From Nocardioides sp. BP30 (GTDB taxonomy: Bacteria; Actinomycetota; Actinomycetes; Propionibacteriales; Nocardioidaceae), in NCBI RefSeq assembly GCF_029873215.1, contig NZ_CP123620.1, positions 372,001 to 436,000 of the forward strand: 64,000 nucleotides of DNA. The letters run 5' to 3'. The notes beneath the pieces were generated by a model. The model saw only the letters and a list, made by a program, of their open reading frames with translations, was not told the origin of the DNA and ran no database searches. Position numbers and translations under genes: made by a program. Below, one piece after another: positions 1 through 64,000 of the stretch (positions within the stretch are counted from its first letter, which is position 1; every line of letters starts with the position of its first letter).

Positions 1-866
<866 letters not shown>

Positions 867-892
867 TCCATGATCCCTTCTCGGGGGGTCGG

Positions 893-1861
893 TCAGCGCT
901 TGCCCTTGCGCTGGCTACGGGTCTGCTTCTTCGGCTGCGCGCGCGCCGCCGGTCGCTCGGTGACCTCCGGGCCGGCCTCCGGGCGCGCCTCGACGGTGTC
1001 GACGGCAGCGACAGTGCCGCCGTGCCGGGCGGCCTTGCGTGCGGCCTTCTCACGGTCGCGCTCCTGCTTGGCCTTCTCCGCCGGGGTGCCGGGGGCCGGG
1101 CTGTTGCGGATGACGTAGAACTGCTGGCCCATCGTCCACAGGTTCGACGTGGTCCAGTAGAGCATCGCCGCGATCGGGAAGGCGATGCCGGAGATCGCGA
1201 ACACGAAGGGGAGGACGTAGAGCAGCATCTTCTGCTGCTGGGCGTACTGACCCTGCATCGCGTCGGCCGGCATGTTCTTGGCCATCAGCTGACGCTGGGT
1301 GAGGAACGTCGTGACACACATGGCCACGACCAGCACAGCCGCCAGAATCTTGACCGAGGTGTCGTCGGTGCCGTTGAACGTGTCCGCCAGCCGCGCGCCG
1401 AAGATCCTGGCGTTGCTGAAGTGCTGGACGTCGTCACTGGACAGGAACCCACGAGCCGTCCCATGCGCAGCCGAGTTCACCAGCCGGAACAGGCAGAGGA
1501 AGATCGGCATCTGGATCAGCAACGGCAGGCACGACGCGAACGGATTCGTGCCCGTGTCCTTGTAGAGCTTCATCGTCTCCTGGGCGAGACGCTCCCGGTC
1601 GTGGCCGTACTTCTTCTGCAGCTCCTTGACCTTCGGCTGGATGAGCTGCATGTTGCGGCTGGACTTGATCTGCTTGACGAACAGCGGGATCAGCAGCGCG
1701 CGGATCGTCACCGTCAGACCCACGATCGCGAGCACCCAGGACCAGCCGTTGCTGGGGGAGAGCACGAGCGTGGCCAGCTTGTGCCAGAACAGCAGAATGC
1801 CGGAGATGGCGTAGTACAGCGGCGTGGCGATCCAGCCGAACAGCTGGCCGATAGCTCCCAC
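893..1861 (-). CDS. yidC: YidC/Oxa1 family membrane protein insertase
   Basis: The 322-residue protein begins with two hydrophobic segments and has the YidC/Oxa1 pattern of five membrane helices. Family segments include IQPKVKELQKKYGHDRERL in the cytoplasmic loop, NPFASCLPLLIQMPIFLCLF and YWTTSNLWTMGQQ. It inserts and folds membrane proteins with or without SecYEG. The C-terminal 70 residues are basic and low in complexity and end in QRKGKR, the ribosome-contacting tail seen in many actinobacterial homologues. It follows yidD by 3 bp, so the two are probably co-transcribed and translationally coupled. Confidence 0.96.
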   Translation of the reverse strand: MGAIGQLFGWIATPLYYAISGILLFWHKLATLVLSPSNGWSWVLAIVGLTVTIRALLIPLFVKQIKSSRNMQLIQPKVKELQKKYGHDRERLAQETMKLYKDTGTNPFASCLPLLIQMPIFLCLFRLVNSAAHGTARGFLSSDDVQHFSNARIFGARLADTFNGTDDTSVKILAAVLVVAMCVTTFLTQRQLMAKNMPADAMQGQYAQQQKMLLYVLPFVFAISGIAFPIAAMLYWTTSNLWTMGQQFYVIRNSPAPGTPAEKAKQERDREKAARKAARHGGTVAAVDTVEARPEAGPEVTERPAARAQPKKQTRSQRKGKR

Positions 1862-1864
1862 GGG

Positions 1865-2137
1865 TCAGGCTCCTTGCATCGGGTTGCCCGCGCTGGTGCG
1901 GGACGAAGAAGAGGGGACGCGCCGGCGCGCCGGCACCGGGTCGTAGCCGCCGGCCGCCCACGGATGGCACCGGCCGAGCCGTCGCGCCGCCAGCCAGGAG
2001 CCGCGCGCTGCACCGTGCGTCTGCACCGCCTCGAGCGCGTAGGCAGAGCACGAGGGGTGATAGCGGCAGACCTGCCCGTACAGCGGGCTGATGAGCATGC
2101 GGTAGAGGCGCAGCACCCCGATGAGAACGAACTTCAC
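1865..2137 (-). CDS. yidD: YidD, membrane protein insertion efficiency factor
   Basis: The 90-residue protein starts at a GTG whose bases overlap the rnpA stop (GTGA, 2134-2137), so translation is probably coupled. It contains the diagnostic segment [20 protein letters not shown] and then [14 protein letters not shown]. YidD is a small membrane-associated protein that assists YidC. A much longer open frame extends upstream of the GTG, but it has no YidD homology and runs through rnpA in another frame. The last 20 residues are a Ser/Arg-rich tail with no recognisable motif. Confidence 0.93.
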
Positions 2138-2469
2138 GACAACACCCGCTGCAGACAACGCTCCAGGTCGGCGCGCAGTTCCTCGTACGACGCGGCCGCC
2201 GCACCAGGTTGGGCCCGTACGACGAGCACAGCAGCGCCCGGGAGCGCCCCTAGGGACTCCCGGGCGAGATGCCGGAGACGACGCTTCACGCGGTTGCGGA
2301 CCACCGCAGGACCTACTGCCTTGCTGACCACGAAACCGACACGAGCCGGATCCGACCCCTCGCCGCGCCACAAGTGGACGACCAGACGGGGCGATCCGGC
2401 TCGGCGCCCCTGACGCACTGCGACCCGGAACGAGTCCGGGTCGGTCAGGCGGTGTGCCGGGGCGAGCAC
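2134..2469 (-). CDS. rnpA: Ribonuclease P protein component
   Basis: The 111-residue basic protein carries the RNase P protein signature: [19 protein letters not shown] near the N-terminus and [28 protein letters not shown] at about 44-71. It binds the catalytic RNA of RNase P and helps recognise the 5' leader of pre-tRNA. It follows rpmH by 23 bp, the universal rpmH-rnpA pairing, and overlaps yidD by 4 bp. Confidence 0.96.
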
Positions 2470-2492
2470 GGCGTGGACAGCCGGCCGAGGTC

Positions 2493-2630
2493 TCAGACGG
2501 CGAGGTCCTTGCGGCCCTTGCGGCGGCGCGCCGACAGGATGGCACGGCCGGCGCGGGTCCGCATGCGCAGGCGGAAACCGTGCGTCTTCGCGCGACGACG
2601 GTTGTTTGGCTGGTACGTACGCTTGCTCAC
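2493..2630 (-). CDS. rpmH: 50S ribosomal protein L34
   Basis: The 45-residue basic protein starts at the GTG at 2630 and reads [19 protein letters not shown], followed by [20 protein letters not shown], which is nearly invariant for L34. The open frame extends further upstream to 2807, but that extension is not L34-like and runs into the regulatory region. rpmH is the first gene of the minus-strand string, so its promoter lies in 2631-2850. Confidence 0.97.
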
Positions 2631-3171
2631 GAGCTCAATCTCTTTCGGTAATGGTTCCGCTGGTTGGGATCCGACGCTGTATCGCCCCGGCCAGTCTCCT
2701 GGTGCCATGGTGTGCATCGGCTGACACCGGACGTCCACGAGAACCGCTGGATGATCGTGGACATGCGGCGCCCGGCGTGGTCCGTGACTGTTCGAGCGAC
2801 CTGCCAACGGTACGCGCTGGCGAGAAGCAGGGTCAAACCCGCGCGATCTCCGTCGCGGGCCTTCTTGACCAGCCTGCCAGATGCCTGTGGATGACGGGTT
2901 GCCCCTGGGTCGCCCGCAGGGTTACGTTCGGCGCCTACCGAGGTTCCCTGCCACCGCGTGGAGGTTCCGTCACGGAGAGTCTGATGCCGAGGACGAAATC
3001 CCTCGATCACCTCTCTGACCTGCCGAAACAGGTATATGGACGGCTCGCGCGATGTGTCTCGGTGGGCTCTTTCCACAGGATCAGCCGAAGGTTCACAGCT
3101 TGTGGATAGAGCTGTGAATTGATGACAGCAGCACCTGAGACGACAGCCCCGACAGGGAAGGCAGACAGACC
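2631..3171. promoter_or_regulatory. Divergent rpmH/dnaA regulatory region with DnaA-box-like sites
   Basis: This 541-bp stretch has no convincing gene. It separates divergent rpmH and dnaA and must hold both promoters. Two sequences differ from the DnaA box TTATCCACA at one base: the complement of 2886-2894 (TCATCCACA) and of 3101-3109 (CTATCCACA). A weaker one, CTTTCCACA, is at 3069-3077. They fit DnaA autoregulation or a second origin module. A long imperfect hairpin lies at about 2829-2876, with GGTCAA/TTGACC and CCGCG/CGCGG pairings. A purine-rich GGGAAGG at about 3154-3160 is the likely dnaA ribosome binding site. Confidence 0.6.
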
Positions 3172-4677
3172 GTGGAGACGCCCCCGGAAAGCGGCCAGCA
3201 GGATCAGCTCGGGCAGGCCTGGCAGAGCGTCGTGGCCGATCTCCAGCCTCATCAGCGCGCCTGGCTGACGGCCTGTCAGCCCGAGGCCCTGCACGGCACC
3301 ACGGTGCTCGTCGGCGTACCCAACGACTTCACCCGCAACCAGCTCGAGGGACGGCTGCGCGCCGAGCTGGAGGATGCGCTGAGCACCCGGTTCGGCCAGG
3401 AGATGCGGATCGCGGCGATCGTGAAGCCGGAGCTGGAGGATCGTCCGCTCCAGCAGAGCCCGGCGAGCGCCGCGGTCGAAGCGCCCGTTGCTCCGTCGAT
3501 ACATGCACAAGTCGATTTGTCGACAACGCGGTTCGACGACCCTGCCGCCGGCTCCGCTCAGGCGGCAACCGCCTCCCCGCCCGGCTTCTCGATGCCTGCG
3601 CTGCGCCACGTGACCAGCGAGCCGGAGCGCGCCAGCTCCGAGAGCAGGCTGAATCCGAAGTACACCTTCGAGACGTTCGTGATCGGCTCCTCCAACCGCT
3701 TCCCGCACGCTGCAGCGGTAGCCGTCGCCGAGGCGCCGGGCCGGGCCTACAACCCGCTCCTGGTCTACGGTGAGTCAGGCTTGGGCAAGACGCACCTGCT
3801 GCATGCGATCGGTCACTACGTGCGCAGCCTCTACAACGGTGCGAAGGTCCGTTACGTCAGCTCGGAGGAGTTCACCAACGAGTTCATCAACGCGATCCGT
3901 GACGACCGGCAGGACCGCTTCAAGCGCAAGTACCGCGACATCGACGTGCTGCTGATCGACGACATCCAGTTCCTGGAGGGCAAGACCCAGACCCAGGAGG
4001 AGTTCTTCCACACGTTCAACACGCTGCACAACGCCAACAAGCAGATCGTCCTCACCTCCGACCGCGCCCCCAAGCGGCTCGAGGCGCTCGAGGACCGGCT
4101 CCGCAACCGGTTCGAGTGGGGCCTGATCACCGACGTGCAGCCGCCGGACGTCGAGACCCGGATCGCGATCCTGCGCAAGAAGGCGGCCATGGAGCGGCTC
4201 AAGGCGCCCGCCGACGTCCTGGAGTTCATCGCCACGAAGATCCAGACGAACATCCGCGAGCTCGAGGGCGCGCTGATCCGGGTGACCGCCTTCGCGAACC
4301 TCAACCGCCAGGAGGTCGACATGACGCTGGCCGAGATCGTGCTCAAGGACCTCATCCCCGAGGGCGGGGAGCCCGAGATCACCGCCGGCCTGATCATCGC
4401 TCAGACGGCGGCGTACTTCGGGCTGAGCATCGATGAGCTCACCGGTCCCTCGCGCGGGCGCCACCTGGTGATGGCCCGCCAGATCGCGATGTACCTGTGC
4501 CGTGAGCTCACCGATCTGTCGCTGCCGAAGATCGGCCAGCAGTTCGGCGGCCGTGACCACACCACCGTCATGTACGCCGAGCGCAAGATCAATCAGCTCC
4601 TCGCGGAGCGGAGGTCGGTCTTCAACCAGGTCTCGGAGCTGACCAACCGCGTCAAGATGCAGGCCCGTCAGGGCTGA
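3172..4677 (+). CDS. dnaA: Chromosomal replication initiator protein DnaA
   Basis: The 501-residue protein starts at GTG. Domain I is at about 1-85 (WQSVVADLQPHQRAWL), a variable linker follows to about 155, and the AAA+ domain begins with NPKYTFETFVIGSSNRFPHAAA. Walker A is GESGLGKTHLLHAIG, Walker B is VLLIDDIQFLEGK, and the arginine-finger region is EDRLRNRFEWG. Domain IV ends with the DNA-binding signature FGGRDHTTVMYAERKI. DnaA binds DnaA boxes and melts oriC. Its 3' end overlaps that of convergent ohrR by 10 bp. It is not directly followed by oriC-dnaN as in Streptomyces or Mycobacterium. Confidence 0.98.
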   Translation: METPPESGQQDQLGQAWQSVVADLQPHQRAWLTACQPEALHGTTVLVGVPNDFTRNQLEGRLRAELEDALSTRFGQEMRIAAIVKPELEDRPLQQSPASAAVEAPVAPSIHAQVDLSTTRFDDPAAGSAQAATASPPGFSMPALRHVTSEPERASSESRLNPKYTFETFVIGSSNRFPHAAAVAVAEAPGRAYNPLLVYGESGLGKTHLLHAIGHYVRSLYNGAKVRYVSSEEFTNEFINAIRDDRQDRFKRKYRDIDVLLIDDIQFLEGKTQTQEEFFHTFNTLHNANKQIVLTSDRAPKRLEALEDRLRNRFEWGLITDVQPPDVETRIAILRKKAAMERLKAPADVLEFIATKIQTNIRELEGALIRVTAFANLNRQEVDMTLAEIVLKDLIPEGGEPEITAGLIIAQTAAYFGLSIDELTGPSRGRHLVMARQIAMYLCRELTDLSLPKIGQQFGGRDHTTVMYAERKINQLLAERRSVFNQVSELTNRVKMQARQG

Positions 4678-5120
4678 GACGCCAGATAGCCCTCGACGTT
4701 GTCGAGCAGACCGTAGAGCCGATCGGACAGCTCGCGGGCCTGCGCCGGCGTCATGCCCAGCGCCGGCCCGAGCGCGAGCGGGACACCGGCTGCCCGCTCC
4801 TCGAGCGCTCGACCGGCCGCGCTCAGCTCCACCAGCACCCGACGCTCGTCCTCCGGGTCGCGTCGACGCAGCACGAGACCCGCCGACTCCAGCCGCTTGA
4901 GCAGGGGACTGAGGGTGCCGGAGTCCAGCCGTAGGGCCTGGCCGAGGTCACCCACGGCGACCGGCTCGGAGCGCTCCCAGAGCACCAGCAGCACGAGGTA
5001 CTGCGGATAGGTCAGGTCCAGCTCCGCCAGGAGCAGCCCGTAGACCCGCGTGACGGCACGCCCCGCGGCGTACAGCGGGAAGCAGAGCTGCTGGTCGAGA
5101 CGGAGCTGCGGGTAGGACAT
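4668..5120 (-). CDS. ohrR: OhrR-like MarR family organic-peroxide sensor repressor
   Basis: The 150-residue MarR-fold protein has the N-terminal segment LRLDQQLCFPLYAAGRAV. Its cysteine at position 13 matches the peroxide-sensing Cys of OhrR (QLCF-LYA). The winged helix includes VGDLGQALRLDSGTLSPLLKRLESAGLV and the wing RRRDPEDERRVLVEL. OhrR represses ohr and is released when its Cys is oxidised by organic hydroperoxides. It is divergent from ohr with a 52-bp gap, which supports the assignment. No second Cys is visible, which suggests a one-Cys OhrR. Confidence 0.88.
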   Translation of the reverse strand: MSYPQLRLDQQLCFPLYAAGRAVTRVYGLLLAELDLTYPQYLVLLVLWERSEPVAVGDLGQALRLDSGTLSPLLKRLESAGLVLRRRDPEDERRVLVELSAAGRALEERAAGVPLALGPALGMTPAQARELSDRLYGLLDNVEGYLASQP

Positions 5121-5136
5121 GCCTTGATCCTACCTC

Positions 5137-5159
5137 TTGCGCTATTCGGTTGCGCGCAA
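5137..5159. promoter_or_regulatory. Putative OhrR operator between ohrR and ohr
   Basis: The short ohrR-ohr gap contains the 10-bp perfect palindrome TTGCGCGCAA (5150-5159) and another TTGCGC at 5137-5142. Placement between a MarR repressor and its usual target makes an operator likely. The binding itself is inferred. Confidence 0.55.
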
Positions 5160-5172
5160 TACAGTTGCAGAC

Positions 5173-5592
5173 ATGACAACTGCTCTCTACACCGCTTCGG
5201 CGGCAGCGACAGGTGACGGGCGCAACGGCCACGTCCAGACGACCGACGGTCAGCTCGACCTCGACGTGCGCGTTCCCAAGGAGATGGGTGGCGCCGGCGG
5301 CGCCACCAACCCCGAGCAGCTCTTCGCCGCCGGCTACGCCGCCTGCTTCCACTCCGCGCTGAAGGTCGTGGCGGGGCGGGCCAAGGCCGACGCCACCGAC
5401 ACCGAGGTGGTTGCCGACGTCTCGATCCTGCCCAACGACGAGGGCGGCTTCGTCCTCGCCGTGCAGCTGGAGGTCACGGTCCCCAACGTCGACCAGGACA
5501 CCGCGCGCGAGCTCGTCGAGCAGGCACACCAGGTCTGCCCCTACTCCAACGCCACCCGCGGCAACATCGAGGTCACCCTCACCGTCGTCTGA
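5173..5592 (+). CDS. ohr: Ohr, organic hydroperoxide resistance peroxidase
   Basis: The 139-residue OsmC/Ohr-fold protein starts at the ATG at 5173 (MTTALYTASAAATGDGRNGH); an in-frame upstream start is less likely. Both catalytic cysteines are present: one in AAGYAACFHSAL (about residue 59) and one in ELVEQAHQVCPYSNATRGN (about 123). NPEQLFAAGYAACF is the family signature. Ohr is a thiol peroxidase that reduces organic and fatty-acid hydroperoxides with lipoylated proteins as electron donors. It lies between dnaA and dnaN, an uncommon place for a stress gene. Confidence 0.95.
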   Translation: MTTALYTASAAATGDGRNGHVQTTDGQLDLDVRVPKEMGGAGGATNPEQLFAAGYAACFHSALKVVAGRAKADATDTEVVADVSILPNDEGGFVLAVQLEVTVPNVDQDTARELVEQAHQVCPYSNATRGNIEVTLTVV

Positions 5593-5638
5593 GCGTCGCC
5601 CCCAGACGTTGCCGCACGATCAGCGCGCGGCAACATTC

Positions 5639-5685
5639 GTGCCGGCCCGGTCCCACTGCCCCCTGTGGAGAGACCGGGCCGGCAC
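5639..5685 (+). terminator. Hairpin downstream of ohr
   Basis: GTGCCGGCCCGGTC at 5639-5652 is exactly complementary to 5672-5685, a 14-bp stem with a 19-nt loop, starting 46 bp after the ohr stop. No clear U-tract follows. It probably ends ohr transcription, but it could also be a structural element of the origin region. Confidence 0.55.
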
Positions 5686-6052
5686 CCTTGAATTACACAG
5701 TGGTGAGATGCGCGGGCACCGCGGTGTCCTCCAGCAGAACCTGTCATGCCCCACAGGCAGCGTCGCAACTCCCCAGGTGGCTCCACACCCCCTGTGCACG
5801 ACGATCGCTCCGTGCGACCTGCACGAACGCACTCCATCCACAGTTTCCACCGACGCTATTACTCACTCGGAACCACATCCATATCGATCGACCGCCGAAC
5901 CTCTCCCGGCCCCCGACCTGTGGATCACGACCTCCTCGCCGAGCACCGCACCGACCTCGGCGTACGTCGCAGACCGCCCGGCACTGCCGCACCTCGACCC
6001 GACGTGGCAGGATGCAGATCCCAGAAAGCCAACTCTTGAGGACAGGTCCGAA
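5686..6052. other. oriC: Putative oriC region upstream of dnaN
   Basis: This gene-free stretch precedes dnaN. It holds several sequences with the DnaA-box core TCCACA: GGCTCCACA (5779-5787), CCATCCACA (about 5834-5842) and the complement of TGTGGATCA at 5919-5927 (TGATCCACA, one mismatch). A locally AT-richer stretch at about 5855-5890 could serve as an unwinding element. In Streptomyces and Mycobacterium oriC lies between dnaA and dnaN, so position favours this stretch. The boxes are fewer and weaker than expected, so the origin may also use the rpmH-dnaA gap. Confidence 0.5.
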
Positions 6053-7192
6053 GTGAAGTTCCGCGTCGACCGCGACGTGTTCGCGGATGCCGTCGCCTGG
6101 GCTGCCCGCAGCCTTCCGGTCCGGCCCAGCACCCCCGTCCTGTCCGGGCTCCTCATCGAGGCTGGTCACGAGGGCCTGGTGCTCTCCACGTTCGACTACG
6201 AGACCTCCGCTCGTGCGACGCTGAGTGCCGAGGTCGCCGACGAGGGCAAGGCGCTGGTCAGCGGTCGCCTCCTCGCCGACATCTGTCGCAGCCTCCCGGC
6301 CAAGCCGGTCGAGATGGTGATCGACGGTGCCCGGGTCTCCCTGACCTGCGGGTCGGCACGGTTCAGCCTGCAGACCATGCCGGTCGAGGACTACCCGACC
6401 CTGCCCGACATGCCCACCGCCACCGGCACCGTCGACAGCGGGGAGTTCGCCCACGCGGTGGCACAGGCCGTCACCGCTGCCGGCAAGGACGACATGCTGC
6501 CCGTGCTCACCGGCGTACGGCTTGAGATCGAGGGCTCCACCATCTCGCTGCTCGCCACCGACCGCTTCCGGCTCTCGCTGCGCGAGCTGCAGTGGAATCC
6601 CCGTACGCCCGACGAGACCGTCGCGGCGCTCGTGCCCGCGAAGGTCCTCGCCGACACGGCCAAGTCGCTGACCAGCGGCTCGGAGGTCACCATCGCCCTC
6701 TCCTCCGGCGGTGCGGGCGAGGGCATCATCGGATTCGAGGGCGCGGCCGCCGGCGGCATCCGGCGTACGACGACCCGCCTGCTGGACGGGGAGTTCCCGA
6801 AGGTCCGCAGCCTGTTCCCCAACGAGCACCTCACCACCGCCCTGGTCGACAAGGGCTCGCTGATCGAGTCCGTCAAGCGCGTGGCCCTCGTCGCCGAGCG
6901 CAACACCGCCGTCCAGATGCAGTTCAACGACGGCGTGATCACCCTCGACGCCGGTTCCGGTGACGAGGCCCAGGCCTCGGAGTCGATCGAGGCGAGCGTC
7001 GACGGCGACGAGCTCACCACCGGCTTCAACCCGCAGTTCCTGCTCGACGGCCTCGGAGCCATCGACGAGTCGGTGGTCGAGCTGGCCTTCACCCAGGCCT
7101 CGAAGCCGGTCGTGATCAGCGGGCAGCCGGCTGAGGACGCCGCGGACCCGGGATTCCGTTACCTGCTGATGCCGAGGCGTTTGCTTTCCTGA
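6053..7192 (+). CDS. dnaN: DNA polymerase III beta subunit (sliding clamp)
   Basis: The 379-residue protein starts at GTG 6053, preceded by GAGGACAGG. It begins VKFRVDRDVFADAVAWAARSLPVRPSTPVLSGLLIEA and ends with the conserved clamp C-terminus, here FRYLLMPRRLLS. Three repeated clamp domains span about 1-125, 126-250 and 251-379. The dimeric ring encircles DNA and tethers Pol III and repair factors. An open frame reaches upstream through the origin region, but only the part from 6053 is homologous to DnaN. Confidence 0.97.
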   Translation: MKFRVDRDVFADAVAWAARSLPVRPSTPVLSGLLIEAGHEGLVLSTFDYETSARATLSAEVADEGKALVSGRLLADICRSLPAKPVEMVIDGARVSLTCGSARFSLQTMPVEDYPTLPDMPTATGTVDSGEFAHAVAQAVTAAGKDDMLPVLTGVRLEIEGSTISLLATDRFRLSLRELQWNPRTPDETVAALVPAKVLADTAKSLTSGSEVTIALSSGGAGEGIIGFEGAAAGGIRRTTTRLLDGEFPKVRSLFPNEHLTTALVDKGSLIESVKRVALVAERNTAVQMQFNDGVITLDAGSGDEAQASESIEASVDGDELTTGFNPQFLLDGLGAIDESVVELAFTQASKPVVISGQPAEDAADPGFRYLLMPRRLLS

Positions 7193-7243
7193 CCTGCTTT
7201 GCTGGGTTGGGAACGTCGCTGTTTTCTGGAGAGGATCTGTCGC

Positions 7244-8134
7244 ATGGACATCGGACTGGTTGGACTGGGCAAGATGGGTGGCAACATGCGCACGCGGCTG
7301 CGCAACGCCGGCCACACCGTCGTCGGCTACGACCGCAACCAGGAGATCTCGGACGCGGGCTCCCTGGCCGAGATGGTCGAGAAGCTGCCCTCGCCCAAGG
7401 TGGTGTGGGTGATGGTCCCCGCCGGTGAGCCGACGAGGTCCACGATCGCGGAGCTCAAGGAGCTGCTCAGCGAGGGCGACCTGGTCGTCGACGGTGGCAA
7501 CTCCAAGTACACCGACGACGCCCTCAACGCCGCCTCGCTCGCCGAGAAGGGCATCGGCTTCGTCGACTGCGGTGTCTCCGGCGGCGTCTGGGGGCTGAGC
7601 AACGGCTACGCACTCATGTACGGCGGGAAGGCGGAGGACGCCGCCAAGGTGATGCCGGCGTTCGAGGCGCTCAAGCCCGAGCACACCGAGGACGGCCTGG
7701 TCCACTGTGGCGAGACGCCGGGTGCCGGGCACTTCTCCAAGATGGTCCACAACGGCATCGAGTACGCGATGATGCAGGCGTACGCCGAGGGCTGGGAGCT
7801 GCTCGACAAGGTCGACATCGTCGACAACGTGCCCGAGATCTTCGCCTCCTGGCGCACCGGCACCGTGGTGCGCTCCTGGCTGCTCGACCTGCTCGTCGAC
7901 CAGATCCGCGCCGACGAGCACCTCGAGAAGATCCGCGGCTACGCCGAGGACAGCGGCGAGGGCCGGTGGACGGTCGAGGCGGCGATCGACAACGCCGTAC
8001 CGATGCCTGCGATCTCGGCGTCGCTCTTCGCCCGCTTCGTCTCGCGTCAGGACGACAGCCCGGCGATGAAGGCGATCGCGGCGATGCGCAACGGCTTCGG
8101 TGGCCACGCGGTGATCTCGGAGTCGGAGGCCTGA
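7244..8134 (+). CDS. gnd: 6-phosphogluconate dehydrogenase, short decarboxylating form
   Basis: The 296-residue protein begins [19 protein letters not shown], a Rossmann GxGxxG motif. [19 protein letters not shown] (about 113-131) is the substrate-binding signature, and [21 protein letters not shown] carries the catalytic Lys. It oxidatively decarboxylates 6-phosphogluconate to ribulose 5-phosphate in the pentose phosphate pathway. About 300 residues marks the short, often NAD-preferring class rather than the 470-residue form. The ATG at 7244 is preferred over an upstream in-frame start because GGAGAGGATC precedes it. Its position between dnaN and recF is typical of actinobacteria. Confidence 0.95.
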
Positions 8135-8169
8135 GCGCGCCAGCACCCGGTCGGGGTCCGATCCGGCAC

Positions 8170-8772
8170 GTGCTGTTCGACGCCGACGGCGTCCTGCAGC
8201 ACCGGCCGGGCGGCTGGGAGACGGCGTTCGAGGAGTGGCTCGGCGTCCGGGCGCAGGACTTCCTGCACGAGATGTTCGTCGCGGAGAAGCCGGCGATGAG
8301 CGACCAGCGCGACGCCGTCGAGATCCTCGCCGAGGTCCTCCAGCGCTGGGGGATCGACGCGCCCGCCGAGGAGGTCTTCGCCGCGGTGTGGCTGCGGATC
8401 GAGCCCGACCCGGCGAGCCTGGCACTCGTACGCCGGTTGCGCCGTGCCGGCTACGGCGTCCATCTCGGGACCAACCAGAGCCGACGCCGAGCCGCCTACA
8501 TGCGCACCGAGGTCGGCTACGACGAGCTGTTCGACGTCTCGTGCTACTCCGCCGAGCTCCGGCTCGCCAAGCCGGACCCGGGCTACTTCACCAGGGCTGC
8601 GGAGCTCATCGCCGCGCCCGCGGCCGAGGTGCTGTTCATCGACGACCTCGCGGAGAACGTGGCGGGCGCCCGCGAGGCAGGCATGGCGGCGATCCACTGG
8701 CACCTGCGCGAGGGCCACGACCTGCTGGAGAAGCAGTTGGCCGAGCGCGGCGTCGTACCTGCCGGGACATAG
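8170..8772 (+). CDS. HAD superfamily hydrolase
   Basis: All four HAD motifs are visible: DADGV (nucleophile Asp with acid/base Asp), LGTNQS (motif II), AKPDPGYF (motif III Lys) and FIDDLAENV (motif IV). A helical cap lies between motifs I and II, as in subfamily IA phosphatases. The substrate cannot be told from the sequence. The start is uncertain. GTG 8170 gives a very short N-terminus directly before motif I. A CTG at 8131, overlapping the gnd stop, would add 13 residues and a more usual N-terminus. The gene lies in the dnaN-gnd-recF string and is probably co-transcribed. Confidence 0.85.
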
Positions 8773-8807
8773 CATGCTGCACAACGTCGAGGACGAGGAG
8801 GAAGCCG

Positions 8808-9968
8808 GTGTTCGTCTCCCACCTCTCCCTGCACGACTTCCGCTCCTACTCCAGCGCCGAGGTCCCGCTCGACGCCGGCGTGACGGCCTTCGTCGGGCGT
8901 AACGGTCAGGGCAAGACCAACCTCATCGAGGCGATCGACTACCTCTCGCGCCTGCAGTCCCACCGGGTGGCCGGAGACGCGCCGCTGGTGCGTGCGGGTG
9001 CCGACCAGGCGGTGATCCGTGCCGCGGTGGTCCGCGACGGTCGCACCGCCACGCTCGAGGTGGAGATCAACCCCGGCCGGGCGAACAAGGCGCGGATCAA
9101 CCGCTCGCCGCTGCAGCGCACCCGCGAGCTGGTCGGGCTGGTGCGCACCGTCGTGTTCGCCCCGGACGATCTGGCCCTGGTCAAGGGCGACCCGTCCGAG
9201 CGCCGACGCTTCCTCGACGACCTGATGGTGCTGCGCTCGCCCCGGTTCGCCGGGGTGCGCGCCGACTACGACCGGGTGCTCAAGCAGCGCAACTCGCTGC
9301 TCAAGTCGGCCCGCACGGGCGGTCGAGGCAACCAGGAGCACGTCCTGTCCACGCTGGCCGTCTGGGACGAGCACCTGACCCGTATCGGCGCGGAGATCCT
9401 GGCCGAGCGGCTGGCGTTGGTCGACGCCCTGCGGCCGTACGTCGGCAAGGCCTACGAGACGGTCGCCCGCGGCGCCACCCGCGAGGATGCGCAGATCTCC
9501 TACCGCCCCAGCTTCGAACTGGTCGACGAGCAGGGCCTGCGACCCTCCACCGCTCCGGCGCTGGAGAAGGCGCTGACGACCGAGCTCGCGCGGCGGCAGA
9601 AGGACGAACTCGACCGCGGTGTCTCGCTCGTCGGCCCGCACCGCGACGACCTCGTCTGCACCCTCGGTCACTCCGGCGGCGAGCCGCTGCCGGTGCGGGG
9701 ATACGCCAGCCACGGCGAGTCGTGGTCGTTCGCGCTCGCGCTCCGGCTGGCCTCCTACGACCTGCTGCGTGCCGACGGCGACGACCCGATCCTGGTGCTC
9801 GACGACGTCTTCGCCGAGCTCGACGCCGACCGGCGCGAGCAGCTCGCCGAGCTGGTCGCCGGCGCCGAGCAGGTGCTGGTCACGGCGGCCGTGGCCGAGG
9901 ACGTACCCCGGGCGCTGCAGGGCGCCCGGTACCGGGTCGCGGCCGGGCAGGTGACCCGTGAGCAGTGA
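8808..9968 (+). CDS. recF: DNA replication and repair protein RecF
   Basis: The 386-residue SMC-like ATPase begins [24 protein letters not shown] with Walker [19 protein letters not shown] at about 31-48. The signature region is [20 protein letters not shown] and Walker B is [20 protein letters not shown]. RecF loads RecA at gaps with RecOR. GTG 8808 is chosen because a strong GAGGACGAGGAGGAAG precedes it and the N-terminus fits the family. The 3' end overlaps dciA by 11 bp. Confidence 0.96.
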
Positions 9969-10569
9969 CGAGAGGCCCGCTGCCGAAGGCCCCGGCGCCG
10001 AGCCGGACGCGGGTCCCGGCGCCGAGCCTGTCGGGACGCCGCGCGACGAGCGCGCTGACCAGGAGGGCGAGCACGACCCCGACGGCCTGGATCTGGCACG
10101 GGCACTCACCCGGGCGGTGGCCCGGATCGGCGGTACGCCGGCCAAGCGGCGTTCGGCCCGTGCTCGGCGTACGAACGAGAAGGGCCGGGTCTCCGGAGCC
10201 CATCCCGACGAGCGCGACCCGCAGACCCTCGACGCAACCCTGCGCCGCCTGGTGGGCGACCACGGCTGGGACCTGTCGCTGCGCGTGCACGGCGTGTTCG
10301 GCCGCTGGGCGCAGATCGTGGGCGAGGAGATCGCCCAGCACTGCGAGCCGGAGTCGTTCGCCGACGGCAAGCTGGTCGTCCGCACCGACTCCACCGCCTG
10401 GGCTACCCAACTGCGGCTGCTCGCGCCGACGCTGGTGCGGCGCCTCAACGAGGAGCTCGGGCACGGCACGGTGACGGTGATCGAGGTGCTGGGGCCTCAT
10501 GTCCCGACGTGGAAGAAGGGCCGGCGATCGGTCCGCGGCGGGCGCGGTCCGCGCGACACCTACGGGTGA
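9958..10569 (+). CDS. dciA: DciA-like DUF721 protein (replicative helicase operator)
   Basis: The 203-residue protein has a low-complexity acidic N-terminal 80 residues. The DUF721 domain follows at about 95-190 and includes [40 protein letters not shown] and [19 protein letters not shown]721/DciA proteins assist loading of the replicative helicase in bacteria lacking DnaC/DnaI. It overlaps recF by 11 bp and precedes gyrB, the conserved actinobacterial order. Confidence 0.88.
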
Positions 10570-10818
10570 GTCCCCGAGGGGAGCCGCAAGTGCTGTTCTG
10601 CGTTCCTGCGGTCCCTTCGGACGTATAGGGCCTCAGCCGATGCCCCGTGAGAGCCCCCAAAGCGGCGTAAAACGTCCCACAGAGGCGTTTTCCACCGGCT
10701 GTCGGCAAGTCTCCACAGGCACTTCGTGCCTGGAAGGCCTCTGGCGGGTAGACTGAGCCCCGGGTCGACCTCTGCGTCGACCCGCTGCATGCCCCGCACC
10801 GACTTCCCAGAGGTGACC
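10570..10818 (+). promoter_or_regulatory. gyrB leader and promoter region
   Basis: The 249-bp gap has no gene. It contains a -10-like TAGACT at 10749-10754 and two short hairpins: CAGGCAC/GTGCCTG (about 10718-10734) and GGGTCGAC/GTCGACCC (about 10762-10783). AGAGG just before GTG 10819 is the likely gyrB ribosome binding site. No DnaA box of good quality was seen. Confidence 0.5.
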
Positions 10819-12906
10819 GTGTCCACTGAGCCCGCCGCAAGCGCAGCGACGCCCGCCCCCACACCGCCTAACGGAGTCGAGTACGACGCCTCCGCGATCC
10901 AGGTGCTTGAGGGACTCGAGGCGGTGCGCAAGCGCCCCGGCATGTACATCGGATCCACCGGTGAGCGCGGCCTGCACCACCTGATCTGGGAGATCGTCGA
11001 CAACTCGGTCGACGAGGCGCTCGCCGGCTACTGCGACACGATCAAGGTGACGCTGAACGCCGACAACTCGATCAGCGTCGCCGACAACGGTCGCGGCATC
11101 CCGACCGACACCGCACCCGGCCAGGAGATCCCGGCCGCGACGCTGGCCCTGACCGTGCTGCACGCGGGTGGCAAGTTCGGCGGCGGGGGCTACAAGGTCT
11201 CCGGCGGTCTGCACGGCGTGGGCTCCTCGGTCGTCAACGCGCTCTCCACGTGGCTCAAGCTCGAGATCAAGAACCGCGGCTACCTGTGGGAGCAGGAGTT
11301 CGACCTCGGGGTGCCGCGCTACGACCTGCGGCAGGTGCGACCGCTCGAGGAGGGCGAGAGCACCGGCACGACAGTGACGTGGTCGGCCTCCCCGGAGATC
11401 TTCGAGACCACCGACTACAGCCTCGAGACGATCTCGACCCGGTTCCGCGAGCGAGCCTTCCTCAACAAGGGCCTGCGCATCGAGCTGCGCGACAAGCGGC
11501 CGAAGGCCGAGGAGATCGCCGCCGCCGTCGAGAGCGAGAGCCTCGACGACGAGCTCGAGGAGAGCGGTGCGGATGCTATCCACGCCGACGGCGCGGGCCT
11601 CGAGCAGGTCTTCTACTACGAGCGCGGTCTGGTCGACTACGTCGACCACATCAACAAGCGGCGCACGACCGTCTCGCCGATCATCGCCTTCGAGGCCGAG
11701 ACCGGCCCGGACGCCAACAACGCGATGAGCCTCGAGCTGGCCATGCAGTGGACGACGTCGTACAACGAGTCGGTCCACACCTTCGCCAACCTCATCAACA
11801 CCCCCGAAGGCGGTACGCACGAGGAGGGTTTCCGGGCGGCGCTCACCTCGCTGATGAACCGCTGGGGCGAGGAGTGGGGCCTGGTGAAGAAGAAGGAGGA
11901 CAGGCTCACCGGCGACGACATCCGCGAGGGCCTGACCGCCATCATCAGCCTCAAGATCAGCGAGCCGCAGTTCGAGGGCCAGACCAAGGCCAAGCTCGGC
12001 AACACCGAGGCCAAGGGCTTCACCCAGTCGGTCGTCAACGACCAGCTCGGCGCCTGGCTGGAGCAGAACCCGAACGACGGCAAGGAGATCATCCGCAAGG
12101 CGCAGGCCGCGGCGACCGCGCGGATCGCGGCCCGCAAGGCGCGCGACCTGGCCCGCACCCGCAAGGGTGTGCTCGGTGGCGGCGGGCTGCCGGGCAAGCT
12201 GCGCGACTGCAGCTCGCGCAACCCCGAGGAGTGCGAGGTCTTCATCGTCGAGGGAGACTCGGCCGGCGGCTCCGCGGTGATGGGCCGGGACAACCGCATC
12301 CAGGCGATCCTCCCGATCCGCGGCAAGATCCTCAACGTCGAGAAGGCGCGCATCGACAAGGTCCTGGCCAACCAGGAGGTGCAGGCGATCATCTCCGCCC
12401 TCGGCACCGGCGTGCACGACGAGTTCGACATCGCGAAGCTGCGCTACCACAAGATCGTGCTGATGGCCGACGCCGACGTCGACGGTCACCACATCAACAC
12501 CCTGCTGCTGACCCTCCTCTTCCGGTTCATGAAGCCGCTGATCGAGGCCGGTCACGTCTTCCTCGCCCAGCCGCCGCTCTACCGGATCAAGTGGAACAAG
12601 CCGCACGAGCACGAGTACGTCTTCTCCGACGCCGAGCGCGACGCGGTCCTGGCCGATGGCCAGGCGCAGGGCAAGAAGCTGCCGCGCGAGGCGCCGATCC
12701 AGCGGTACAAGGGCCTCGGCGAGATGAACGCCGACGAGCTCTGGGAGACGACCCTCGACCCCGACCAGCGCGTGCTGCTGCAGGTCACCCTCGAGGACGC
12801 CGCCCAGGCCGACGAGATCTTCTCGATCCTGATGGGCGAGGACGTCGATCTCCGCCGTTCCTTCATCCAGCGCAACGCCAAAGACGTCCGCTTCCTCGAC
12901 ATCTGA
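10819..12906 (+). CDS. gyrB: DNA gyrase subunit B
   Basis: The 695-residue protein has the GHKL ATPase features [25 protein letters not shown] and [19 protein letters not shown]. The TOPRIM motif EGDSAGGSA is present, with [16 protein letters not shown]. It hydrolyses ATP to drive negative supercoiling by the GyrA2B2 complex. An in-frame ATG lies at 10789, but GTG 10819 has the better spaced AGAGG. An acidic insertion at about 238-265, with several Glu/Asp/Ser, separates the ATPase and transducer parts. gyrA follows after 21 bp. Confidence 0.97.
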
Positions 12907-12927
12907 GCCGGTTAGAGAGACACACAG

Positions 12928-15578
<2,651 letters not shown>

Positions 15579-15579
<1 letters not shown>

Positions 15580-16157
15580 TGACGGAACGCCCCGCCCAGC
15601 GGACCACCGGGGGTCCCGGCGCGGACAGGGGTCGTGAGGACACCGCCGTACGCCCCCTGACCAAGCGCGTCCAGGACAAGCTGGCCGCCGCTGCCGACGA
15701 GGCTCGTCGCAACGCCGCCGCGCCGGCCGGCACGACGGCCGCCTCCGGCTCGACCGCGTCCGCCGCGGCGTCCGCGCCGAGCCGAGGACCGCGCCGGGCT
15801 CGGCTCCGCCTCACCCGGTTGGACCCGTGGTCGGTGATGAAGACGGCGTTCCTGCTCTCCGTGGCTCTCGGCATCGTGATGGTCGTCGCCGTGGCGATCG
15901 TGTGGGGTGTCCTCAGCGCAGCGGGCGTCTGGGACTCGGTCAACCGCACCGTGCAGGACATCGTCGGCAACGACTCGACGTCGTCGTTCAACATCAAGGA
16001 CTACGTCGGCACCTCGCGGGTGCTCGGCTTCACCATGGTGATCGCCGTCATCGACGTGGTGCTGCTGACGGCGGTGGCGACGCTGGGCGCCTTCCTCTAC
16101 AACATGGCGGCAGCGCTCATCGGCGGCATCGAGGTCACGCTCGCCGAGGAGAACTGA
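15579..16157 (+). CDS. DUF3566 membrane protein
   Basis: The 192-residue protein has a Pro/Ala-rich cytoplasmic N-terminus (1-75). A DUF3566 domain follows, starting RLRLTRLDPWSVMKTAFLLSVALGI, with two membrane helices (about 87-113 and 146-175) and LGAFLYNMAAALIGGIEVTLAEEN at the end. DUF3566 proteins are found immediately after gyrA in most actinobacteria; their function is unknown. The overlap with gyrA is one base. Confidence 0.9.
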
Positions 16158-16245
16158 GGCGACGATTTCCTCGTTCGCCGGGCGCTCGGGTAGTGTTTCG
16201 CCTCGGTTCGACCGATGGGGCTTCCACCCTGAGGTCGTTCCACCC

Positions 16246-16319
16246 GGGCCTATAGCTCAGACGGTTAGAGCACCACACTGATAATGTGGGGGTCGGAGGT
16301 TCAAGTCCTCCTAGGCCCA
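16246..16319 (+). tRNA. tRNA-Ile (GAT anticodon)
   Basis: The 74-nt cloverleaf has acceptor arms GGGCCTA/TAGGCCC, a D-arm with AGCTCAGACGGTTAGAGC, anticodon stem-loop around CTGATAA and a T-arm GGAGG-TTCAAGT-CCTCC. The 3' CCA is not encoded. A -10-like TAGTGT lies about 50 bp upstream. Confidence 0.97.
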
Positions 16320-16327
16320 CGGAACAG

Positions 16328-16357
16328 CCCCGGCCGCGACAGCGGACCGGGGTTTTT
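16328..16357 (+). terminator. Rho-independent terminator after tRNA-Ile
   Basis: CCCCGG (16328-16333) pairs with CCGGGG (16347-16352), followed by five T residues. It lies 8 bp past the tRNA-Ile end and just before the DLW-39 ribosome binding site. Confidence 0.75.
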
Positions 16358-16372
16358 CGTAAGGAGAAGCGC

Positions 16373-16498
16373 GTGAAGAAGATCATCCTGATCGCCCTCG
16401 CGGCGGCCGGCGCCGTCGTCGCCAAGAAGAAGCTCGACCAGAGTCGGGCCGAGCAGGCGGCATGGGCCTCGGTCACCGACCCGGTGTCGAAGTCCTGA
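16373..16498 (+). CDS. DLW-39 family small protein
   Basis: The 41-residue protein starts at GTG 16373, preceded by AAGGAGAAG. It reads [20 protein letters not shown], a short hydrophobic segment, and ends [13 protein letters not shown]. The size, the N-terminal hydrophobic helix, the W-x(3)-TDP tail and the position between tRNA-Ile and tRNA-Ala match the actinobacterial DLW-39 family, whose function is unknown. A longer in-frame extension upstream overlaps the tRNA and is not real. Confidence 0.85.
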
Positions 16499-16515
16499 TC
16501 CGCTGATCCACCCTC

Positions 16516-16591
16516 GGGGCGTTGGCGCAATTGGTAGCGCACCTGCTTTGCAAGCAGGGGGTTGTCGGTTCGAGTCCGATACGCTCCACCA
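16516..16591 (+). tRNA. tRNA-Ala (TGC anticodon)
   Basis: The 73-nt body plus encoded CCA has acceptor arms GGGGCGT/ACGCTCC with one G-U pair, D-arm GCGCAATTGGTAGCGC, anticodon loop TTTGCAA and T-arm TGTCGG-TTCGAGT-CCGATA. It lies downstream of tRNA-Ile, the common origin-proximal pair. Confidence 0.97.
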
Positions 16592-16593
16592 GA

Positions 16594-16622
16594 GAAACCC
16601 CAGCTCAGCCTGGGGTTTTCTC
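16594..16622 (+). terminator. Rho-independent terminator after tRNA-Ala
   Basis: GAAACCCCA pairs with TGGGGTTTTC around an 8-nt loop, and more T and C residues follow. It starts 3 bp after the tRNA-Ala CCA end. Confidence 0.8.
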
Positions 16623-16684
16623 CTTTCAGGACGCCTGCGACTCGCCGTCCTGATCTCTGTGGGGGACCAGTGGGGGAAGGGTGA

Positions 16685-16970
16685 CTACTTTCTCGCGCTT
16701 GAGGCGGCCCAACTGTGGGAGCGGAACGTCTTCAGCCGCTCGAGAGCATCCTTCGCTGCGAGCTTGTCGACTCGCTCTCCGGACAGGTTCTGCAGCCACG
16801 CGAGCAGGCGCCGGCCACCGACGAATTCGATGCCGTCGACCTTGAAGTCATCCGGCACCTTGTGTTGCGCAGGACCCCAGATGACGACGACCGGCTTCAC
16901 TTCGGCGGTGTGTGCCTTCGCGCGATGACCAGCTCTGGGATGCGCGGCCGCTGCTGGCCCGGCAGCGCGG
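16685..16970 (-). pseudogene. C-terminal remnant of a NERD-domain-like protein
   Basis: The minus strand encodes VKPVVVIWGPAQHKVPDDFK, then VDGIEFVGGRRLLAWLQNLS and a helical tail. This resembles the C-terminal third of nuclease-related (NERD) domain proteins, where a PVVVxWG strand is followed by a GxRLxxWL segment. Weak similarity may continue upstream to about 16930 (AKAHTAE), but there is no N-terminal half. The next gene on this strand ends at 16972. A complete NERD protein would need about 200 more residues. Position beside a tRNA suggests past integration or deletion at this site. The family call is by eye. Confidence 0.5.
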
Positions 16971-16971
16971 G

Positions 16972-18222
16972 TCAGCCGACCGCGCTACCGCCGCTGGCGG
17001 CACTCGCGCTGCTCTGGTCGGCGTCGGCCTCGTCGAGGACGGCCTCGGCCTCGACAGCGGAGCCGGAGGCGGCACCTGCATCGGAATCGGACGTCGTCGC
17101 CGGGGCGGCCGCCCGCTGGGCGGCGGCCATCAGCTGCGCCTGGGCGTGGCCCATCATGCCGCCGGCGGGGAGTCCGAGGAGGGTGCGGCGGTGGTGGCGC
17201 CAGCGCACGTAGCGGGGGCCCGGAATCGCGAGCACCAGCCCGATGGCGGCGTACGCGGCCAGGCGCCAGACACCGATGTGCGCTCCGGGGCCGGCGCCGT
17301 ACCAGATGTCCTTGATGAGCGGCACCGTGCCGCCGCTCACCACGACATGGTTGAGCCACCGGAACGGCTCGGGCACCATGTCGACCGGCATCGCCCCGCC
17401 CGAGGCGGGGATGTTGAGGAACACGAAGATGACCAGGGCCCCGCCGGTGACGAAGCGGCCGAGGTAGTAGGCGATGCCGTTGACGGCGAGTCCCACGGCG
17501 AGAACCGTGCAGAAGAGCAGTGCCCACAGCGAGAGGAAGTGTCCCACGAGTGCGCCGAGCACCGGCCCGACGAGGACACTGGCGACGAGCGAGAGCACGA
17601 CGGCCGATCCGCCCAGGATCGCGAACCGGTCGCGGCGCCGGAGCGGATTGCCCATCATGCCGCAGAACATGCCGACCATGTAGCCGCCGATCGTGCCGAC
17701 CAAGGAGACGTAGAGCGCTACCGTCCCGGTCGCGTCACTATGCGGCAGCGGCGCGATGTCCTTGATCTGCAGGGTGTTCCCGGCGGCCGCGGAGATCCCG
17801 CGGAAGGTCGCCTCGACCGTCGAGACGTTCGCAGACCCTGCCGCTGCGGTGCCGATGACCAGTGTCGGGCCGCCCTGGGTGGTCGGGTCGAAGATGGCGA
17901 CCAGCTCCCCCTTGCGCACCGCCTGGGTATCGGCGGCGCGCATCTCGCGTACGTCGAACCCGCCTGGTGCCGCCTTGGCCAGAGCTGAGTCGACCTGCGT
18001 GGCCGTCTGCTCGCCGACCACGCCCACCTTCATCTCGTGCGGACTGATCGAGTGGAAGGCCCCGACGTAGCACAGGCAGAAGAGGATCACGAAGACCAAG
18101 GGCAACCACAGCTGCAGTCCGATCATCTGGGTCGCCGGGTGGAACTTCTCGTAGCGTCGTTTGAACGCCTGCATGCGGTTGAACCATGGCACCGTGCGAA
18201 CGGGGGGCTGCTGATCGGTCAT
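16972..18222 (-). CDS. DUF3533/YhgE-like ABC-2 type membrane protein
   Basis: The 416-residue protein has one N-terminal helix (about 33-55). An extracytoplasmic domain of about 120 residues follows (MKVGVVGEQTATQVDSALAK, then VREMRAADTQAVRKGELVA). Five further helices lie in 165-345. This one-plus-five arrangement and the GELVAIFDPTT strand match YhgE/Pip-related DUF3533 proteins of the ABC-2 permease superfamily. The C-terminal 60 residues are Ala/Ser/Asp-rich and disordered. No ATPase gene is nearby. A perfect palindrome about 110 bp upstream suggests control by a dedicated repressor, possibly TetR, that is not encoded in the window. Confidence 0.75.
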   Translation of the reverse strand: MTDQQPPVRTVPWFNRMQAFKRRYEKFHPATQMIGLQLWLPLVFVILFCLCYVGAFHSISPHEMKVGVVGEQTATQVDSALAKAAPGGFDVREMRAADTQAVRKGELVAIFDPTTQGGPTLVIGTAAAGSANVSTVEATFRGISAAAGNTLQIKDIAPLPHSDATGTVALYVSLVGTIGGYMVGMFCGMMGNPLRRRDRFAILGGSAVVLSLVASVLVGPVLGALVGHFLSLWALLFCTVLAVGLAVNGIAYYLGRFVTGGALVIFVFLNIPASGGAMPVDMVPEPFRWLNHVVVSGGTVPLIKDIWYGAGPGAHIGVWRLAAYAAIGLVLAIPGPRYVRWRHHRRTLLGLPAGGMMGHAQAQLMAAAQRAAAPATTSDSDAGAASGSAVEAEAVLDEADADQSSASAASGGSAVG

Positions 18223-18330
18223 GCGTCGACCCTTCGGTGGTTGAGGGGGAAGCGAGGGCCCGGACGGCCGCGCTGGTCACGACGGACCTTCACCCTCGAC
18301 GGTGCCGGTCATGGCGCCCCAGGGGCCAGT

Positions 18331-18371
18331 GTACACCTTAAACGGGGAATGGTTCCCCGTTTAAGGTGTAC
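18331..18371. promoter_or_regulatory. 19-bp perfect palindrome, probable operator
   Basis: GTACACCTTAAACGGGGAA (18331-18349) is exactly complementary to 18353-18371, with a 3-bp TGG spacer. It lies upstream of the DUF3533 gene and downstream of the alcohol dehydrogenase stop, both on the minus strand. The length and symmetry look like a TetR-type operator; no TetR gene is adjacent. It could also act as a hairpin terminator for the dehydrogenase, but there is no T-run. Confidence 0.6.
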
Positions 18372-18471
18372 GCACTCCACCGGATCGTCACGGGAGGAGT
18401 GCGGCGCGGCGCCTGTCCACCACGAGCGCCCGTCCACGAGGCCTCGTTCCACGCCGCGGTGCGGCGGCTGG

Positions 18472-19512
18472 TCAGGGAGCGACGACAGCGCGGCCGGTCA
18501 GCTCGCCCGCGATGAGCCGCCGGTAGGCCTCGGGCGCCTCGTCGAGGGAGAAGCGCTCGATCTCGGGAGTGATCTTGCCGGCGCGGTAGAGGTCCACGAC
18601 CTCGTAGAGCTCCTCGACCGTGCCCCAGTAGGTGCTCGTCAGCTCCACCTCGTACGGGAGGCCGTAGAAGTTCCACGGGTAGGTCCCGTTCCCGATGCCG
18701 ACCACCGTGATCCGGCCGCGCAGGGCGACGACCTTGGCCGCGAACTCGATGGTCGGGCCGACCCCGACCAGGTCGAAGACCGCATCGACGCCGCGCCCGC
18801 CGGTGATGGCGCGGATCTGATCGGCCTGCTCGGGACCGCTGCCGACGGTGGTCGCACCCTTGGCCGCTGCCCGCTCCATCGCGGCGGGATTGGCGTCGGT
18901 GGCGATGACTGTCGCACCGGTGAGCGCGGTCAGGATCTGCACGGCCACCTGTCCCAGGCCGCCCAGGCCGATCACCAGGGCGTACTTCCCGCCGCCGGCG
19001 AGGGCCGGCAACGACTTCTTGATGGCGTGGTACGGCGTCAAGCCGGCGTCGGCGAGCGGCGCGGCCGCCACGGGATCGGCGTCGCCGAGTGGGACAAGGT
19101 TGCGGGCCGGTACCACCACGAACTCGGCCATCCCTCCGTCGCGGCCCAGCCCGACGGCCAGATACGGCATGGTCGAAGCGTTCTCGCAGTACGTGTCCTG
19201 CCCGCGGGAGCAGGCGCGACAGTGCCCGCAGCCGCTCGGTCCGTAGACGAGGTGGGCGGTGCCCGGCTCGAGCCCGGTGACCCCGGGCCCGACCTCCTCG
19301 ATCCAGCCGGCGACCTCGTGGCCGAGGGTGAACGTGGGACGCAGCTGCGCGGGTCCGAACTCCTCGTCGAACTCGGTGAAGATCGAGACGTCGGAGTGGC
19401 AGGCGCCGGAACCGGCGACCTTGAGCAGCACTTCACCCGGGCCGGGCGTCGGTCGGTCGACCTCGACGAGGGCTGGGGCGGACTTGTAGGACTGGAATCG
19501 GAGAGCCTTCAT
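18472..19512 (-). CDS. Zinc-dependent alcohol dehydrogenase (MDR family)
   Basis: The 346-residue protein starts at ATG 19512 (MKALRFQSYKSAPALVEVD). GACHSDVSIF and GHEVAGWIEEVGPGV give the catalytic zinc Cys and His. The structural-zinc lobe is GCGHCRACSRGQDTYC with four Cys. The NAD(P) motif is VIGLGGLGQVAVQ, followed by IATDANPAAM, whose Asp favours NAD. It should interconvert an alcohol and an aldehyde or ketone; the substrate is unknown. A longer open frame upstream is not family-like. Confidence 0.92.
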   Translation of the reverse strand: MKALRFQSYKSAPALVEVDRPTPGPGEVLLKVAGSGACHSDVSIFTEFDEEFGPAQLRPTFTLGHEVAGWIEEVGPGVTGLEPGTAHLVYGPSGCGHCRACSRGQDTYCENASTMPYLAVGLGRDGGMAEFVVVPARNLVPLGDADPVAAAPLADAGLTPYHAIKKSLPALAGGGKYALVIGLGGLGQVAVQILTALTGATVIATDANPAAMERAAAKGATTVGSGPEQADQIRAITGGRGVDAVFDLVGVGPTIEFAAKVVALRGRITVVGIGNGTYPWNFYGLPYEVELTSTYWGTVEELYEVVDLYRAGKITPEIERFSLDEAPEAYRRLIAGELTGRAVVAP

Positions 19513-19527
19513 ACTATCCGAAACAAC

Positions 19528-19539
19528 CGACACCTGTCG
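19528..19539. promoter_or_regulatory. Putative operator upstream of the alcohol dehydrogenase
   Basis: CGACACCTGTCG is a 12-bp perfect palindrome 16 bp upstream of the dehydrogenase start. Placement between start codon and promoter fits a repressor site; the cognate regulator is unknown. The rest of the 319-bp divergent gap (19513-19831) holds only the two promoters and the LacI-like site at 19803. Confidence 0.4.
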
Positions 19540-19802
19540 TTTAGTCCCGGAGTGCTGGGTCGGCCGGGTGGCACGTGTCAGGCACGGGAGCGGTCCGCGC
19601 AGCAGGTTGAAAAGATTGAAAAGGTGGTTTTGTCTCACTCTATGGACGTTCAAGGTGAAGGTAAAAGGTAGACCTGACGTCACATGTATCCCGGGATGAC
19701 CTGCGGAGATTCGCACGGAGGGGGCTGGAGAACCCTGGAGGAGCCGGTCCGCTGCCCTTGCCAGCGATGTGACGGTGCTCATACCGTGACGCGCGCCACT
19801 CA

Positions 19803-19816
19803 GTGAATCGTTTCAC
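19803..19816. promoter_or_regulatory. LacI-type operator-like site before the rhamnosidase gene
   Basis: GTGAATCGTTTCAC has 5-bp arms (GTGAA/TTCAC) around TCGT and is one base from the LacI-family core TGAAACGTTTCA. It lies 15 bp upstream of the TTG start, next to the ribosome binding site AGGGAG. LacI-type control is common for glycoside hydrolases in actinobacteria. The regulator is not in the window. Confidence 0.5.
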
Positions 19817-19831
19817 CTCCAGGGAGACACC

Positions 19832-22800
19832 TTGTTCACCTTCCCGTCCCCGGGACCGGCTGCGTTGCGGCGGTGCCGCACAGCGGCCGTCGTCCTGACA
19901 GCAGCGGGTCTGGCCCTCGCGGGCACCACCGCTTCCGCGGCCCAGCCCGTCCACGCCGCGGCGACCACGCCGGCGGCCGTGACGGTCCACGGGCTGCGCA
20001 TCGACGACCGCACCGACCAGCCGCTCGGTGTCGACGACACCAGCCCGACCCTCAGCTGGCAGCTCGACGGCAGCGGCGCCGTCGCGACGCAGACGGCGTA
20101 CGAGGTCCGTGCCGTCGACGAGACCCAGAAGCTGCTGTGGGACTCCGGCGAGGTCGCCAGCGCCCAGCAGAAGGCGACGTACGCGGGCACAGCGTTGACC
20201 TCGCGCGAGGACGTCTCCTGGCAGGTGCGGGTGTGGGACGGCAACGGCGTCCCCTCCGCCTGGAGCGCACCCTCCGCGTTCGAGATGGGCCTGCTGCAGC
20301 AGTCGGACTGGGGTGACGCGCAGTGGATCCAGTCCCCGCCGCCGCCGCTCAACCGAGGCGTCTCGATCGATGTCGGCGCGCAGAGCGCGCAGTACGTCCG
20401 CATCGATGTCACCAAGCTCGGGCTGCCCATCAACGAGTCGTCCTACGGCCTCGTCTCGCGCGTGATGCTCTCCGAGATCCAGGTGCTCGACGCCACCGGG
20501 ACCAACGTCGCCCTCGGCGGAAGCGTGTCCGTCTACGACCAGTACGCCTGCCCCGGATGCGGTACCAAGCTCCTGACCGACGGCAAGATCATCAGCCCCG
20601 GCTACGCGAGCCGGCAGTCGAGCACCCAGGACCTCACCCAGGCCAAGTGGATCCAGATCAACCTCGGAGCGGTGAAGAGCTTCGACCAGGTCGTCCTCTA
20701 CCCGCGCACCGACGCCCGTCTCGCGGACGGTCAGATCCCCGACTTCCCGGTGAACTTCACCATCGCGGCCTCGACCACCTCGAACACCGGGTCGACCCCG
20801 GCCGCCGGCACGGTGATCAAGACGATCACCGACGAGCCGAACCCGCCGGGTCCGGACATCGACAACCCGCTGCCGATCTTCGCCAAGCCCTTCACGACCA
20901 GCAAGCAGGTCGCCGACGCGCGGCTCTACATCGCCGGTGCCGGCCAGTACGACGCGACCATCAACGGCAAGCCGGTCACCGACACGGTCCTCAACCCCGG
21001 GGTGACCAACCCGCTGCGCTCGGAGCAGTACGGCACCTACGACGTCACCAAGCTCGTCCAGGGGGGTGAGAACACCATCGGCGTCGCGCTGGGCAATGGC
21101 CAGACCGACGTCTACCCGCAGACCAACGCGGCCGCCGGGCGCAACGACGTCTACACGAAGTTCAACTCGACACCGATCCCGAACGGAACCCTGACCGCTG
21201 CGGTCGCAGCGGGCGACACCACGGTGTCGCTCTCAGGCGTCGGCGGCTACTCGGTGGGCGACACCGTGAACGTCGACACCGGTGACGGCGGCACCCGGCT
21301 GGAGTCGCGCAAGGTCAGCGCCGTGAACACGACCACCAACACCCTGACGGTCGCGACGGCGTTCGGCCAGGGCCACGCCTCCGGCGCGACCGTCCTCGGA
21401 TCGGGCTCCCCGACGGTCGGTGAGATGACCGTCTCGCCGCGCCTGATCGCCCGGTTGGAGCTGACCTACAGCGACGGCACGACCAGCACCGTCGCGACCG
21501 ACCCCACCTGGCAGGTCAAGGACGGCCCGACGATCACCGACAACTGGTACGCCGGCGAGGACTACGACGCCCGTGCCGTCCAAGCCGGCTGGAACGAGCC
21601 GGGCGCCGACCTCTCGGCCGCCCAGGGCTGGGGCGACTCCTCGATCACCTCACCGCCGTCGCTGGACACCAAGCTGGTCTGGCGTGAGGCGCCGCCGGTG
21701 CGGGTGCAGAAGACCTTCACCCCTGTCTCGATCAAGAAGGTCGCGGACGGCGACTGGTCCTTCGACCTCGGTCAGAACTTCGCCGGCATGCCCCAGCTGC
21801 ACCTGCCCGCCGGGAACGACATCCCGGCCGGCACGGTGATCCGACTGACGCCGGGTGAGACGGCCAGCGGCAACGGTGCCGTCAGCACCGCCTCGGCGGG
21901 CTCGGCGACGGGCATCCTCGACACCTACACCACCTCGGGCGACCCGAAGGGGGAGACCTGGTCGCCGACCTTCATGTACCACGGTTTCCAGTACGTCGAG
22001 GTCAGCGGCCTACCGGCCGACTTCGTCCCCGACGACACCACCCTCGTCGGCCTGCAGACCAACGCCGACGTGCCCTCGGGCGGCAACGTGACGACCAGCG
22101 ACACGCTGATCAACACGATCCACTCGATGTCGGAGTACTCGATCCGCTCCAACATGCAGTCGATCTTCACCGACTGCCCCACCCGCGAGAAGCTCGGCTG
22201 GCTGGCCGACATGATCCAGTCGATGGGGGCGATCCACTCCGACTTCGACGTCTCGGCGTTCTTGCGCACCACCGAGCAGAACATGCTCGAGTCGCAGCAG
22301 CCGAGTGGCCTCGTCCCGGGGACGGCGCCGGAGTTCCCGAACTTCGGTGGCGGCTACCGCGACGACGTCAACTGGGGCGGTGCGTTCATCCTGACGCCCT
22401 ACGAGCTGTGGAAGACCTACGGCGACACCGACACGATGGCGAGGTTCTACGCCCCGATGCAGGCCTACCTCGCCTACATCCGAGCGCAGATCGACCCGAC
22501 CACGGGTCTGCTCGTCAGCGGCTTGGGCGACTGGATCGCCGGTGACACCACCACGCCGAAGACGGCCACCGGCACCTACGGCCTGTACATGCTCGCCACC
22601 GACCTCGCCGCGATGGCGACCCAGCTGGGCCACACCGCCGATGCGGCCGACTACACCGCTCTCGCGTCAAGTCTGGGAACGGCCTTCAACAAGGCTTTCT
22701 ACGACGCGGCGTCGAAGTCCTTCACGACCGACGGAACCGACAGCACCACAGGCTCGCAGACGTTGGACGCGCTGCCCCTGGCGATGGGCATCGTCCCGGC

Positions 22801-24250
22801 GGCCGACAAGGATGCGGTCCTCGACGACCTCGAGAAGCGGATCTACGCCTACCACCCCGACACCGACGGCGACGGGTCCAGCTCCGGCCCGCACATGTCC
22901 GGTGGCGAGGTCGGCCTGCAGCCGACGTACGAGGTCCTGATGGACAACGGCCGCAGCGACGTGCTGTGGGACGTGCTCCAGGAGCCGTCGGCGCCGAGCT
23001 ATCAGAACTTCGTCGCCGCGGGCCGCACCACGATCCCCGAGTCCTGGGACATGGCCGGCTCGCAGAACCACATGATCCTGCTGCAGATCGACGAGTGGTT
23101 CAACGCCGGCCTGGCCGGCATCCAGCAGGCGGCGGACTCGGCCGGGTTCGACGACGTGGTGATCAAGCCGCAGCCGGTCGGCACCCTGGACCACGTCTCC
23201 GGCGACCGCCAGACCCCGCACGGGGCAGTGACCAGCCAGTGGACCAGGAACGAGGACGGCACCCTCGACCTGGACGTCACGATTCCCGCCAACACCACCG
23301 GCGAGGTCTGGGTCCCGAACCTTGGCAAGGGGACCGGAGCGCCGGCCGGCGCCACCTTCGTCCGCGACGCCACCGAGGGCGACACCGCCTACACCGTCTA
23401 CTCGGTCGGCGCTGGAAGCTACAGCTTCACCGGTGGCATCAGTGCCTTGACCTCGACGGTGGCTCCGCAGATCACCGGCGTGGCCAAGGTCGGCCAGAAG
23501 CTCACCGCCGACGCCGGCAGCTGGAACCACCAGCCGAGCGACCTGACCTACCAGTGGCTGCGTGACGGCGACCCGATCCCGGGGGCGACCGACGCGACCT
23601 ACCAGGTGGTGGCGGCCGACCGGGGGGCCGAGCTCTCGGTCAAGGTGACGGCCTCGGCGCACGGGCTCAGCGACGCCTCGGCGACCAGTGGGTCGATCAC
23701 GATCGGCGCGGGCACCCTGCTGCCGACGGCACTGCCGACGATCAGCGGTACGGCGAAGGTCGGGTCGCGGTTGACCGCCACCGCGGGTGCCTGGCCGGCC
23801 GGCACCGCGGTCAGCTACCAGTGGACCCGCGACGGCAGGCCCGTCGCCGGTGCCACGGGTGCGCGCTACACGCTGACCGCGGCGGACGCCACCGCCGCCG
23901 TCTCGGTGAGGGTCACCGCGACGCGGGACGGCTACACCACGGCCACGGCCGAGAGCCACGCAGTCCTCGTCGCGCCGGGTACCTTCGCCAACACGCATCG
24001 ACCCAAGGTGAAGGGCGCAGCGAAGGTCGGGCACAGGCTGAAGGCCAAGAAGGCAGCCTTCTCGCCGAGGCCGAGCCGGGTGACCTACCAGTGGTACCGC
24101 AACGGCAAGCCGATTCACGGCGCCACCGCAGCGACCTACAAGGCCGTCACGTCGGACGCGGGTCACCGCGTCAAGGTGGCCGTGACGGCGCACGCGGCCG
24201 GCTACGACGACCTCACGGTCAAGAGCGTCGCCGTGAAGGTCAGGCGCTGA
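19832..24250 (+). CDS. Secreted alpha-L-rhamnosidase (GH78) with Ig-like repeats
   Basis: The 1472-residue protein starts at TTG 19832 with AGGGAGA upstream. A signal peptide ends near ASA-AQP (about 36). The GH78 N-terminal Fn3-like domain follows (VHGLRIDDRTDQPLGVDDTSPTLSW). Next come a galactose-binding F5/8-C-like region (about 180-310) and further beta domains. The (alpha/alpha)6 catalytic domain contains DCPTREKLGWLADM (about 780), DDVNWGGAFILTPYELW and PESWDMAGSQNHMILLQIDEW. Three C-terminal repeats begin near 1210, 1299 and 1390, each with VGxxLTA...YQWxRxGxPIxGAT. It should remove terminal alpha-L-rhamnose from glycosides or polysaccharides outside the cell. No sugar transporter or rhamnose catabolic gene is adjacent. 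Confidence 0.93.
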   Translation: MFTFPSPGPAALRRCRTAAVVLTAAGLALAGTTASAAQPVHAAATTPAAVTVHGLRIDDRTDQPLGVDDTSPTLSWQLDGSGAVATQTAYEVRAVDETQKLLWDSGEVASAQQKATYAGTALTSREDVSWQVRVWDGNGVPSAWSAPSAFEMGLLQQSDWGDAQWIQSPPPPLNRGVSIDVGAQSAQYVRIDVTKLGLPINESSYGLVSRVMLSEIQVLDATGTNVALGGSVSVYDQYACPGCGTKLLTDGKIISPGYASRQSSTQDLTQAKWIQINLGAVKSFDQVVLYPRTDARLADGQIPDFPVNFTIAASTTSNTGSTPAAGTVIKTITDEPNPPGPDIDNPLPIFAKPFTTSKQVADARLYIAGAGQYDATINGKPVTDTVLNPGVTNPLRSEQYGTYDVTKLVQGGENTIGVALGNGQTDVYPQTNAAAGRNDVYTKFNSTPIPNGTLTAAVAAGDTTVSLSGVGGYSVGDTVNVDTGDGGTRLESRKVSAVNTTTNTLTVATAFGQGHASGATVLGSGSPTVGEMTVSPRLIARLELTYSDGTTSTVATDPTWQVKDGPTITDNWYAGEDYDARAVQAGWNEPGADLSAAQGWGDSSITSPPSLDTKLVWREAPPVRVQKTFTPVSIKKVADGDWSFDLGQNFAGMPQLHLPAGNDIPAGTVIRLTPGETASGNGAVSTASAGSATGILDTYTTSGDPKGETWSPTFMYHGFQYVEVSGLPADFVPDDTTLVGLQTNADVPSGGNVTTSDTLINTIHSMSEYSIRSNMQSIFTDCPTREKLGWLADMIQSMGAIHSDFDVSAFLRTTEQNMLESQQPSGLVPGTAPEFPNFGGGYRDDVNWGGAFILTPYELWKTYGDTDTMARFYAPMQAYLAYIRAQIDPTTGLLVSGLGDWIAGDTTTPKTATGTYGLYMLATDLAAMATQLGHTADAADYTALASSLGTAFNKAFYDAASKSFTTDGTDSTTGSQTLDALPLAMGIVPAADKDAVLDDLEKRIYAYHPDTDGDGSSSGPHMSGGEVGLQPTYEVLMDNGRSDVLWDVLQEPSAPSYQNFVAAGRTTIPESWDMAGSQNHMILLQIDEWFNAGLAGIQQAADSAGFDDVVIKPQPVGTLDHVSGDRQTPHGAVTSQWTRNEDGTLDLDVTIPANTTGEVWVPNLGKGTGAPAGATFVRDATEGDTAYTVYSVGAGSYSFTGGISALTSTVAPQITGVAKVGQKLTADAGSWNHQPSDLTYQWLRDGDPIPGATDATYQVVAADRGAELSVKVTASAHGLSDASATSGSITIGAGTLLPTALPTISGTAKVGSRLTATAGAWPAGTAVSYQWTRDGRPVAGATGARYTLTAADATAAVSVRVTATRDGYTTATAESHAVLVAPGTFANTHRPKVKGAAKVGHRLKAKKAAFSPRPSRVTYQWYRNGKPIHGATAATYKAVTSDAGHRVKVAVTAHAAGYDDLTVKSVAVKVRR

Positions 24251-24265
24251 CCCCGCGCTAGGGGA

Positions 24266-24302
24266 GGGGTGGTGGCACCGGTGATCCCGGTGCCACCACC
24301 CC
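24266..24302. terminator. Bidirectional hairpin between convergent genes
   Basis: GGGGTGGTGGCACCGG (24266-24281) pairs perfectly with 24287-24302 around a 5-nt loop. It sits between the rhamnosidase stop and the convergent hydrolase stop, so it probably terminates both. There is no strong T-run. Confidence 0.7.
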
Positions 24303-24318
24303 CTGCCGTTCCCGGGAC

Positions 24319-24972
24319 CTAGTGCGGCGGTGCGGCGAGGATCTCGCGAACGCTCGCCACGGTGAAGGCGTTCCAGGCCCGGACCCTGCGCAGCAGGTAG
24401 TGCCCGACCGGCCCCATGTCGGTGAAGGTCGCATCCGAGGTCCGGCGGGCCCGCTCGACGAACGCGGCCGTTGCGGCGGGGGAGGTGATCCGGTCCATGC
24501 TGCCGTGGGCGGCACGCAGCACCTTGCCGGAGAGGTGGTCGGCACTGTCGCCGGGGCCGAGCCAGGGGGCGAGGGCGACCACCCCGCGCACCCCAGGCGC
24601 GTCGGCCACCGCGACGGCGGTCCGGGCGCCCATCGAGTGACCGGCCAGGACGATCGGGACGTCGTACTGCTCGCTCAGCCGCTCCAGCGCCCACCGCGCG
24701 TCCTGGACCGGCGCCGGCTCACCGCCGGGTGCGGCGTTCCAGCCCTTGACCCGGTAGCGCAGCAGCACCCCGCCGATCCGGTCGCGGCGCAGCCTCGGCG
24801 TGACGTCGCGCAGGAGCCACCGGGCACGCTGCCACGACAGGTTCCGGCCGTCGACCGGCTGGGTGCCGTGCACGGCACCACCGTGGAGGAGCAGGACGAT
24901 CGCACGCGCGTCGCGGGGCACCCGTACGTCGGTGAACGTCGGGGCGCTGTCGAGAAGGGTCACACCAGCCAT
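24319..24972 (-). CDS. Alpha/beta hydrolase
   Basis: The 217-residue protein has the fold's oxyanion strand (AIVLLLHGGAVHGTQPVDGRNLSW) and the nucleophile elbow GHSMGA, with Ser at about 113. A region with HGSMDRITSPAATAAFVE precedes the C-terminus, where the Asp would lie. MGPVGHYLLRRVRAWN supplies the likely catalytic His. Family members include lipases, esterases and dienelactone hydrolases; the substrate is not evident. No signal peptide is seen, so it should be cytoplasmic. Confidence 0.85.
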   Translation of the reverse strand: MAGVTLLDSAPTFTDVRVPRDARAIVLLLHGGAVHGTQPVDGRNLSWQRARWLLRDVTPRLRRDRIGGVLLRYRVKGWNAAPGGEPAPVQDARWALERLSEQYDVPIVLAGHSMGARTAVAVADAPGVRGVVALAPWLGPGDSADHLSGKVLRAAHGSMDRITSPAATAAFVERARRTSDATFTDMGPVGHYLLRRVRAWNAFTVASVREILAAPPH

Positions 24973-25018
24973 CGTGCGTGATTCGTGGTGAGGGTCCGTG
25001 CGGATGGGTGTGAGGGTC

Positions 25019-25085
25019 GGGATAGTCCGGGGCGGAAATCAGCCCGTATGGCCGCGGACCCCTGATCTGCGCCCCGGACTATCCC
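25019..25085. repeat. Long intergenic inverted repeat
   Basis: GGGATAGTCCGGGGCG (25019-25034) is the exact complement of 25070-25085. An inner ATCAG (25038-25042) pairs with CTGAT (25062-25066), giving a 67-nt hairpin with a symmetrical 3x3 internal loop. It fills the gap between the HtrA stop and the hydrolase start, both minus strand. There is no U-tract. It may be a terminator, a REP-like repeat or a small structured RNA. Confidence 0.6.
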
Positions 25086-25089
25086 AACG

Positions 25090-26238
25090 CTAGGACATGG
25101 TCAGGGTGGTCGAGACCTGCTTGCCGTCGCGGAGCACCGTCACCTTCAGCCGGTCACCGACCGTGGCCTTGAGCTGCGCCTGCACGAGATCGTCGCTGCT
25201 GTGCACGGGTGAGCCGTCGACGCTGAGGATCACATCACCCGCCTCGAGACCTCCGCGCTGGGCGGCGCCGCCGGGCTCGACCTGCTCGATCATCAGCCTG
25301 GTCTCGGCGGCCGGGTCGGTCAGCGAGGACCGCACCGTCTGCACCTGGAGCCCGAGCACCGGGCGGTCGACACTGCCGTTCGCGGCGAGCTCCCGAGCGG
25401 TCGGTACGGCGAAGTCCACCGGGATCGCGAAGCCCAGACCGCTGCTGCCGCTCTCCCCGCCCGGGGATGCGCCCGCGGAGTTGATCCCGACGAGGCGACC
25501 CGAGCAGTCGGTGAGTGCTCCACCGCTGTTGCCCGGGTTGATGGCCGCATCGGTCTGCACGGCGTCGATCAGGTGGGCGGCGGCACCGGTGTCGCTGGGC
25601 ACCCGCACGTAGCGGTCCGTCGCACTGACGATCCCGCTGGTCACCGTGGAGCTGAGCCCGAGCGGGGCACCGAGGGCGATCACCGGGTCGCCCACCCGCA
25701 GATCGGCGGAGGAGCCGATCGGGATGGCCGGCGCCTTCGGGGCGTCGGCCGCGGGGCGGAGAACGGCGAGGTCGGTCAGCTGGTCGGCGCCCAGGAGCGT
25801 GGCCGACGCGGTGCTGCCGTCGGCGTAGGTCAGCGTGAGCTGCGGCGCGGCGCCGGTCGTCGCGCCGCCGGGGAAGACGACATGCTCGTTGGTGACGATC
25901 ACCGTGCCGGCGACACCCGACAGCCGGGTCACGACGCCGGAGCCCGTGCCGGAGCCCGTCGACGTATGCGCGCTAATGGTGACGACCGACGGCAGCGTCC
26001 GCTCGGCGACCGGGGCGACCGAGCAGGAGGCGGTCGAGGAGCTCTCGTGGGTGGCCCAGCCGCTCCACCAGCCGATCAGCGCGACCACCCCGCCGCCGAC
26101 GACCCCTCCGAGGAGGGCCACCACGGCGAGGACCACCGGTCCCGACCGGGGCCGGCGAGCCACAGAGCGGCGCTGTCGGCCCGGTGCCGGTTCTTCCTCC
26201 GGCTGCGGGGATGGTGCGGGACTGCTCGTGTCGGTCAT
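25090..26238 (-). CDS. HtrA/DegP-like membrane-anchored serine protease with PDZ domain
   Basis: The 382-residue protein has a basic cytoplasmic tail, one membrane helix (about 33-58) and a trypsin-like domain. The catalytic triad is His119 (VTNEHVV), Asp156 (LTDLAVL) and Ser238 (INPGNSGGAL). A PDZ domain spans about 285-380 (LMIEQVEPGGAAQRGGLEAGDVILSVDG). Such proteins degrade or refold damaged exported proteins at the outer face of the membrane. It is divergent from the PLC-like gene. Confidence 0.93.
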   Translation of the reverse strand: MTDTSSPAPSPQPEEEPAPGRQRRSVARRPRSGPVVLAVVALLGGVVGGGVVALIGWWSGWATHESSSTASCSVAPVAERTLPSVVTISAHTSTGSGTGSGVVTRLSGVAGTVIVTNEHVVFPGGATTGAAPQLTLTYADGSTASATLLGADQLTDLAVLRPAADAPKAPAIPIGSSADLRVGDPVIALGAPLGLSSTVTSGIVSATDRYVRVPSDTGAAAHLIDAVQTDAAINPGNSGGALTDCSGRLVGINSAGASPGGESGSSGLGFAIPVDFAVPTARELAANGSVDRPVLGLQVQTVRSSLTDPAAETRLMIEQVEPGGAAQRGGLEAGDVILSVDGSPVHSSDDLVQAQLKATVGDRLKVTVLRDGKQVSTTLTMS

Positions 26239-26316
26239 CGTCTGCCCCCTCCGAACACACCATCTTGACCCCGGCGCCGCATGTCAACAGGGGTGCATCA
26301 TGGGCGGGTGCGTGCG

Positions 26317-28452
26317 ATGCGTCGCGTCCTGGCCGTGCTCGGCACGGTGGCGCTCCTGGTGGGGCTGCTCGCGGGTGTGGCCGACCGACAGCTGCTGAAC
26401 ACCTCCCGGTTCGTGGATCACGCCGACGGGGTCCGCCAGGATCCCGCTGTCGCGCGCTACCTCGCCGTCGAGCTGACCGACCGGATCATCCACCAGCAGC
26501 CGGACCTGGTGGCGGTGCGGCCGCTGCTCGAGGCAGCGCTGCAGACCACCATCACGAGCCCGGCCTTCCGCCCGGTCTTCCGCGCCGCGGTGGCGCCACT
26601 GCACCAGGCGTGGACGGGATCGGCGCCCAGCACGGTGGTGCTCCAGGTCGCCGACGTGGGCGCCGTGCTGGTGGCGGTGAGTCGGACGTTCCTGCCCGAT
26701 GCCGCGCAGCACGTGCCGACAGGGGTCGAGGTGAGGCTCGCACGGTTCGGCTCCGGCAGTGCCGGACGGCACGTCATCAGCGGGCTGCGGACGGTGCGGG
26801 TGCTGAGCTGGTCCTGCCCCCTGCTGAGCCTGCTCTGCTTCGGCGGCGTGGTGGCGCTCTCCCGGGGTCGTCGTCGCCGCGCTCTGGGTGGCGTCGGTGC
26901 GACGGTGGCCGGAGCCGGTGTCGCGGTCGCGCTGGCCACCGTGGTGGTGGGCCTCGTGGTCTCGCGGACCACTCCCGCCACCTTGCACGGCGCCCTCGTC
27001 GCGGCGAGCTGGCGCGAGCTCGCCGCGCCGCTGCGCAACGCCGCCCTGGTGGTCGCCGGCGCCGGCTACCTGCTCACCGTGGCGGCCCGGTGGTCGGCAC
27101 CGGTCCTCGGCGTCAGGGCGTGGCGGGACTGGCTCTCCGCTCTCTCCTGGCAGGGGCTGCCCACGCGCACGCGGCTCGGTGTCGCGGTCGCCGCGACGGT
27201 GCTGGGCGTCCTGCTGGTGCTCGAGCCGAGCGCGATGCTCACCATCTCGGCGATCAGCACCGGGCTGGTGCTGGCCCTGCACGGGAGCGCCGTCCTGCTC
27301 CGGGAGGGGATCGCCGACCTCACCGGGGTCGTACGTCGACGCCGGCAGGCGGCGGACCGGACCGCGGCATCGACGGCCGACGTCGGCATCGAACAGCATG
27401 ACCGCCGCATCACCGCCGGGGTCGTGGTGGCGGTGGCGTTGGCGCTCCTGGTCGTCCTGGTGGTCCGCAACAGCTCGGGGAGCGTCACCTCGGCCCTGCT
27501 CTCGGCCGACGACCCGCGTGCCTGCAACGGCTCGGTGGCCCTCTGCGACCGGCGCTACGACCAGGTGAGCTTCCCCGCGACGCACAACTCGATGGCGGCC
27601 GCCGACCAGCCGGGCTGGTTCCTCGCCGAGCAGCCCGACGGCGTCATCGACCAGCTCGACGCCGGCATCCGCGCCTTCCTCATCGACACCTGGTACGGCC
27701 AGCCCACCCAGCGCGCCGGCGTCATCGCCAACACCGAGGAGACCCACGCCACGGCGCTCGCGCAGGCGCAGCAGGAGCTCGGTGCGGACGTGGTCGCCAG
27801 CGCCCTGCGGCTGCGCAGCAGCGCCGGACTGGTCCCGCAGGGCCCGACGGCGGCGTACCTGTGCCACGCGCTCTGCGTGCTCGGCTCGACCCTGTGGGAG
27901 CCGCTGATGGTGCAGGTGCGCCAGTGGCTCCAGGAGCACCCGCGGCAGGTCGTCACGTTCATCCTGCAGGACGAGGTCTCGCCGACGACCACGGCGCAGG
28001 TCTTCGCCGACGCCGGCCTCCTGCCCTTCGTCTACACCCCGTCGCGGGCCGGCAGCTGGCCCACGCTCGAGCAGATGATCGACTCCGGTCACCGGGTGGT
28101 GGTGATGAACGAGAACCAGGGCGGCGGCACCCGGTACCCCTGGCAGCTGTCGGCATTCGAGGAGCTGCAGGACACGCCGTACGACGCCCGGCAGGTCTCG
28201 GACTTCAGCTGCCGACTCAACCGCGGCCCGGCGTCAGCCCCGCTCTTCCTGGTCAACCACTGGCTCAACCAGTCCCTGGCCCGGGTCAGCGCGTCGCGGC
28301 TGGCCAACAGCGACGCCGTCCTGGGCGCCCGGCTGACGCAGTGCCGCCAGGAGCGCGGGCTGCTGCCGAACTTCGTCGCGGTCGACAACTACGACCAGGG
28401 CGACCTCCTCGGCCAGGTGGACCGGCTCAACGGCCTCGGCGGCGGATCCTGA
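26317..28452 (+). CDS. Multi-pass membrane protein with C-terminal PLC-like phosphodiesterase domain
   Basis: The protein has an N-terminal helix, an extracytoplasmic region (about 30-150) and six or so membrane helices to about 400. The C-terminal domain (about 415-710) starts YDQVSFPATHNSMAAADQPGW. FPATHNS with its His is the hallmark of PI-PLC X-like TIM-barrel phosphodiesterases. A second His-bearing stretch (ANTEETHA) and DTWYG follow. It probably acts on phospholipid or glycerophosphodiester-type substrates outside the cell. The N-terminal region resembles no family I can name with confidence. An in-frame ATG at 26281 would add 12 residues; 26317 starts the hydrophobic segment directly. 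Confidence 0.75.
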   Translation: MRRVLAVLGTVALLVGLLAGVADRQLLNTSRFVDHADGVRQDPAVARYLAVELTDRIIHQQPDLVAVRPLLEAALQTTITSPAFRPVFRAAVAPLHQAWTGSAPSTVVLQVADVGAVLVAVSRTFLPDAAQHVPTGVEVRLARFGSGSAGRHVISGLRTVRVLSWSCPLLSLLCFGGVVALSRGRRRRALGGVGATVAGAGVAVALATVVVGLVVSRTTPATLHGALVAASWRELAAPLRNAALVVAGAGYLLTVAARWSAPVLGVRAWRDWLSALSWQGLPTRTRLGVAVAATVLGVLLVLEPSAMLTISAISTGLVLALHGSAVLLREGIADLTGVVRRRRQAADRTAASTADVGIEQHDRRITAGVVVAVALALLVVLVVRNSSGSVTSALLSADDPRACNGSVALCDRRYDQVSFPATHNSMAAADQPGWFLAEQPDGVIDQLDAGIRAFLIDTWYGQPTQRAGVIANTEETHATALAQAQQELGADVVASALRLRSSAGLVPQGPTAAYLCHALCVLGSTLWEPLMVQVRQWLQEHPRQVVTFILQDEVSPTTTAQVFADAGLLPFVYTPSRAGSWPTLEQMIDSGHRVVVMNENQGGGTRYPWQLSAFEELQDTPYDARQVSDFSCRLNRGPASAPLFLVNHWLNQSLARVSASRLANSDAVLGARLTQCRQERGLLPNFVAVDNYDQGDLLGQVDRLNGLGGGS

Positions 28453-28477
28453 CGTCGCCTCGCTCGTTAGGGCTGGC

Positions 28478-29356
28478 GTGACGCGGATGAGCAGGCGATG
28501 GGGGAGCGGGCTGGTCGCAGCGCTCGCGGTGATGGCGACGGCCTGCGGCGGCAGCAACCAGGCCGCACCGCCGGAGCCGGACCCGTCGACCAGCAGCACC
28601 CCTGCGCCGCCGTACGACGCCTCCCTGCCGCCCGCCCGAGCGGTGCTCTCCCTGGTCCCGCACGAGGCCACCACCCTGAGCCTGACCGACTTCGACGAGG
28701 TCCGCGCGCAGTACGGCGCCGAGCCCGGCGACGCCGGCTTCTGGAAGGAGGCGGTCCGGCACTCGCCGTTGCTGAGCACCGGCCTGCTGCGCCCCTACGG
28801 CGACCGGTTGCAGGGCTTCGGTCCCGACGACGTCGCCTGGGAGGCGCGCTACGCCGGTGGTGGTTCCGACGGCTGGGTGCTCGCCCTGCGACCCGGCACC
28901 GACATGGCGGCGGTGCGCCGGGCGGTCGCCGCCGGGATCGGACCGCTCGCCGGTGCCACCGTCGATGCGGCCGACCACCTGGTCACCAGCGCCCGGCTGG
29001 ATCCGAGCGACCCCGGCTGGACGGATCTGGCCGACCTGGTCGGTCCGCGGGCGGAGGCGACGTACGTCGCGCGCGGCTGTCTGGCGGGTGACACCGGCGA
29101 CCAGCGGCTCCAGCCGCTGAGGGCCTACGCTGTCAGCTTCGGTCAGGGGCTGGCCACGGCCTACCTCGGTGGGGGCCGCGACGACCTCTTCGCCCGGATG
29201 AGGCTGGGCGCCACGCTGCCGGCGTTCGCGGCCGACTACACCCACGGCGCCGCCGACCCGAGCAGCGGCCGGATCGGCTTCACCATGACCGATCCGGTGG
29301 ACGCCGCCCAGCAGGCGCTGCGGGGCAGGCTGCCGTTCGCCGTCTGCGCCGAGTGA
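28478..29356 (+). CDS. Putative lipoprotein of unknown function
   Basis: The 292-residue protein has an N-terminal signal (RRWGSGLVAALAVMATACGG) with a lipobox-like ATAC, so Cys24 is probably lipidated. A Pro/Ser/Thr linker (about 28-48) precedes the mature domain, which has no family I recognise. Two Cys lie in the mature part, one near the C-terminus (FAVCAE). The gene is 25 bp after the PLC-like gene and may be co-transcribed with it. An ATG at 28487 is an alternative start. Confidence 0.65.
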   Translation: MTRMSRRWGSGLVAALAVMATACGGSNQAAPPEPDPSTSSTPAPPYDASLPPARAVLSLVPHEATTLSLTDFDEVRAQYGAEPGDAGFWKEAVRHSPLLSTGLLRPYGDRLQGFGPDDVAWEARYAGGGSDGWVLALRPGTDMAAVRRAVAAGIGPLAGATVDAADHLVTSARLDPSDPGWTDLADLVGPRAEATYVARGCLAGDTGDQRLQPLRAYAVSFGQGLATAYLGGGRDDLFARMRLGATLPAFAADYTHGAADPSSGRIGFTMTDPVDAAQQALRGRLPFAVCAE

Positions 29357-29389
29357 GCCTCGGCGCGGACAGCGACGTACCCTGGTTCG

Positions 29390-30205
29390 GTGCCGCACGA
29401 CCCGACTCCCCGGTGGTGGAGCGCCCGCCTGTGGGGCGTCCATGCGCTGGGCACGTTCGTCGTCGTCGCCACCGTGCTGCTGGGCTGGTGGCAGTGGGAC
29501 GTCTCCGAGGGCCACAAGGCCGACAAGAGCGACTCGCTCGCCCATGCCACGCCGGTCCCGCTGAGCGACATCATGGGCAACAACGACGCGTTCCCCGGCG
29601 CCGAGACCGGCCGCCCCGCGGTCCTGCAGGGCACCTGGGTGCCGTCCGGCACCGTCTACGTCAGCGGCCACCAGGGCGGCTACTGGGTGGCCACGCCGCT
29701 GGCGATCGGCACCAGCGCCACCGCCCCGGCGATGTACGTCGTGCGCGGCTGGGTCGCGGAGCCGAAGGACGCGCCGGCCGCACCCACCGGTGCTGCCAAG
29801 CTGGTCGGCTGGGTGCAACCACCCGAGGACGGCGGCCTGACGGACGACGACACCCGTGACGACGTCCTGCCCGAGCTCGCGATCTCGGACGCGATGAACC
29901 ATGTCAGCCAGGACCTCTACAGCGGGTACGCCGTCGTCGCCGACCGCGAGCCCGGCTGGCCGGCCGCCGATGCGGCCACCAACGACGGCACCGCCGGCCT
30001 CCGGGCCGCCCAGGTCAACTCCATGCCCGAGGCCAGCTTCACCACCGGTCTGCGCAACCTGCTCTACGCGCTGGAGTGGTGGGTCTTCGGCCTGTTCGCT
30101 CTCTACGTGTGGTGGCGCTATGTGCGCGACGTCACCCATCCCAAGATCGCCGACGAGGGTGCCGACGAGGCCGCGCAGGAGCACGCCGTACCCTCGGGCT
30201 CGTGA
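29390..30205 (+). CDS. SURF1 family cytochrome oxidase biogenesis protein
   Basis: The 271-residue protein has two membrane helices (about 14-36 and 228-246) flanking an extracytoplasmic domain. SURF1 features include [13 protein letters not shown] after helix 1, [29 protein letters not shown] and [12 protein letters not shown]1 helps insert haem a into the cytochrome aa3 oxidase. The stop overlaps the DUF3817 start as GTGA. Confidence 0.85.
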
Positions 30206-30561
30206 GCAAGCTCTTCACCGCGTACCGGGTGCTGGCGATCACCGTCGGCGTCCTCCTCCTCCTCGGCACCCTCTCGGTGCTCCTGACCGGGTCCCTGGAG
30301 AGCGTCACGCTGTACGACGTGTCCACGGACTCGGCCGCCTACAAGGTCGGGCACCCGCTCGAGCTGATCTGGATCCTGCACGGCTGGTTCTACATGGCCT
30401 ACCTGGTGGTGGCGTTCGTGCTCAGCCGTCGGCTCGGCTGGAGCCTCGGGTTCTTCCTGGTCATGCTGCTCGCCGGCCTCGTCCCGGTGATGATGTTCGT
30501 CGTCGAGCACTTCGTCTCGGCGAAGGTCAAGCGCGAGCACCCCGAGGTCGTCGCGGCCTGA
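30202..30561 (+). CDS. DUF3817 membrane protein
   Basis: The 119-residue protein starts at GTG 30202 and has three hydrophobic segments. The DUF3817 pattern is visible: [20 protein letters not shown] near the start, then [20 protein letters not shown] in the middle helix. Function unknown. DUF3817 genes often accompany SURF1-like genes in actinobacteria, as here with a 4-bp overlap. Confidence 0.85.
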
Positions 30562-30653
30562 GCGGGTCGGCCAGGTCGTCGGTGACCGCTCACCGCCGCC
30601 GTGGGAGGATCGGGAGCGCACACCCGACGACGTACGACCTGAAAGGGAGTCCC

Positions 30654-31163
30654 ATGGCGGACCAGCAGGCCATCCTCCACACGAACAAGGGCGACATCCG
30701 CATCGACCTGTTCCCGAACCACGCGCCGGAGACGGTGGCGAACTTCGTCGGCCTGGCGAAGGGCGAGAAGGCCTACGACGCCGGCAACGGCAAGACCGGC
30801 CCGTTCTACGACGGCCTCACCTTCCACCGGGTCATCGACGGCTTCATGATCCAGGGCGGCGACCCGCTGGGCACCGGCACCGGCGGTCCGGGCTACACGT
30901 TCAAGGACGAGCCGCACCCCGAGCTCGTCTTCGACAAGCCCTACCTGCTCGCGATGGCGAACGCCGGCCCGGGCACGAACGGCTCGCAGTTCTTCATCAC
31001 CGTCGCCCCGACGACGTGGCTCAACTTCAAGCACACGATCTTCGGCGAGGTCGCCGACGACGAGTCGCGCAAGGTGGTCGACGAGATCGGCAACGTCGAG
31101 ACCGGTGCGATGGACCGCCCGGTCGACCCGATCGTCATCGAGACCGTCGAGATCGTTGGCTGA
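30654..31163 (+). CDS. ppiA: Cyclophilin-type peptidyl-prolyl cis-trans isomerase
   Basis: The 169-residue cytoplasmic cyclophilin starts at ATG 30654 with GAAAGGGAG upstream. Active-site segments are [21 protein letters not shown] (catalytic Arg), [18 protein letters not shown] and KHTIFGEV. It catalyses proline isomerisation during folding. It is origin-proximal in many actinobacteria. The rhomboid gene starts inside its last codons. Confidence 0.96.
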
Positions 31164-32076
31164 GCACCACCCCGAGGCCTCCGCGCCCGAGGTGCCGGTC
31201 TGCTACCGGCACCCCGGGCGCGAGTCTCACATCCGCTGCCAGCGCTGCGGGCGCCCGATCTGCCCGGAGTGCATGACGCCCGCATCGGTGGGCTTCCAGT
31301 GCCCGGAGTGCCTCGCCGAGGGCCGGGCGTCGGTGCGCACCCCGCGCCGGTCCTTCCGGATCGGCGGCAGTGTCGCGCCGGTCACCATGACGCTGATCGG
31401 CATCAACGTCCTGGTCTTCTTGCTGGTGCAGGTCGCCTCCGGAACCGTCCTGTACGACCTGATGATGCACGCGCGCAGCGTCTGCAGCGTCCAGGGCGGG
31501 TACATCCCGCTGGAGAACACGCCGCTCTCGGCGTGCGGATCGGTGGGCGGCACGCTGTCGCGCGGTGTCGCCGACGGCGGCTACTGGGAGCTGCTGACCA
31601 GCGTCTTCACCCACCAGCAACTGCTACACGTGGCGCTCAACATGTTCTCCCTGTGGATGATCGGACCGCTGCTGGAGACCGGCCTGGGGCGGACGCGGTA
31701 CCTGATCACCTACCTCCTGTGCGGCCTGGCCGGCTCGGCGCTCGTCTACTGGGCCGCCTCTCCGATCACGCCGACGCTCGGCGCCTCGGGCGCGATCTTC
31801 GGGCTGCTCGGCGCGCTGATCGTGCTGTTCGCCCGGCGAGGGTTGCAGGTCGGTCAGCTGGTGATCGTGGCCGTGCTGAACTTCGTCCTCACCTTCAGCA
31901 ACTCGGCCATCTCCTGGCAGGCGCACGTCGGCGGGTTCGTCGCCGGCCTGGTGATCGGCGCCATCTTCGCCTACACGCCCGGCGTACGGCGTCGCGGTCT
32001 GCAGTGGACCGGGATCGCGGCGGTGGCCGGCGCCGTGGTGATCGCCGTCGTCCTGCGATCGGCGCAGCTCGCCTGA
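31156..32076 (+). CDS. Rhomboid family intramembrane serine protease with N-terminal zinc-ribbon
   Basis: The protein (306 residues from TTG 31156) starts with a cysteine-rich zinc-binding region: [25 protein letters not shown] and FQCPECL, a B-box-like ribbon. The rhomboid domain has six helices. [17 protein letters not shown] carries the conserved His-Asn pair, [15 protein letters not shown] the nucleophile Ser and [15 protein letters not shown] the catalytic His. It cleaves membrane proteins within the bilayer. TTG 31156 overlaps the ppiA stop; GTG 31192 is a second possible start. Confidence 0.9.
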
Positions 32077-32104
32077 CCACTCGACCTGCGGAAACTGACC
32101 TCTC

Positions 32105-32172
32105 GGGATTCCACAGCTGTGGGTAAGTCTGTGGAGAACTACAGGCATGTAATTCTCCACAGAGTTATCCCC
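32105..32172. promoter_or_regulatory. Cluster of DnaA-box-like palindromes
   Basis: CTGTGGAGAA (32129-32138) and TTCTCCACAG (32153-32162) form perfect 10-bp arms, with TACA/TGTA pairing inside. CCACAGCTGTGG (32111-32122) is another palindrome, and TTATCCCCC follows at 32165. TTCTCCACA on each strand differs from the DnaA box at one base. It lies between the rhomboid and crgA 3' ends where no promoter is expected. Confidence 0.45.
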
Positions 32173-32208
32173 CGTTGGGGAGAAGTGCCCGCACGGTCAC
32201 CACGGCAA

Positions 32209-32250
32209 ACGGCAAGGCGTCGGCGTCCTGCGACGCCGGCGCCTTGCCGT
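32209..32250. terminator. Bidirectional terminator hairpin
   Basis: ACGGCAAGGCGTCGGCGTC (32209-32227) pairs with 32232-32250 with a single T-G wobble and a 4-nt loop. It lies between the convergent rhomboid and crgA genes. Confidence 0.8.
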
Positions 32251-32275
32251 GACGATGGTCGGGTGCGGTGGGTGG

Positions 32276-32728
32276 CTACTCCCAGCGCGTGGCGAAGGCG
32301 AAGCCGACGGCCATGAAGCCGATGCCCACCAGCAGGTTCTTCTGGCCCAGGTCGTCGAACACCCACAGCGAGTCGAGGTTGTTCGAGAAGATGTAGTAGA
32401 CGCAGATCCAGACCAGTCCGAGGATGAAGCAACCCAGCATGCCCGCCACCACGCCGCGGCCGCGGCCCAGCGGGGTGTTCGGGTGAGCCGAGATGATCAG
32501 GCCCACGAAGAGCAGGCCGAAGCCGATCAGGTAGTTCCAATCGCCCAGGCGCCGGATGAAGTCGATGCCGTGCTGCTTGCCCGACAGGCCCTCCCGCGCA
32601 CCGAAGTAGTAGTAGATGATCCACGCGATGCCGAGCGCGATCGCCACCAGAGCGATCAGGAATCGCACGGTGAAGACCGGCGGGCGATCCGCGATCATCG
32701 GGTCTCGCCCCAGCTTGAGCTTGGCCAC
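32276..32728 (-). CDS. crgA: CrgA-like septation protein, internally duplicated
   Basis: The 150-residue protein starts at GTG 32728 after AGGAGTAGG. The C-terminal half (about 92-150) is a standard CrgA unit: helix, short loop, then DLGQKNLLVGIGFMAVGFAF and the TRWE end. The N-terminal half has a matching pair of helices (GIAWIIYYYF and GDWNYLIGFGLLFVGLIIS), so the protein looks like two CrgA units in tandem with four helices instead of two. CrgA recruits FtsZ and PbpA/FtsI partners to the septum and interacts with wall synthesis. It is next to the pkn/pbp cluster as in Mycobacterium and Streptomyces. Confidence 0.88.
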   Translation of the reverse strand: MAKLKLGRDPMIADRPPVFTVRFLIALVAIALGIAWIIYYYFGAREGLSGKQHGIDFIRRLGDWNYLIGFGLLFVGLIISAHPNTPLGRGRGVVAGMLGCFILGLVWICVYYIFSNNLDSLWVFDDLGQKNLLVGIGFMAVGFAFATRWE

Positions 32729-32811
32729 GGGTCCTACTCCTGTTCGGCTGCACTGCTTCGACTGCACTGACGACTGCGTCCGTCCGGACACTGCGGCGTA
32801 GCCTAGTCGGC

Positions 32812-33585
32812 GTGACGCCGGGAACTCACGCAAGCCCCGAAGAGCGGCCAGCCCGACGCCGTAGGACCGCCTGGCGGGTCGGCACCCCGGCGGTGGCGCT
32901 GCTGTGCGGATCGCTCTTCGTGATCAGTGCCGTCAACAGCCACGGAACCGACCTGCGGCCCGGCCGCTACACCGACCTGGCCACCCTCGCCGGTAGCGAG
33001 CGCGACGCCTACCAGAAGCTCGAGGCCCAGGTCGCGAGCCTGCAGAAGCAGGTCACCACCCTGACCAACGCCGTCCCCGACGCCGACGTGGAGAAGGCCC
33101 AGGAGCGGGCCGGCCGGCTCAAGTCCCCCGCCGGCCTGATGCCGGTCAGCGGTACCGGCCTCACCATCACCCTGTCGGATGCTCCTCGCGACCTCATCGA
33201 CAAGACCACCGGCGACCCGAACCTGATGGTCGTCCACCAGCAGGACATCCAGGCGGTCGTCAACGCGCTGTGGAGCGGCGGCGCCACGGCCGTGACCATC
33301 CAGGGCCAGCGGATCATCTCCACGACCGGCATCAAGTGCTCGGGCAGCACCGTGCAGCTGCAGGGCGTGCCCTACCCGCAGCCCTACGTCATCCGCGCCG
33401 TCGGCGACCAGGCGGCGCTGCTCGACGCGATCTCGACAAGCCACTACCTGCAGGTCTACCAGTCGCAGGCCGCTAACCCCGCGATCGGCGTCGGCTGGCG
33501 GCTGAGCGCGGACACGGTCGTGCGGGCCCCGGCGTACAGGGGTCTACTCGACCTCAGCTACGCCAAGCCGCTGTCGGACTCCTGA
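32812..33585 (+). CDS. DUF881 family protein
   Basis: The 257-residue protein has an Arg-rich N-terminus, one membrane helix (about 22-42), a short coiled coil (about 68-85) and a DUF881 domain. Typical segments are GLTITLSDAP, HQQDIQAVVNALWSGGATAVTIQGQRII and PYVIRAVGD. DUF881 proteins are found beside crgA and the wall cluster in actinobacteria, and some are encoded near sporulation or division genes; their role is not established. It diverges from crgA with an 83-bp gap. Confidence 0.88.
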   Translation: MTPGTHASPEERPARRRRTAWRVGTPAVALLCGSLFVISAVNSHGTDLRPGRYTDLATLAGSERDAYQKLEAQVASLQKQVTTLTNAVPDADVEKAQERAGRLKSPAGLMPVSGTGLTITLSDAPRDLIDKTTGDPNLMVVHQQDIQAVVNALWSGGATAVTIQGQRIISTTGIKCSGSTVQLQGVPYPQPYVIRAVGDQAALLDAISTSHYLQVYQSQAANPAIGVGWRLSADTVVRAPAYRGLLDLSYAKPLSDS

Positions 33586-33624
33586 TCCTCCGCGAGCCCC
33601 TCCCGGGTCACTGCCTCTCCCGGG

Positions 33625-35418
33625 TCACTGGGTGCCGGACAGCGCGCCACCGACCCCTGCCGGGGGGCAGGTCTGGGTGCCGTCGGGCAGCGTGACCGGC
33701 GTCGGGCAGGGCGAGGCCGGCGTCGTCGACGGCGTCGGCGGTGGGGTGTAGGTCGAGACGAAGATGACCACCTCAAGGCCCTGCTTCTGGGTGGTCCCCG
33801 CGCCCGGAGACTGCTTGGTCACGGTGCCGGCCGGCTGCGTCGAGCTGTTGTCGTCGGCCTGGACCGGCTGGAAGCCCTGGGCACGGATCGCCTGCTCGGC
33901 CTTGTCCACCGTCATGCCGACCACGTTGGGCACCGCCTTGGGGCCCTTGGACACGTCGAGCCGCACGGTGGTCCCGCTCGCCACGGTCGTGCCGACCGCC
34001 GGGTTCGCCGAGAGCACCTGGTTCTGCGGTTGGTCGGACTCGACGTCGTTGCGCGCGACCTTGAGCCCGGCGCCCTCCAGGAGCGACTTCGCGTCCTTGA
34101 ACGACATGCCCACGACCTGCTGGATCGTGACGTCCGGCTTGCCGGAGGAGAGCACCAGGCTGACCTCGCTGCCCGGATCGGCGTAGGCCCCGACGCCGCC
34201 GCTGGGACTCTGCCGCAGCACGGTGTCCGCGGCGGCGGTGTCGTCGGGCTTGTAGCTGACGTCGCCGACCTCGAGGCCGGCCTGGCCGATCGCCTGGCGG
34301 GCCTGGTCCTGGGTCTTGCCGACCACGTTGGGGATCTGCACCTGGTCGGGCGCCCCGCTGAACAGCCTCGGCAACAGGAACGCCCCGGCGGCGATCACCG
34401 CCAGCACCAGGAGGGCGAGGAGGACGAGCAGGCCGGTCCGGGAGCGGCGATCGTCGTCGACGTCCTCGGGGGCCGAGAGCGGTACGACGTTGGTCGGCTC
34501 GACCACCTGCGTGGCCGCCGTGGGCGGGGCCGGCTCGGGCGCCATCACCGGGGCGACGGCGTCGATCGGGCGTCCGGCGAGGTAGCGCTCGATGTCGTTG
34601 CGCATCGCGGCCGCCGATTGGTAGCGGTCCTCAAGCCGCTTGGCCAGCGCCTTCATCACGATGGCGTCGACCGCCGGCGGCAGCGCCGTGTCGTGCGTCG
34701 ACGGTGCCTGGGCCTGCTCGCGGACGTGCTGGTAGGCCACGGCGACGGGGGAGTCGCCGACGAACGGCGGCCGGCCGGTGAGCAGCTCGTAGAGCAGGCA
34801 GCCGGCGGAGTAGACGTCCGAGCGGGAGTCGACGGTCTCGCCCCGGGCCTGCTCGGGGGAGAGGTACTGCGCCGTCCCGACCACCGCGGCGGTCTGGGTC
34901 ATGGTGGACTGCGCGTCGGAGACGGCGCGGGCGATCCCGAAGTCCATCACCTTGACGTCGCCGCTCGGCGTCAGCATCACGTTGCCGGGCTTGATGTCGC
35001 GATGGATGATCCCGGCGCGATGGCTGTAGTCGAGCGCCGACAGGACGTCGGAGGTGATCTCCAGCGCGCGCTCGGGCAGGATCTTGCGGCCCTCGCGCAG
35101 GATGTCGCGCAGCGTGCGGCCCGCGACGTACTCCATGACGATGTAGGGCTGCGAGATCCCCTCGGCGGTCGGCTCCTCGCCGGTGTCGTACACGGACACG
35201 ATCGCCGGGTGGTTCAGCGAGGCGGAGGACTGCGCCTCACGGCGGAACCGCGCCTGGAAGGTGGTGTCGCTGGCCAGGTCGGTGCGCAGCCGCTTGACCG
35301 CGACGATCCGACCGAGGCGGGTGTCGACGCCCTTGCGGACCTCGGCCATGCCGCCGCGACCGAGGAGCTCGCCGAGCTCGTAACGGCCACCGACGACGGT
35401 GGGCTCTGGCTGGACCAT
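33625..35418 (-). CDS. pknB: PknB-type serine/threonine protein kinase with PASTA domains
   Basis: The 597-residue protein has a kinase domain (about 12-275): glycine loop LGRGGMAEV, Lys42 in VAVKRL, HRDIKPGN with Asp141, and DFG at 159-161. One membrane helix lies at about 333-355. Three extracellular PASTA repeats follow (PNVVGKTQDQARQAIGQAG, VVGMSFKDAKSLLEGAG, PNVVGMTVDKAEQAIRAQG). PASTA domains sense muropeptides or lipid II, and the kinase phosphorylates division and wall enzymes. The start abuts the pknA stop. The C-terminal tail is Pro/Thr-rich. Three PASTA repeats is one fewer than in mycobacterial PknB. Confidence 0.95.
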   Translation of the reverse strand: MVQPEPTVVGGRYELGELLGRGGMAEVRKGVDTRLGRIVAVKRLRTDLASDTTFQARFRREAQSSASLNHPAIVSVYDTGEEPTAEGISQPYIVMEYVAGRTLRDILREGRKILPERALEITSDVLSALDYSHRAGIIHRDIKPGNVMLTPSGDVKVMDFGIARAVSDAQSTMTQTAAVVGTAQYLSPEQARGETVDSRSDVYSAGCLLYELLTGRPPFVGDSPVAVAYQHVREQAQAPSTHDTALPPAVDAIVMKALAKRLEDRYQSAAAMRNDIERYLAGRPIDAVAPVMAPEPAPPTAATQVVEPTNVVPLSAPEDVDDDRRSRTGLLVLLALLVLAVIAAGAFLLPRLFSGAPDQVQIPNVVGKTQDQARQAIGQAGLEVGDVSYKPDDTAAADTVLRQSPSGGVGAYADPGSEVSLVLSSGKPDVTIQQVVGMSFKDAKSLLEGAGLKVARNDVESDQPQNQVLSANPAVGTTVASGTTVRLDVSKGPKAVPNVVGMTVDKAEQAIRAQGFQPVQADDNSSTQPAGTVTKQSPGAGTTQKQGLEVVIFVSTYTPPPTPSTTPASPCPTPVTLPDGTQTCPPAGVGGALSGTQ

Positions 35419-36971
35419 CAGCTGGCTCCCGGAGTGTTCTGGCTGGTGCTCGGCGCCGCCGTGTCGACAGCGCTCGTGGTGGTGGCCTCCGTCGGCGTGG
35501 CCGACGGGGTCGGGGTCGGAGTGGGTGTGGGCGTCGCACTGCGGGTGGGCGCATGCGTGGGCGTCGGCGTCGGCTTGGGAGTGGCGCTGGCGCGCGGGGC
35601 CTGGCCGTAGTAGGCCACCGTCACCGAGTCACCCTGCTGCAGACCGGTCGTCGGGGAGACCGAGATGACCGTGTCGGCCTGCTCGCTGCCGTCGTTGGTC
35701 CGCTGCACCGGCTTGGGCTGCAAGCCCAGCGCGCGCAGCTGATTGAGCACGTCGTCGATGTTGCGGCCGGTGTACGCCGACTCCTCCAGGGTGATGGTCG
35801 ACGGGCTGGCCGACGGGCTCGCCGGGGCGGAGGACGCCGGCGCTGAGGTGCTCGGGACCTCGCTGGGGACCTCGTTGTCCGGTGCGGGCGAGTTGTTGCC
35901 GCGCAGCACCAGCCACGCCACGATCGCCACCGCGACCAGCGCCAGCACCAGGAAGGCGAGCAGCGCGACGTTGAGCCAGTTGCGCTGACCCTCCTGGTCC
36001 TCCTCGGCGCCGAGGGGCGTGGCCGCTCCCAGTCCGACGACGGTGGTCTCCGTGGCCGGCGCGCCGGCCGAGGGAGGGAGCACGGACGTCGCCGAGGGCA
36101 CGATCGGTACGCCGGAGGCAGGCGTGTCGGTGCGGCCGCCGTCGATGCCACGCAGCGCCGCGGTGAACGCGGCGGCGTCCGGGTAGCGGTCCTTCGGATC
36201 CTTGGCCAGCGCACGGGTGACCACCGCCGCCAGGTCGGCCGGCACGGAGGCGGGCAGCGGCGGGACGGGGTCGTGGAGGTGGGCCAGCGCCGTCGCCACA
36301 GCGGTGTCCTTCTGGAACGGCCGACGGCCCGCCAGGCACTCGAAGGCCATCACGCCCAGGGAGTAGACGTCGGAGGCGGGGGTGGCCTGCTCACCCCGCG
36401 CCTGCTCGGGGGAGAGGTACTGCGGCGTGCCCATCACCTGGCCGGTGCCGGTGATCGCGCTGGAGGAGGCCGCCCGGGCGATGCCGAAGTCGGTCACCTT
36501 CACCTCGCGGTCGGGCGTGACCAGGATGTTGGCCGGCTTCACGTCCCGGTGCACGATGCCGGCACGGTGCGCAGCGGCCAGGGCGTCGCCCGCCTGGCCG
36601 AGCAGGTCGCGGACGGCCTCGGGGTCCAGCGGTCGGCCGTCGCGCAGCAACGTCGACAGCGGCTGGCCGTCGACCAGCTCCATGACCAGGTAGGGCCGCA
36701 TCAACCCGGTGGCTGTCGGCATCTCGCCGACGTCGTAGACGGCCGCCACGTGCGGGTGGTGCAGCGCCGCCGCGTGCCGCGCCTCGGAGTCGAAGCGAGC
36801 CCTGTTGATCGGGTCGTCGGCGTACTCGGGCTTGAGCAGCTTGATCGCGACCGGCCGGTCGAGCGCCGTGTCGGTGGCGCGGTACACCTCGCCCATCCCG
36901 CCGGTGGCGATCAGGTCGCCGAAGACGTAGCGCCCCGGACTGGGCTGGTTGCTGATCGGACCGGTCGTCAC
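35418..36971 (-). CDS. pknA: PknA-like serine/threonine protein kinase
   Basis: The 517-residue protein has a kinase domain with loop IATGGMGEV, Lys44 in VAIKLL, HRDVKPAN with Asp143 and DFG at 161-163. A membrane helix lies at about 340-362, and one PASTA-like domain follows (TGRNIDDVLNQLRALGLQPK). The Pro/Thr-rich C-terminus repeats TPTPTP. It is in the pknA position between pbpA and pknB. Having a PASTA domain differs from mycobacterial PknA, which lacks one. The 5' end overlaps the pbpA stop by 4 bp. Confidence 0.92.
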   Translation of the reverse strand: MTTGPISNQPSPGRYVFGDLIATGGMGEVYRATDTALDRPVAIKLLKPEYADDPINRARFDSEARHAAALHHPHVAAVYDVGEMPTATGLMRPYLVMELVDGQPLSTLLRDGRPLDPEAVRDLLGQAGDALAAAHRAGIVHRDVKPANILVTPDREVKVTDFGIARAASSSAITGTGQVMGTPQYLSPEQARGEQATPASDVYSLGVMAFECLAGRRPFQKDTAVATALAHLHDPVPPLPASVPADLAAVVTRALAKDPKDRYPDAAAFTAALRGIDGGRTDTPASGVPIVPSATSVLPPSAGAPATETTVVGLGAATPLGAEEDQEGQRNWLNVALLAFLVLALVAVAIVAWLVLRGNNSPAPDNEVPSEVPSTSAPASSAPASPSASPSTITLEESAYTGRNIDDVLNQLRALGLQPKPVQRTNDGSEQADTVISVSPTTGLQQGDSVTVAYYGQAPRASATPKPTPTPTHAPTRSATPTPTPTPTPSATPTEATTTSAVDTAAPSTSQNTPGAS

Positions 36972-38431
36972 GGGTTGATCACCGCTTCCATCATCGCCTT
37001 GGCGATCGGGCCGCCGAGAGCGCCACCGGCGATCTCGGAGCGGTCGGTGTTGCTGGACTGCACGAGGACCGCGACAGCGACCTTCGGGTTGTCGGCGGGG
37101 GCGAACCCGGTGAACCAGGCGTACGGCGGGCGGTCCGCGGTGCTCTGCGCCGTACCGGTCTTGCCGGCCACCTTGACCCCCGGGATCCGTGCCGGCGTGC
37201 CGGTGCCCTCGTCGACGACCGAGGTCATCATCTGGGTCAGCATCCCGGCCGTCTTGGCCGAGACCGCCGTGGACAGCTCGGTCGGCTTGGTCTGGTCGAG
37301 CACGTCGAGGTCTGAGGAGGTGACGCGGTCCACGACGTAGGGCTTCATCACCACGCCGTGGTTGGCGATGCCGGCCGAGACCATCGCCATCTGCAGCGGC
37401 GTCGCGGCCACCTCGTACTGCCCGATCGCCGACAGCGCCCGCAGCGGCGGGGTGAGCGTGCTGGGGAAGCGGCTGGTGGCCTGGCCCGGCAGGTCGGTGA
37501 GGTACTGCTTCTGGTCGAAGCCGAACTTCTCCGCCTGCTGCCGCAGCTGCTCGTCGGTGAGCTTGAGCCCGACGTCGGCGAACGCCACGTTGCAGGAACG
37601 GTCCAGCGCCTGGGTCAGGGTGACCTTGGCAGCGCCGCAGGACTCGTTGTTCTCGTTGTGCAGCACGTGCGTCGTCTGCGGCAGCTTGAGCGAGGAGTTG
37701 CCGTTGACCTTGCTGTCGGGCGTCATGCCGAGGTCCTCCATCGCCGCCGCGGAGGTGATCAGCTTGAACGTCGAGCCCGGCGGCAGGGTGGTCTGGATGG
37801 CGCGGTTGATCAGCGGCTGGCTGTCGTCCTTCAACAGCTTGTCGTAGGCCTTGGTCGAGGCGGTCAGGTCGTGATCGGCGAGGGCGTTGGGGTCGAAGCT
37901 CGGCGTCGAGGCCATCGCCAGGATCCGGCCGGTGCTCGGCTCGATCGCGACGGCCGCCGCCTGGAGGCCGTTGCCGAGGCTCTTGAAGGCGTTCCAGGCC
38001 GCGTCCTGGACCTTCGGGTCCACCGTCAGCTCGACGTTGCCGCCCTTGGGGTCGGAGTTGTTGACCAGGTCCACCAGGCGGGTCACGAACAGCCGGGAGT
38101 CGTCACCGGAGAGCACCTGGTTCTGGCTGTGCTCGATGCCGGTCTGGGAGTAGTAGGAGAAGTAGCCGGTCAGCGGGGCGTACTCCGGCCCCTTCGGGTA
38201 GGTCCGCTGGAACTTGAACTGGTCCTTGGAGGCGACGCTGTGCGCCACTGCCGTCTTGCCGGCCAGGATCGCGCCCCGCTGGCGGGAGAACGCGGCCTGG
38301 ATGACGCGGCGGTTGCGGGGGTCGTCGTTGAGCGACTTGGCCTTGATGTACTGCAGGTAGGTCGCGTTGAGCATCAGGGCCAGGAAGAGCAGCAGGCAGA
38401 AGACGCTGAGCGTGCGGATCGGACGGTTCAT
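36968..38431 (-). CDS. pbpA: PbpA, class B penicillin-binding protein
   Basis: The 487-residue protein begins MNRPIRTLSVFCLLLFLALMLN, one membrane anchor. The transpeptidase domain has PPGSTFKLITS (SxxK), an SCN motif in LDRSCNVAF and KTGTAQ. It cross-links septal or lateral peptidoglycan with its SEDS partner, encoded next to it. GTG 38443, overlapping the rodA stop, is an alternative start four codons earlier. A much longer frame continues through rodA but is only a shadow. Confidence 0.95.
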   Translation of the reverse strand: MNRPIRTLSVFCLLLFLALMLNATYLQYIKAKSLNDDPRNRRVIQAAFSRQRGAILAGKTAVAHSVASKDQFKFQRTYPKGPEYAPLTGYFSYYSQTGIEHSQNQVLSGDDSRLFVTRLVDLVNNSDPKGGNVELTVDPKVQDAAWNAFKSLGNGLQAAAVAIEPSTGRILAMASTPSFDPNALADHDLTASTKAYDKLLKDDSQPLINRAIQTTLPPGSTFKLITSAAAMEDLGMTPDSKVNGNSSLKLPQTTHVLHNENNESCGAAKVTLTQALDRSCNVAFADVGLKLTDEQLRQQAEKFGFDQKQYLTDLPGQATSRFPSTLTPPLRALSAIGQYEVAATPLQMAMVSAGIANHGVVMKPYVVDRVTSSDLDVLDQTKPTELSTAVSAKTAGMLTQMMTSVVDEGTGTPARIPGVKVAGKTGTAQSTADRPPYAWFTGFAPADNPKVAVAVLVQSSNTDRSEIAGGALGGPIAKAMMEAVINP

Positions 38432-38439
38432 CCCCGAGG

Positions 38440-39834
38440 TCACGGCAGCTTCACCACCTGGGTGGCCTCGTCGCTCGCGCTGAAGGAGAGGTCGGGCAGC
38501 GGACGCCGGGCATGGTCGGAGATGCGCAGCAGCAGCGCCACGATGACCCAGTTGGCGATGAGCGAGGAACCGCCGTAGGAGAGGAACGGCGTGGTCAGAC
38601 CGGTCAGCGGGATCAGCCGGGTGACGCCTCCGACGACCACGAAGACCTGGAGCGCGAAGGAGACCGCGAGGCCCACGCTGAGCAGCTTGCCGAAGTCGTC
38701 GCGGCAGATGATCGCGGTGCGCAGGCCGCGCTCCACGATCAGCCCGTAGCACAGCACGATGGCCAGCACGGCGGTCAGGCCGAGCTCCTCGCCGATGGCG
38801 CCGATGATGAAGTCGGAGTTGGCGTAGGAGATGCGGTAGGGGCTGCCGTTGCCGAAGCCGCGACCCAGCAGGCCGCCCCAGGCCATCCCGAACATCGACT
38901 CCACCAGCTGGTCCGAGTGCGGGCCGGCAGTGGTCTGGTAGTGGTTGAACGGGTGCATCCAGATGTCGACGCGGGCGCTGACGTGACTGATCAGCTTCGC
39001 GGCCGCGACGGCGCCGACCAGGAACAGTCCGCCACCGACGATGATCCAGCCGCGGCGCTCGGTGGCGACATACAGCATGATCACGAAGAGACCGAAGAAC
39101 AGCAGGCTCGAGCCCAGGTCGCTCTGCCGCACCAGGATCATCAGGCTGATCAGCCACATCGCCAGGATCGGGCCCAGGTCGCGCCCGCGCGGCAGGTCGA
39201 TGCCGGCGACGCGGCGACCGGCCAGGGCGAGCGCGTCGCGGTGCAGCACCAGGTAGCCGGCGAAGGCGATCACCAGGAGCACCTTGGCCAGCTCGCCGGG
39301 CTGGAAGCTGAGCGGACCCAGGTGGATCCAGATCCGGGCGCCGTTGATGTCCTTGCCGATGCCCGGGAGCATCGGCAGCAGCAGGAGCACGACAGCGCCC
39401 AACCCGCTGGTGTAGGTGAACCGCTGCATGGTGCGGTGATCGCGCAGGCCGATCAGGGTGCCGGCGAAGAGCACGACGCCCAGCGTCATCCAGATCAGCT
39501 GCTGCTTGGCGAAGCCGTCGTTCTGGGTGGCGCCGGCGGCCAGGTCGAGGCGGCGGATGACCGCCAGGCCGAGGCCGTTCAGCATCGCCACCAGCGGCAG
39601 CAGCACGGGATCGGCGTACGGCGCCACGAACCGGACCACGACGTGCGCGCCGACGATCAGGACGGCGAGCCACCCGCCGTACCCGACGATGTCGGCGGGG
39701 ACCTTCTGCTCCACACCGATGCCGACGGCGGCGTATCCGCCGATCCCCACCACCAGGCTGAGGACGATCAGGACGAGCTCGGCGCCCCGGCGCTGCCGGT
39801 GCACGAACTCGCGAGGCCAGGTCTGTGCCGTCAT
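38440..39834 (-). CDS. rodA: RodA/FtsW family peptidoglycan glycosyltransferase
   Basis: The 464-residue SEDS protein has about 12 hydrophobic segments. NGARIWIHLGPLSFQPGELAK and the QSDLGSSLLFF loop are SEDS signatures. The C-terminal GLTTPFLSYGGSSL is the FtsW/RodA motif. It polymerises lipid II into glycan chains and works with PbpA. It starts at ATG 39834, sharing one base with the pstP stop. The FtsW/RodA naming rests on position in the pkn cluster. Confidence 0.95.
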   Translation of the reverse strand: MTAQTWPREFVHRQRRGAELVLIVLSLVVGIGGYAAVGIGVEQKVPADIVGYGGWLAVLIVGAHVVVRFVAPYADPVLLPLVAMLNGLGLAVIRRLDLAAGATQNDGFAKQQLIWMTLGVVLFAGTLIGLRDHRTMQRFTYTSGLGAVVLLLLPMLPGIGKDINGARIWIHLGPLSFQPGELAKVLLVIAFAGYLVLHRDALALAGRRVAGIDLPRGRDLGPILAMWLISLMILVRQSDLGSSLLFFGLFVIMLYVATERRGWIIVGGGLFLVGAVAAAKLISHVSARVDIWMHPFNHYQTTAGPHSDQLVESMFGMAWGGLLGRGFGNGSPYRISYANSDFIIGAIGEELGLTAVLAIVLCYGLIVERGLRTAIICRDDFGKLLSVGLAVSFALQVFVVVGGVTRLIPLTGLTTPFLSYGGSSLIANWVIVALLLRISDHARRPLPDLSFSASDEATQVVKLP

Positions 39835-41135
39835 CAGCAGCTGCTGCCCGGTGTCGACTCGCACAGCAGCTCGCGCACCTTGGCGCGCGCCTGGCCCAGG
39901 GTGTCGCGGTGGATGCCGTCGCGGACCTGGTCGGCGTAGGCGTCGGGCAGGCTCTCGAGGGTGAGGTCGGTGGACTGGTAGGCGGTCGAGAGGTCGAGGC
40001 CGAGCAGGGTGGTGTGCACCCCGCGGAAGATGGTGACCTTGCCGTCCTGCTCGCCGACATACCACTGCTTCTGCGACCACGACCACGCGGCCGCGGCGCC
40101 GATCCAGAGCAGGCCGATCACCAGCACGGCACCCAGGAGCCCGCGGATCCAGCCCCGGAGGCCGCCGTGGTGGGGGCGCAGCGCGTAGCGCTCGGACTCG
40201 GCGTTGATCGGGTCGTTGGCGATCGCCTCGGCCGGGACCTCGACGTCGTCCTCCTCGGCCGAGACGGCCTCCAGCTCGCCGGTGTCGCCGTTGCGGTGGC
40301 CGCGGAAGCGGGAGGCGCGGGTGGCGAGCGGGGCGCGGCGGCGGAGCTCCGCGGCAGCGCCGACCAGGAGCGGGGTGGGGACCTCGGCATCGGCGTCCGC
40401 GTCGGTGACCTCCAGCGCGTCGGCCACGATGCAGGTGACGTTGTCGGTGGTGCCGGCCTCGAGGCTGGCGCGGGTGAGCTCCACGGCGGCGTAGTCGGCC
40501 GTACCGGAGGCGAGGATGTCGGCCAGCCGGCCGTCGTCGAGCGAGGCGGTGATGCCGTCGCTGCACAGCATCAGCCGGTCGCCGGCCTGGAGCTGGAGGA
40601 CGAACAGGTCAGGCTCGAGCTCGCGGCTGCCGTCGATGGCCTGCAGGATCAGGTTGCGGTGGGGATGGACCCGCGCCTCGGCCTCGGTGATGCGACCCTC
40701 GTCGATGAGGGTCTGCACGAAGGTGTGGTCGTGGGTGATCTGGCTGATGTGGCCGTCGCGGAACAGGTAGCCGCGTGAGTCGCCGACGTGACCGACCGCG
40801 ACGCGCTCGCCGTCGAAGAGCAGCAGCGTGGCGGTGGTGCTGGTGCCGCTCAGCGCCGGGTCGTCCTCGACCAGCTCGCCGATCCGGTCGTGGGCGCGGT
40901 GCAGGGCCCCGGCGACCAGGCCGAGCATCTCGTCGGCGGTGTGGTCCGGCTCGGGCGGGGTGTCGAGTCGGCGCAGCTGGCTGACCGCCGTGGCGCTGGC
41001 GATGTCGCCGCGGGCAGCGCCCCCGACGCCGTCGCAGACCGTGAGCAGCCAGGGACCCGCGTAGCCGGAGTCCTGGTTGTCCTTGCGCACCCGCCCCACA
41101 TCGGAGACGGCCGCGTACCGCAGTCGGAGCGTCAC
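39834..41135 (-). CDS. pstP: PstP-like PP2C serine/threonine phosphatase
   Basis: The 433-residue protein starts at GTG 41135. The PP2C domain (about 1-235) has AAVSDVGRVRKDNQDSGYAG, VCDGVGGAARGDIAS, VGHVGDSRGYLF, LCSDGI and GTTDNVTCIVAD, supplying the metal-binding Asp residues. A cytoplasmic linker and one membrane helix (about 314-334) precede an extracellular tail. It dephosphorylates PknA/PknB targets. The stop and start overlap neighbouring genes by 1 and 4 bp. Confidence 0.95.
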   Translation of the reverse strand: MTLRLRYAAVSDVGRVRKDNQDSGYAGPWLLTVCDGVGGAARGDIASATAVSQLRRLDTPPEPDHTADEMLGLVAGALHRAHDRIGELVEDDPALSGTSTTATLLLFDGERVAVGHVGDSRGYLFRDGHISQITHDHTFVQTLIDEGRITEAEARVHPHRNLILQAIDGSRELEPDLFVLQLQAGDRLMLCSDGITASLDDGRLADILASGTADYAAVELTRASLEAGTTDNVTCIVADALEVTDADADAEVPTPLLVGAAAELRRRAPLATRASRFRGHRNGDTGELEAVSAEEDDVEVPAEAIANDPINAESERYALRPHHGGLRGWIRGLLGAVLVIGLLWIGAAAAWSWSQKQWYVGEQDGKVTIFRGVHTTLLGLDLSTAYQSTDLTLESLPDAYADQVRDGIHRDTLGQARAKVRELLCESTPGSSC

Positions 41136-41614
41136 TTGCGCAGCTCCAGGATGGTCTTGCCGATCCGGACGCGGGTGCCGATGGCGATGGCGGTCGGCTG
41201 GTTGATCCGGACGCTGCCGATGTAGGTGCCGTTGGTCGAGCCGAGATCCTCCACGAACCACTGGTCGCCGCTGGCGGCGATCCGGGCGTGCCGGGTGGAG
41301 ACGTAGTCGTCGTCGAGCACGATCGCGGCGTCGGCGCCACGGCCGATCAGGATCGGCGCCTTGCTCAGGTCGGCCCGCTCACCCTGGCTGCGGCCCTCGA
41401 CCACGAGCACGTGGGTGGGCGCTCCGCGGCGCGGCTTGGCCGGCTTGGGCTGCTTCTTGCTCTTCTTGGCGGCGCGGGGCGAGGTGGCGGCGGTGCCGTC
41501 ACTGACGCGCGCACCGAACATGTCGGAGCGCACCACGCCGATCGCGCTGAGGACGAAGATCCACAGGACGGCCAGGAAGGCGATGCGGATCAGGAAGAGG
41601 GTCAGCTCAGACAT
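41132..41614 (-). CDS. fhaB: FhaB-like FHA domain membrane protein
   Basis: The 160-residue protein has one N-terminal helix (FLIRIAFLAVLWIFVLSAIGVV), a basic Lys/Pro linker and an FHA domain (about 75-158) with LIGRGADAAIVLDDDYVSTRHARI and DLGSTNGTYIG. FHA domains bind phosphothreonine, here from PknA/PknB. In Mycobacterium FhaB/FipA links the kinases to FtsZ and FtsQ. The 3' end overlaps pstP by 4 bp. Confidence 0.93.
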   Translation of the reverse strand: MSELTLFLIRIAFLAVLWIFVLSAIGVVRSDMFGARVSDGTAATSPRAAKKSKKQPKPAKPRRGAPTHVLVVEGRSQGERADLSKAPILIGRGADAAIVLDDDYVSTRHARIAASGDQWFVEDLGSTNGTYIGSVRINQPTAIAIGTRVRIGKTILELRK

Positions 41615-42302
41615 CGGTCTCCACGATCCGTACGACGAGGTCGGTGGTGCCGACCCGCACCACGGCGCCGTCGTCGAGCAACGAGCTGCTCATCCGTTGC
41701 CCGTTGACCAGCATGCCGTTGGTGGAGCCGAGGTCGTGCACCTCGACCTGGCGGTCGTTCTGCCGGAACTCGGCGTGCCGGCGGCTGACGCCGGGGTCGT
41801 TGATCCGCAGGTCGGCCTCCGTGCCGCGGCCGACCACCAGGGAGCCGAGGTGCAGCGGGTGCCGGGAGCCGTTGACCTCGATGAAGGCTGTCGCGCGACT
41901 CACCTGGGTGGCGGTGGCGTCGCTGCTGACGCTCGCCTCGGCCTTGCTGCGGATCCGGAAGCGGCCGGTGGTCAGGTCCGCCGCCTCCTCGAAGTCGATG
42001 TGGATCGGGCCTGGGAAGACGTAGGCCTGGGCCTCGGCATGCTTGTGCAGCTGCTCGCTGAGCTCGCTGGCCAGCGCCGAGTCGTAGGGGGAGAGCCGCG
42101 CCATGTCGCTGGGCGCCAGCTCGACGTGGAAGGAGTTGGGCACCAGGCGCCGCTCGCGGCTGAGGATCTGGGCGTTGTTGTCGCACTCGCGCTGCAGCGC
42201 GGCAGCGATCTCGACCGGCTGCACGGCGCTGCGGAACGCCCGCGCGAAGGCACCGGAGATGACGGATTCGAGGCGCTGTTCGAACCGCTGCAAGCCGCCC
42301 AT
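41607..42302 (-). CDS. fhaA: FhaA-like DUF3662 and FHA domain protein
   Basis: The 231-residue protein starts at ATG 42302 after GGCAGGAG. DUF3662 (about 1-115) begins MGGLQRFEQRLESVISGAFARAF with VQPVEIAAALQRECDNNA. The C-terminal FHA domain (about 145-225) has VVGRGTEADLRINDPGVSRRHAEF and DLGSTNGMLVNGQ. In Mycobacterium FhaA binds phosphorylated MviN and PknB. It is the first gene of the seven-gene kinase operon (42302 down to 33625), whose promoter lies in 42303-42440. Confidence 0.94.
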   Translation of the reverse strand: MGGLQRFEQRLESVISGAFARAFRSAVQPVEIAAALQRECDNNAQILSRERRLVPNSFHVELAPSDMARLSPYDSALASELSEQLHKHAEAQAYVFPGPIHIDFEEAADLTTGRFRIRSKAEASVSSDATATQVSRATAFIEVNGSRHPLHLGSLVVGRGTEADLRINDPGVSRRHAEFRQNDRQVEVHDLGSTNGMLVNGQRMSSSLLDDGAVVRVGTTDLVVRIVETDV

Positions 42303-42425
42303 GCGCACTCCTGCCACTCGTCCTTCGCCCGTGCTTGTGCACGCGCCACTGCCCCGACAGGGCCGCCGGGTCCGCTCGATCGTATCGGTGCGGCGGTTGT
42401 TGGGCCCCTTCACGCGCCGCCGGTT

Positions 42426-42454
42426 TTGGTCTGATGGTGGGGGTGAGATAGCCT
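42426..42454 (+). promoter_or_regulatory. Promoter of tRNA-Leu
   Basis: TTGGTC (-35, 42426-42431) and TAGCCT (-10, 42449-42454) are separated by exactly 17 bp. The tRNA begins 15 bp after the -10. Confidence 0.65.
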
Positions 42455-42468
42455 TCCGGTGCATCAGC

Positions 42469-42552
42469 GCGCGAGTGGCGGAATAGGCAGACGCGCACGG
42501 TTCAGGTCCGTGTGCCCGAAAGGGCGTGGGGGTTCAACTCCCCCCTCGCGCA
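42469..42552 (+). tRNA. tRNA-Leu (CAG anticodon)
   Basis: The 84-nt class II tRNA has acceptor arms GCGCGAG/CTCGCGC, anticodon loop around TTCAGGT, a long variable arm (TGCCCGAAAGGGCG) and T-arm GGGGG-TTCAACT-CCCCC. CCA is not encoded. It marks the left edge of the accessory island. Confidence 0.96.
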
Positions 42553-42560
42553 CAACAGGC

Positions 42561-42594
42561 CGGTTTAGGTATTGCCGGCCGAGCGGTTTAGGTA
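42561..42594. repeat. 11-bp direct repeat after tRNA-Leu
   Basis: CGGTTTAGGTA occurs at 42561-42571 and 42584-42594, 23 bp (about two helical turns) apart. A short GCCGG/CCGGC inverted pair lies between. It could be an integrase arm-type site or a regulator site at the island edge; no integrase gene is seen. Confidence 0.35.
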
Positions 42595-42599
42595 GTAGG

Positions 42600-42640
42600 A
42601 AGGGGCCCCTGGCCTGCGGAAACGTAGCCAGGGGTCCCTT
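42600..42640 (+). terminator. Terminator hairpin after tRNA-Leu
   Basis: AAGGGGCCCCTGGC (42600-42613) pairs with 42627-42640 with a single wobble and a 13-nt loop, followed by CTTGG. Confidence 0.65.
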
Positions 42641-42720
42641 CTTGGTTGCGGTGTTGAGTTGCGGGCCATGTCGGCGCGGATGTGGACCCGTGACCGCCTC
42701 GACCACCGGAGGACTCACCC

Positions 42721-42888
42721 GTGACGCCCGACCTGCCCCGTTACCTCGAGACGCGGGTCCAATGCGCGTTTGAGCGCGGTCGCGTACCGACTGCCAGTGA
42801 GGTGCGGGGGATCATGGCGGAGCTTGGTCTGAGCGGGAGTCGGTGGCGGACCTCGCCGATTAGGTGGCCAGCGCGAGCAGCGCGCTAA
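42721..42888 (+). CDS. Small hypothetical protein
   Basis: A 55-codon frame from GTG 42721 reads VTPDLPRYLETRVQCAFERG and ends in an Arg/Trp-rich tail. I recognise no family. It lies alone between tRNA-Leu and the NDT-like gene, and its coding status is uncertain. The rest of 42641-43063 shows no other plausible gene. Confidence 0.25.
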   Translation: MTPDLPRYLETRVQCAFERGRVPTASEVRGIMAELGLSGSRWRTSPIRWPARAAR

Positions 42889-43063
42889 CGCCGCCTCCGC
42901 GCGAAGCCCACACAGCGCCCGAGGTCGTCCCTCCACCAGGACCCGGCGTTCCGGTAGCTAGGTGTGATGCCCAGCTAGGTGCCGCTCCCGGACGCCGTTC
43001 TATCGGACTGTCGGACCTCTGGAGTAGCGTCGACTATGTAGAGCGAGAGAACGGTGGCGGTTC

Positions 43064-43672
43064 GTGACAAGTGGAAGACCGCAAGGTCTCGGCGTCCCGG
43101 TGACGGTGTCGGGGAGTTTTCACCGGCACCTCTCCCAGATTGCGGCCGACGTCCGCGAACTTAACCAGCTCGGCGCGGTCGTCTTGTCGCCCGCAGACCC
43201 CCGCGTCGTTGACGCGTTCGGCGACTTCCTGTTTGTCGCGAGCGATCGCCAACGGACCGTCAAGCGCCTACAAGACCGCCACTTGGCCGCGATTGAACGA
43301 TCGGCGCTTCTCTGGCTGGTCGCACCCGACGGTTACGTCGGCCCGTCGGCGGCCCTGGAGATCGGCGTCGCGGTCGCCACCGGCGTCCCCGTGTTCGCCC
43401 GAAGCCCGATCAACGATCTGACCTTGCGTCAATACGTGACTCCATGCCCATCGATCACTGCCGCGCTCGGCAGTGGCGCCGCGGGCCTCGACACTCGGCC
43501 CAGTAGTGCGCCTCCACTGGTGCTCGAGCCCCTAGAGGGCGGTCGACGGGCTCACGATCTCCTTGAACTCATCAGCTCTCGACTCAGCCGTACGAACAAC
43601 CAAAAGCAGGAGCGTGATCAGGTAGCAACTGCGGCGGCACGCCAGTTGAAGGACGCGCTCCGGCATCTCTGA
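43064..43672 (+). CDS. Nucleoside 2-deoxyribosyltransferase-like protein
   Basis: The 202-residue protein has one Rossmann-like domain. VPVTVSGSFHRHLSQIAADV is strand 1 and helix 1. LGAVVLSPADPRVVDAFGDF follows, then DRHLAAIERSALLWLVAPDGYVGPSAALEIG. The Glu99 in ALEIG matches the catalytic Glu of the nucleoside deoxyribosyltransferase (NDT) and deoxynucleotide N-hydrolase superfamily. The C-terminal 60 residues are helical. The same layout recurs in the fusion protein at 46812-47639. A base-release or base-exchange activity on deoxynucleosides or deoxynucleotides is inferred. It is convergent with the kinase gene. Confidence 0.7.
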   Translation: MTSGRPQGLGVPVTVSGSFHRHLSQIAADVRELNQLGAVVLSPADPRVVDAFGDFLFVASDRQRTVKRLQDRHLAAIERSALLWLVAPDGYVGPSAALEIGVAVATGVPVFARSPINDLTLRQYVTPCPSITAALGSGAAGLDTRPSSAPPLVLEPLEGGRRAHDLLELISSRLSRTNNQKQERDQVATAAARQLKDALRHL

Positions 43673-43705
43673 GCGACCTGCGGACATCCGCCGCAATGTC
43701 GACCT

Positions 43706-44230
43706 TCAGGTAAGGCGCGCGATGATCTCGTTCGCCAGTTCCTCGACTTCCAGGTCATCGGTAGCGATCGACGCGTGCGCCAACGCACCGAGAGCAACAA
43801 CCTCGATCTCGGTTCGATGCTGCATCGCCGCGTCGAACGGGACGGCTCGCTTGAGCGGGTCGGTCGCGGCCGCTGCGGCATACCGTGCCCGGCGCGTCTC
43901 TTCGTGGGCAGTCAGGTAGACCAGCCGTGCATCGGCGAAGTACCCGAGCAACGGCTCGGTTTGACGCACGGTACGCAGACTGTCGACAACGAAGTCGTCG
44001 TTGGTCAGATCTGTTCGCTGCTCGAGGTAGTGGAGGAGCCATCGACCTGACGTGCGCTGGTCGAGGGCGGCTCCTTCTCGCTGCATGAGCGCGCGACCGG
44101 CCGATGCAAGACCGAGAACCTCCAGGAGCGCGGAGCGAACGGTGACGAGACGAGCGGCGCCGGCCTGCGTCAAGGCGGCGGCAACCGAGGTCTTCCCGAC
44201 GGCGATCGGACCGGAGAGGAGGATGATCAT
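43706..44230 (-). CDS. Small P-loop nucleotide kinase-like ATPase
   Basis: The 174-residue protein begins MIILLSGPIAVGKTSVAAALTQ, a Walker A motif (GPIAVGKT). Downstream are a DFVVDSLRTV strand (about 85-94), which carries the Walker B-like Asp, and LVYLTAHEETRRARY, which resembles the LID region of nucleotide kinases. C-terminal HRTEIEVVALGALA and ATDDLEVEELANEIIARL complete the fold. It resembles dephospho- or deoxynucleotide kinases; the substrate is unknown. It follows the AAA+ gene on the same strand after about 100 bp, so it probably shares its transcript. Confidence 0.65.
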   Translation of the reverse strand: MIILLSGPIAVGKTSVAAALTQAGAARLVTVRSALLEVLGLASAGRALMQREGAALDQRTSGRWLLHYLEQRTDLTNDDFVVDSLRTVRQTEPLLGYFADARLVYLTAHEETRRARYAAAAATDPLKRAVPFDAAMQHRTEIEVVALGALAHASIATDDLEVEELANEIIARLT

Positions 44231-44329
44231 AGTTGGCCGGCCGCGGGCGTGTGCGACCCATTCTTCACTCCGGACCTAGCCGATCGCCGGACCGGGGCCG
44301 AGGGACAGGGTCGGGTGCCGCGGTAGTGG

Positions 44330-46840
44330 TCAGCTCTCTGGTGGCGCGGTCTCATTGATCTCATCCGCAAGGTCCTTCGCCGACATCGAAGCCGCGGTGG
44401 CGATCCGCAAGTAGCCGTGCGGCTGCAGTTCAAGTCCCAGTGATGTGGCCCAAGCTTCGGGGTTATCGGGTGCGCCCATCGAGATCCATGTCTCGCCGCC
44501 CAGCTTGTAGAGAGCGTGATCGTCATTCGGCGTTGAACCGACGGAAGCCAGAATCTCGGCCACCTTCTCGTCCGTTAGCCCATCGATCCTCGCCCACATC
44601 ACCATCCGCGCGTCGCGGCGTTCGAATTGGAACAGTTCGCTTACGTTAGGAAGCGGCACGCCTTCCTCGTCGTCCTCTGCCCAGGTCGTGCCGTCGTGCC
44701 AGTCCAGACGGCGAAGTTCGCGTGCGATCGGTTGGAGCGCGGCACGCAGCCGACCGGCGTCGACGGCGGCTCCCTGTCCGTCCGACTTCAGCTCACGCCC
44801 GATGGCACCGTACTGGTCGTAACGGACGAGTGCGAGCCATCCGATGCCCGTCGCGACGGGCGGCAGAGTCTTCGGGTCAAGGAGGGCGTTCCGGATTGTG
44901 TCCTCATCCACCAAGAGGGTGTAGCCCTGGTCGGCCAGCCACTGCCGCTTGCTCGCGTATCCGGGCGGAAGGATCATCCGCGCTGCGTCGAACCGCTGAC
45001 TGCGGACGATGGCGCTGTCGACGCGTTTAATGTTGTTCGTGTTCACGAAGAACAGGACCTTGCGGGCGTCCCATAGCTTCGCAAGGCGCGGAAGCATCGT
45101 CGTGGTGAAGAAGCGTTCGATGGTTTCCGCTTCGTGGGTTCGCTGCTGGATCAGCTCATCGATCTCATCGAGGAGAATGACGCAGCGGTCGAGCTCCATC
45201 GCCTGACGAAAGATCACGTCAGCTTGTGCGCTGACATAGTCGACCCCCCGATCGAGGAACTGGGCTGGCGTGATCTCAATGAAGTCCCAGCCGATCGCAC
45301 CGGCCACAGCTTCGACCAGCTTTGTCTTTCCCGTTCCGGGTGGCCCGAAGAGCATTGCTGACCGAGCCTGGGTCTCTTCGAGAACGCGCTCATCAGGATC
45401 AAGCCAAAACCGCGCGACGTTGTCCGCCTTCCTCGTCGCCATCTGTACCGGATGCACGAACGCGGTCGATAGGAATCCGCCCGCCGTTCCATGGCCTAGA
45501 TCCCAAGACGAGCCCCGGTCGCGAAGCGTGTGGAGGTTCGCGGTTGGCGTTCGCGCACCCAGAGCCGTGCGAGCGGCCTGAGAGCTCCAACTGCCAATGA
45601 GTCGCCGAAGTCCCTGTGCGAACCTGTATACGGAAGCGGTCGCCCAACTCTCCGGACTGTTGCGGTGGGGGTGATGGCCTGAGGACCACCCACGTCCGTC
45701 GGTACCCAAGAGCTGGCCCGTCGCCTCGGCATAGTCGAGCGCGGCCACCAGCTCGGCGCTGTGGCTCTTGAGCGCCTCGGCGAGCGCGGCGGCGGCTGCT
45801 TCGCCGACCTCCCGGCTGGTGGCGAGCGAGACGAGTTCGGCGAGTGTCTCAAACACGTACGCGTACGCGTTCCCGGCGTTCTTGTAGTGGAAGAGTGGTG
45901 CGCCCGTTGCCCACGTTCCACGATCTTGCTGTTCGAAGAACGCGCGCAGGCCGGCGATCATGAGTTCGTGTTCGACCGAGACTGAGTTCGACAGGTTCCG
46001 CGGATCACCGAAACGGACAAGGCCGCAAAGGGCCCAAATCAACTGTTGCGGATCAGCGAAGCGGGATCGGTTGAAGTGGAAGGCCACTTGTGAAGCGAGT
46101 GCCTCTTGGAGCCAGTCCTCAGCCGCGGCGAGTGAGCGCGGAGACGTCGGTGCGTCCTCCTCGGTTGAAAGGAGGTTTGCGTCGGACGCAAGCTTCGCGG
46201 CCAGTAGACCCCAGTAGGTCAGGAACGCGTTCGCCGGATATTGCCGCGGCCCGGCCTTCTCGCCGAGCCCCAAATTTCCGATCGGCGATGCGGTCGCCTC
46301 TCTGAGCCCGAAACTTCCGCCGTCATCGAACCGAGACTGCCAGGCCTGCTCGATGAGCGCACGGAGGTTGGTTCGCCGTGCGTCGTCCCAGGTAGCCGAG
46401 TCGACGTCCAGTAGCCGCATCGCGCTTCCGAGCGTACGCACCCGGCAATACACCCATGCGGCGTCGTCGCTTTGCCAACCCTCTTGGGTGGTTAAGGCGT
46501 GGGAAATGAACGACGACAGCACCTCTGACGCGTGCTCGTTCGTCCACACCTCGCCAGTCGTAAGGTCCCACGCGGGTGCTTCGAGCAGTGACTCGATACA
46601 GGTAACCGTGCTTGTCAGCCGGTGAACACCGGCCGTCCGTGTGCGGTCCGACTTAGGGCCCGACTCCTGCTTGTCAGCGTCAGTCCGGAAGAAGACATCA
46701 TCGACTTCGTCCCAGAAGTGTCCGATGCTCGCACGCTGCGCCCGGAGGAACTCAAGGACACGGACACGGGCGGCAGCAAAGTCTTCGAGTTGGGCCACAG
46801 CCCCATTGTGATCAAGCGACCGATGGAGCGGCTGCAGCAC
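44330..46840 (-). CDS. AAA+ ATPase with large alpha-helical N-terminal half
   Basis: The 836-residue protein has a classical AAA+ module at about 490-640. Walker A is GPPGTGKT (499-506), Walker B CVILLDEIDEL (553-563) and sensor 1 FFVNTNN (598-604). An arginine-rich RSQRFDAARM follows as the probable finger. The N-terminal 480 residues are helical and contain GGSFG- and SWATAS-type segments that recall alpha/alpha-toroid repeats; this is by eye. The C-terminal 190 residues have no family I can name. Start is GTG 46840, overlapping the NDT-MazG stop by 29 bp, so it is translationally coupled. It may sense a trigger or remodel partner proteins. Confidence 0.75.
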   Translation of the reverse strand: MLQPLHRSLDHNGAVAQLEDFAAARVRVLEFLRAQRASIGHFWDEVDDVFFRTDADKQESGPKSDRTRTAGVHRLTSTVTCIESLLEAPAWDLTTGEVWTNEHASEVLSSFISHALTTQEGWQSDDAAWVYCRVRTLGSAMRLLDVDSATWDDARRTNLRALIEQAWQSRFDDGGSFGLREATASPIGNLGLGEKAGPRQYPANAFLTYWGLLAAKLASDANLLSTEEDAPTSPRSLAAAEDWLQEALASQVAFHFNRSRFADPQQLIWALCGLVRFGDPRNLSNSVSVEHELMIAGLRAFFEQQDRGTWATGAPLFHYKNAGNAYAYVFETLAELVSLATSREVGEAAAAALAEALKSHSAELVAALDYAEATGQLLGTDGRGWSSGHHPHRNSPESWATASVYRFAQGLRRLIGSWSSQAARTALGARTPTANLHTLRDRGSSWDLGHGTAGGFLSTAFVHPVQMATRKADNVARFWLDPDERVLEETQARSAMLFGPPGTGKTKLVEAVAGAIGWDFIEITPAQFLDRGVDYVSAQADVIFRQAMELDRCVILLDEIDELIQQRTHEAETIERFFTTTMLPRLAKLWDARKVLFFVNTNNIKRVDSAIVRSQRFDAARMILPPGYASKRQWLADQGYTLLVDEDTIRNALLDPKTLPPVATGIGWLALVRYDQYGAIGRELKSDGQGAAVDAGRLRAALQPIARELRRLDWHDGTTWAEDDEEGVPLPNVSELFQFERRDARMVMWARIDGLTDEKVAEILASVGSTPNDDHALYKLGGETWISMGAPDNPEAWATSLGLELQPHGYLRIATAASMSAKDLADEINETAPPES

Positions 46841-47639
46841 GCGCCGCGTTCACAGCCTCCTTGCGCGTAACGGCCTCCGCGAGGTCAACGCCGAGACTGC
46901 TCGAAAGGTGGACCAGGTACAGCTGGAGGTCTGCGAGTTCTTCAGCGACGTCTTGTCCATCCCAGTCATGGTTGCGCGAGAGTCCGATGGACTTACGGAC
47001 CGCACGTGCCAGTTCACCCATCTCCTCGGTCATGAGCAGCAGGGTGTCTTGGACCGTTTCGCTGTCCCAACCACGACGGGCGGCGGCACGTTCGTAGTAG
47101 TGCTGAAGACCGCGCAATCCGTTGCCGGGCGCTTTCAGTTCTTGGGTGAGAGCAACCTCGGTCGGATCAGAGACGACTGTCACCCACGCCTCGTAGGTCT
47201 CCTCGGTCGGCGGGTTGTCAGAAAAGATCGGAATGCCGAGGGCCTTCGCGTGTCCGAGCTCGAACATCGCGCTAGCTCCGATGTATCCCTCGGGCGCGTG
47301 TAGCCAGACGAAGTCCGCCTCGACAAGCGCAGAGAGATGCTGCTCCTCAATTTCAGTTGCGGAGGCGTTCAGCTCGTGCCGCAGCCGGACGAACTCTGCG
47401 TCTGGGTCAACGAAGTCGATCCCGAGCGGGGAAAGCACCTCGTAGGTGTCCATCAGGATGTTGAACGTCTCAGCGAGCCGGACACGGTCGCGGCGGAACG
47501 AGCCGCAAAGTACGACGCGTAGCGGTCGGTCGGCCTCAACGCTTGCACCCTGAGGCGGGGCGGTATTTGCGGGCGACGATCCTCCGTCGGACTGCGGTGC
47601 GGGCGCCCGCACCACGCGACTCACGCTAGCTCCGCTCAC
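46812..47639 (-). CDS. NDT-like domain fused to MazG nucleotide pyrophosphohydrolase
   Basis: The 275-residue protein, from GTG 47639, has a low-complexity N-terminus to about 35. An NDT-like domain (about 38-165) follows with PLRVVLCGSFRRDRVRLAE and EADFVWLHAPEGYIGASAMFELGHAKALGIPIF; the putative catalytic Glu is Glu127. A MazG all-helical domain (about 178-265) carries the metal motif TEEMGEL (Glu205, Glu206, Glu209) and AEELADLQ (Glu233, Glu234, Asp237). MazG hydrolyses dNTPs to dNMP and pyrophosphate, and the NDT part could then release the base. Both active sites appear intact. It is the first gene of the minus-strand operon. Confidence 0.8.
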   Translation of the reverse strand: MSGASVSRVVRAPAPQSDGGSSPANTAPPQGASVEADRPLRVVLCGSFRRDRVRLAETFNILMDTYEVLSPLGIDFVDPDAEFVRLRHELNASATEIEEQHLSALVEADFVWLHAPEGYIGASAMFELGHAKALGIPIFSDNPPTEETYEAWVTVVSDPTEVALTQELKAPGNGLRGLQHYYERAAARRGWDSETVQDTLLLMTEEMGELARAVRKSIGLSRNHDWDGQDVAEELADLQLYLVHLSSSLGVDLAEAVTRKEAVNAARAAAAPSVA

Positions 47640-47743
47640 GTAAGTAAGTTTAACACGTGCGTGCCTTTCCGTGTCGCGCCACGCGGCACTTCGGCCAGCC
47701 GCCGGCAGCGAGGCCGACGCTTGCTGTCGTCGCTTACTTACGT
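47638..47743. promoter_or_regulatory. Divergent promoter with paired 11-bp inverted sites
   Basis: ACGTAAGTAAG at 47638-47648 and CTTACTTACGT at 47733-47743 are exact reverse complements, placed symmetrically at the two ends of the gap between the NDT-MazG start and the HTH gene start. One site touches each start codon region. This is what autoregulation of both transcripts by the HTH protein would look like. Confidence 0.6.
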
Positions 47744-47755
47744 CACCATGGGACC

Positions 47756-48310
47756 GTGGCACGAGCGGTGACTTCGACCGCGCTGACGCTGCATGAGGCG
47801 GCCGAGCGCTTGGCTGTCACGCCGCAAAGGATCAGCCAACTGTTAAAGCAGGGCGTGCTGACAGGGCCGTCCTACGGCCCCGGCCGTGCGCCGGCCAACG
47901 TGCCACGGGTGTCTCTCGAATCAGTGGCAGAGTACGAGCGACAAAGACCGGCCAGGACGTCCGGTCGCGCGATCCCAAACCGGACGATCCTCGAGTCCGA
48001 GGTGAAGGCTTTACGCGCGGACGTGGACCGACTGACGCGTGGGTCAGAGGCACGAGAGCGAGCTGCGCGACAGGCTGCGATGGAGCTCAAGGCCGGCGCC
48101 GACAGCATCTACGAACGGCTAACTGCTCGTATCGAGGAGAACCGGTCCCTTGCGGCACAGCTGGCGGCCGCTCGGGCCGAGCTGGAGACCGCACGTGGGG
48201 ATCTCTCGTTCGCCGCCGCACGGATCGATGCTCTGGAGTTGCGCGACCAGTCGCTTGGGAACGCACTTACTTCACTTCTCGTACCGGACTCTCCGGCCGA
48301 CATGGGCTGA
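47756..48310 (+). CDS. MerR-type HTH and coiled-coil DNA-binding protein
   Basis: The 184-residue protein starts at GTG 47756 (GTG 47768 is possible). LTLHEAAERLAVTPQRISQLLKQGVLTGP (about 9-37) is a MerR/excisionase-type helix-turn-helix. A long coiled coil (about 80-170) follows, with many Glu, Arg and Ala and ending GNALTSLLV. Such proteins (HTH plus coiled coil) include KfrA-like and regulatory types. It faces the NDT-MazG operon across the inverted sites and is probably its repressor or activator. A longer frame upstream has no homology. Confidence 0.7.
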   Translation: MARAVTSTALTLHEAAERLAVTPQRISQLLKQGVLTGPSYGPGRAPANVPRVSLESVAEYERQRPARTSGRAIPNRTILESEVKALRADVDRLTRGSEARERAARQAAMELKAGADSIYERLTARIEENRSLAAQLAAARAELETARGDLSFAAARIDALELRDQSLGNALTSLLVPDSPADMG

Positions 48311-48400
48311 CCACGATGGCGGAGTGGTCTTGGCGCGTCCGACGGGAGTCGGCTGCGTGGTTCGACCACCACGACGAGCCGGCGTGGGACTGATCGGGCT

Positions 48401-49261
48401 TCAGACTTGCGATTGGCCGCGCCGAAGGGTGCGCAGTGCTCGTCGGCGAACGTAAGCGATGTCGTCCCCGTATCTTGTGTGCCAGCATTCGAGGTGCTGC
48501 GTGACCCACGCTGGCTGGCTCTTCGATGCGTCGTTGAGCCAGTTCGCGACCGAATCCTGTACGTAGCGGTTTCGATCGTTGATTAGGCGATCAAGGATCG
48601 GTAGCGCCAGGCCAGGCTCGTCCTTGAGGAGCGTTATATGTGTGCTCCAGACTCCGCGTGGACGGATGACCTCGGATGCGAATCGCCGCACGCGCGGGTC
48701 CGGGTCCTCGGCGAATCTTTCGAGCTCTGCAATCGCAACATCGAGGTGCGCCGCGACAATCGGACGAAGAGAGAGCCATGCCCACTCACGCACGGCGAAA
48801 TGTGGGTCCGCCGCGAAGCCCTGTCCGAGTGCGAGTTGCGTCGCAATGGGGCGCGAGGTCATCGGGATGCTGAACGCGACCCAACCACGCACCGTGTCGC
48901 TCGACCATCGCGCCGCCTGCCCGTAGACGTCCTCGCCGTACTCGGCCCATAGGATCGCCGCGCCCGCCCGCATCCGGCCCAAGAAGTTCGGTATCCGCAT
49001 CTCCTGCGCGCGGTGGGCCTGCGACGGAACCGTGGATGCGAGTAACGCGCCCATGTCCATCGCCATCTGTTCGATGTGGTTCGCGCTCGCGCCCCCGGCC
49101 TCAAGCTCACGAAGTGCGTCGCTGGTTACGTCGGCGAGACGTCTTGCCCCGCGTCGCTCGGCCTGGATGAAGGCCGGCTCGAAACTGGTAACCGCGTGCA
49201 CTCGATCATGAGGCGCGGTGCGGGGCTCCGGGGGTTCGCTCGGCACGGGAGACGGTTGCAC
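48401..49261 (-). CDS. AlkD-like DNA alkylation repair HEAT-repeat protein
   Basis: The 286-residue protein is all-helical. Segments such as FAVREWAWLSLRPIVAAHL, DPDPRVRRFASEVIRPRGVW and LINDRNRYVQDSVANWLNDASK match the HEAT-like repeats of the AlkC/AlkD DNA glycosylase family (PF08713). AlkD removes 3-methyladenine and 7-methylguanine without base flipping. Whether the catalytic Asp/Trp set is kept cannot be decided by eye. The start is GTG 49261 and the first 20 residues are Pro-rich. It is convergent with the HTH gene after 90 bp. Confidence 0.75.
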   Translation of the reverse strand: MQPSPVPSEPPEPRTAPHDRVHAVTSFEPAFIQAERRGARRLADVTSDALRELEAGGASANHIEQMAMDMGALLASTVPSQAHRAQEMRIPNFLGRMRAGAAILWAEYGEDVYGQAARWSSDTVRGWVAFSIPMTSRPIATQLALGQGFAADPHFAVREWAWLSLRPIVAAHLDVAIAELERFAEDPDPRVRRFASEVIRPRGVWSTHITLLKDEPGLALPILDRLINDRNRYVQDSVANWLNDASKSQPAWVTQHLECWHTRYGDDIAYVRRRALRTLRRGQSQV

Positions 49262-49504
49262 GCCAGCAAGTGTGACTCAGCGGGGGGTCCCGCCAGGTCT
49301 GCGGCACGGATCGAGCGACGCCTCAGGCAGGGCCCAGGACCCTTGATGCACGCAACCCCTCGACATCCTGAGGCTCCATTACTAACCATCGCTCTTCCGA
49401 TTTCGGCCTCCGATGTGTATGACCTTCAGCGCGTTGTGAACGCGCTCCGGCGCACCAGAAAGTTGAAGTGGAGCCAGCCTTCCTCGGTGCGGAACTGGGT
49501 CACA

Positions 49505-49777
49505 TCAGCAGCCGGTCGTCGTGAAGTTGGTGTACTTCAACCCGTCCTGAGCCAGGCGGTCGGTGTTCGGGGTCCGGATCAGCCCTCCGAACGGCTCGAT
49601 CCAGCCGAACCCGATGTCGTCGATGATGACGTACGAGACGTTCGGGGCGTCGGCCGGCGCGGTCGGTGGCATCGGGAAGGCCGGCTCGGAGTCCTCCCAC
49701 GTGCGTCCGATCTCGCCAGGGAACCGCTCGCCCTCGAGGTAGGTCCTCATCGAGCCCTGAGCCTCCGGCATCGTCAT
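49505..49777 (-). pseudogene. Truncated arylsulfatase, N-terminal fragment
   Basis: From ATG 49777 the minus strand encodes an arylsulfatase start: FPGEIGRTWEDSEPAFP, then PNVSYVIIDDIGFGWIEPFG and TPNTDRLAQDGLKYTNFTTTGC. DDIGFG gives the calcium-binding Asp pair. The frame stops exactly where the family continues with the C-x-P-x-R modification motif. About 400 residues are missing, so no active enzyme is possible. The break marks the right edge of the island, and the missing part is not in the window. The 49262-49504 gap holds only unassigned sequence. Confidence 0.75.
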
Positions 49778-50072
49778 CACCCCGTCGTGTGTGCGCCGGT
49801 CCCGCGCCGGCGGCCACAGCAGCAACACACCGACCGACCCCACCTCGGGTCACCCGAAGCGGGCGAGACCGGGCGGGCGCCCCCGGCCCTCCCGTCCGGC
49901 ATCACGACAGGCCGAGCGTTCGACGATGCTCCATCTGTTTTTCCGATGCACTGGAGCGATAACAGGTATTGGCATCGACGGAGTCGCGGGACGCATAGTT
50001 CCAGCACCCCGTTCGGGGGAGGACAACGGTGTCCTGCAGACGCCCACTCCGATTCTCTCGCTAGGAGAACCG
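49778..50072. promoter_or_regulatory. Leader and promoter of the amine-catabolic operon
   Basis: This 295-bp stretch upstream of the permease has no gene. TAGGAGAA ends 6 bp before the ATG at 50073 and is the likely ribosome binding site. AT-richer sequence at about 49930-49975 is the likely promoter. No clear operator symmetry was found. Confidence 0.45.
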
Positions 50073-51476
50073 ATGTCCCAGTCCACAGAGTCAACCCTCG
50101 CGATCGAGCAGCGCACGATCGACCACATTCCCGTGCACGAGCGGCACGGCAAGGCACGTGACCTGTTCACCATCTGGTTCGGGTCGAACATCATGCTGCT
50201 CACGGTCGCGACCGGGGTGGTCGCCACCGCCGTCTACGGCCTGAACGTCTGGGCGGCGATCATCGCCCTGGTCCTCGGCAACGCCGTCGGAGCGGTCGTG
50301 ATGGCCCTGCACGCGGCGCAGGGACCGCAGATGGGCGTGCCGCAGATGCTGCAGACGCGGGCCCAGTTCGGCTCCTACGGCAGCCTGCTGATCGTCGTAC
50401 TGGTGATCTTCATGTACGTCGGCTTCTTCGCCTCCAACACCGTGCTCGGCGGCCAGGCGATCGCCTCCCTGTTCGGGATCGACGAGACCGTCGCGATCAT
50501 CGCCATCGGTGCGATCAGCGCGCTCGGTGCGGTGGTCGGCTACCGCCTCATCCATGCCCTCGGCGGGTTGATGAGCCTGGTCGCCGGCATCGTCATGGTG
50601 CTCGCGTTCGTCTGGGTGCTCTTCGTCCACCACCTCCCCGCGGGCACCATGCACGCCGGCGGCTTCACCGTCTCGGGCTTCATGGGCACCGTCTCACTCG
50701 CGGCGCTGTGGCAGATCGCCTACGCGCCGTACGTCTCGGACTACACCCGCTACATGCCGCGCGACACAGGGGTGCGGCCGGCGTTCTGGGCCACCTACTG
50801 GGGCTGCACGCTCGGCTCGCTCTTCCCGATGATCCTCGGCGGCCTGGTCGGTGCCGCGCTGCCGGACGCCGACACCGTGACCGGCCTGCACGACCTGAGT
50901 GGCGGCATCGGCGGGCTGGTGGTCGGCGTCTTCGGCATCGGCATCGCGATCACCAACTCGATGAACCTCTACTGCGGGGCCCTCTCGACGATCACCGTCG
51001 GACAGACGCTGGCGCCGCACTGGAAGCCGAAGGCCGGCACCCGCGCCGTCATCTCGATCGCGCTGTGCGCCGTCGCCCTGGTGATGGGCATCGCCGGCAA
51101 GGACAACTTCCTGGTGAACTTCACGAACTTCATGCTCCTGCTGCTGTGCGTGCTGGTGCCGTGGACGGCGGTCAACCTGGTCGACTACTACGCGATCAAG
51201 CACGGCGTCTACGACATCGAGTCGCTCTTCGAGGCCGACGGCGGCCGCTACGGGCGGGTCAACGTCATCGCCGTCAGCTGCTACGTGCTGGGCATCGCGA
51301 TCCAGCTGCCCTTCATCGACACCACGATCTGGGAGGGACCGATCGCGAAGTCACTCGGCGGGGTCGACATCTCCTGGATCGTCGGGCTGCTGGTCATCTG
51401 CCCGCTCTACTACGTGCTGATGAAGCGGTTCCCGCGCCTGTCCGGCGTACGCGTCGAGGCCGTCGAGGTCGCCTGA
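50073..51476 (+). CDS. NCS1 family purine/cytosine-type permease
   Basis: The 467-residue protein has 12 predicted membrane helices. It starts at ATG 50073 with TAGGAGAA upstream. HGKARDLFTIWFGSNIMLLTVATG is the NCS1 (CodB-like) signature, and ALWQIAYAPYVSDYTRYMPRDT is the second conserved region. It imports purines, pyrimidines, thiamine, allantoin or similar N-heterocycles with a cation. It is the first gene of a nine-gene operon with gaps of 16 bp or less, so it should import a substrate handled by the following enzymes. Confidence 0.93.
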   Translation: MSQSTESTLAIEQRTIDHIPVHERHGKARDLFTIWFGSNIMLLTVATGVVATAVYGLNVWAAIIALVLGNAVGAVVMALHAAQGPQMGVPQMLQTRAQFGSYGSLLIVVLVIFMYVGFFASNTVLGGQAIASLFGIDETVAIIAIGAISALGAVVGYRLIHALGGLMSLVAGIVMVLAFVWVLFVHHLPAGTMHAGGFTVSGFMGTVSLAALWQIAYAPYVSDYTRYMPRDTGVRPAFWATYWGCTLGSLFPMILGGLVGAALPDADTVTGLHDLSGGIGGLVVGVFGIGIAITNSMNLYCGALSTITVGQTLAPHWKPKAGTRAVISIALCAVALVMGIAGKDNFLVNFTNFMLLLLCVLVPWTAVNLVDYYAIKHGVYDIESLFEADGGRYGRVNVIAVSCYVLGIAIQLPFIDTTIWEGPIAKSLGGVDISWIVGLLVICPLYYVLMKRFPRLSGVRVEAVEVA

Positions 51477-51479
51477 GCG

Positions 51480-53030
51480 ATGACGACCTATGACTACGTC
51501 GTCGTGGGAGGCGGTACGGCGGGATCCCTGCTCGCCGGTCGCCTGTCCGAGGACCCGGCCGTCTCGGTGGCGCTGGTCGAGTGGGGGCCCGACGACGCGG
51601 ACGAGCCGCGCGCGCACTCCATCCGGCGCTGGGCGGAGATGCTCGAGGGCGAGTACGACCTCGACTACCGCAGCGTGCCGCAGGAGCGCGGCAACTCGAA
51701 CATCCGCCAGGCGCGGATGCGGATCCTGGGCGGGTGCTCGACGGCGAACACGATGATCTCGTGGCGGACGCTCGCCGCCGACCTGGACGACTGGGTCGCC
51801 CGCGGCGCCGCGGGTTGGGGCGCCGAGATCGTGCAGCCCTACTACGAGCGGCTGCTGACGCCGATCGTCCCGGTCGCCCCGGCGGACCGCAACCCCTTCG
51901 TCGCGGAGATGGTCGAGGCCGCTTCCACAGCGCTCGACCTGCCGGTCAAGGAGCGCTGGAACGACGGCTCCCTGGATGAGGAGGCCGTCGGGACAGGGTT
52001 CTTCGAGATCGGGTACACGCCCGAGACCAACCTGCGCTCCTCGACCTCGCAGCACTACCTGCCGACGGCGCTGCGTGCCGAGCGGCCCAACCTCACGGTC
52101 CTGCTCGGCCGGCGGGTGACCCGGCTGGTCCTCGACGGCACCCGGGTCGCAGGGGTCGAGACGTCCGAGGGACTCGTGGTCGAGGCCGTGCGGGAGACGA
52201 TCCTGTGCTGCGGCGCGATCGACTCGCCGCGGCTGCTCCAGCTCTCGGGCATCGGGCCGAAGGCCGTCCTCGAGGAGGCGGGTGTCCCCGTCGTGGTCGA
52301 CCTGCCGGGTGTAGGCGAGAACCTGATGGATCACGCCGAGGGTCTCATCGTCTGGGAGGCGAGGGACGTGCCGCCGGTCTCGGTCAGCGCGACCGGCTGG
52401 GACGCCGGGGCCCTGGTGGTGGTGGACGAGCCGCGCAACCGGCCCGACATCCTCATGCACTTCCCGGTCGAGGCGGTCGCCGACCACGCCGTCTCCTACG
52501 GGGTCGAGCTGCCCGAGCGGATCGTCGCGATCGCACCGAACGTCGCCGTACCGGCGAGCCGGGGCCGGGTCTGGATCACCAGCGCCGACCCGGAGGCGGC
52601 ACCGTCGATCGACTACCGCTACTTCACCGACCCCGAGGGCCATGACGAGCGGATCCTCGTCGAAGGCATCCGGCTCGCACGCCGGATCGCCGCGACCGAG
52701 CCGCTGGCCCGCCATCTCGTGCGCGAGGTCTTCCCGGGATCCGAGCGGCAGACGGATGCCGAGCTCGGCGAGATCCTGCGGGCGACCCACCAGACCGTCT
52801 ACCACGTCTCCGGCACCTGCAGGATCGGCGCGGACGACGACCCGATGGCGGTGCTCTCCCCCGACCTGACCGTCCGGGGCGTGGAGGGGCTGCGCGTCGT
52901 CGACGCGTCGGTCTTCCCGCAACTGGTCTCCACCAACCCCGTCGTCACGGTGATGCTCGTCGCCGAGCGGGCCGTGGACCTGATCCGAAGCAGTGGCGCT
53001 ACCCCTGAAGGAAGGCGAGCAGAAGCGTGA
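51480..53030 (+). CDS. GMC family FAD-dependent oxidoreductase
   Basis: The 516-residue protein begins with YDYVVVGGGTAGSLLAGRLSE, an FAD Rossmann motif. MRILGGCSTANTMISWR is the GMC signature 1, and GAIDSPRLLQLSGIGP is signature 2. The C-terminal VYHVSGTCRIG carries the catalytic His, and STNPVVTVMLVAERAVDLI the Asn. GMC enzymes oxidise alcohols to aldehydes, as in choline oxidase or betA-type dehydrogenases. Here an alcohol-bearing amine is plausible. The gap to the permease is 3 bp, and the FMO start overlaps its stop. Confidence 0.92.
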   Translation: MTTYDYVVVGGGTAGSLLAGRLSEDPAVSVALVEWGPDDADEPRAHSIRRWAEMLEGEYDLDYRSVPQERGNSNIRQARMRILGGCSTANTMISWRTLAADLDDWVARGAAGWGAEIVQPYYERLLTPIVPVAPADRNPFVAEMVEAASTALDLPVKERWNDGSLDEEAVGTGFFEIGYTPETNLRSSTSQHYLPTALRAERPNLTVLLGRRVTRLVLDGTRVAGVETSEGLVVEAVRETILCCGAIDSPRLLQLSGIGPKAVLEEAGVPVVVDLPGVGENLMDHAEGLIVWEARDVPPVSVSATGWDAGALVVVDEPRNRPDILMHFPVEAVADHAVSYGVELPERIVAIAPNVAVPASRGRVWITSADPEAAPSIDYRYFTDPEGHDERILVEGIRLARRIAATEPLARHLVREVFPGSERQTDAELGEILRATHQTVYHVSGTCRIGADDDPMAVLSPDLTVRGVEGLRVVDASVFPQLVSTNPVVTVMLVAERAVDLIRSSGATPEGRRAEA

Positions 53031-54280
53031 CGAGTGAAGACGTCGAGGTCGTCGTGATCGGCGCCGGACAGGCCGGGATCGCGATGAGCGAGCACCTGGG
53101 CAACGCAGGCATCCCGCACGTCGTCCTCGAGCGGGCCCGCATCGCCGAGAAGTGGCGGACGGGACGCTGGGACTCGCTGGTGGCCAACGGCCCCGCCTGG
53201 CACGACCGGTTCCCGAGCCTCTCCTTCGACTCCGACCCCGACGGGTTCCCGGCCAAGGACGAGGTCGCGAGCTACTTCGAGACCTACGCGGCCACGATCG
53301 GAGCACCGGTGCGAACCGGCGTCGAGGTGACGTCGGTGACCAAGAACGAGGGCGCTCCCGGCTTCCGGGTGGAGACCGCGACGGGCACCCTGAACGCCCG
53401 TTACGTCGTCTCGGCGACGGGTGCGTTCCACACGCCGGTGATCCCGCCGGTGGTCCCGGCCGGCACCGGCGTCGAGCAGATCCACTCGGCGGCGTACCGC
53501 AATCCCGGCCAGCTGCCGGCCGGAGGCGTGCTGGTGGTCGGTGCCGGCTCGTCCGGGGTCCAGATCGCCGCCGAGCTCCGCGCCTCGGGACGGGACGTCT
53601 TCTTGTCGGTCGGGCCGCACGACCGGCCGCCGCGGCGATACCGCGGACGGGACTTCGTGTGGTGGCTCGGCGTGCTGGGCAAGTGGGACGCGACCACGCC
53701 GCCCCTGGGTGCCGAGCACGTCACCATCGCCGTCAGCGGCGCCGACGGCGGCCGCACCGTCGACTTCCGCGACCTGGCCGCGGCCGGGATCACCCTGGTC
53801 GGCCGCACCCGTGCCTGCCGGTCCGGCGTGGTCGAGTTCGAGGACGATCTCGCCCGCAACATCCACGCCGGCGACGCCAACCTCCTCGCCCTGCTCGCCG
53901 AGGCCGACGCGTACGTCGAGCGCAACGGCCTCGACCTTCCGGCCGAGCCGGAGGCGCACGTCCTGGGGCCCGACCCCGCCTGCGTGACTGACCCCCTCGC
54001 CCGGCTCGACCTGGCGGAGGCCGGGATCGGGTCCATCGTCTGGGCCACCGGCTACGGCCAGGACTTCTCCTGGCTCAAGGTCGACGCCTTCGACGGGGCC
54101 GGCCGGCCGAGGCACCAGCGAGGCGTGGGTGCCGAGCCGGGTGTCTACTTCCTCGGACTGCCCTGGCTCTCGCGCCGCGGCTCCAGCTTCATCTGGGGTG
54201 TGTGGCACGACGCCAAGTACATCGCCGACCAGATCGTGATCCAGCGCGGCTACGCCGCCGCCTACAGCCACGCCGAATAA
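53027..54280 (+). CDS. FAD-dependent monooxygenase/oxidoreductase (CzcO/FMO-like)
   Basis: The 417-residue protein starts VVVIGAGQAGIAMSEHL (FAD motif). EKWRTGRWDSLVANGPAWHDRFPS is typical of the FMO and Baeyer-Villiger-related class. GGVLVVGAGSSGVQIAAELR is the second nucleotide motif, for NADPH. Late SIVWATGYGQDFSWLKVDAF is the usual ATG-Y motif. It should oxygenate or oxidise an amine or carbonyl with NADPH. It overlaps the GMC gene by 4 bp. Confidence 0.88.
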   Translation: MTSEDVEVVVIGAGQAGIAMSEHLGNAGIPHVVLERARIAEKWRTGRWDSLVANGPAWHDRFPSLSFDSDPDGFPAKDEVASYFETYAATIGAPVRTGVEVTSVTKNEGAPGFRVETATGTLNARYVVSATGAFHTPVIPPVVPAGTGVEQIHSAAYRNPGQLPAGGVLVVGAGSSGVQIAAELRASGRDVFLSVGPHDRPPRRYRGRDFVWWLGVLGKWDATTPPLGAEHVTIAVSGADGGRTVDFRDLAAAGITLVGRTRACRSGVVEFEDDLARNIHAGDANLLALLAEADAYVERNGLDLPAEPEAHVLGPDPACVTDPLARLDLAEAGIGSIVWATGYGQDFSWLKVDAFDGAGRPRHQRGVGAEPGVYFLGLPWLSRRGSSFIWGVWHDAKYIADQIVIQRGYAAAYSHAE

Positions 54281-54296
54281 GGAGACCCGAGCCCTC

Positions 54297-54719
54297 GTGA
54301 CCCACCACACCCGCATCCGGCCGTTCAACACCAAGGACACCTACCCGGAGCAGAACCTCGACAACGACCTGTGCCAGGCCGTCGTCGCCAACGGTGTCGT
54401 CTACATCCGCGGCCAGATCGGCCAGGACCTCGACACCCGCGAGAGCGTCGGCATCGGCGACGTCGAGGCGCAGACCGAGAAGGCGATGGCGAACATCAAG
54501 ATGCTCGTCGAGGAGGCCGGTGGCTCGCTCGAGGACATCGTGAAGGTGGTCGTCTACCTCGTCGACGTCCGGTACCGCGAGGCCGTCTACCGGGTGATGG
54601 GCAGGTGGCTCACGGGCGTCTTCCCGGTCTCCACCGGCCTGGTCGTCTCGGCGCTCGCACGGCCGGAATGGCTGGTCGAGATCGACGCCACCGCCGTGTT
54701 GCCGGCGGAGTCCCGATGA
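54297..54719 (+). CDS. RidA/YjgF family enamine/imine deaminase
   Basis: The 140-residue protein has GVVYIRGQIGQDLDT, EAQTEKAMANIKMLVEEAGG and DIVKVVVYLVDVRYR. These are RidA core segments, with EIDATAVLP at the end. The usual active-site Arg in the C-terminal region is not obvious, since the position is occupied in ARPEWLVEIDA. RidA proteins hydrolyse reactive imine or enamine intermediates, which fits amine oxidation by neighbouring enzymes. It overlaps the next ATG as ATGA. Confidence 0.88.
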   Translation: MTHHTRIRPFNTKDTYPEQNLDNDLCQAVVANGVVYIRGQIGQDLDTRESVGIGDVEAQTEKAMANIKMLVEEAGGSLEDIVKVVVYLVDVRYREAVYRVMGRWLTGVFPVSTGLVVSALARPEWLVEIDATAVLPAESR

Positions 54720-55390
54720 CCTTCTCGCTGACCGCCCGCGACCCCGAGACCGGCGCGTTCGGCATCGCCGTCACCTCGTCGAGTCCTGCGGTGGCCGCCC
54801 GCTGCGCCCACCTCGCCGCGGGCGTCGGGGCGGTGGCCTCGCAGAACGTCACCAACCCGGCGCTAGGCATGCGCGGGCTGGAGCTGCTGGCGGACGGGAC
54901 CTCCGCGCAGGAGGTGCTCGACCGGCTCGTCGTCGGCGAGCGGTTCCCCGAGTACCGCCAGCTCGCCGTCGTCGACGGCCGCGGAGCGGTCGCCGCCTAC
55001 GAGGGCGCCGCGACGCTGGGCGTGCACGCCGTCGCGGTCGGCGAGGAGTGCGTCGCGGCCGGCAACCTCCTGGCCGACGATCGCATCCCCACGGCCGTCG
55101 TCGCCGCCTACGCCGCCAGCCCCGCGGCCTGCTTCGAGGGCCGGCTGCTCGACGGCCTGCTCGGTGGACTGGCCGCCGGCGGCGAGGCCGGTCCGGTCCG
55201 GTCGGCCGGTCTCTCGGTGGTCGAGGACGTCGCCTGGCGGGTCACCGATCTGCGCGTGGACGACCACGACGCACCGCTCCAGGAGCTCGCCAGGCTGCTC
55301 GCGCTGTGGCTCCCGCAGAAGTCCGACTACCGCGTCCGCGGCCTCGACCCCACGGTGGCGCCGTCGTACGGCGTTCCCGGGGACGAGTGA
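54716..55390 (+). CDS. DUF1028 family Ntn-hydrolase-like protein
   Basis: The 224-residue protein begins MTFSLTARDPETGAFGIAVTSSSPAVAARC and continues GVGAVASQNVTNPALGMRGLELLADG, the DUF1028 pattern. The family has an Ntn-hydrolase-like fold and often sits with RidA and M20 peptidases. Its activity is not established. ATG 54716 overlaps the ridA-like stop, so translation is coupled. Confidence 0.87.
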   Translation: MTFSLTARDPETGAFGIAVTSSSPAVAARCAHLAAGVGAVASQNVTNPALGMRGLELLADGTSAQEVLDRLVVGERFPEYRQLAVVDGRGAVAAYEGAATLGVHAVAVGEECVAAGNLLADDRIPTAVVAAYAASPAACFEGRLLDGLLGGLAAGGEAGPVRSAGLSVVEDVAWRVTDLRVDDHDAPLQELARLLALWLPQKSDYRVRGLDPTVAPSYGVPGDE

Positions 55391-55393
55391 GCC

Positions 55394-56524
55394 ATGGGCG
55401 ACCCGAAGCAGCTCGTGGCCGATGAGGTCCGCAGGCGGTCCGGCAGCCTGGTCGGGCTCAGCCACGCGATCCATGCCCTCGCCGAGGTGGCCTGGCAGGA
55501 ACACGCGTCGGCGCAGACCCTGACGGAGTGGCTGGCCACCGAGGGCTTCACCGTGGAGACGGGTCAGGCCGGCCTGTCGACGGCGTTCGTCGCGACCCGT
55601 ACCGGCTCCGGCTCCGACTCCGGCCCGAGGGTGGCGTTCGTGGCCGAGTACGACGCGCTGCCGGGACTCGGTCACGCCTGCGGGCACAACATCATCGCCT
55701 CCGCCGCCTGCGGCGCGGCAGCGGCCCTCGCCGCCGTCGTACCGGAGTTGACCGTCTCGGTCATCGGGACCCCGGCCGAGGAGGGCGGCGGTGGCAAGAT
55801 CGCGCTGCTCGACGCCGGTGTCTTCGACAGCGTGGACGCCGCGCTGATGGTGCATCCCGGGCCCCGCGACTTCCTCTACGCGCGGCCGTTCGCCGTCGCG
55901 CACCTGGAGGTCGAGTACAGCGGGTACGGCGCCCATGCGGCCGCCTACCCCGAGCTGGGCCGCAACGCCGCCGACGCCTTCACCCTCGCCCAGGTCGCCA
56001 TCGGCCTGCTGCGCCAGCAGCTGCCTGCGGGCACGAGGGTGCACGGCATCGTCATCGAGGCCGGCACCGCGGCGAACGCCATCCCGGAGCACTCCGTCGG
56101 CCACTGGTACGTCCGGGCCGAGAGCCTGGCCGAGCTGGAACCGCTGGTCGAGCGGGTCCTCGACTGCTTCCGGGCCGGCGCGCTCGCCACCGGGTGCGAG
56201 CTGGCGTTCCACGAGACCAGCCCGCGCTACGCGGAGTTCCGCAACGACGAGGCCATGGTCGAGATGTTCGACGCCAACGCCACCGCGCTGGGCCGCCGTT
56301 TCGACAGGGGCCGGGCGGGCATGAACACCGCCTCCACCGACATGGGCAACGTCTCGCAGGTCGTCCGCGCGATCCATCCCTACATCGGCATCGACACCGA
56401 GGCCGTCAACCATCAGGCGGCCTTCGCCGACGCCGCCGTCACCGACGCCGCCGACCGTGCGGTGCTCGACGGCGCGGTGCTGCTCGCCCAGACCGCCTAC
56501 GACTTCGCCACGGAGGAATCGTGA
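55394..56524 (+). CDS. M20 family amidohydrolase/peptidase
   Basis: The 376-residue protein carries M20/AbgB-like motifs: VAFVAEYDALPGLGHACGHNIIASA with metal-binding His and Asp residues, and GTPAEEGGGGKIALLDAGV with the catalytic Glu. It also has SGYGAHAAAYPELGRNAADAF of the dimerisation domain and NTASTDMGNVSQVV near the C-terminus. It hydrolyses N-acyl or dipeptide amide bonds. In this operon it may deacylate an N-acylated substrate. It is coupled to the aldehyde dehydrogenase by a 4-bp overlap. Confidence 0.9.
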   Translation: MGDPKQLVADEVRRRSGSLVGLSHAIHALAEVAWQEHASAQTLTEWLATEGFTVETGQAGLSTAFVATRTGSGSDSGPRVAFVAEYDALPGLGHACGHNIIASAACGAAAALAAVVPELTVSVIGTPAEEGGGGKIALLDAGVFDSVDAALMVHPGPRDFLYARPFAVAHLEVEYSGYGAHAAAYPELGRNAADAFTLAQVAIGLLRQQLPAGTRVHGIVIEAGTAANAIPEHSVGHWYVRAESLAELEPLVERVLDCFRAGALATGCELAFHETSPRYAEFRNDEAMVEMFDANATALGRRFDRGRAGMNTASTDMGNVSQVVRAIHPYIGIDTEAVNHQAAFADAAVTDAADRAVLDGAVLLAQTAYDFATEES

Positions 56525-58014
56525 CCTCTCCCGACTCCGGTCCCGACTGGGCCGCGCTCGCCGAGGCGTTCACCCCGCGTCGCCGCATCTTCGTCGACGG
56601 CGACTGGCGCGACGCCGTCTCGGGTGAGACCTTCGCGACCGTGAGCCCGCGCGACGGCCGGGTGCTGGCCGAGGTCGCCCGCGGCGCTGCGGCGGACGTC
56701 GACGCCGCCGCCGACTCGGCCCGCCGCGCCTTCGAGGACGGCCGCTGGTCGCGATCGGCGCCGGCCGAGCGCAAGCGCGTCCTGCTCCGCCTCGCCGAGC
56801 TGATCGAGCGCAACGGCGCGGAGCTCGCACTGACCGATGCGCTCGACGGGGGCAAGCTCGTCGCTGAGACCAGCACCGTCGACGTCCCGGGCAGCGCCGC
56901 GATCGTCCAGTGGTACGCCGAGGCGATCGACAAGCTCTACGGCGAGGTGGCCCCTGTCGGTCCGTCGGCGCTGGCCACCGTCACCCGTGAGCCGCTCGGC
57001 GTCGTGGGCGCGGTGATCCCCTGGAACTACCCGCTGGAGATGGCGGTCTGGAAGCTCGCACCGGCGCTGGCCGCCGGCAACAGCGTCGTCCTCAAGCCGG
57101 CCGAGGAGTCGCCGCTCTCGGCGCTGCGCCTGGCCGAGCTGGCGGTCGAGGCCGGACTGCCGGACGGCGTACTGAACGTCGTGCCCGGGCTCGGGGTGGA
57201 GGCGGGGCAGGCGATCGGCCTGCACCCGGACATCGACGCGGTGGCGTTCACGGGGTCGACCGAGGTGGGCAAGCTCTTCCAGACCTACGCCGGCCGGTCG
57301 AACATGAAGCAGGTCTGGCTCGAGTGCGGTGGCAAGAGCGCCAACGTCGTCTTCGACGACGTCGAGGACCTCGACGCCGCAGCGGACCTCGCGGTCTTCG
57401 GGTTCCTGGCCTGCTCCGGCCAGGTCTGCTCGGCCAATGCGCGCCTCTTGGTGCACCGCAGCCGGCACGACGAGCTCGTCGCCTTGCTCCTCGACCGGGT
57501 GGCGGCCAAGGTCGTCGGCGATCCGCTCGCCGCGGCCTCCACGATGGGGCCGCTGGTCAGTGCCAAGCAGCTCGACCGCGTCCAGGGCTACGTCGAGAGC
57601 GGCCGGCGGGAGGCGACCCTGGCCTTCGGTGGCGCGCGGCTGCACACCGAGACCGGCGGCTCCTACCAGGAGCCCACGGTCTTCGTCGACGTCCCGCAGA
57701 GCGCCGCGGTGTGGCGCGAGGAGATCTTCGGGCCCGTCCTCGCGGTCGCCGCGTTCGACACCGAGGAGGAGGCGGTCCGGCTCGCCAACGCGAGTCCGTA
57801 CGGCCTGGCCGCCTCGGTGTGGACCGACGACCTGCGACGTGCTCACCGGGTCGCCGGTCGCCTCGACGCCGGCACGGTCTCGGTCAACACCGTCGACGCG
57901 CTCGACGTCACCGTTCCCTTCGGGGGAGTCAAGCAGTCCGGCTACGGGCGCGATCTGTCCCTGCACGCCCTCGACAAGTTCACCAGTCTCAAGACCACCT
58001 GGATCCAGCTATGA
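56521..58014 (+). CDS. Aldehyde dehydrogenase (PuuC/betaine-aldehyde type)
   Basis: The 497-residue protein starts at GTG 56521. VGAVIPWNYPLEMAVWKLAPALAAGNSVVLKP is the NAD site. FTGSTEVGK and LECGGKSANVVFDDV (catalytic Glu) follow, then FLACSGQVCSANARLLV, where QVC holds the catalytic Cys. EEIFGPVLAV is near the end. It oxidises an aldehyde to an acid with NAD(P). PuuC- and YdcW-like enzymes act on amino aldehydes, which fits the following amine dehydrogenase. The overlap with the next gene is 4 bp. Confidence 0.94.
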   Translation: MTSPDSGPDWAALAEAFTPRRRIFVDGDWRDAVSGETFATVSPRDGRVLAEVARGAAADVDAAADSARRAFEDGRWSRSAPAERKRVLLRLAELIERNGAELALTDALDGGKLVAETSTVDVPGSAAIVQWYAEAIDKLYGEVAPVGPSALATVTREPLGVVGAVIPWNYPLEMAVWKLAPALAAGNSVVLKPAEESPLSALRLAELAVEAGLPDGVLNVVPGLGVEAGQAIGLHPDIDAVAFTGSTEVGKLFQTYAGRSNMKQVWLECGGKSANVVFDDVEDLDAAADLAVFGFLACSGQVCSANARLLVHRSRHDELVALLLDRVAAKVVGDPLAAASTMGPLVSAKQLDRVQGYVESGRREATLAFGGARLHTETGGSYQEPTVFVDVPQSAAVWREEIFGPVLAVAAFDTEEEAVRLANASPYGLAASVWTDDLRRAHRVAGRLDAGTVSVNTVDALDVTVPFGGVKQSGYGRDLSLHALDKFTSLKTTWIQL

Positions 58015-60095
58015 GCGACTACGACATCCTGTTCGAGCCCGTGACGATCGGTCCCGTCACCGCGAAGAACCGCTTCTACCAGGTTCCGCACTGCAACGGC
58101 ATGGGCTATCGCGACCCCAGCGCCCAGGCCTCGATGCGCAAGATCAAGGCCGAGGGCGGCTGGGCGGTGGTCTGCACCGAGCAGGTCGAGATCCACGCCA
58201 CCTCGGACATCGCCCCGTTCATCGAGCTGCGCATCTGGGACGACCAGGACATCCCCGCGCTCCAGCGGATCTGCGACGCGATCCACGAGGGAGGCGGCCT
58301 GGCCGGCATCGAGCTGGCCCACAACGGCATGAACGCTCCCAACCAGCTCAGCCGCGAGGTCCCGCTCGGCCCCTCGCACCTGCCGGTCGCGCCTGACACC
58401 ATCGCTCCGGTCCAGGCCCGCGCGATGAGCAGGCAGGACATCGCGGACCTTCGCCGGTGGCACCGCAACGCCGTCCGTCGCGCGCTGGAGATCGGGTACG
58501 ACGTCATCTACGTCTACGGCGCCCACGGCTACGGCGCTCCGCACCACTTCCTGTCCCAGCGCTACAACACCCGCACCGACGAGTACGGCGGCTCGCTGGA
58601 GAACCGCATGCGCCTGCTCAAGGAGCTCCTCGAGGACACCGTCGAGGAGGTGGCCGGGCGGGCTGCCGTGGCATGCCGGATCACCGTGGAGGAGGAGGTC
58701 GAGGGCGGCATCACCCGCGCCGACATCGAAGGGGTCCTGCGTGCGCTCGGGGAGCTTCCCGACCTGTGGGACTTCGCGATGGGCAGCTGGGAGGGCGACT
58801 CGATGACCTCTCGCTTCGCGCCGGAGGGTCGCCAGGAGGAGTTCGTCGTCGGGCTCAAGAAGCTCACCTCGAAACCGGTCGTCGGCGTGGGCCGCTTCAC
58901 CTCACCGGACGCGATGGTGCGCCAGGTCAAGGCGGGCATCCTCGACCTCATCGGCGCAGCCCGTCCCTCGATCGCCGACCCGTTCCTGCCGAACAAGATC
59001 CGCGACGGGCGCCTCAACCTGATCCGGGAGTGCATCGGCTGCAACATCTGCGTCACCGGCGACCAGACCATGTCCCCGATCCGCTGCACCCAGAACCCGA
59101 GCATGGGCGAGGAGTGGCGGCGCGGATGGCACCCGGAGTTCATCCGCCGCAAGGAGACCGACCAGCGGATCCTGATCGTCGGCGCCGGCCCGGCCGGACT
59201 CGAGGCCGCTCGCGCGCTCGGGGTGCGCGGGTACGACGTCGCCGTGATGGAGGCCTCCCGCGAGCTCGGCGGCCGGGTCAGCGCCGAGTCGCGGCTGCCC
59301 GGGCTCGGCGCGTGGGGGCGGGTCCGCGACTACCGGGAGGCGGCTCTGAAGGAGCTGCCGCACGTCGAGATCTTCCGGGAGAGCCCGGTGGCCGCCGCGG
59401 ACGTCGTCGAGTTCGAGTTCGAGCACGTCATCGTGGCCACCGGTGCGGACTGGCGCCGCGACGGTGTCGGACGGTGGCACACCCATGCCCTGCCGATCGC
59501 CGAGGGAGCCGAGGTGCTCAGCCCGACCGATCTGTTCGCCGGGCGGCTGCCCGAGGGCAGGCGGGTGGTCGTGTACGACGACGACCACTACTACATGGGT
59601 GGGGCGGTCGCGGAGCTGCTCCGCGGCACGGGCTACGAGGTGTCGATCGTGACGCCGGCCGCTCAGGTCTCGCAGTGGACGGTGAACACCTTCGAGGTGA
59701 CCAAGATCCAGCGCCGGCTGATCGAGAAGGGCATCCACCGGGTCCCCGACCACTACCTGGCCTCGGTCGCCCGGGGCGGCGTCACCATCGCGGACGTCTA
59801 CACGAGGACGCCGCGCGAGCTGGAGTGCGATGCGGTGGTGATGGTGACCGCTCGGCTCCCGCGCGACGAGCTCTACCTCGAGCTCGAGAGCCGCCGGCTC
59901 GCGGGTGAGGTGGCCTCCGTGCGCGGCGTCGGCGATGCTTGGGCGCCCGGCACGATCGCTGCAGCGGTCTGGTCGGGTCGTCGCGCCGCCGAGGAGTTCG
60001 AGGCGGCCCTGCCCTCCAACGACGAAGTCCCGTTCCGCCGCGAGGTCACCCAGCTCGCGGACCTCCCCCTCACCCCGACGGCAGGCGCCCGATGA
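58011..60095 (+). CDS. TMADH/histamine-dehydrogenase-type iron-sulfur flavoprotein
   Basis: The 694-residue protein has an Old Yellow Enzyme barrel (about 1-340). FYQVPHCNG places Cys28 at the position of the Cys that covalently binds FMN in trimethylamine dehydrogenase. RYNTRTDEYGGSLENRMR is the barrel signature. CIGCNICV and IRCTQNP give the four Cys of the 4Fe-4S cluster, and GEEWRRGWHPE follows as in TMADH. A C-terminal ADP/FAD-binding half starts ILIVGAGPAGLEAARALG. It should oxidatively deaminate or demethylate an amine to an aldehyde. Histamine dehydrogenase of Nocardioides simplex is a known relative. It is followed by an APC permease with a 4-bp overlap. Confidence 0.92.
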   Translation: MSDYDILFEPVTIGPVTAKNRFYQVPHCNGMGYRDPSAQASMRKIKAEGGWAVVCTEQVEIHATSDIAPFIELRIWDDQDIPALQRICDAIHEGGGLAGIELAHNGMNAPNQLSREVPLGPSHLPVAPDTIAPVQARAMSRQDIADLRRWHRNAVRRALEIGYDVIYVYGAHGYGAPHHFLSQRYNTRTDEYGGSLENRMRLLKELLEDTVEEVAGRAAVACRITVEEEVEGGITRADIEGVLRALGELPDLWDFAMGSWEGDSMTSRFAPEGRQEEFVVGLKKLTSKPVVGVGRFTSPDAMVRQVKAGILDLIGAARPSIADPFLPNKIRDGRLNLIRECIGCNICVTGDQTMSPIRCTQNPSMGEEWRRGWHPEFIRRKETDQRILIVGAGPAGLEAARALGVRGYDVAVMEASRELGGRVSAESRLPGLGAWGRVRDYREAALKELPHVEIFRESPVAAADVVEFEFEHVIVATGADWRRDGVGRWHTHALPIAEGAEVLSPTDLFAGRLPEGRRVVVYDDDHYYMGGAVAELLRGTGYEVSIVTPAAQVSQWTVNTFEVTKIQRRLIEKGIHRVPDHYLASVARGGVTIADVYTRTPRELECDAVVMVTARLPRDELYLELESRRLAGEVASVRGVGDAWAPGTIAAAVWSGRRAAEEFEAALPSNDEVPFRREVTQLADLPLTPTAGAR

Positions 60096-61582
60096 GCAAG
60101 CAGACCACCGACGCGAACATCGGCCTGACCAAGAGTCTGGGCCGTCTCGACCTGATCTTCTTCACGATCGCCGCCACGCTGTCCATCGACACGATCGGTG
60201 CGATCGCGGCGGGCGGGGGCGGCCAGTCCCTGATCTGGGGTGTGGTCGTCGCCGTCACCTTCCTGGTGCCGTACGCGTTCATCACCGCCGAGCTGGGCAG
60301 CGCCTTCCCGCAGGAGGGCGGGCCGTACTTCTGGGTGAAGTTCGCCTTCGGCCGGTTCGCCGCGGCGATCGCGACGATGCTGTGGTGGGTCACCAACCCG
60401 GTGTGGCTCGGCGGCTCGCTCGCCTTCCTGGCCGCGACGACCTGGGAGACCTACATCCATCCGATGGGGGCGGGCTCGTTCGGCGACTACGCGTTCAAGC
60501 TGATCTTCATCTGGCTCGGCATCCTGGCCGCGGTCGTCAGCATCCGGTTGGGCAAGTACTTCCTCAACGTCGGCACCGTGATCAAGCTCGGTCTGGTCGG
60601 GTTCTTCCTGCTCAGCGTGGTCATCTACGCCGCCACGCACGGTCTGCACGGCGCCGCGGCGGGTGACTACAAGCCCACCCTGGCCAGCTTCCTCGCAGTC
60701 ACGCCGCTGATGCTGTTCGCCTTCTCCGGGTACGAGGCGGAGAACGGGGCCGCCGAGGAGATGCGCGACCCGCAGAAGGACGTCCCGGTCTCGGTGGCCG
60801 TCTCCGGCTCCATCTCGACGCTGGCCTACCTCGTCCCGGTCGTCGCCCTGATCATGGTGGTCCCGGTCGACAGCGTCACCGGCGCGGGCGGCTTCATGTC
60901 GGCGATCCAGACGGTCTTCTCCGTGTACGGCGGGGCGCAGCACACGATGCTCGACATCATCGCCGTGCTGTTCATCTTCACGCTGCTGCACCAGGGCGCG
61001 GCGTGGATGATCGGCTCGGACCGGGTCCAGGCGATGGCGGGGGCCGACGGCTCCTTCCCGAGGTACTTCGGCACGTTCCACCCGAAGCTGGAGACGCCGG
61101 TCCGGGTCAACCTGCTGTCGGGCGTGATCGCCAGCGTCTTCTGCGTCCTCGCCACCCGGCTGATCTCCGGCACCACCGGCGCGATCTTCGCCGTCGTCCT
61201 CACGATCGCCATCACGACCCTGCTGCTGAGCTACCTGATCATCCTGCCGGCGGTCTGGCGGCTGCGCCGTACGCATCCCGACGTGGTGCGACCGTTCCGG
61301 ATCCCGGGCGCCCGAGCGGGCCTGTACCTCAGCGTCGGCCTCGCCTTCGTCTGGGTCGCCTTCGGATCGTTCGTCGCCGTCTTCCCGGGCGTGCTGGAGC
61401 ACCTCCTCGGGGTCGACTACGACTTCGAGGACACCTGGAGCGTCTCGCGGCTGACCTTCGAGACGTTCACGATCGGCACCCTGGTCGTCGTGATCGGCAT
61501 CGCCGTCCTCGGCTACGCCTGGCGCTCACTTCGCGGCGACTCCTCGCAGGCCCCCGCCGACGCCATGACATCGGAGCGCTGA
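60092..61582 (+). CDS. APC family amino acid/amine permease
   Basis: The 496-residue protein has about 12 membrane helices. It begins GLTKSLGRLDLIFFTIAATLSIDTIGAIA, then PYAFITAELGSAFPQEGGPYFW, the APC signature with EGG. FAFSGYEAENGAAEEMRDPQKDVP is the conserved loop. It imports amino acids or amines by cation symport or exchange. It ends the operon that starts at 50073, and its 3' end overlaps the LysR gene on the opposite strand by 70 bp. Confidence 0.92.
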   Translation: MSKQTTDANIGLTKSLGRLDLIFFTIAATLSIDTIGAIAAGGGGQSLIWGVVVAVTFLVPYAFITAELGSAFPQEGGPYFWVKFAFGRFAAAIATMLWWVTNPVWLGGSLAFLAATTWETYIHPMGAGSFGDYAFKLIFIWLGILAAVVSIRLGKYFLNVGTVIKLGLVGFFLLSVVIYAATHGLHGAAAGDYKPTLASFLAVTPLMLFAFSGYEAENGAAEEMRDPQKDVPVSVAVSGSISTLAYLVPVVALIMVVPVDSVTGAGGFMSAIQTVFSVYGGAQHTMLDIIAVLFIFTLLHQGAAWMIGSDRVQAMAGADGSFPRYFGTFHPKLETPVRVNLLSGVIASVFCVLATRLISGTTGAIFAVVLTIAITTLLLSYLIILPAVWRLRRTHPDVVRPFRIPGARAGLYLSVGLAFVWVAFGSFVAVFPGVLEHLLGVDYDFEDTWSVSRLTFETFTIGTLVVVIGIAVLGYAWRSLRGDSSQAPADAMTSER

Positions 61583-62490
61583 CGTTCCCCGACGACGGCC
61601 CGGCACTGCTCGACGAAGGCGGTGGCGCGGCGGCTCAGAGCGGCGATCGGCGCAGGACTCGCCAGGACGATGTCGAGGCTGCCGGCCTGGTCGTGATCGA
61701 GCTCGATCACGACCAGCCGACCGCCGTCGTAGGTGAGGTCGTGGACCGGACGCTGGTTCAGCAGCGTGAAGCCGTGGCCACGGGCGACCATGGCCCGCAC
61801 CGCCTCGAAGTTGGTGAAGCGATGCCGGATCACCGGCGCGATCTCGAGCCGGGTGAAGGTCTGGGTGAAGTAGTCGCGACTGTGCGGCAGGTCGAGGAGC
61901 ACCATCGGCTCCTCGGCCAGCTCGCGGACGTCGACCCGGCTCCGGTCGGCGAGCCGGTGCTCGGGCCCGACGGCGACGTAGATGGACGCCTGACGCAGGT
62001 GCTCGCGGTGGATGGCGACGCTCATGCCGAGGTCGTAGGTGAGCGCCACCTCGATGGCGTGGTCCCCGAGGGCCTGCTCGAGATCGCCGGCGCTGACCTC
62101 GACGAACTCCAGGTCGAGACCGGGGTGGGCCTGCGCGAGCCGCTGGGCGATCTCGGGGGCGTAGAAGGGTGCGAGGGTCGGGAACACACCGACCCGCAGC
62201 CGCCCGGTCAGGCTACGGGTGTCGACGGCGGCGATGGCGTCGGCGACGTCCGCCAGGACCCGCCGAGCGCGGACGAGGAAGATCTCCCCGGCTGCGGTCA
62301 GCACCAATCCCTTGGCCCGACGGCGGACGAACAGGGGCGCACCGAGCCGCCGCTCGAGGTTCGCGATCGAGGTGGAGACCGCCGACTGGGCGATGTGGAG
62401 GGAGGCGGCGGCCTCGGTCATGCTCGACAGCTCGGCGCAGCGCGCGAAGTAGACGAGCTGGTTGAGGGAGATGTCTCTCAGATCCGCCAT
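61513..62490 (-). CDS. LysR family transcriptional regulator
   Basis: The 325-residue protein has an N-terminal winged helix: LNQLVYFARCAELSSMTEAAASLHIAQSAVSTSIANLERRLG. The effector domain follows (LRVGVFPTLAPFYAPEIAQRLAQAHPGL, then EPMVLLDLPHSRDYF). ATG 62490 is used. It is divergent from the HDAC-like gene and convergent with the permease, so it is the probable regulator of the amine genes on either side. The ligand could be the amine itself. Confidence 0.93.
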   Translation of the reverse strand: MADLRDISLNQLVYFARCAELSSMTEAAASLHIAQSAVSTSIANLERRLGAPLFVRRRAKGLVLTAAGEIFLVRARRVLADVADAIAAVDTRSLTGRLRVGVFPTLAPFYAPEIAQRLAQAHPGLDLEFVEVSAGDLEQALGDHAIEVALTYDLGMSVAIHREHLRQASIYVAVGPEHRLADRSRVDVRELAEEPMVLLDLPHSRDYFTQTFTRLEIAPVIRHRFTNFEAVRAMVARGHGFTLLNQRPVHDLTYDGGRLVVIELDHDQAGSLDIVLASPAPIAALSRRATAFVEQCRAVVGERQRSDVMASAGACEESPRSERQA

Positions 62491-62603
62491 GGGTCCATCA
62501 GATTCTGTCGGCCGGCTCAATAGATCACTCGGATGTTACGCACGGATGACATCTGCTGAATAGATGCCATCTCTTTCGAATCGACCAAGGTGAGGCGAGA
62601 GCA
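62491..62603. promoter_or_regulatory. lysR-HDAC divergent promoter region
   Basis: The 113-bp gap has AATAGAT at 62519-62525 and again near 62559-62565, and the stretch CGGATGTTACGCACGGATGACATC between. LysR sites are usually within such gaps; the direct repeats are the best candidates. GGTGAGGCGAGAG before ATG 62604 is the likely ribosome binding site. Confidence 0.5.
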
Positions 62604-63728
62604 ATGACCCAGACCGCGTTCTTCCACGACGAGCGGTGCCTGTGGCACAGCACGGGAGAGGCCGTGCTGTTCCTGCCGGTCGGGGGGTGGCTGCAGCCGC
62701 TCGCGGCCGGGGGCCATGCGGAGTCACCGGAGTCGAAGCGCCGGTTCAAGGCGCTGGTCGACGTGTCGGGTCTCGCCGAGCAGCTCGTCGTCACGTCGGC
62801 GGCGCCGGTGAGCGAGGAGGACCTGCTGCGCGTGCACCCGCCCGAGTACCTCGCGCGGTTCCAGGAGCTCAGCGCAGGCTCCGGCGGCGAGATCGGCGAG
62901 GAGGCCGTCTTCTCCCACGGCGGCTTCGAGATCGCCGCCCTCTCGGCGGGTCTGGCCAAGCGCGCCGTCCTCGACGTGCTCGACGGCCGCTTCCGCAACG
63001 CGTACGCGCTGTCGAGGCCCCCGGGTCACCACTGCCTGCCCGACCGAGGCATGGGCTTCTGCCTGCTCGCCAACATCGCCATCGCGATCGAGGCGGCCAA
63101 GGCGGAGCGCGGCCTGGGTCGGGTCGCCGTGGTCGACTGGGACGTCCACCACGGCAACGGGACCCAGGCGATCTACTACGAGCGCGACGATGTGCTGACC
63201 ATCTCGCTCCACCAGGAGAACTGCTTCCCGGTCGACAGCGGGTCCTTCGACGAGCACGGGGCCGGTGCCGGCGCCGGGCACAACATCAACATCCCGATGC
63301 CGCCGGGATCCGGCCATGAGGCCTACCTCCACGCTCTGCGCCGGATCGTGCTGCCGGCACTGCGGGACTACCGGCCCGAGCTGATCGTCATCGCCAGCGG
63401 ACTCGACGCCAACGTCGTGGACCCGCTGGCCCGGCAGATGGCCCACGCGGGCACCTTCCGCGAGATGACCGAGCTCATGGTGGACGTGGCCGACGAGCTC
63501 TGCGACGGGCGTCTGGTGGCGGTCCACGAGGGCGGGTACGCCGAGTCGGCGGTGCCGTTCTGCGGGCTTGCGATCCTCGAGGCGCTCTCGGGGATCCGCA
63601 CCGAGGTGGTGGACCCGTTCGAGGAGACCTTCGTGGCCCAGCAACCGACCGCTCGGGTGGTCGACTTCCAGCGCACCCTCATCGACGAGATGGCCGATGC
63701 CCTCGCTCAGCGCAGGGCGTCGAGATAG
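62604..63728 (+). CDS. Histone-deacetylase/acetylpolyamine amidohydrolase family protein
   Basis: The 374-residue protein has the arginase/HDAC fold. SRPPGHHCLPDRGMGFCLLAN contains His142-His143, and VVDWDVHHGNGTQAIYY gives the zinc Asp180 and His182. IASGLDANVVDPLARQM and VHEGGY are further family segments. Class II HDAC-like bacterial enzymes deacetylate acetylpolyamines or other N-acetyl amines. Placement divergent from the LysR gene and beyond an amine operon supports amine deacetylation. The 3' end overlaps the next convergent gene by 22 bp. Confidence 0.9.
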   Translation: MTQTAFFHDERCLWHSTGEAVLFLPVGGWLQPLAAGGHAESPESKRRFKALVDVSGLAEQLVVTSAAPVSEEDLLRVHPPEYLARFQELSAGSGGEIGEEAVFSHGGFEIAALSAGLAKRAVLDVLDGRFRNAYALSRPPGHHCLPDRGMGFCLLANIAIAIEAAKAERGLGRVAVVDWDVHHGNGTQAIYYERDDVLTISLHQENCFPVDSGSFDEHGAGAGAGHNINIPMPPGSGHEAYLHALRRIVLPALRDYRPELIVIASGLDANVVDPLARQMAHAGTFREMTELMVDVADELCDGRLVAVHEGGYAESAVPFCGLAILEALSGIRTEVVDPFEETFVAQQPTARVVDFQRTLIDEMADALAQRRASR

Positions 63729-64000
63729 CCCACCATCCGGTTGAGGAGATCGGCGGCCCGGGCGAGGTCGGGTGAGGCGGCCGCCGGCTGCTCGTCGAGG
63801 ATCTCGAGGCCCTGGGGGCGCCAGCCCGGGCGGTAGGCGTCGGCCAGGCTCGCCGCGACCCGGCTGGCGGTACGCACCACGGCAGGGTCCACCGTCCACA
63901 CCGCGTCGAACCGCCGTCGCCCGTCCGGCTCGGAGGGCTGGCCCGGCCGCTCGACAGCCACCAGGCAGGCGGGGAGGTCTCGGGCGTCGCAGACCAGCGC
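63707..64000 (-). CDS. DICT sensory domain protein, C-terminal part
   Basis: The minus frame is open to the right edge, so the gene continues beyond the window. It reads ALVCDARDLPACLVAVERPG, then RRRFDAVWTVDPAVVRTASRVAA and ends LLNRMVGYLDALR. FDAVWTVDP and the C-terminal RMVxYLD fit DICT domains, which occur in light- or signal-responsive GGDEF and regulator proteins. Only about 97 residues are visible, so the full domain makeup is unknown. Confidence 0.6.
   Translation of the reverse strand, partial: ALVCDARDLPACLVAVERPGQPSEPDGRRRFDAVWTVDPAVVRTASRVAASLADAYRPGWRPQGLEILDEQPAAASPDLARAADLLNRMVGYLDALR

Follow-up and report, generated by a model that had tools for sequence, protein, structure and literature searches.

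A six-gene cassette beside tRNA-Leu(CAG)

The region of interest lies within a 64,000-nucleotide stretch of Nocardioides sp. BP30 DNA (the window), next to a tRNA-Leu(CAG) gene (42469..42553, plus strand; ARAGORN). Open reading frames and a Pfam scan of seven of them recovered all of the genes named in the preliminary description, and confirmed a cassette of six. Reading away from the tRNA, these are NDT1, a stand-alone NDT/DNPH1-like protein (43064..43672, plus strand; PF05014 E 0.068, below cutoff); a P-loop kinase of the nucleotide-kinase type, KIN (43706..44230, minus strand; PF13238 AAA_18, 2.6e-7); an AAA+ ATPase (44330..46840, minus strand; PF00004, 2.4e-23 at residues 496–619); an NDT-MazG fusion (46812..47639, minus strand; PF03819, 25.9 bits, cutoff 22); a divergent HTH and coiled-coil regulator (about 47765..48310, start uncertain, plus strand; weak HTH matches below cutoff); and a HEAT-repeat protein predicted to be an AlkC-like DNA glycosylase (48401..49261, minus strand; PF08713, 6.3e-7). 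The proposed lower-GC island (42641..49504) holds up in its composition—GC content is 0.63–0.66 over 43–49 kb, and elsewhere in the window most 1-kb bins lie at 0.67–0.75, with a few dipping to 0.655–0.666—while the cassette proper is narrower, at 43064–49261. At the right edge, outside the cassette, lie the remains of a sulfatase gene (49505..49843, minus strand; PF00884 E 0.0017, below cutoff, covering profile positions 1–48 of 301).

Nocardioides rubriscoriae and Mycobacterium sp. 141 carry all six genes too, identically ordered and adjoining the same tRNA. The cassette is rare: three of 215 genomes of the genus carry it, its own genome included. The core pair, NDT-MazG and AAA+, is adjacent in 11 of the 12 testable NDT-MazG loci of other genomes, and is also found away from tRNA-Leu(CAG), its two genes co-varying. 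Whether these genes keep company elsewhere was a question put by the preliminary description, and they do. DNA homology to the two closest compared sites stops at the 3' end of the tRNA, at positions 42553 (L090) and 42557 (L091). Neither of two marks of an integrative mobile island was found: the seven scanned ORFs include no integrase, and no second copy of the tRNA 3' end in direct orientation (attachment repeat) turned up; the tRNA boundary alone was seen. Mobile genes lie near some copies of the cassette.

The paired regulator sites described earlier are real. The sequence CTTACTTACGT occurs twice in the 64 kb at ≤1 mismatch, against an expectation of 0.05; one copy (47638..47648, minus strand) overlaps the GTG start of NDT-MazG, and the second (47733..47743, plus strand) lies upstream of the HTH gene. 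Site searches and cross-genome comparison reveal an operator, CTTACTTACRT, with cassette-only sites in the three cassette genomes and none in three other genomes. The regulator itself is 44% and 38% identical to those of loci L005 and L006. At the NDT-MazG start, the operator directly follows a TANNNT-type −10, suggesting a leaderless promoter.

The predicted nucleotide enzymes and the AlkC-like protein

The MazG half of NDT-MazG, of the all-alpha NTP pyrophosphohydrolase type, finds its best PDB profile matches in mouse RS21-C6 (E 4.9e-12) and DCTPP1 (5e-12). Its MazG motifs are intact, as first reported: the metal site ExxE...ExxD (E206, E209, E234, D237) is kept in 34 of 34 family rows. Compared with human DCTPP1 (dCTP pyrophosphatase, RS21-C6), the MazG half keeps the metal Glu/Asp residues and the positions that we take to be Trp47 and Tyr102 in DCTPP1 numbering, but has a Tyr at the His38 position and is fused to a predicted N-glycosidase.

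The nearest profile to the NDT half is, weakly, DNPH1/Rcl. With human and rat DNPH1 (Rcl; 2'-deoxynucleoside 5'-phosphate N-hydrolase 1) it shares the nucleophile Glu (E127) and the general-acid Asp (D109), both present in all 34 family rows and placed against rat Rcl by a HMMER alignment. It differs in being fused to MazG, in lacking the active-site Tyr (the Y24 position holds Val in 32 rows, Thr in one and Ala in one), and in phosphate-site serines that align only in part: the first-loop Ser, presumably 5'-phosphate-binding, is Ser in 31 rows and Thr in three, while the other two are gapped or aligned with unlike residues. Because Tyr24 is absent, we class this half as one that works like DNPH1, and not as a DNPH1. 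The catalytic residues of NDT-MazG are conserved across homologues, a point on which the original proposal had been staked. Taken together, its sequence looks like that of a fused enzyme, predicted to convert (d)NTP to (d)NMP and then to base and sugar phosphate. NDT-MazG was not found in phage records, nor in IMG/VR (117 pattern stretches, none confirmed). A plasmid search gave one weak match, to the NDT half only; it was rejected as a cassette copy, the adjoining gene being annotated radA and not a cassette-type AAA+.

NDT1 shares 51% and 42% identity with its counterparts in the L005 and L006 cassettes, and related copies occur at L119 and L120 (type II loci, below). The catalytic Glu reported for both NDT-like proteins is indeed present in each; however, NDT1 of the window has Ala in place of the general-acid Asp, which three of four relatives retain. 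The kinase family is present in six of 13 loci carrying NDT-MazG and AAA+. As for the HEAT-repeat protein, the label 'AlkD-like' is to be replaced: its best PDB profile match is AlkC (5vi0, E 1.2e-22), to which it is closer than to AlkD. The signature RRxAxE...RPRxxW...LND, which we take to comprise the AlkC catalytic residues, is retained in four of four rows. An AlkC-like gene is also found at the N. dongkuii-type locus L092 and at L120.

The AAA+ ATPase and its relatives

The AAA+ protein probably begins at a GTG at 46798, 13 nt past the NDT-MazG stop, and carries a helical N-terminal domain of about 480 residues before the AAA core (predicted structure: pLDDT 88.0, pTM 0.89). Its motifs are those of a classical AAA+ ATPase, and the Walker A and B noted previously are conserved: in 32 rows, Walker A (except G504, at 90% or more), Walker B, the sensor-1 Asn and two Arg (Arg fingers) are invariant. 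Across 16 AAA+ rows of types I–IV the same motifs vary at two positions only: T503, kept in 90% or more, and G504, replaced by Ser in the type II proteins of L119 and L120.

These types are distinguished by their partners. Type I is paired with the NDT-MazG fusion; type II with NDT1, with or without an AlkC-like gene (L119/L120); type III with DUF4406 and a 450-residue protein; and type IV with HIT and MazG/PRA-PH, beside ThyX/DHFR. In the window cassette, parts of types I and II stand together. (For the 450-residue protein of type III, a pyruvate-phosphate-dikinase-like domain was considered, a label dropped for want of a Pfam match.) In eight of eight loci examined, an AAA+ protein with the helical N-terminal domain has an NDT-, MazG- or HIT-type neighbour, a count that leaves out L123, L124, L127, L134, L135 and L128–L130. 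None of these has a neighbour of any kind tested for; the N-terminal profile does not match the AAA+ proteins of the first five, and L128–L130 are, by eye, GNAT-AAA like L127.

The N-terminal-column profile matches six type II–IV AAA+ proteins at 1.6e-95 or better, those proteins being included in the profile. Leave-one-out profiles give 9.8e-27 for L118, 7.5e-56 for L121, 1.2e-13 for L122 and 3.5e-52 for L126, while a profile from type I rows alone gives about 1e-48 for L119 and L120, 2e-6 or better for L121, L122 and L126, and only 0.005 for L118. The AAA+ protein has matches in 24 phage records, of which the 12 listed cover the AAA core only, and in 327 plasmid records, where 12 of the 20 listed begin at residue 457 or later (again, the core only); the plasmid loci examined were H3, H4, H6, H7, H8, H9 and H13, followed by H44, H47, H48 and H53. 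Match H5 lies on another plasmid that has the gene set of H4. In a Foldseek/VIA structure search, matches were taken up by the AAA core rather than the helical domain.

The defence system IetAS consists of IetA and a protease, IetS. The likeness of IetA is confined to the AAA+ core, with PADLOC E values of 2e-11 (window protein) and 9e-23 (L118); the cassette protein differs in its long helical N-terminal domain and its nucleotide-enzyme partners, and no protease match was obtained in the seven scanned ORFs. We tentatively propose, at somewhat less than even odds, that the helical-N-terminal AAA+ proteins are an unrecognised modular family controlling nucleotide-destroying enzymes (types I–IV): a new class of nucleotide-level conflict system in which the motor is kept and the enzyme exchanged.

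Proposed nucleotide targeting and its alternatives

The best reading of the locus is nucleotide targeting under AAA+ control, strengthened because other AAA+ relatives pair with NDT, MazG and HIT enzymes. In full, and with a probability of about one half, the cassette would be a regulated nucleotide-destruction system. The DCTPP1-like half of NDT-MazG would cut (d)NTP to (d)NMP and PPi, and the DNPH1-like half would split the (d)NMP into free base and (deoxy)ribose 5-phosphate; plain re-phosphorylation would therefore no longer restore the nucleotide. The AAA+ protein, whose translation would directly follow that of NDT-MazG, may sense a trigger through its helical N-terminal domain, or remodel the enzyme, and so switch it on. 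The HTH protein would repress the operon via the private operators on the putative leaderless promoter, while the kinase, NDT1 and the AlkC-like glycosylase may widen this task to cover nucleosides and DNA bases. The cassette would most likely serve as an accessory system that guards against phage or mobile DNA, or that keeps out foreign or modified nucleotides.

Known nucleotide-depletion defences include dCTP deaminase and dGTPase. The cassette would likewise act on the nucleotide pool, but through other enzyme families, with two steps in a single chain and an AAA+ partner. The CMP hydrolases MilB and BlsM, which belong to antibiotic biosynthesis, are without the MazG fusion. Neither the NDT-MazG fusion nor its AAA+ pairing was found in the literature covered, which comprised titles and abstract openings of mainly open-access papers and no bioRxiv preprints.

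Could the cassette instead be a house-cleaning module with an accessory stress or self-resistance function, in which NDT-MazG and NDT1 clear the pool, and the AlkC-like protein clears DNA, of damaged, alkylated or antibiotic-type nucleotides? Its enzymes resemble the sanitisers and repair enzymes DNPH1, DCTPP1 and AlkC, a likeness that suits pool sanitation, and the AlkC-like gene accompanies the L092 and L120 loci too. According to the available text of PMC8626424, the AlkD-related glycosylase YtkR2 gives antibiotic self-resistance in Streptomyces. However, the cassette is rare and patchy, with mobile genes near some copies, and house-cleaning enzymes seldom come with an AAA+ partner and a regulator of their own; we regard this reading as possible, if rather doubtful. 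No biosynthetic cluster was noticed beside the cassette, although without a dedicated search.

The effector of Retron-Eco1 is NDT-like, and the NDT half might similarly cut NAD+ or make a nucleotide signal, with the MazG half limiting or hydrolysing the product and the AAA+ protein acting as sensor. Retrons with NDT-like effectors place an NDT-type protein in a conflict setting (PMC12548924), Retron-Eco1 is reported to form NAD+-hydrolysing filaments (a reference in PMC12548924), and NADase or ADP-ribosyl cyclase roles are discussed for the DrHyd superfamily (PMC9503650). The missing DNPH1 Tyr would agree with such chemistry, but a dCTP pyrophosphatase is the closest match of the MazG half, and the partners of the AAA+ relatives are varied nucleotide enzymes, MazG/PRA-PH and HIT among them; we consider this reading unlikely. 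The seven scanned ORFs gave no match to a retron reverse transcriptase, and 42300–50100 no Rfam match to a retron ncRNA at gathering, a weak test given that the tRNA likewise went unreported there. Finally, unrelated genes may gather by chance at a tRNA hot spot, and the genus shows great variation here: for 18 of the 19 genomes sampled, the first gene past the tRNA is without a counterpart within 8 kb of the other tRNAs. That six genes, their order and their operator are common to three genomes of two genera, and that the co-varying core pair is also met elsewhere than at this tRNA, makes such a gathering very improbable.

A scan of neighbours for defence families covered 16 loci (proteins of 90–900 aa; fha side of L005 and L006 excluded) and took in 106 of 116 eligible neighbours, plus 39 control proteins. 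Neighbours matched 59 PADLOC families, each by ≤2 of the 106; controls matched 47, each by ≤2 (the 25 shown being mainly PD-T4-6 and other kinase models), and thus at a rate no lower. One neighbour protein matches RmrA models (4.6e-132). Defence-island association is suggestive at single loci. A role in conflict with phage or mobile DNA would fit both the mobility and certain neighbours.

Bacterial immunity through nucleotide destruction is known from a few enzyme families. If the proposed reading is true, one chain unites two steps that are split in human cells between DCTPP1 and DNPH1, and this two-step enzyme would answer to an AAA+ motor and to a regulator with a cassette-only operator. 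The private switch, the small number of genes and the recurrent pairing open the idea to direct tests, and through the AAA+ family one may reach further nucleotide-level systems not named by the defence models used here. The presence of AAA+ relatives beside nucleotide enzymes suggests an unrecognised bacterial route for destroying foreign or damaged nucleotides.

The cassette and its tRNA-Leu(CAG) site

The cassette (43064–49261) consists of six intact genes flanked by tRNA-Leu(CAG) and a sulfatase gene fragment. It encodes (i) NDT1, a stand-alone NDT/DNPH1-like protein, (ii) a P-loop kinase, KIN, (iii) an AAA+ ATPase, (iv) an NDT-MazG fusion, (v) a divergent HTH/coiled-coil regulator, and (vi) a HEAT-repeat glycosylase (AlkC-like). 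GC content drops to 0.63–0.66 between 43 and 49 kb of the window, and NDT1 is the sole other match to NDT-MazG in the host genome (one contig, 4.28 Mb). The sulfatase fragment, which bounds the cassette region on the right (49505–49843), is a weak match covering profile positions 1–48 of 301.

The preliminary description presented this gene set as a candidate undescribed system, and it is indeed real, conserved and mostly unnamed. The window's proteins fall below every NCBIfam cutoff, their PADLOC matches are marginal or confined to the AAA+ core, and the anti-phage model NF042959 reaches 28 of 510 bits, again on the AAA+ core. No description of the set was found in the published literature searched.

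In all 19 sampled congeners, fhaA is followed by tRNA-Leu(CAG). In 18 of the 19 genomes, by our own gene calls, nothing within 8 kb of the other tRNAs corresponds to the first gene past this tRNA; in one genome (L106) that gene is an integrase. Homology to the two closest sites breaks off at the end of the tRNA or no more than 4 nt from it. A tRNA scan of ten loci besides the window placed tRNA-Leu(CAG) beside the full cassettes of Nocardioides rubriscoriae (L005) and Mycobacterium sp. 141 (L006), and a tRNA-Thr 83 nt beyond the AAA+ gene of L017; the other seven have no tRNA within 4 kb. Mobile genes lie close to the cassette in L092 and L014 (relaxase) and in L017 (integrase and resolvase). 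PADLOC-type neighbours are PDC-S19 (L006), E1-E2 (L005), PDC-M36A (L017) and HNH (L011), but a wider scan of neighbours against controls gave no clear enrichment, and L007, L119 and L120 have housekeeping-gene surroundings. The E1-E2 match (ubiquitin-like conjugation; L005:2024–3745) lies amid small uncharacterised genes. Neighbours of a kind common around the replication origin, some named by eye, were also seen: gyrB/gyrA before L007, tRNA-Ile/Ala near L092, and mnmE- and dnaA-like genes beside L119.

Co-occurrence of NDT-MazG and the AAA+ ATPase

Among the 80 of 145 NDT-MazG relatives kept from named genomes, 13 (L005–L017) match both halves of the fusion, and the other 67 about one half. 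The AAA+ gene directly follows NDT-MazG in 11 of these 13 loci, bearing out the co-occurrence that the preliminary description set as a check; L013 reaches a contig end and is unusable for this count, and L008 has no AAA+ gene beside NDT-MazG or elsewhere in its genome. The 11 loci come from Nocardioides, Mycobacterium, Acidimicrobiaceae, Dormiibacterota, Chloroflexi, five acidobacterial groups and Bipolaricaulota.

Adding the window and the locus of genome G029 (L004/L092) gives a second set of 13. KIN occupies third place in six of these (window, L092, L005, L006, L007 and, weakly, L010), with the records of L014 and L016 ending no further than 0.6 kb from the AAA+ gene. An AlkC-like gene is present in four (window, L005, L006 and L092, where another gene intervenes), and NDT1 and HTH occur as additional genes in L005 and L006 only among the other NDT-MazG loci. 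The intervening opposite-strand gene, between AlkC-like and NDT-MazG (L092:3765–5783), is transposase-like by eye and perhaps inserted into the cassette. Thymidylate-kinase-like proteins are encoded divergently from and adjoining NDT-MazG at L016:1824–2417, and ~4 kb past the AAA+ gene at L009:17151–17828; they are possible stand-ins for the window's kinase.

In the large protein database, judged by identical length of the longest contig, 47 of the best 120 of 208 AAA+ matches, the window's included, pair with one of the best 120 of 179 NDT-MazG matches, against 0.6 after 10% jitter. Pairwise distances of the two proteins across the 47 pairs correlate (r 0.63, shared host descent included; none of 2000 permutations exceeded 0.17). 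By the same criterion, 11 of 120 listed AlkC-like proteins pair with an NDT-MazG protein, and nine of them, including those of the window, L005 and L006, pair with an AAA+ protein as well.

Separate halves were also encountered. In Saccharibacteria, the NDT half stands alone in L018 and L019, and the MazG half in L021 and L022 (56–57% identical); the stretches examined at these four loci contain no match to the window's AAA+ protein. On a Miltoncostaea plasmid (L125:4610–6648), the gene for an NDT1-like protein lies immediately behind one annotated radA, which is a different ATPase.

A putative operator at the NDT-MazG start

Two copies of CTTACTTACGT lie between the HTH and NDT-MazG genes (0.05 expected per 64 kb), and similar sites occupy the same intergenic region in L005 and L006, where the regulator gene is present. 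In all three, one copy runs into the NDT-MazG start codon, directly after a TANNNT box located 7–9 nt upstream of the start (TAAACT in the window, TACACT in L005, TATACT in L006). This arrangement resembles a leaderless promoter on which a repressor would sit. Genome-wide, CTTACTTACRT occurs twice in the window's own genome (G000), twice in G618 and once in G733, always at the cassette; there are no matches in G029, whose cassette has no HTH gene, or in G628 and G602, where no AAA+ gene was found. As a control, the motif read backward gave one match in the same genomes, in G733.

Partners of the AAA+ family

Searching from the AAA+ protein and testing for its helical N-terminal domain yielded eight loci outside the window, of four types. 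Type I, with NDT-MazG, comprises G029 (L092) and G618, whose locus coincides with L005. In type II, from an acidobacterial phylum (L119 in G990, L120 in G1019), a shorter AAA+ protein adjoins an NDT1-like protein without MazG; L120 carries an AlkC-like gene two genes upstream. Type III comprises L118 (an actinobacterium) and two conjugative plasmids, L121 of Rhizobium beringeri and L126 of Sinorhizobium meliloti. All three encode a DUF4406-type protein, a family that groups with NDT-like folds, and a common uncharacterised 450-residue protein, the two being fused in L126. The gene order of L118 differs, with the pair on the opposite strand, and its DUF4406 kinship is based on similarity to L121 only, with no Pfam match. 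Type IV, on a Parabacteroides distasonis plasmid (L122:3433–8719), encodes, in this order, ThyX, the helical-domain AAA+ protein, HIT, PRA-PH/MazG and dihydrofolate reductase; the family member here sits within a thymidylate cluster.

The family is sparsely distributed. With the host genome counted each time, it turned up in 3 of 215 genomes from the genus, 2 of 149 from the family and 2 of 396 from the phylum, these two being the window and the type III locus; another draw of 246 genomes from the phylum gave 1. It was found in 3 of 297 genomes in the phylum of L012, centre genome counted, and in none besides the centre genome among 198 (class of L007) or 251 (phylum of L010). Since these searches scored 2–6 candidates per genome under strict thresholds, distant members may be missed.

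From this inventory of partners, all eight loci with the helical domain have a nucleotide-enzyme neighbour; eight more plasmid loci, whose AAA+ proteins are without the domain, have none. Within the domain, D263, W310, W385, S387, W399 and T401 are invariant across 16 rows spanning types I–IV. On the basis of homology, and for either immunity or sanitation, the cassette may act as the preliminary description proposed, degrading or sanitising dNTPs under AAA+ control.
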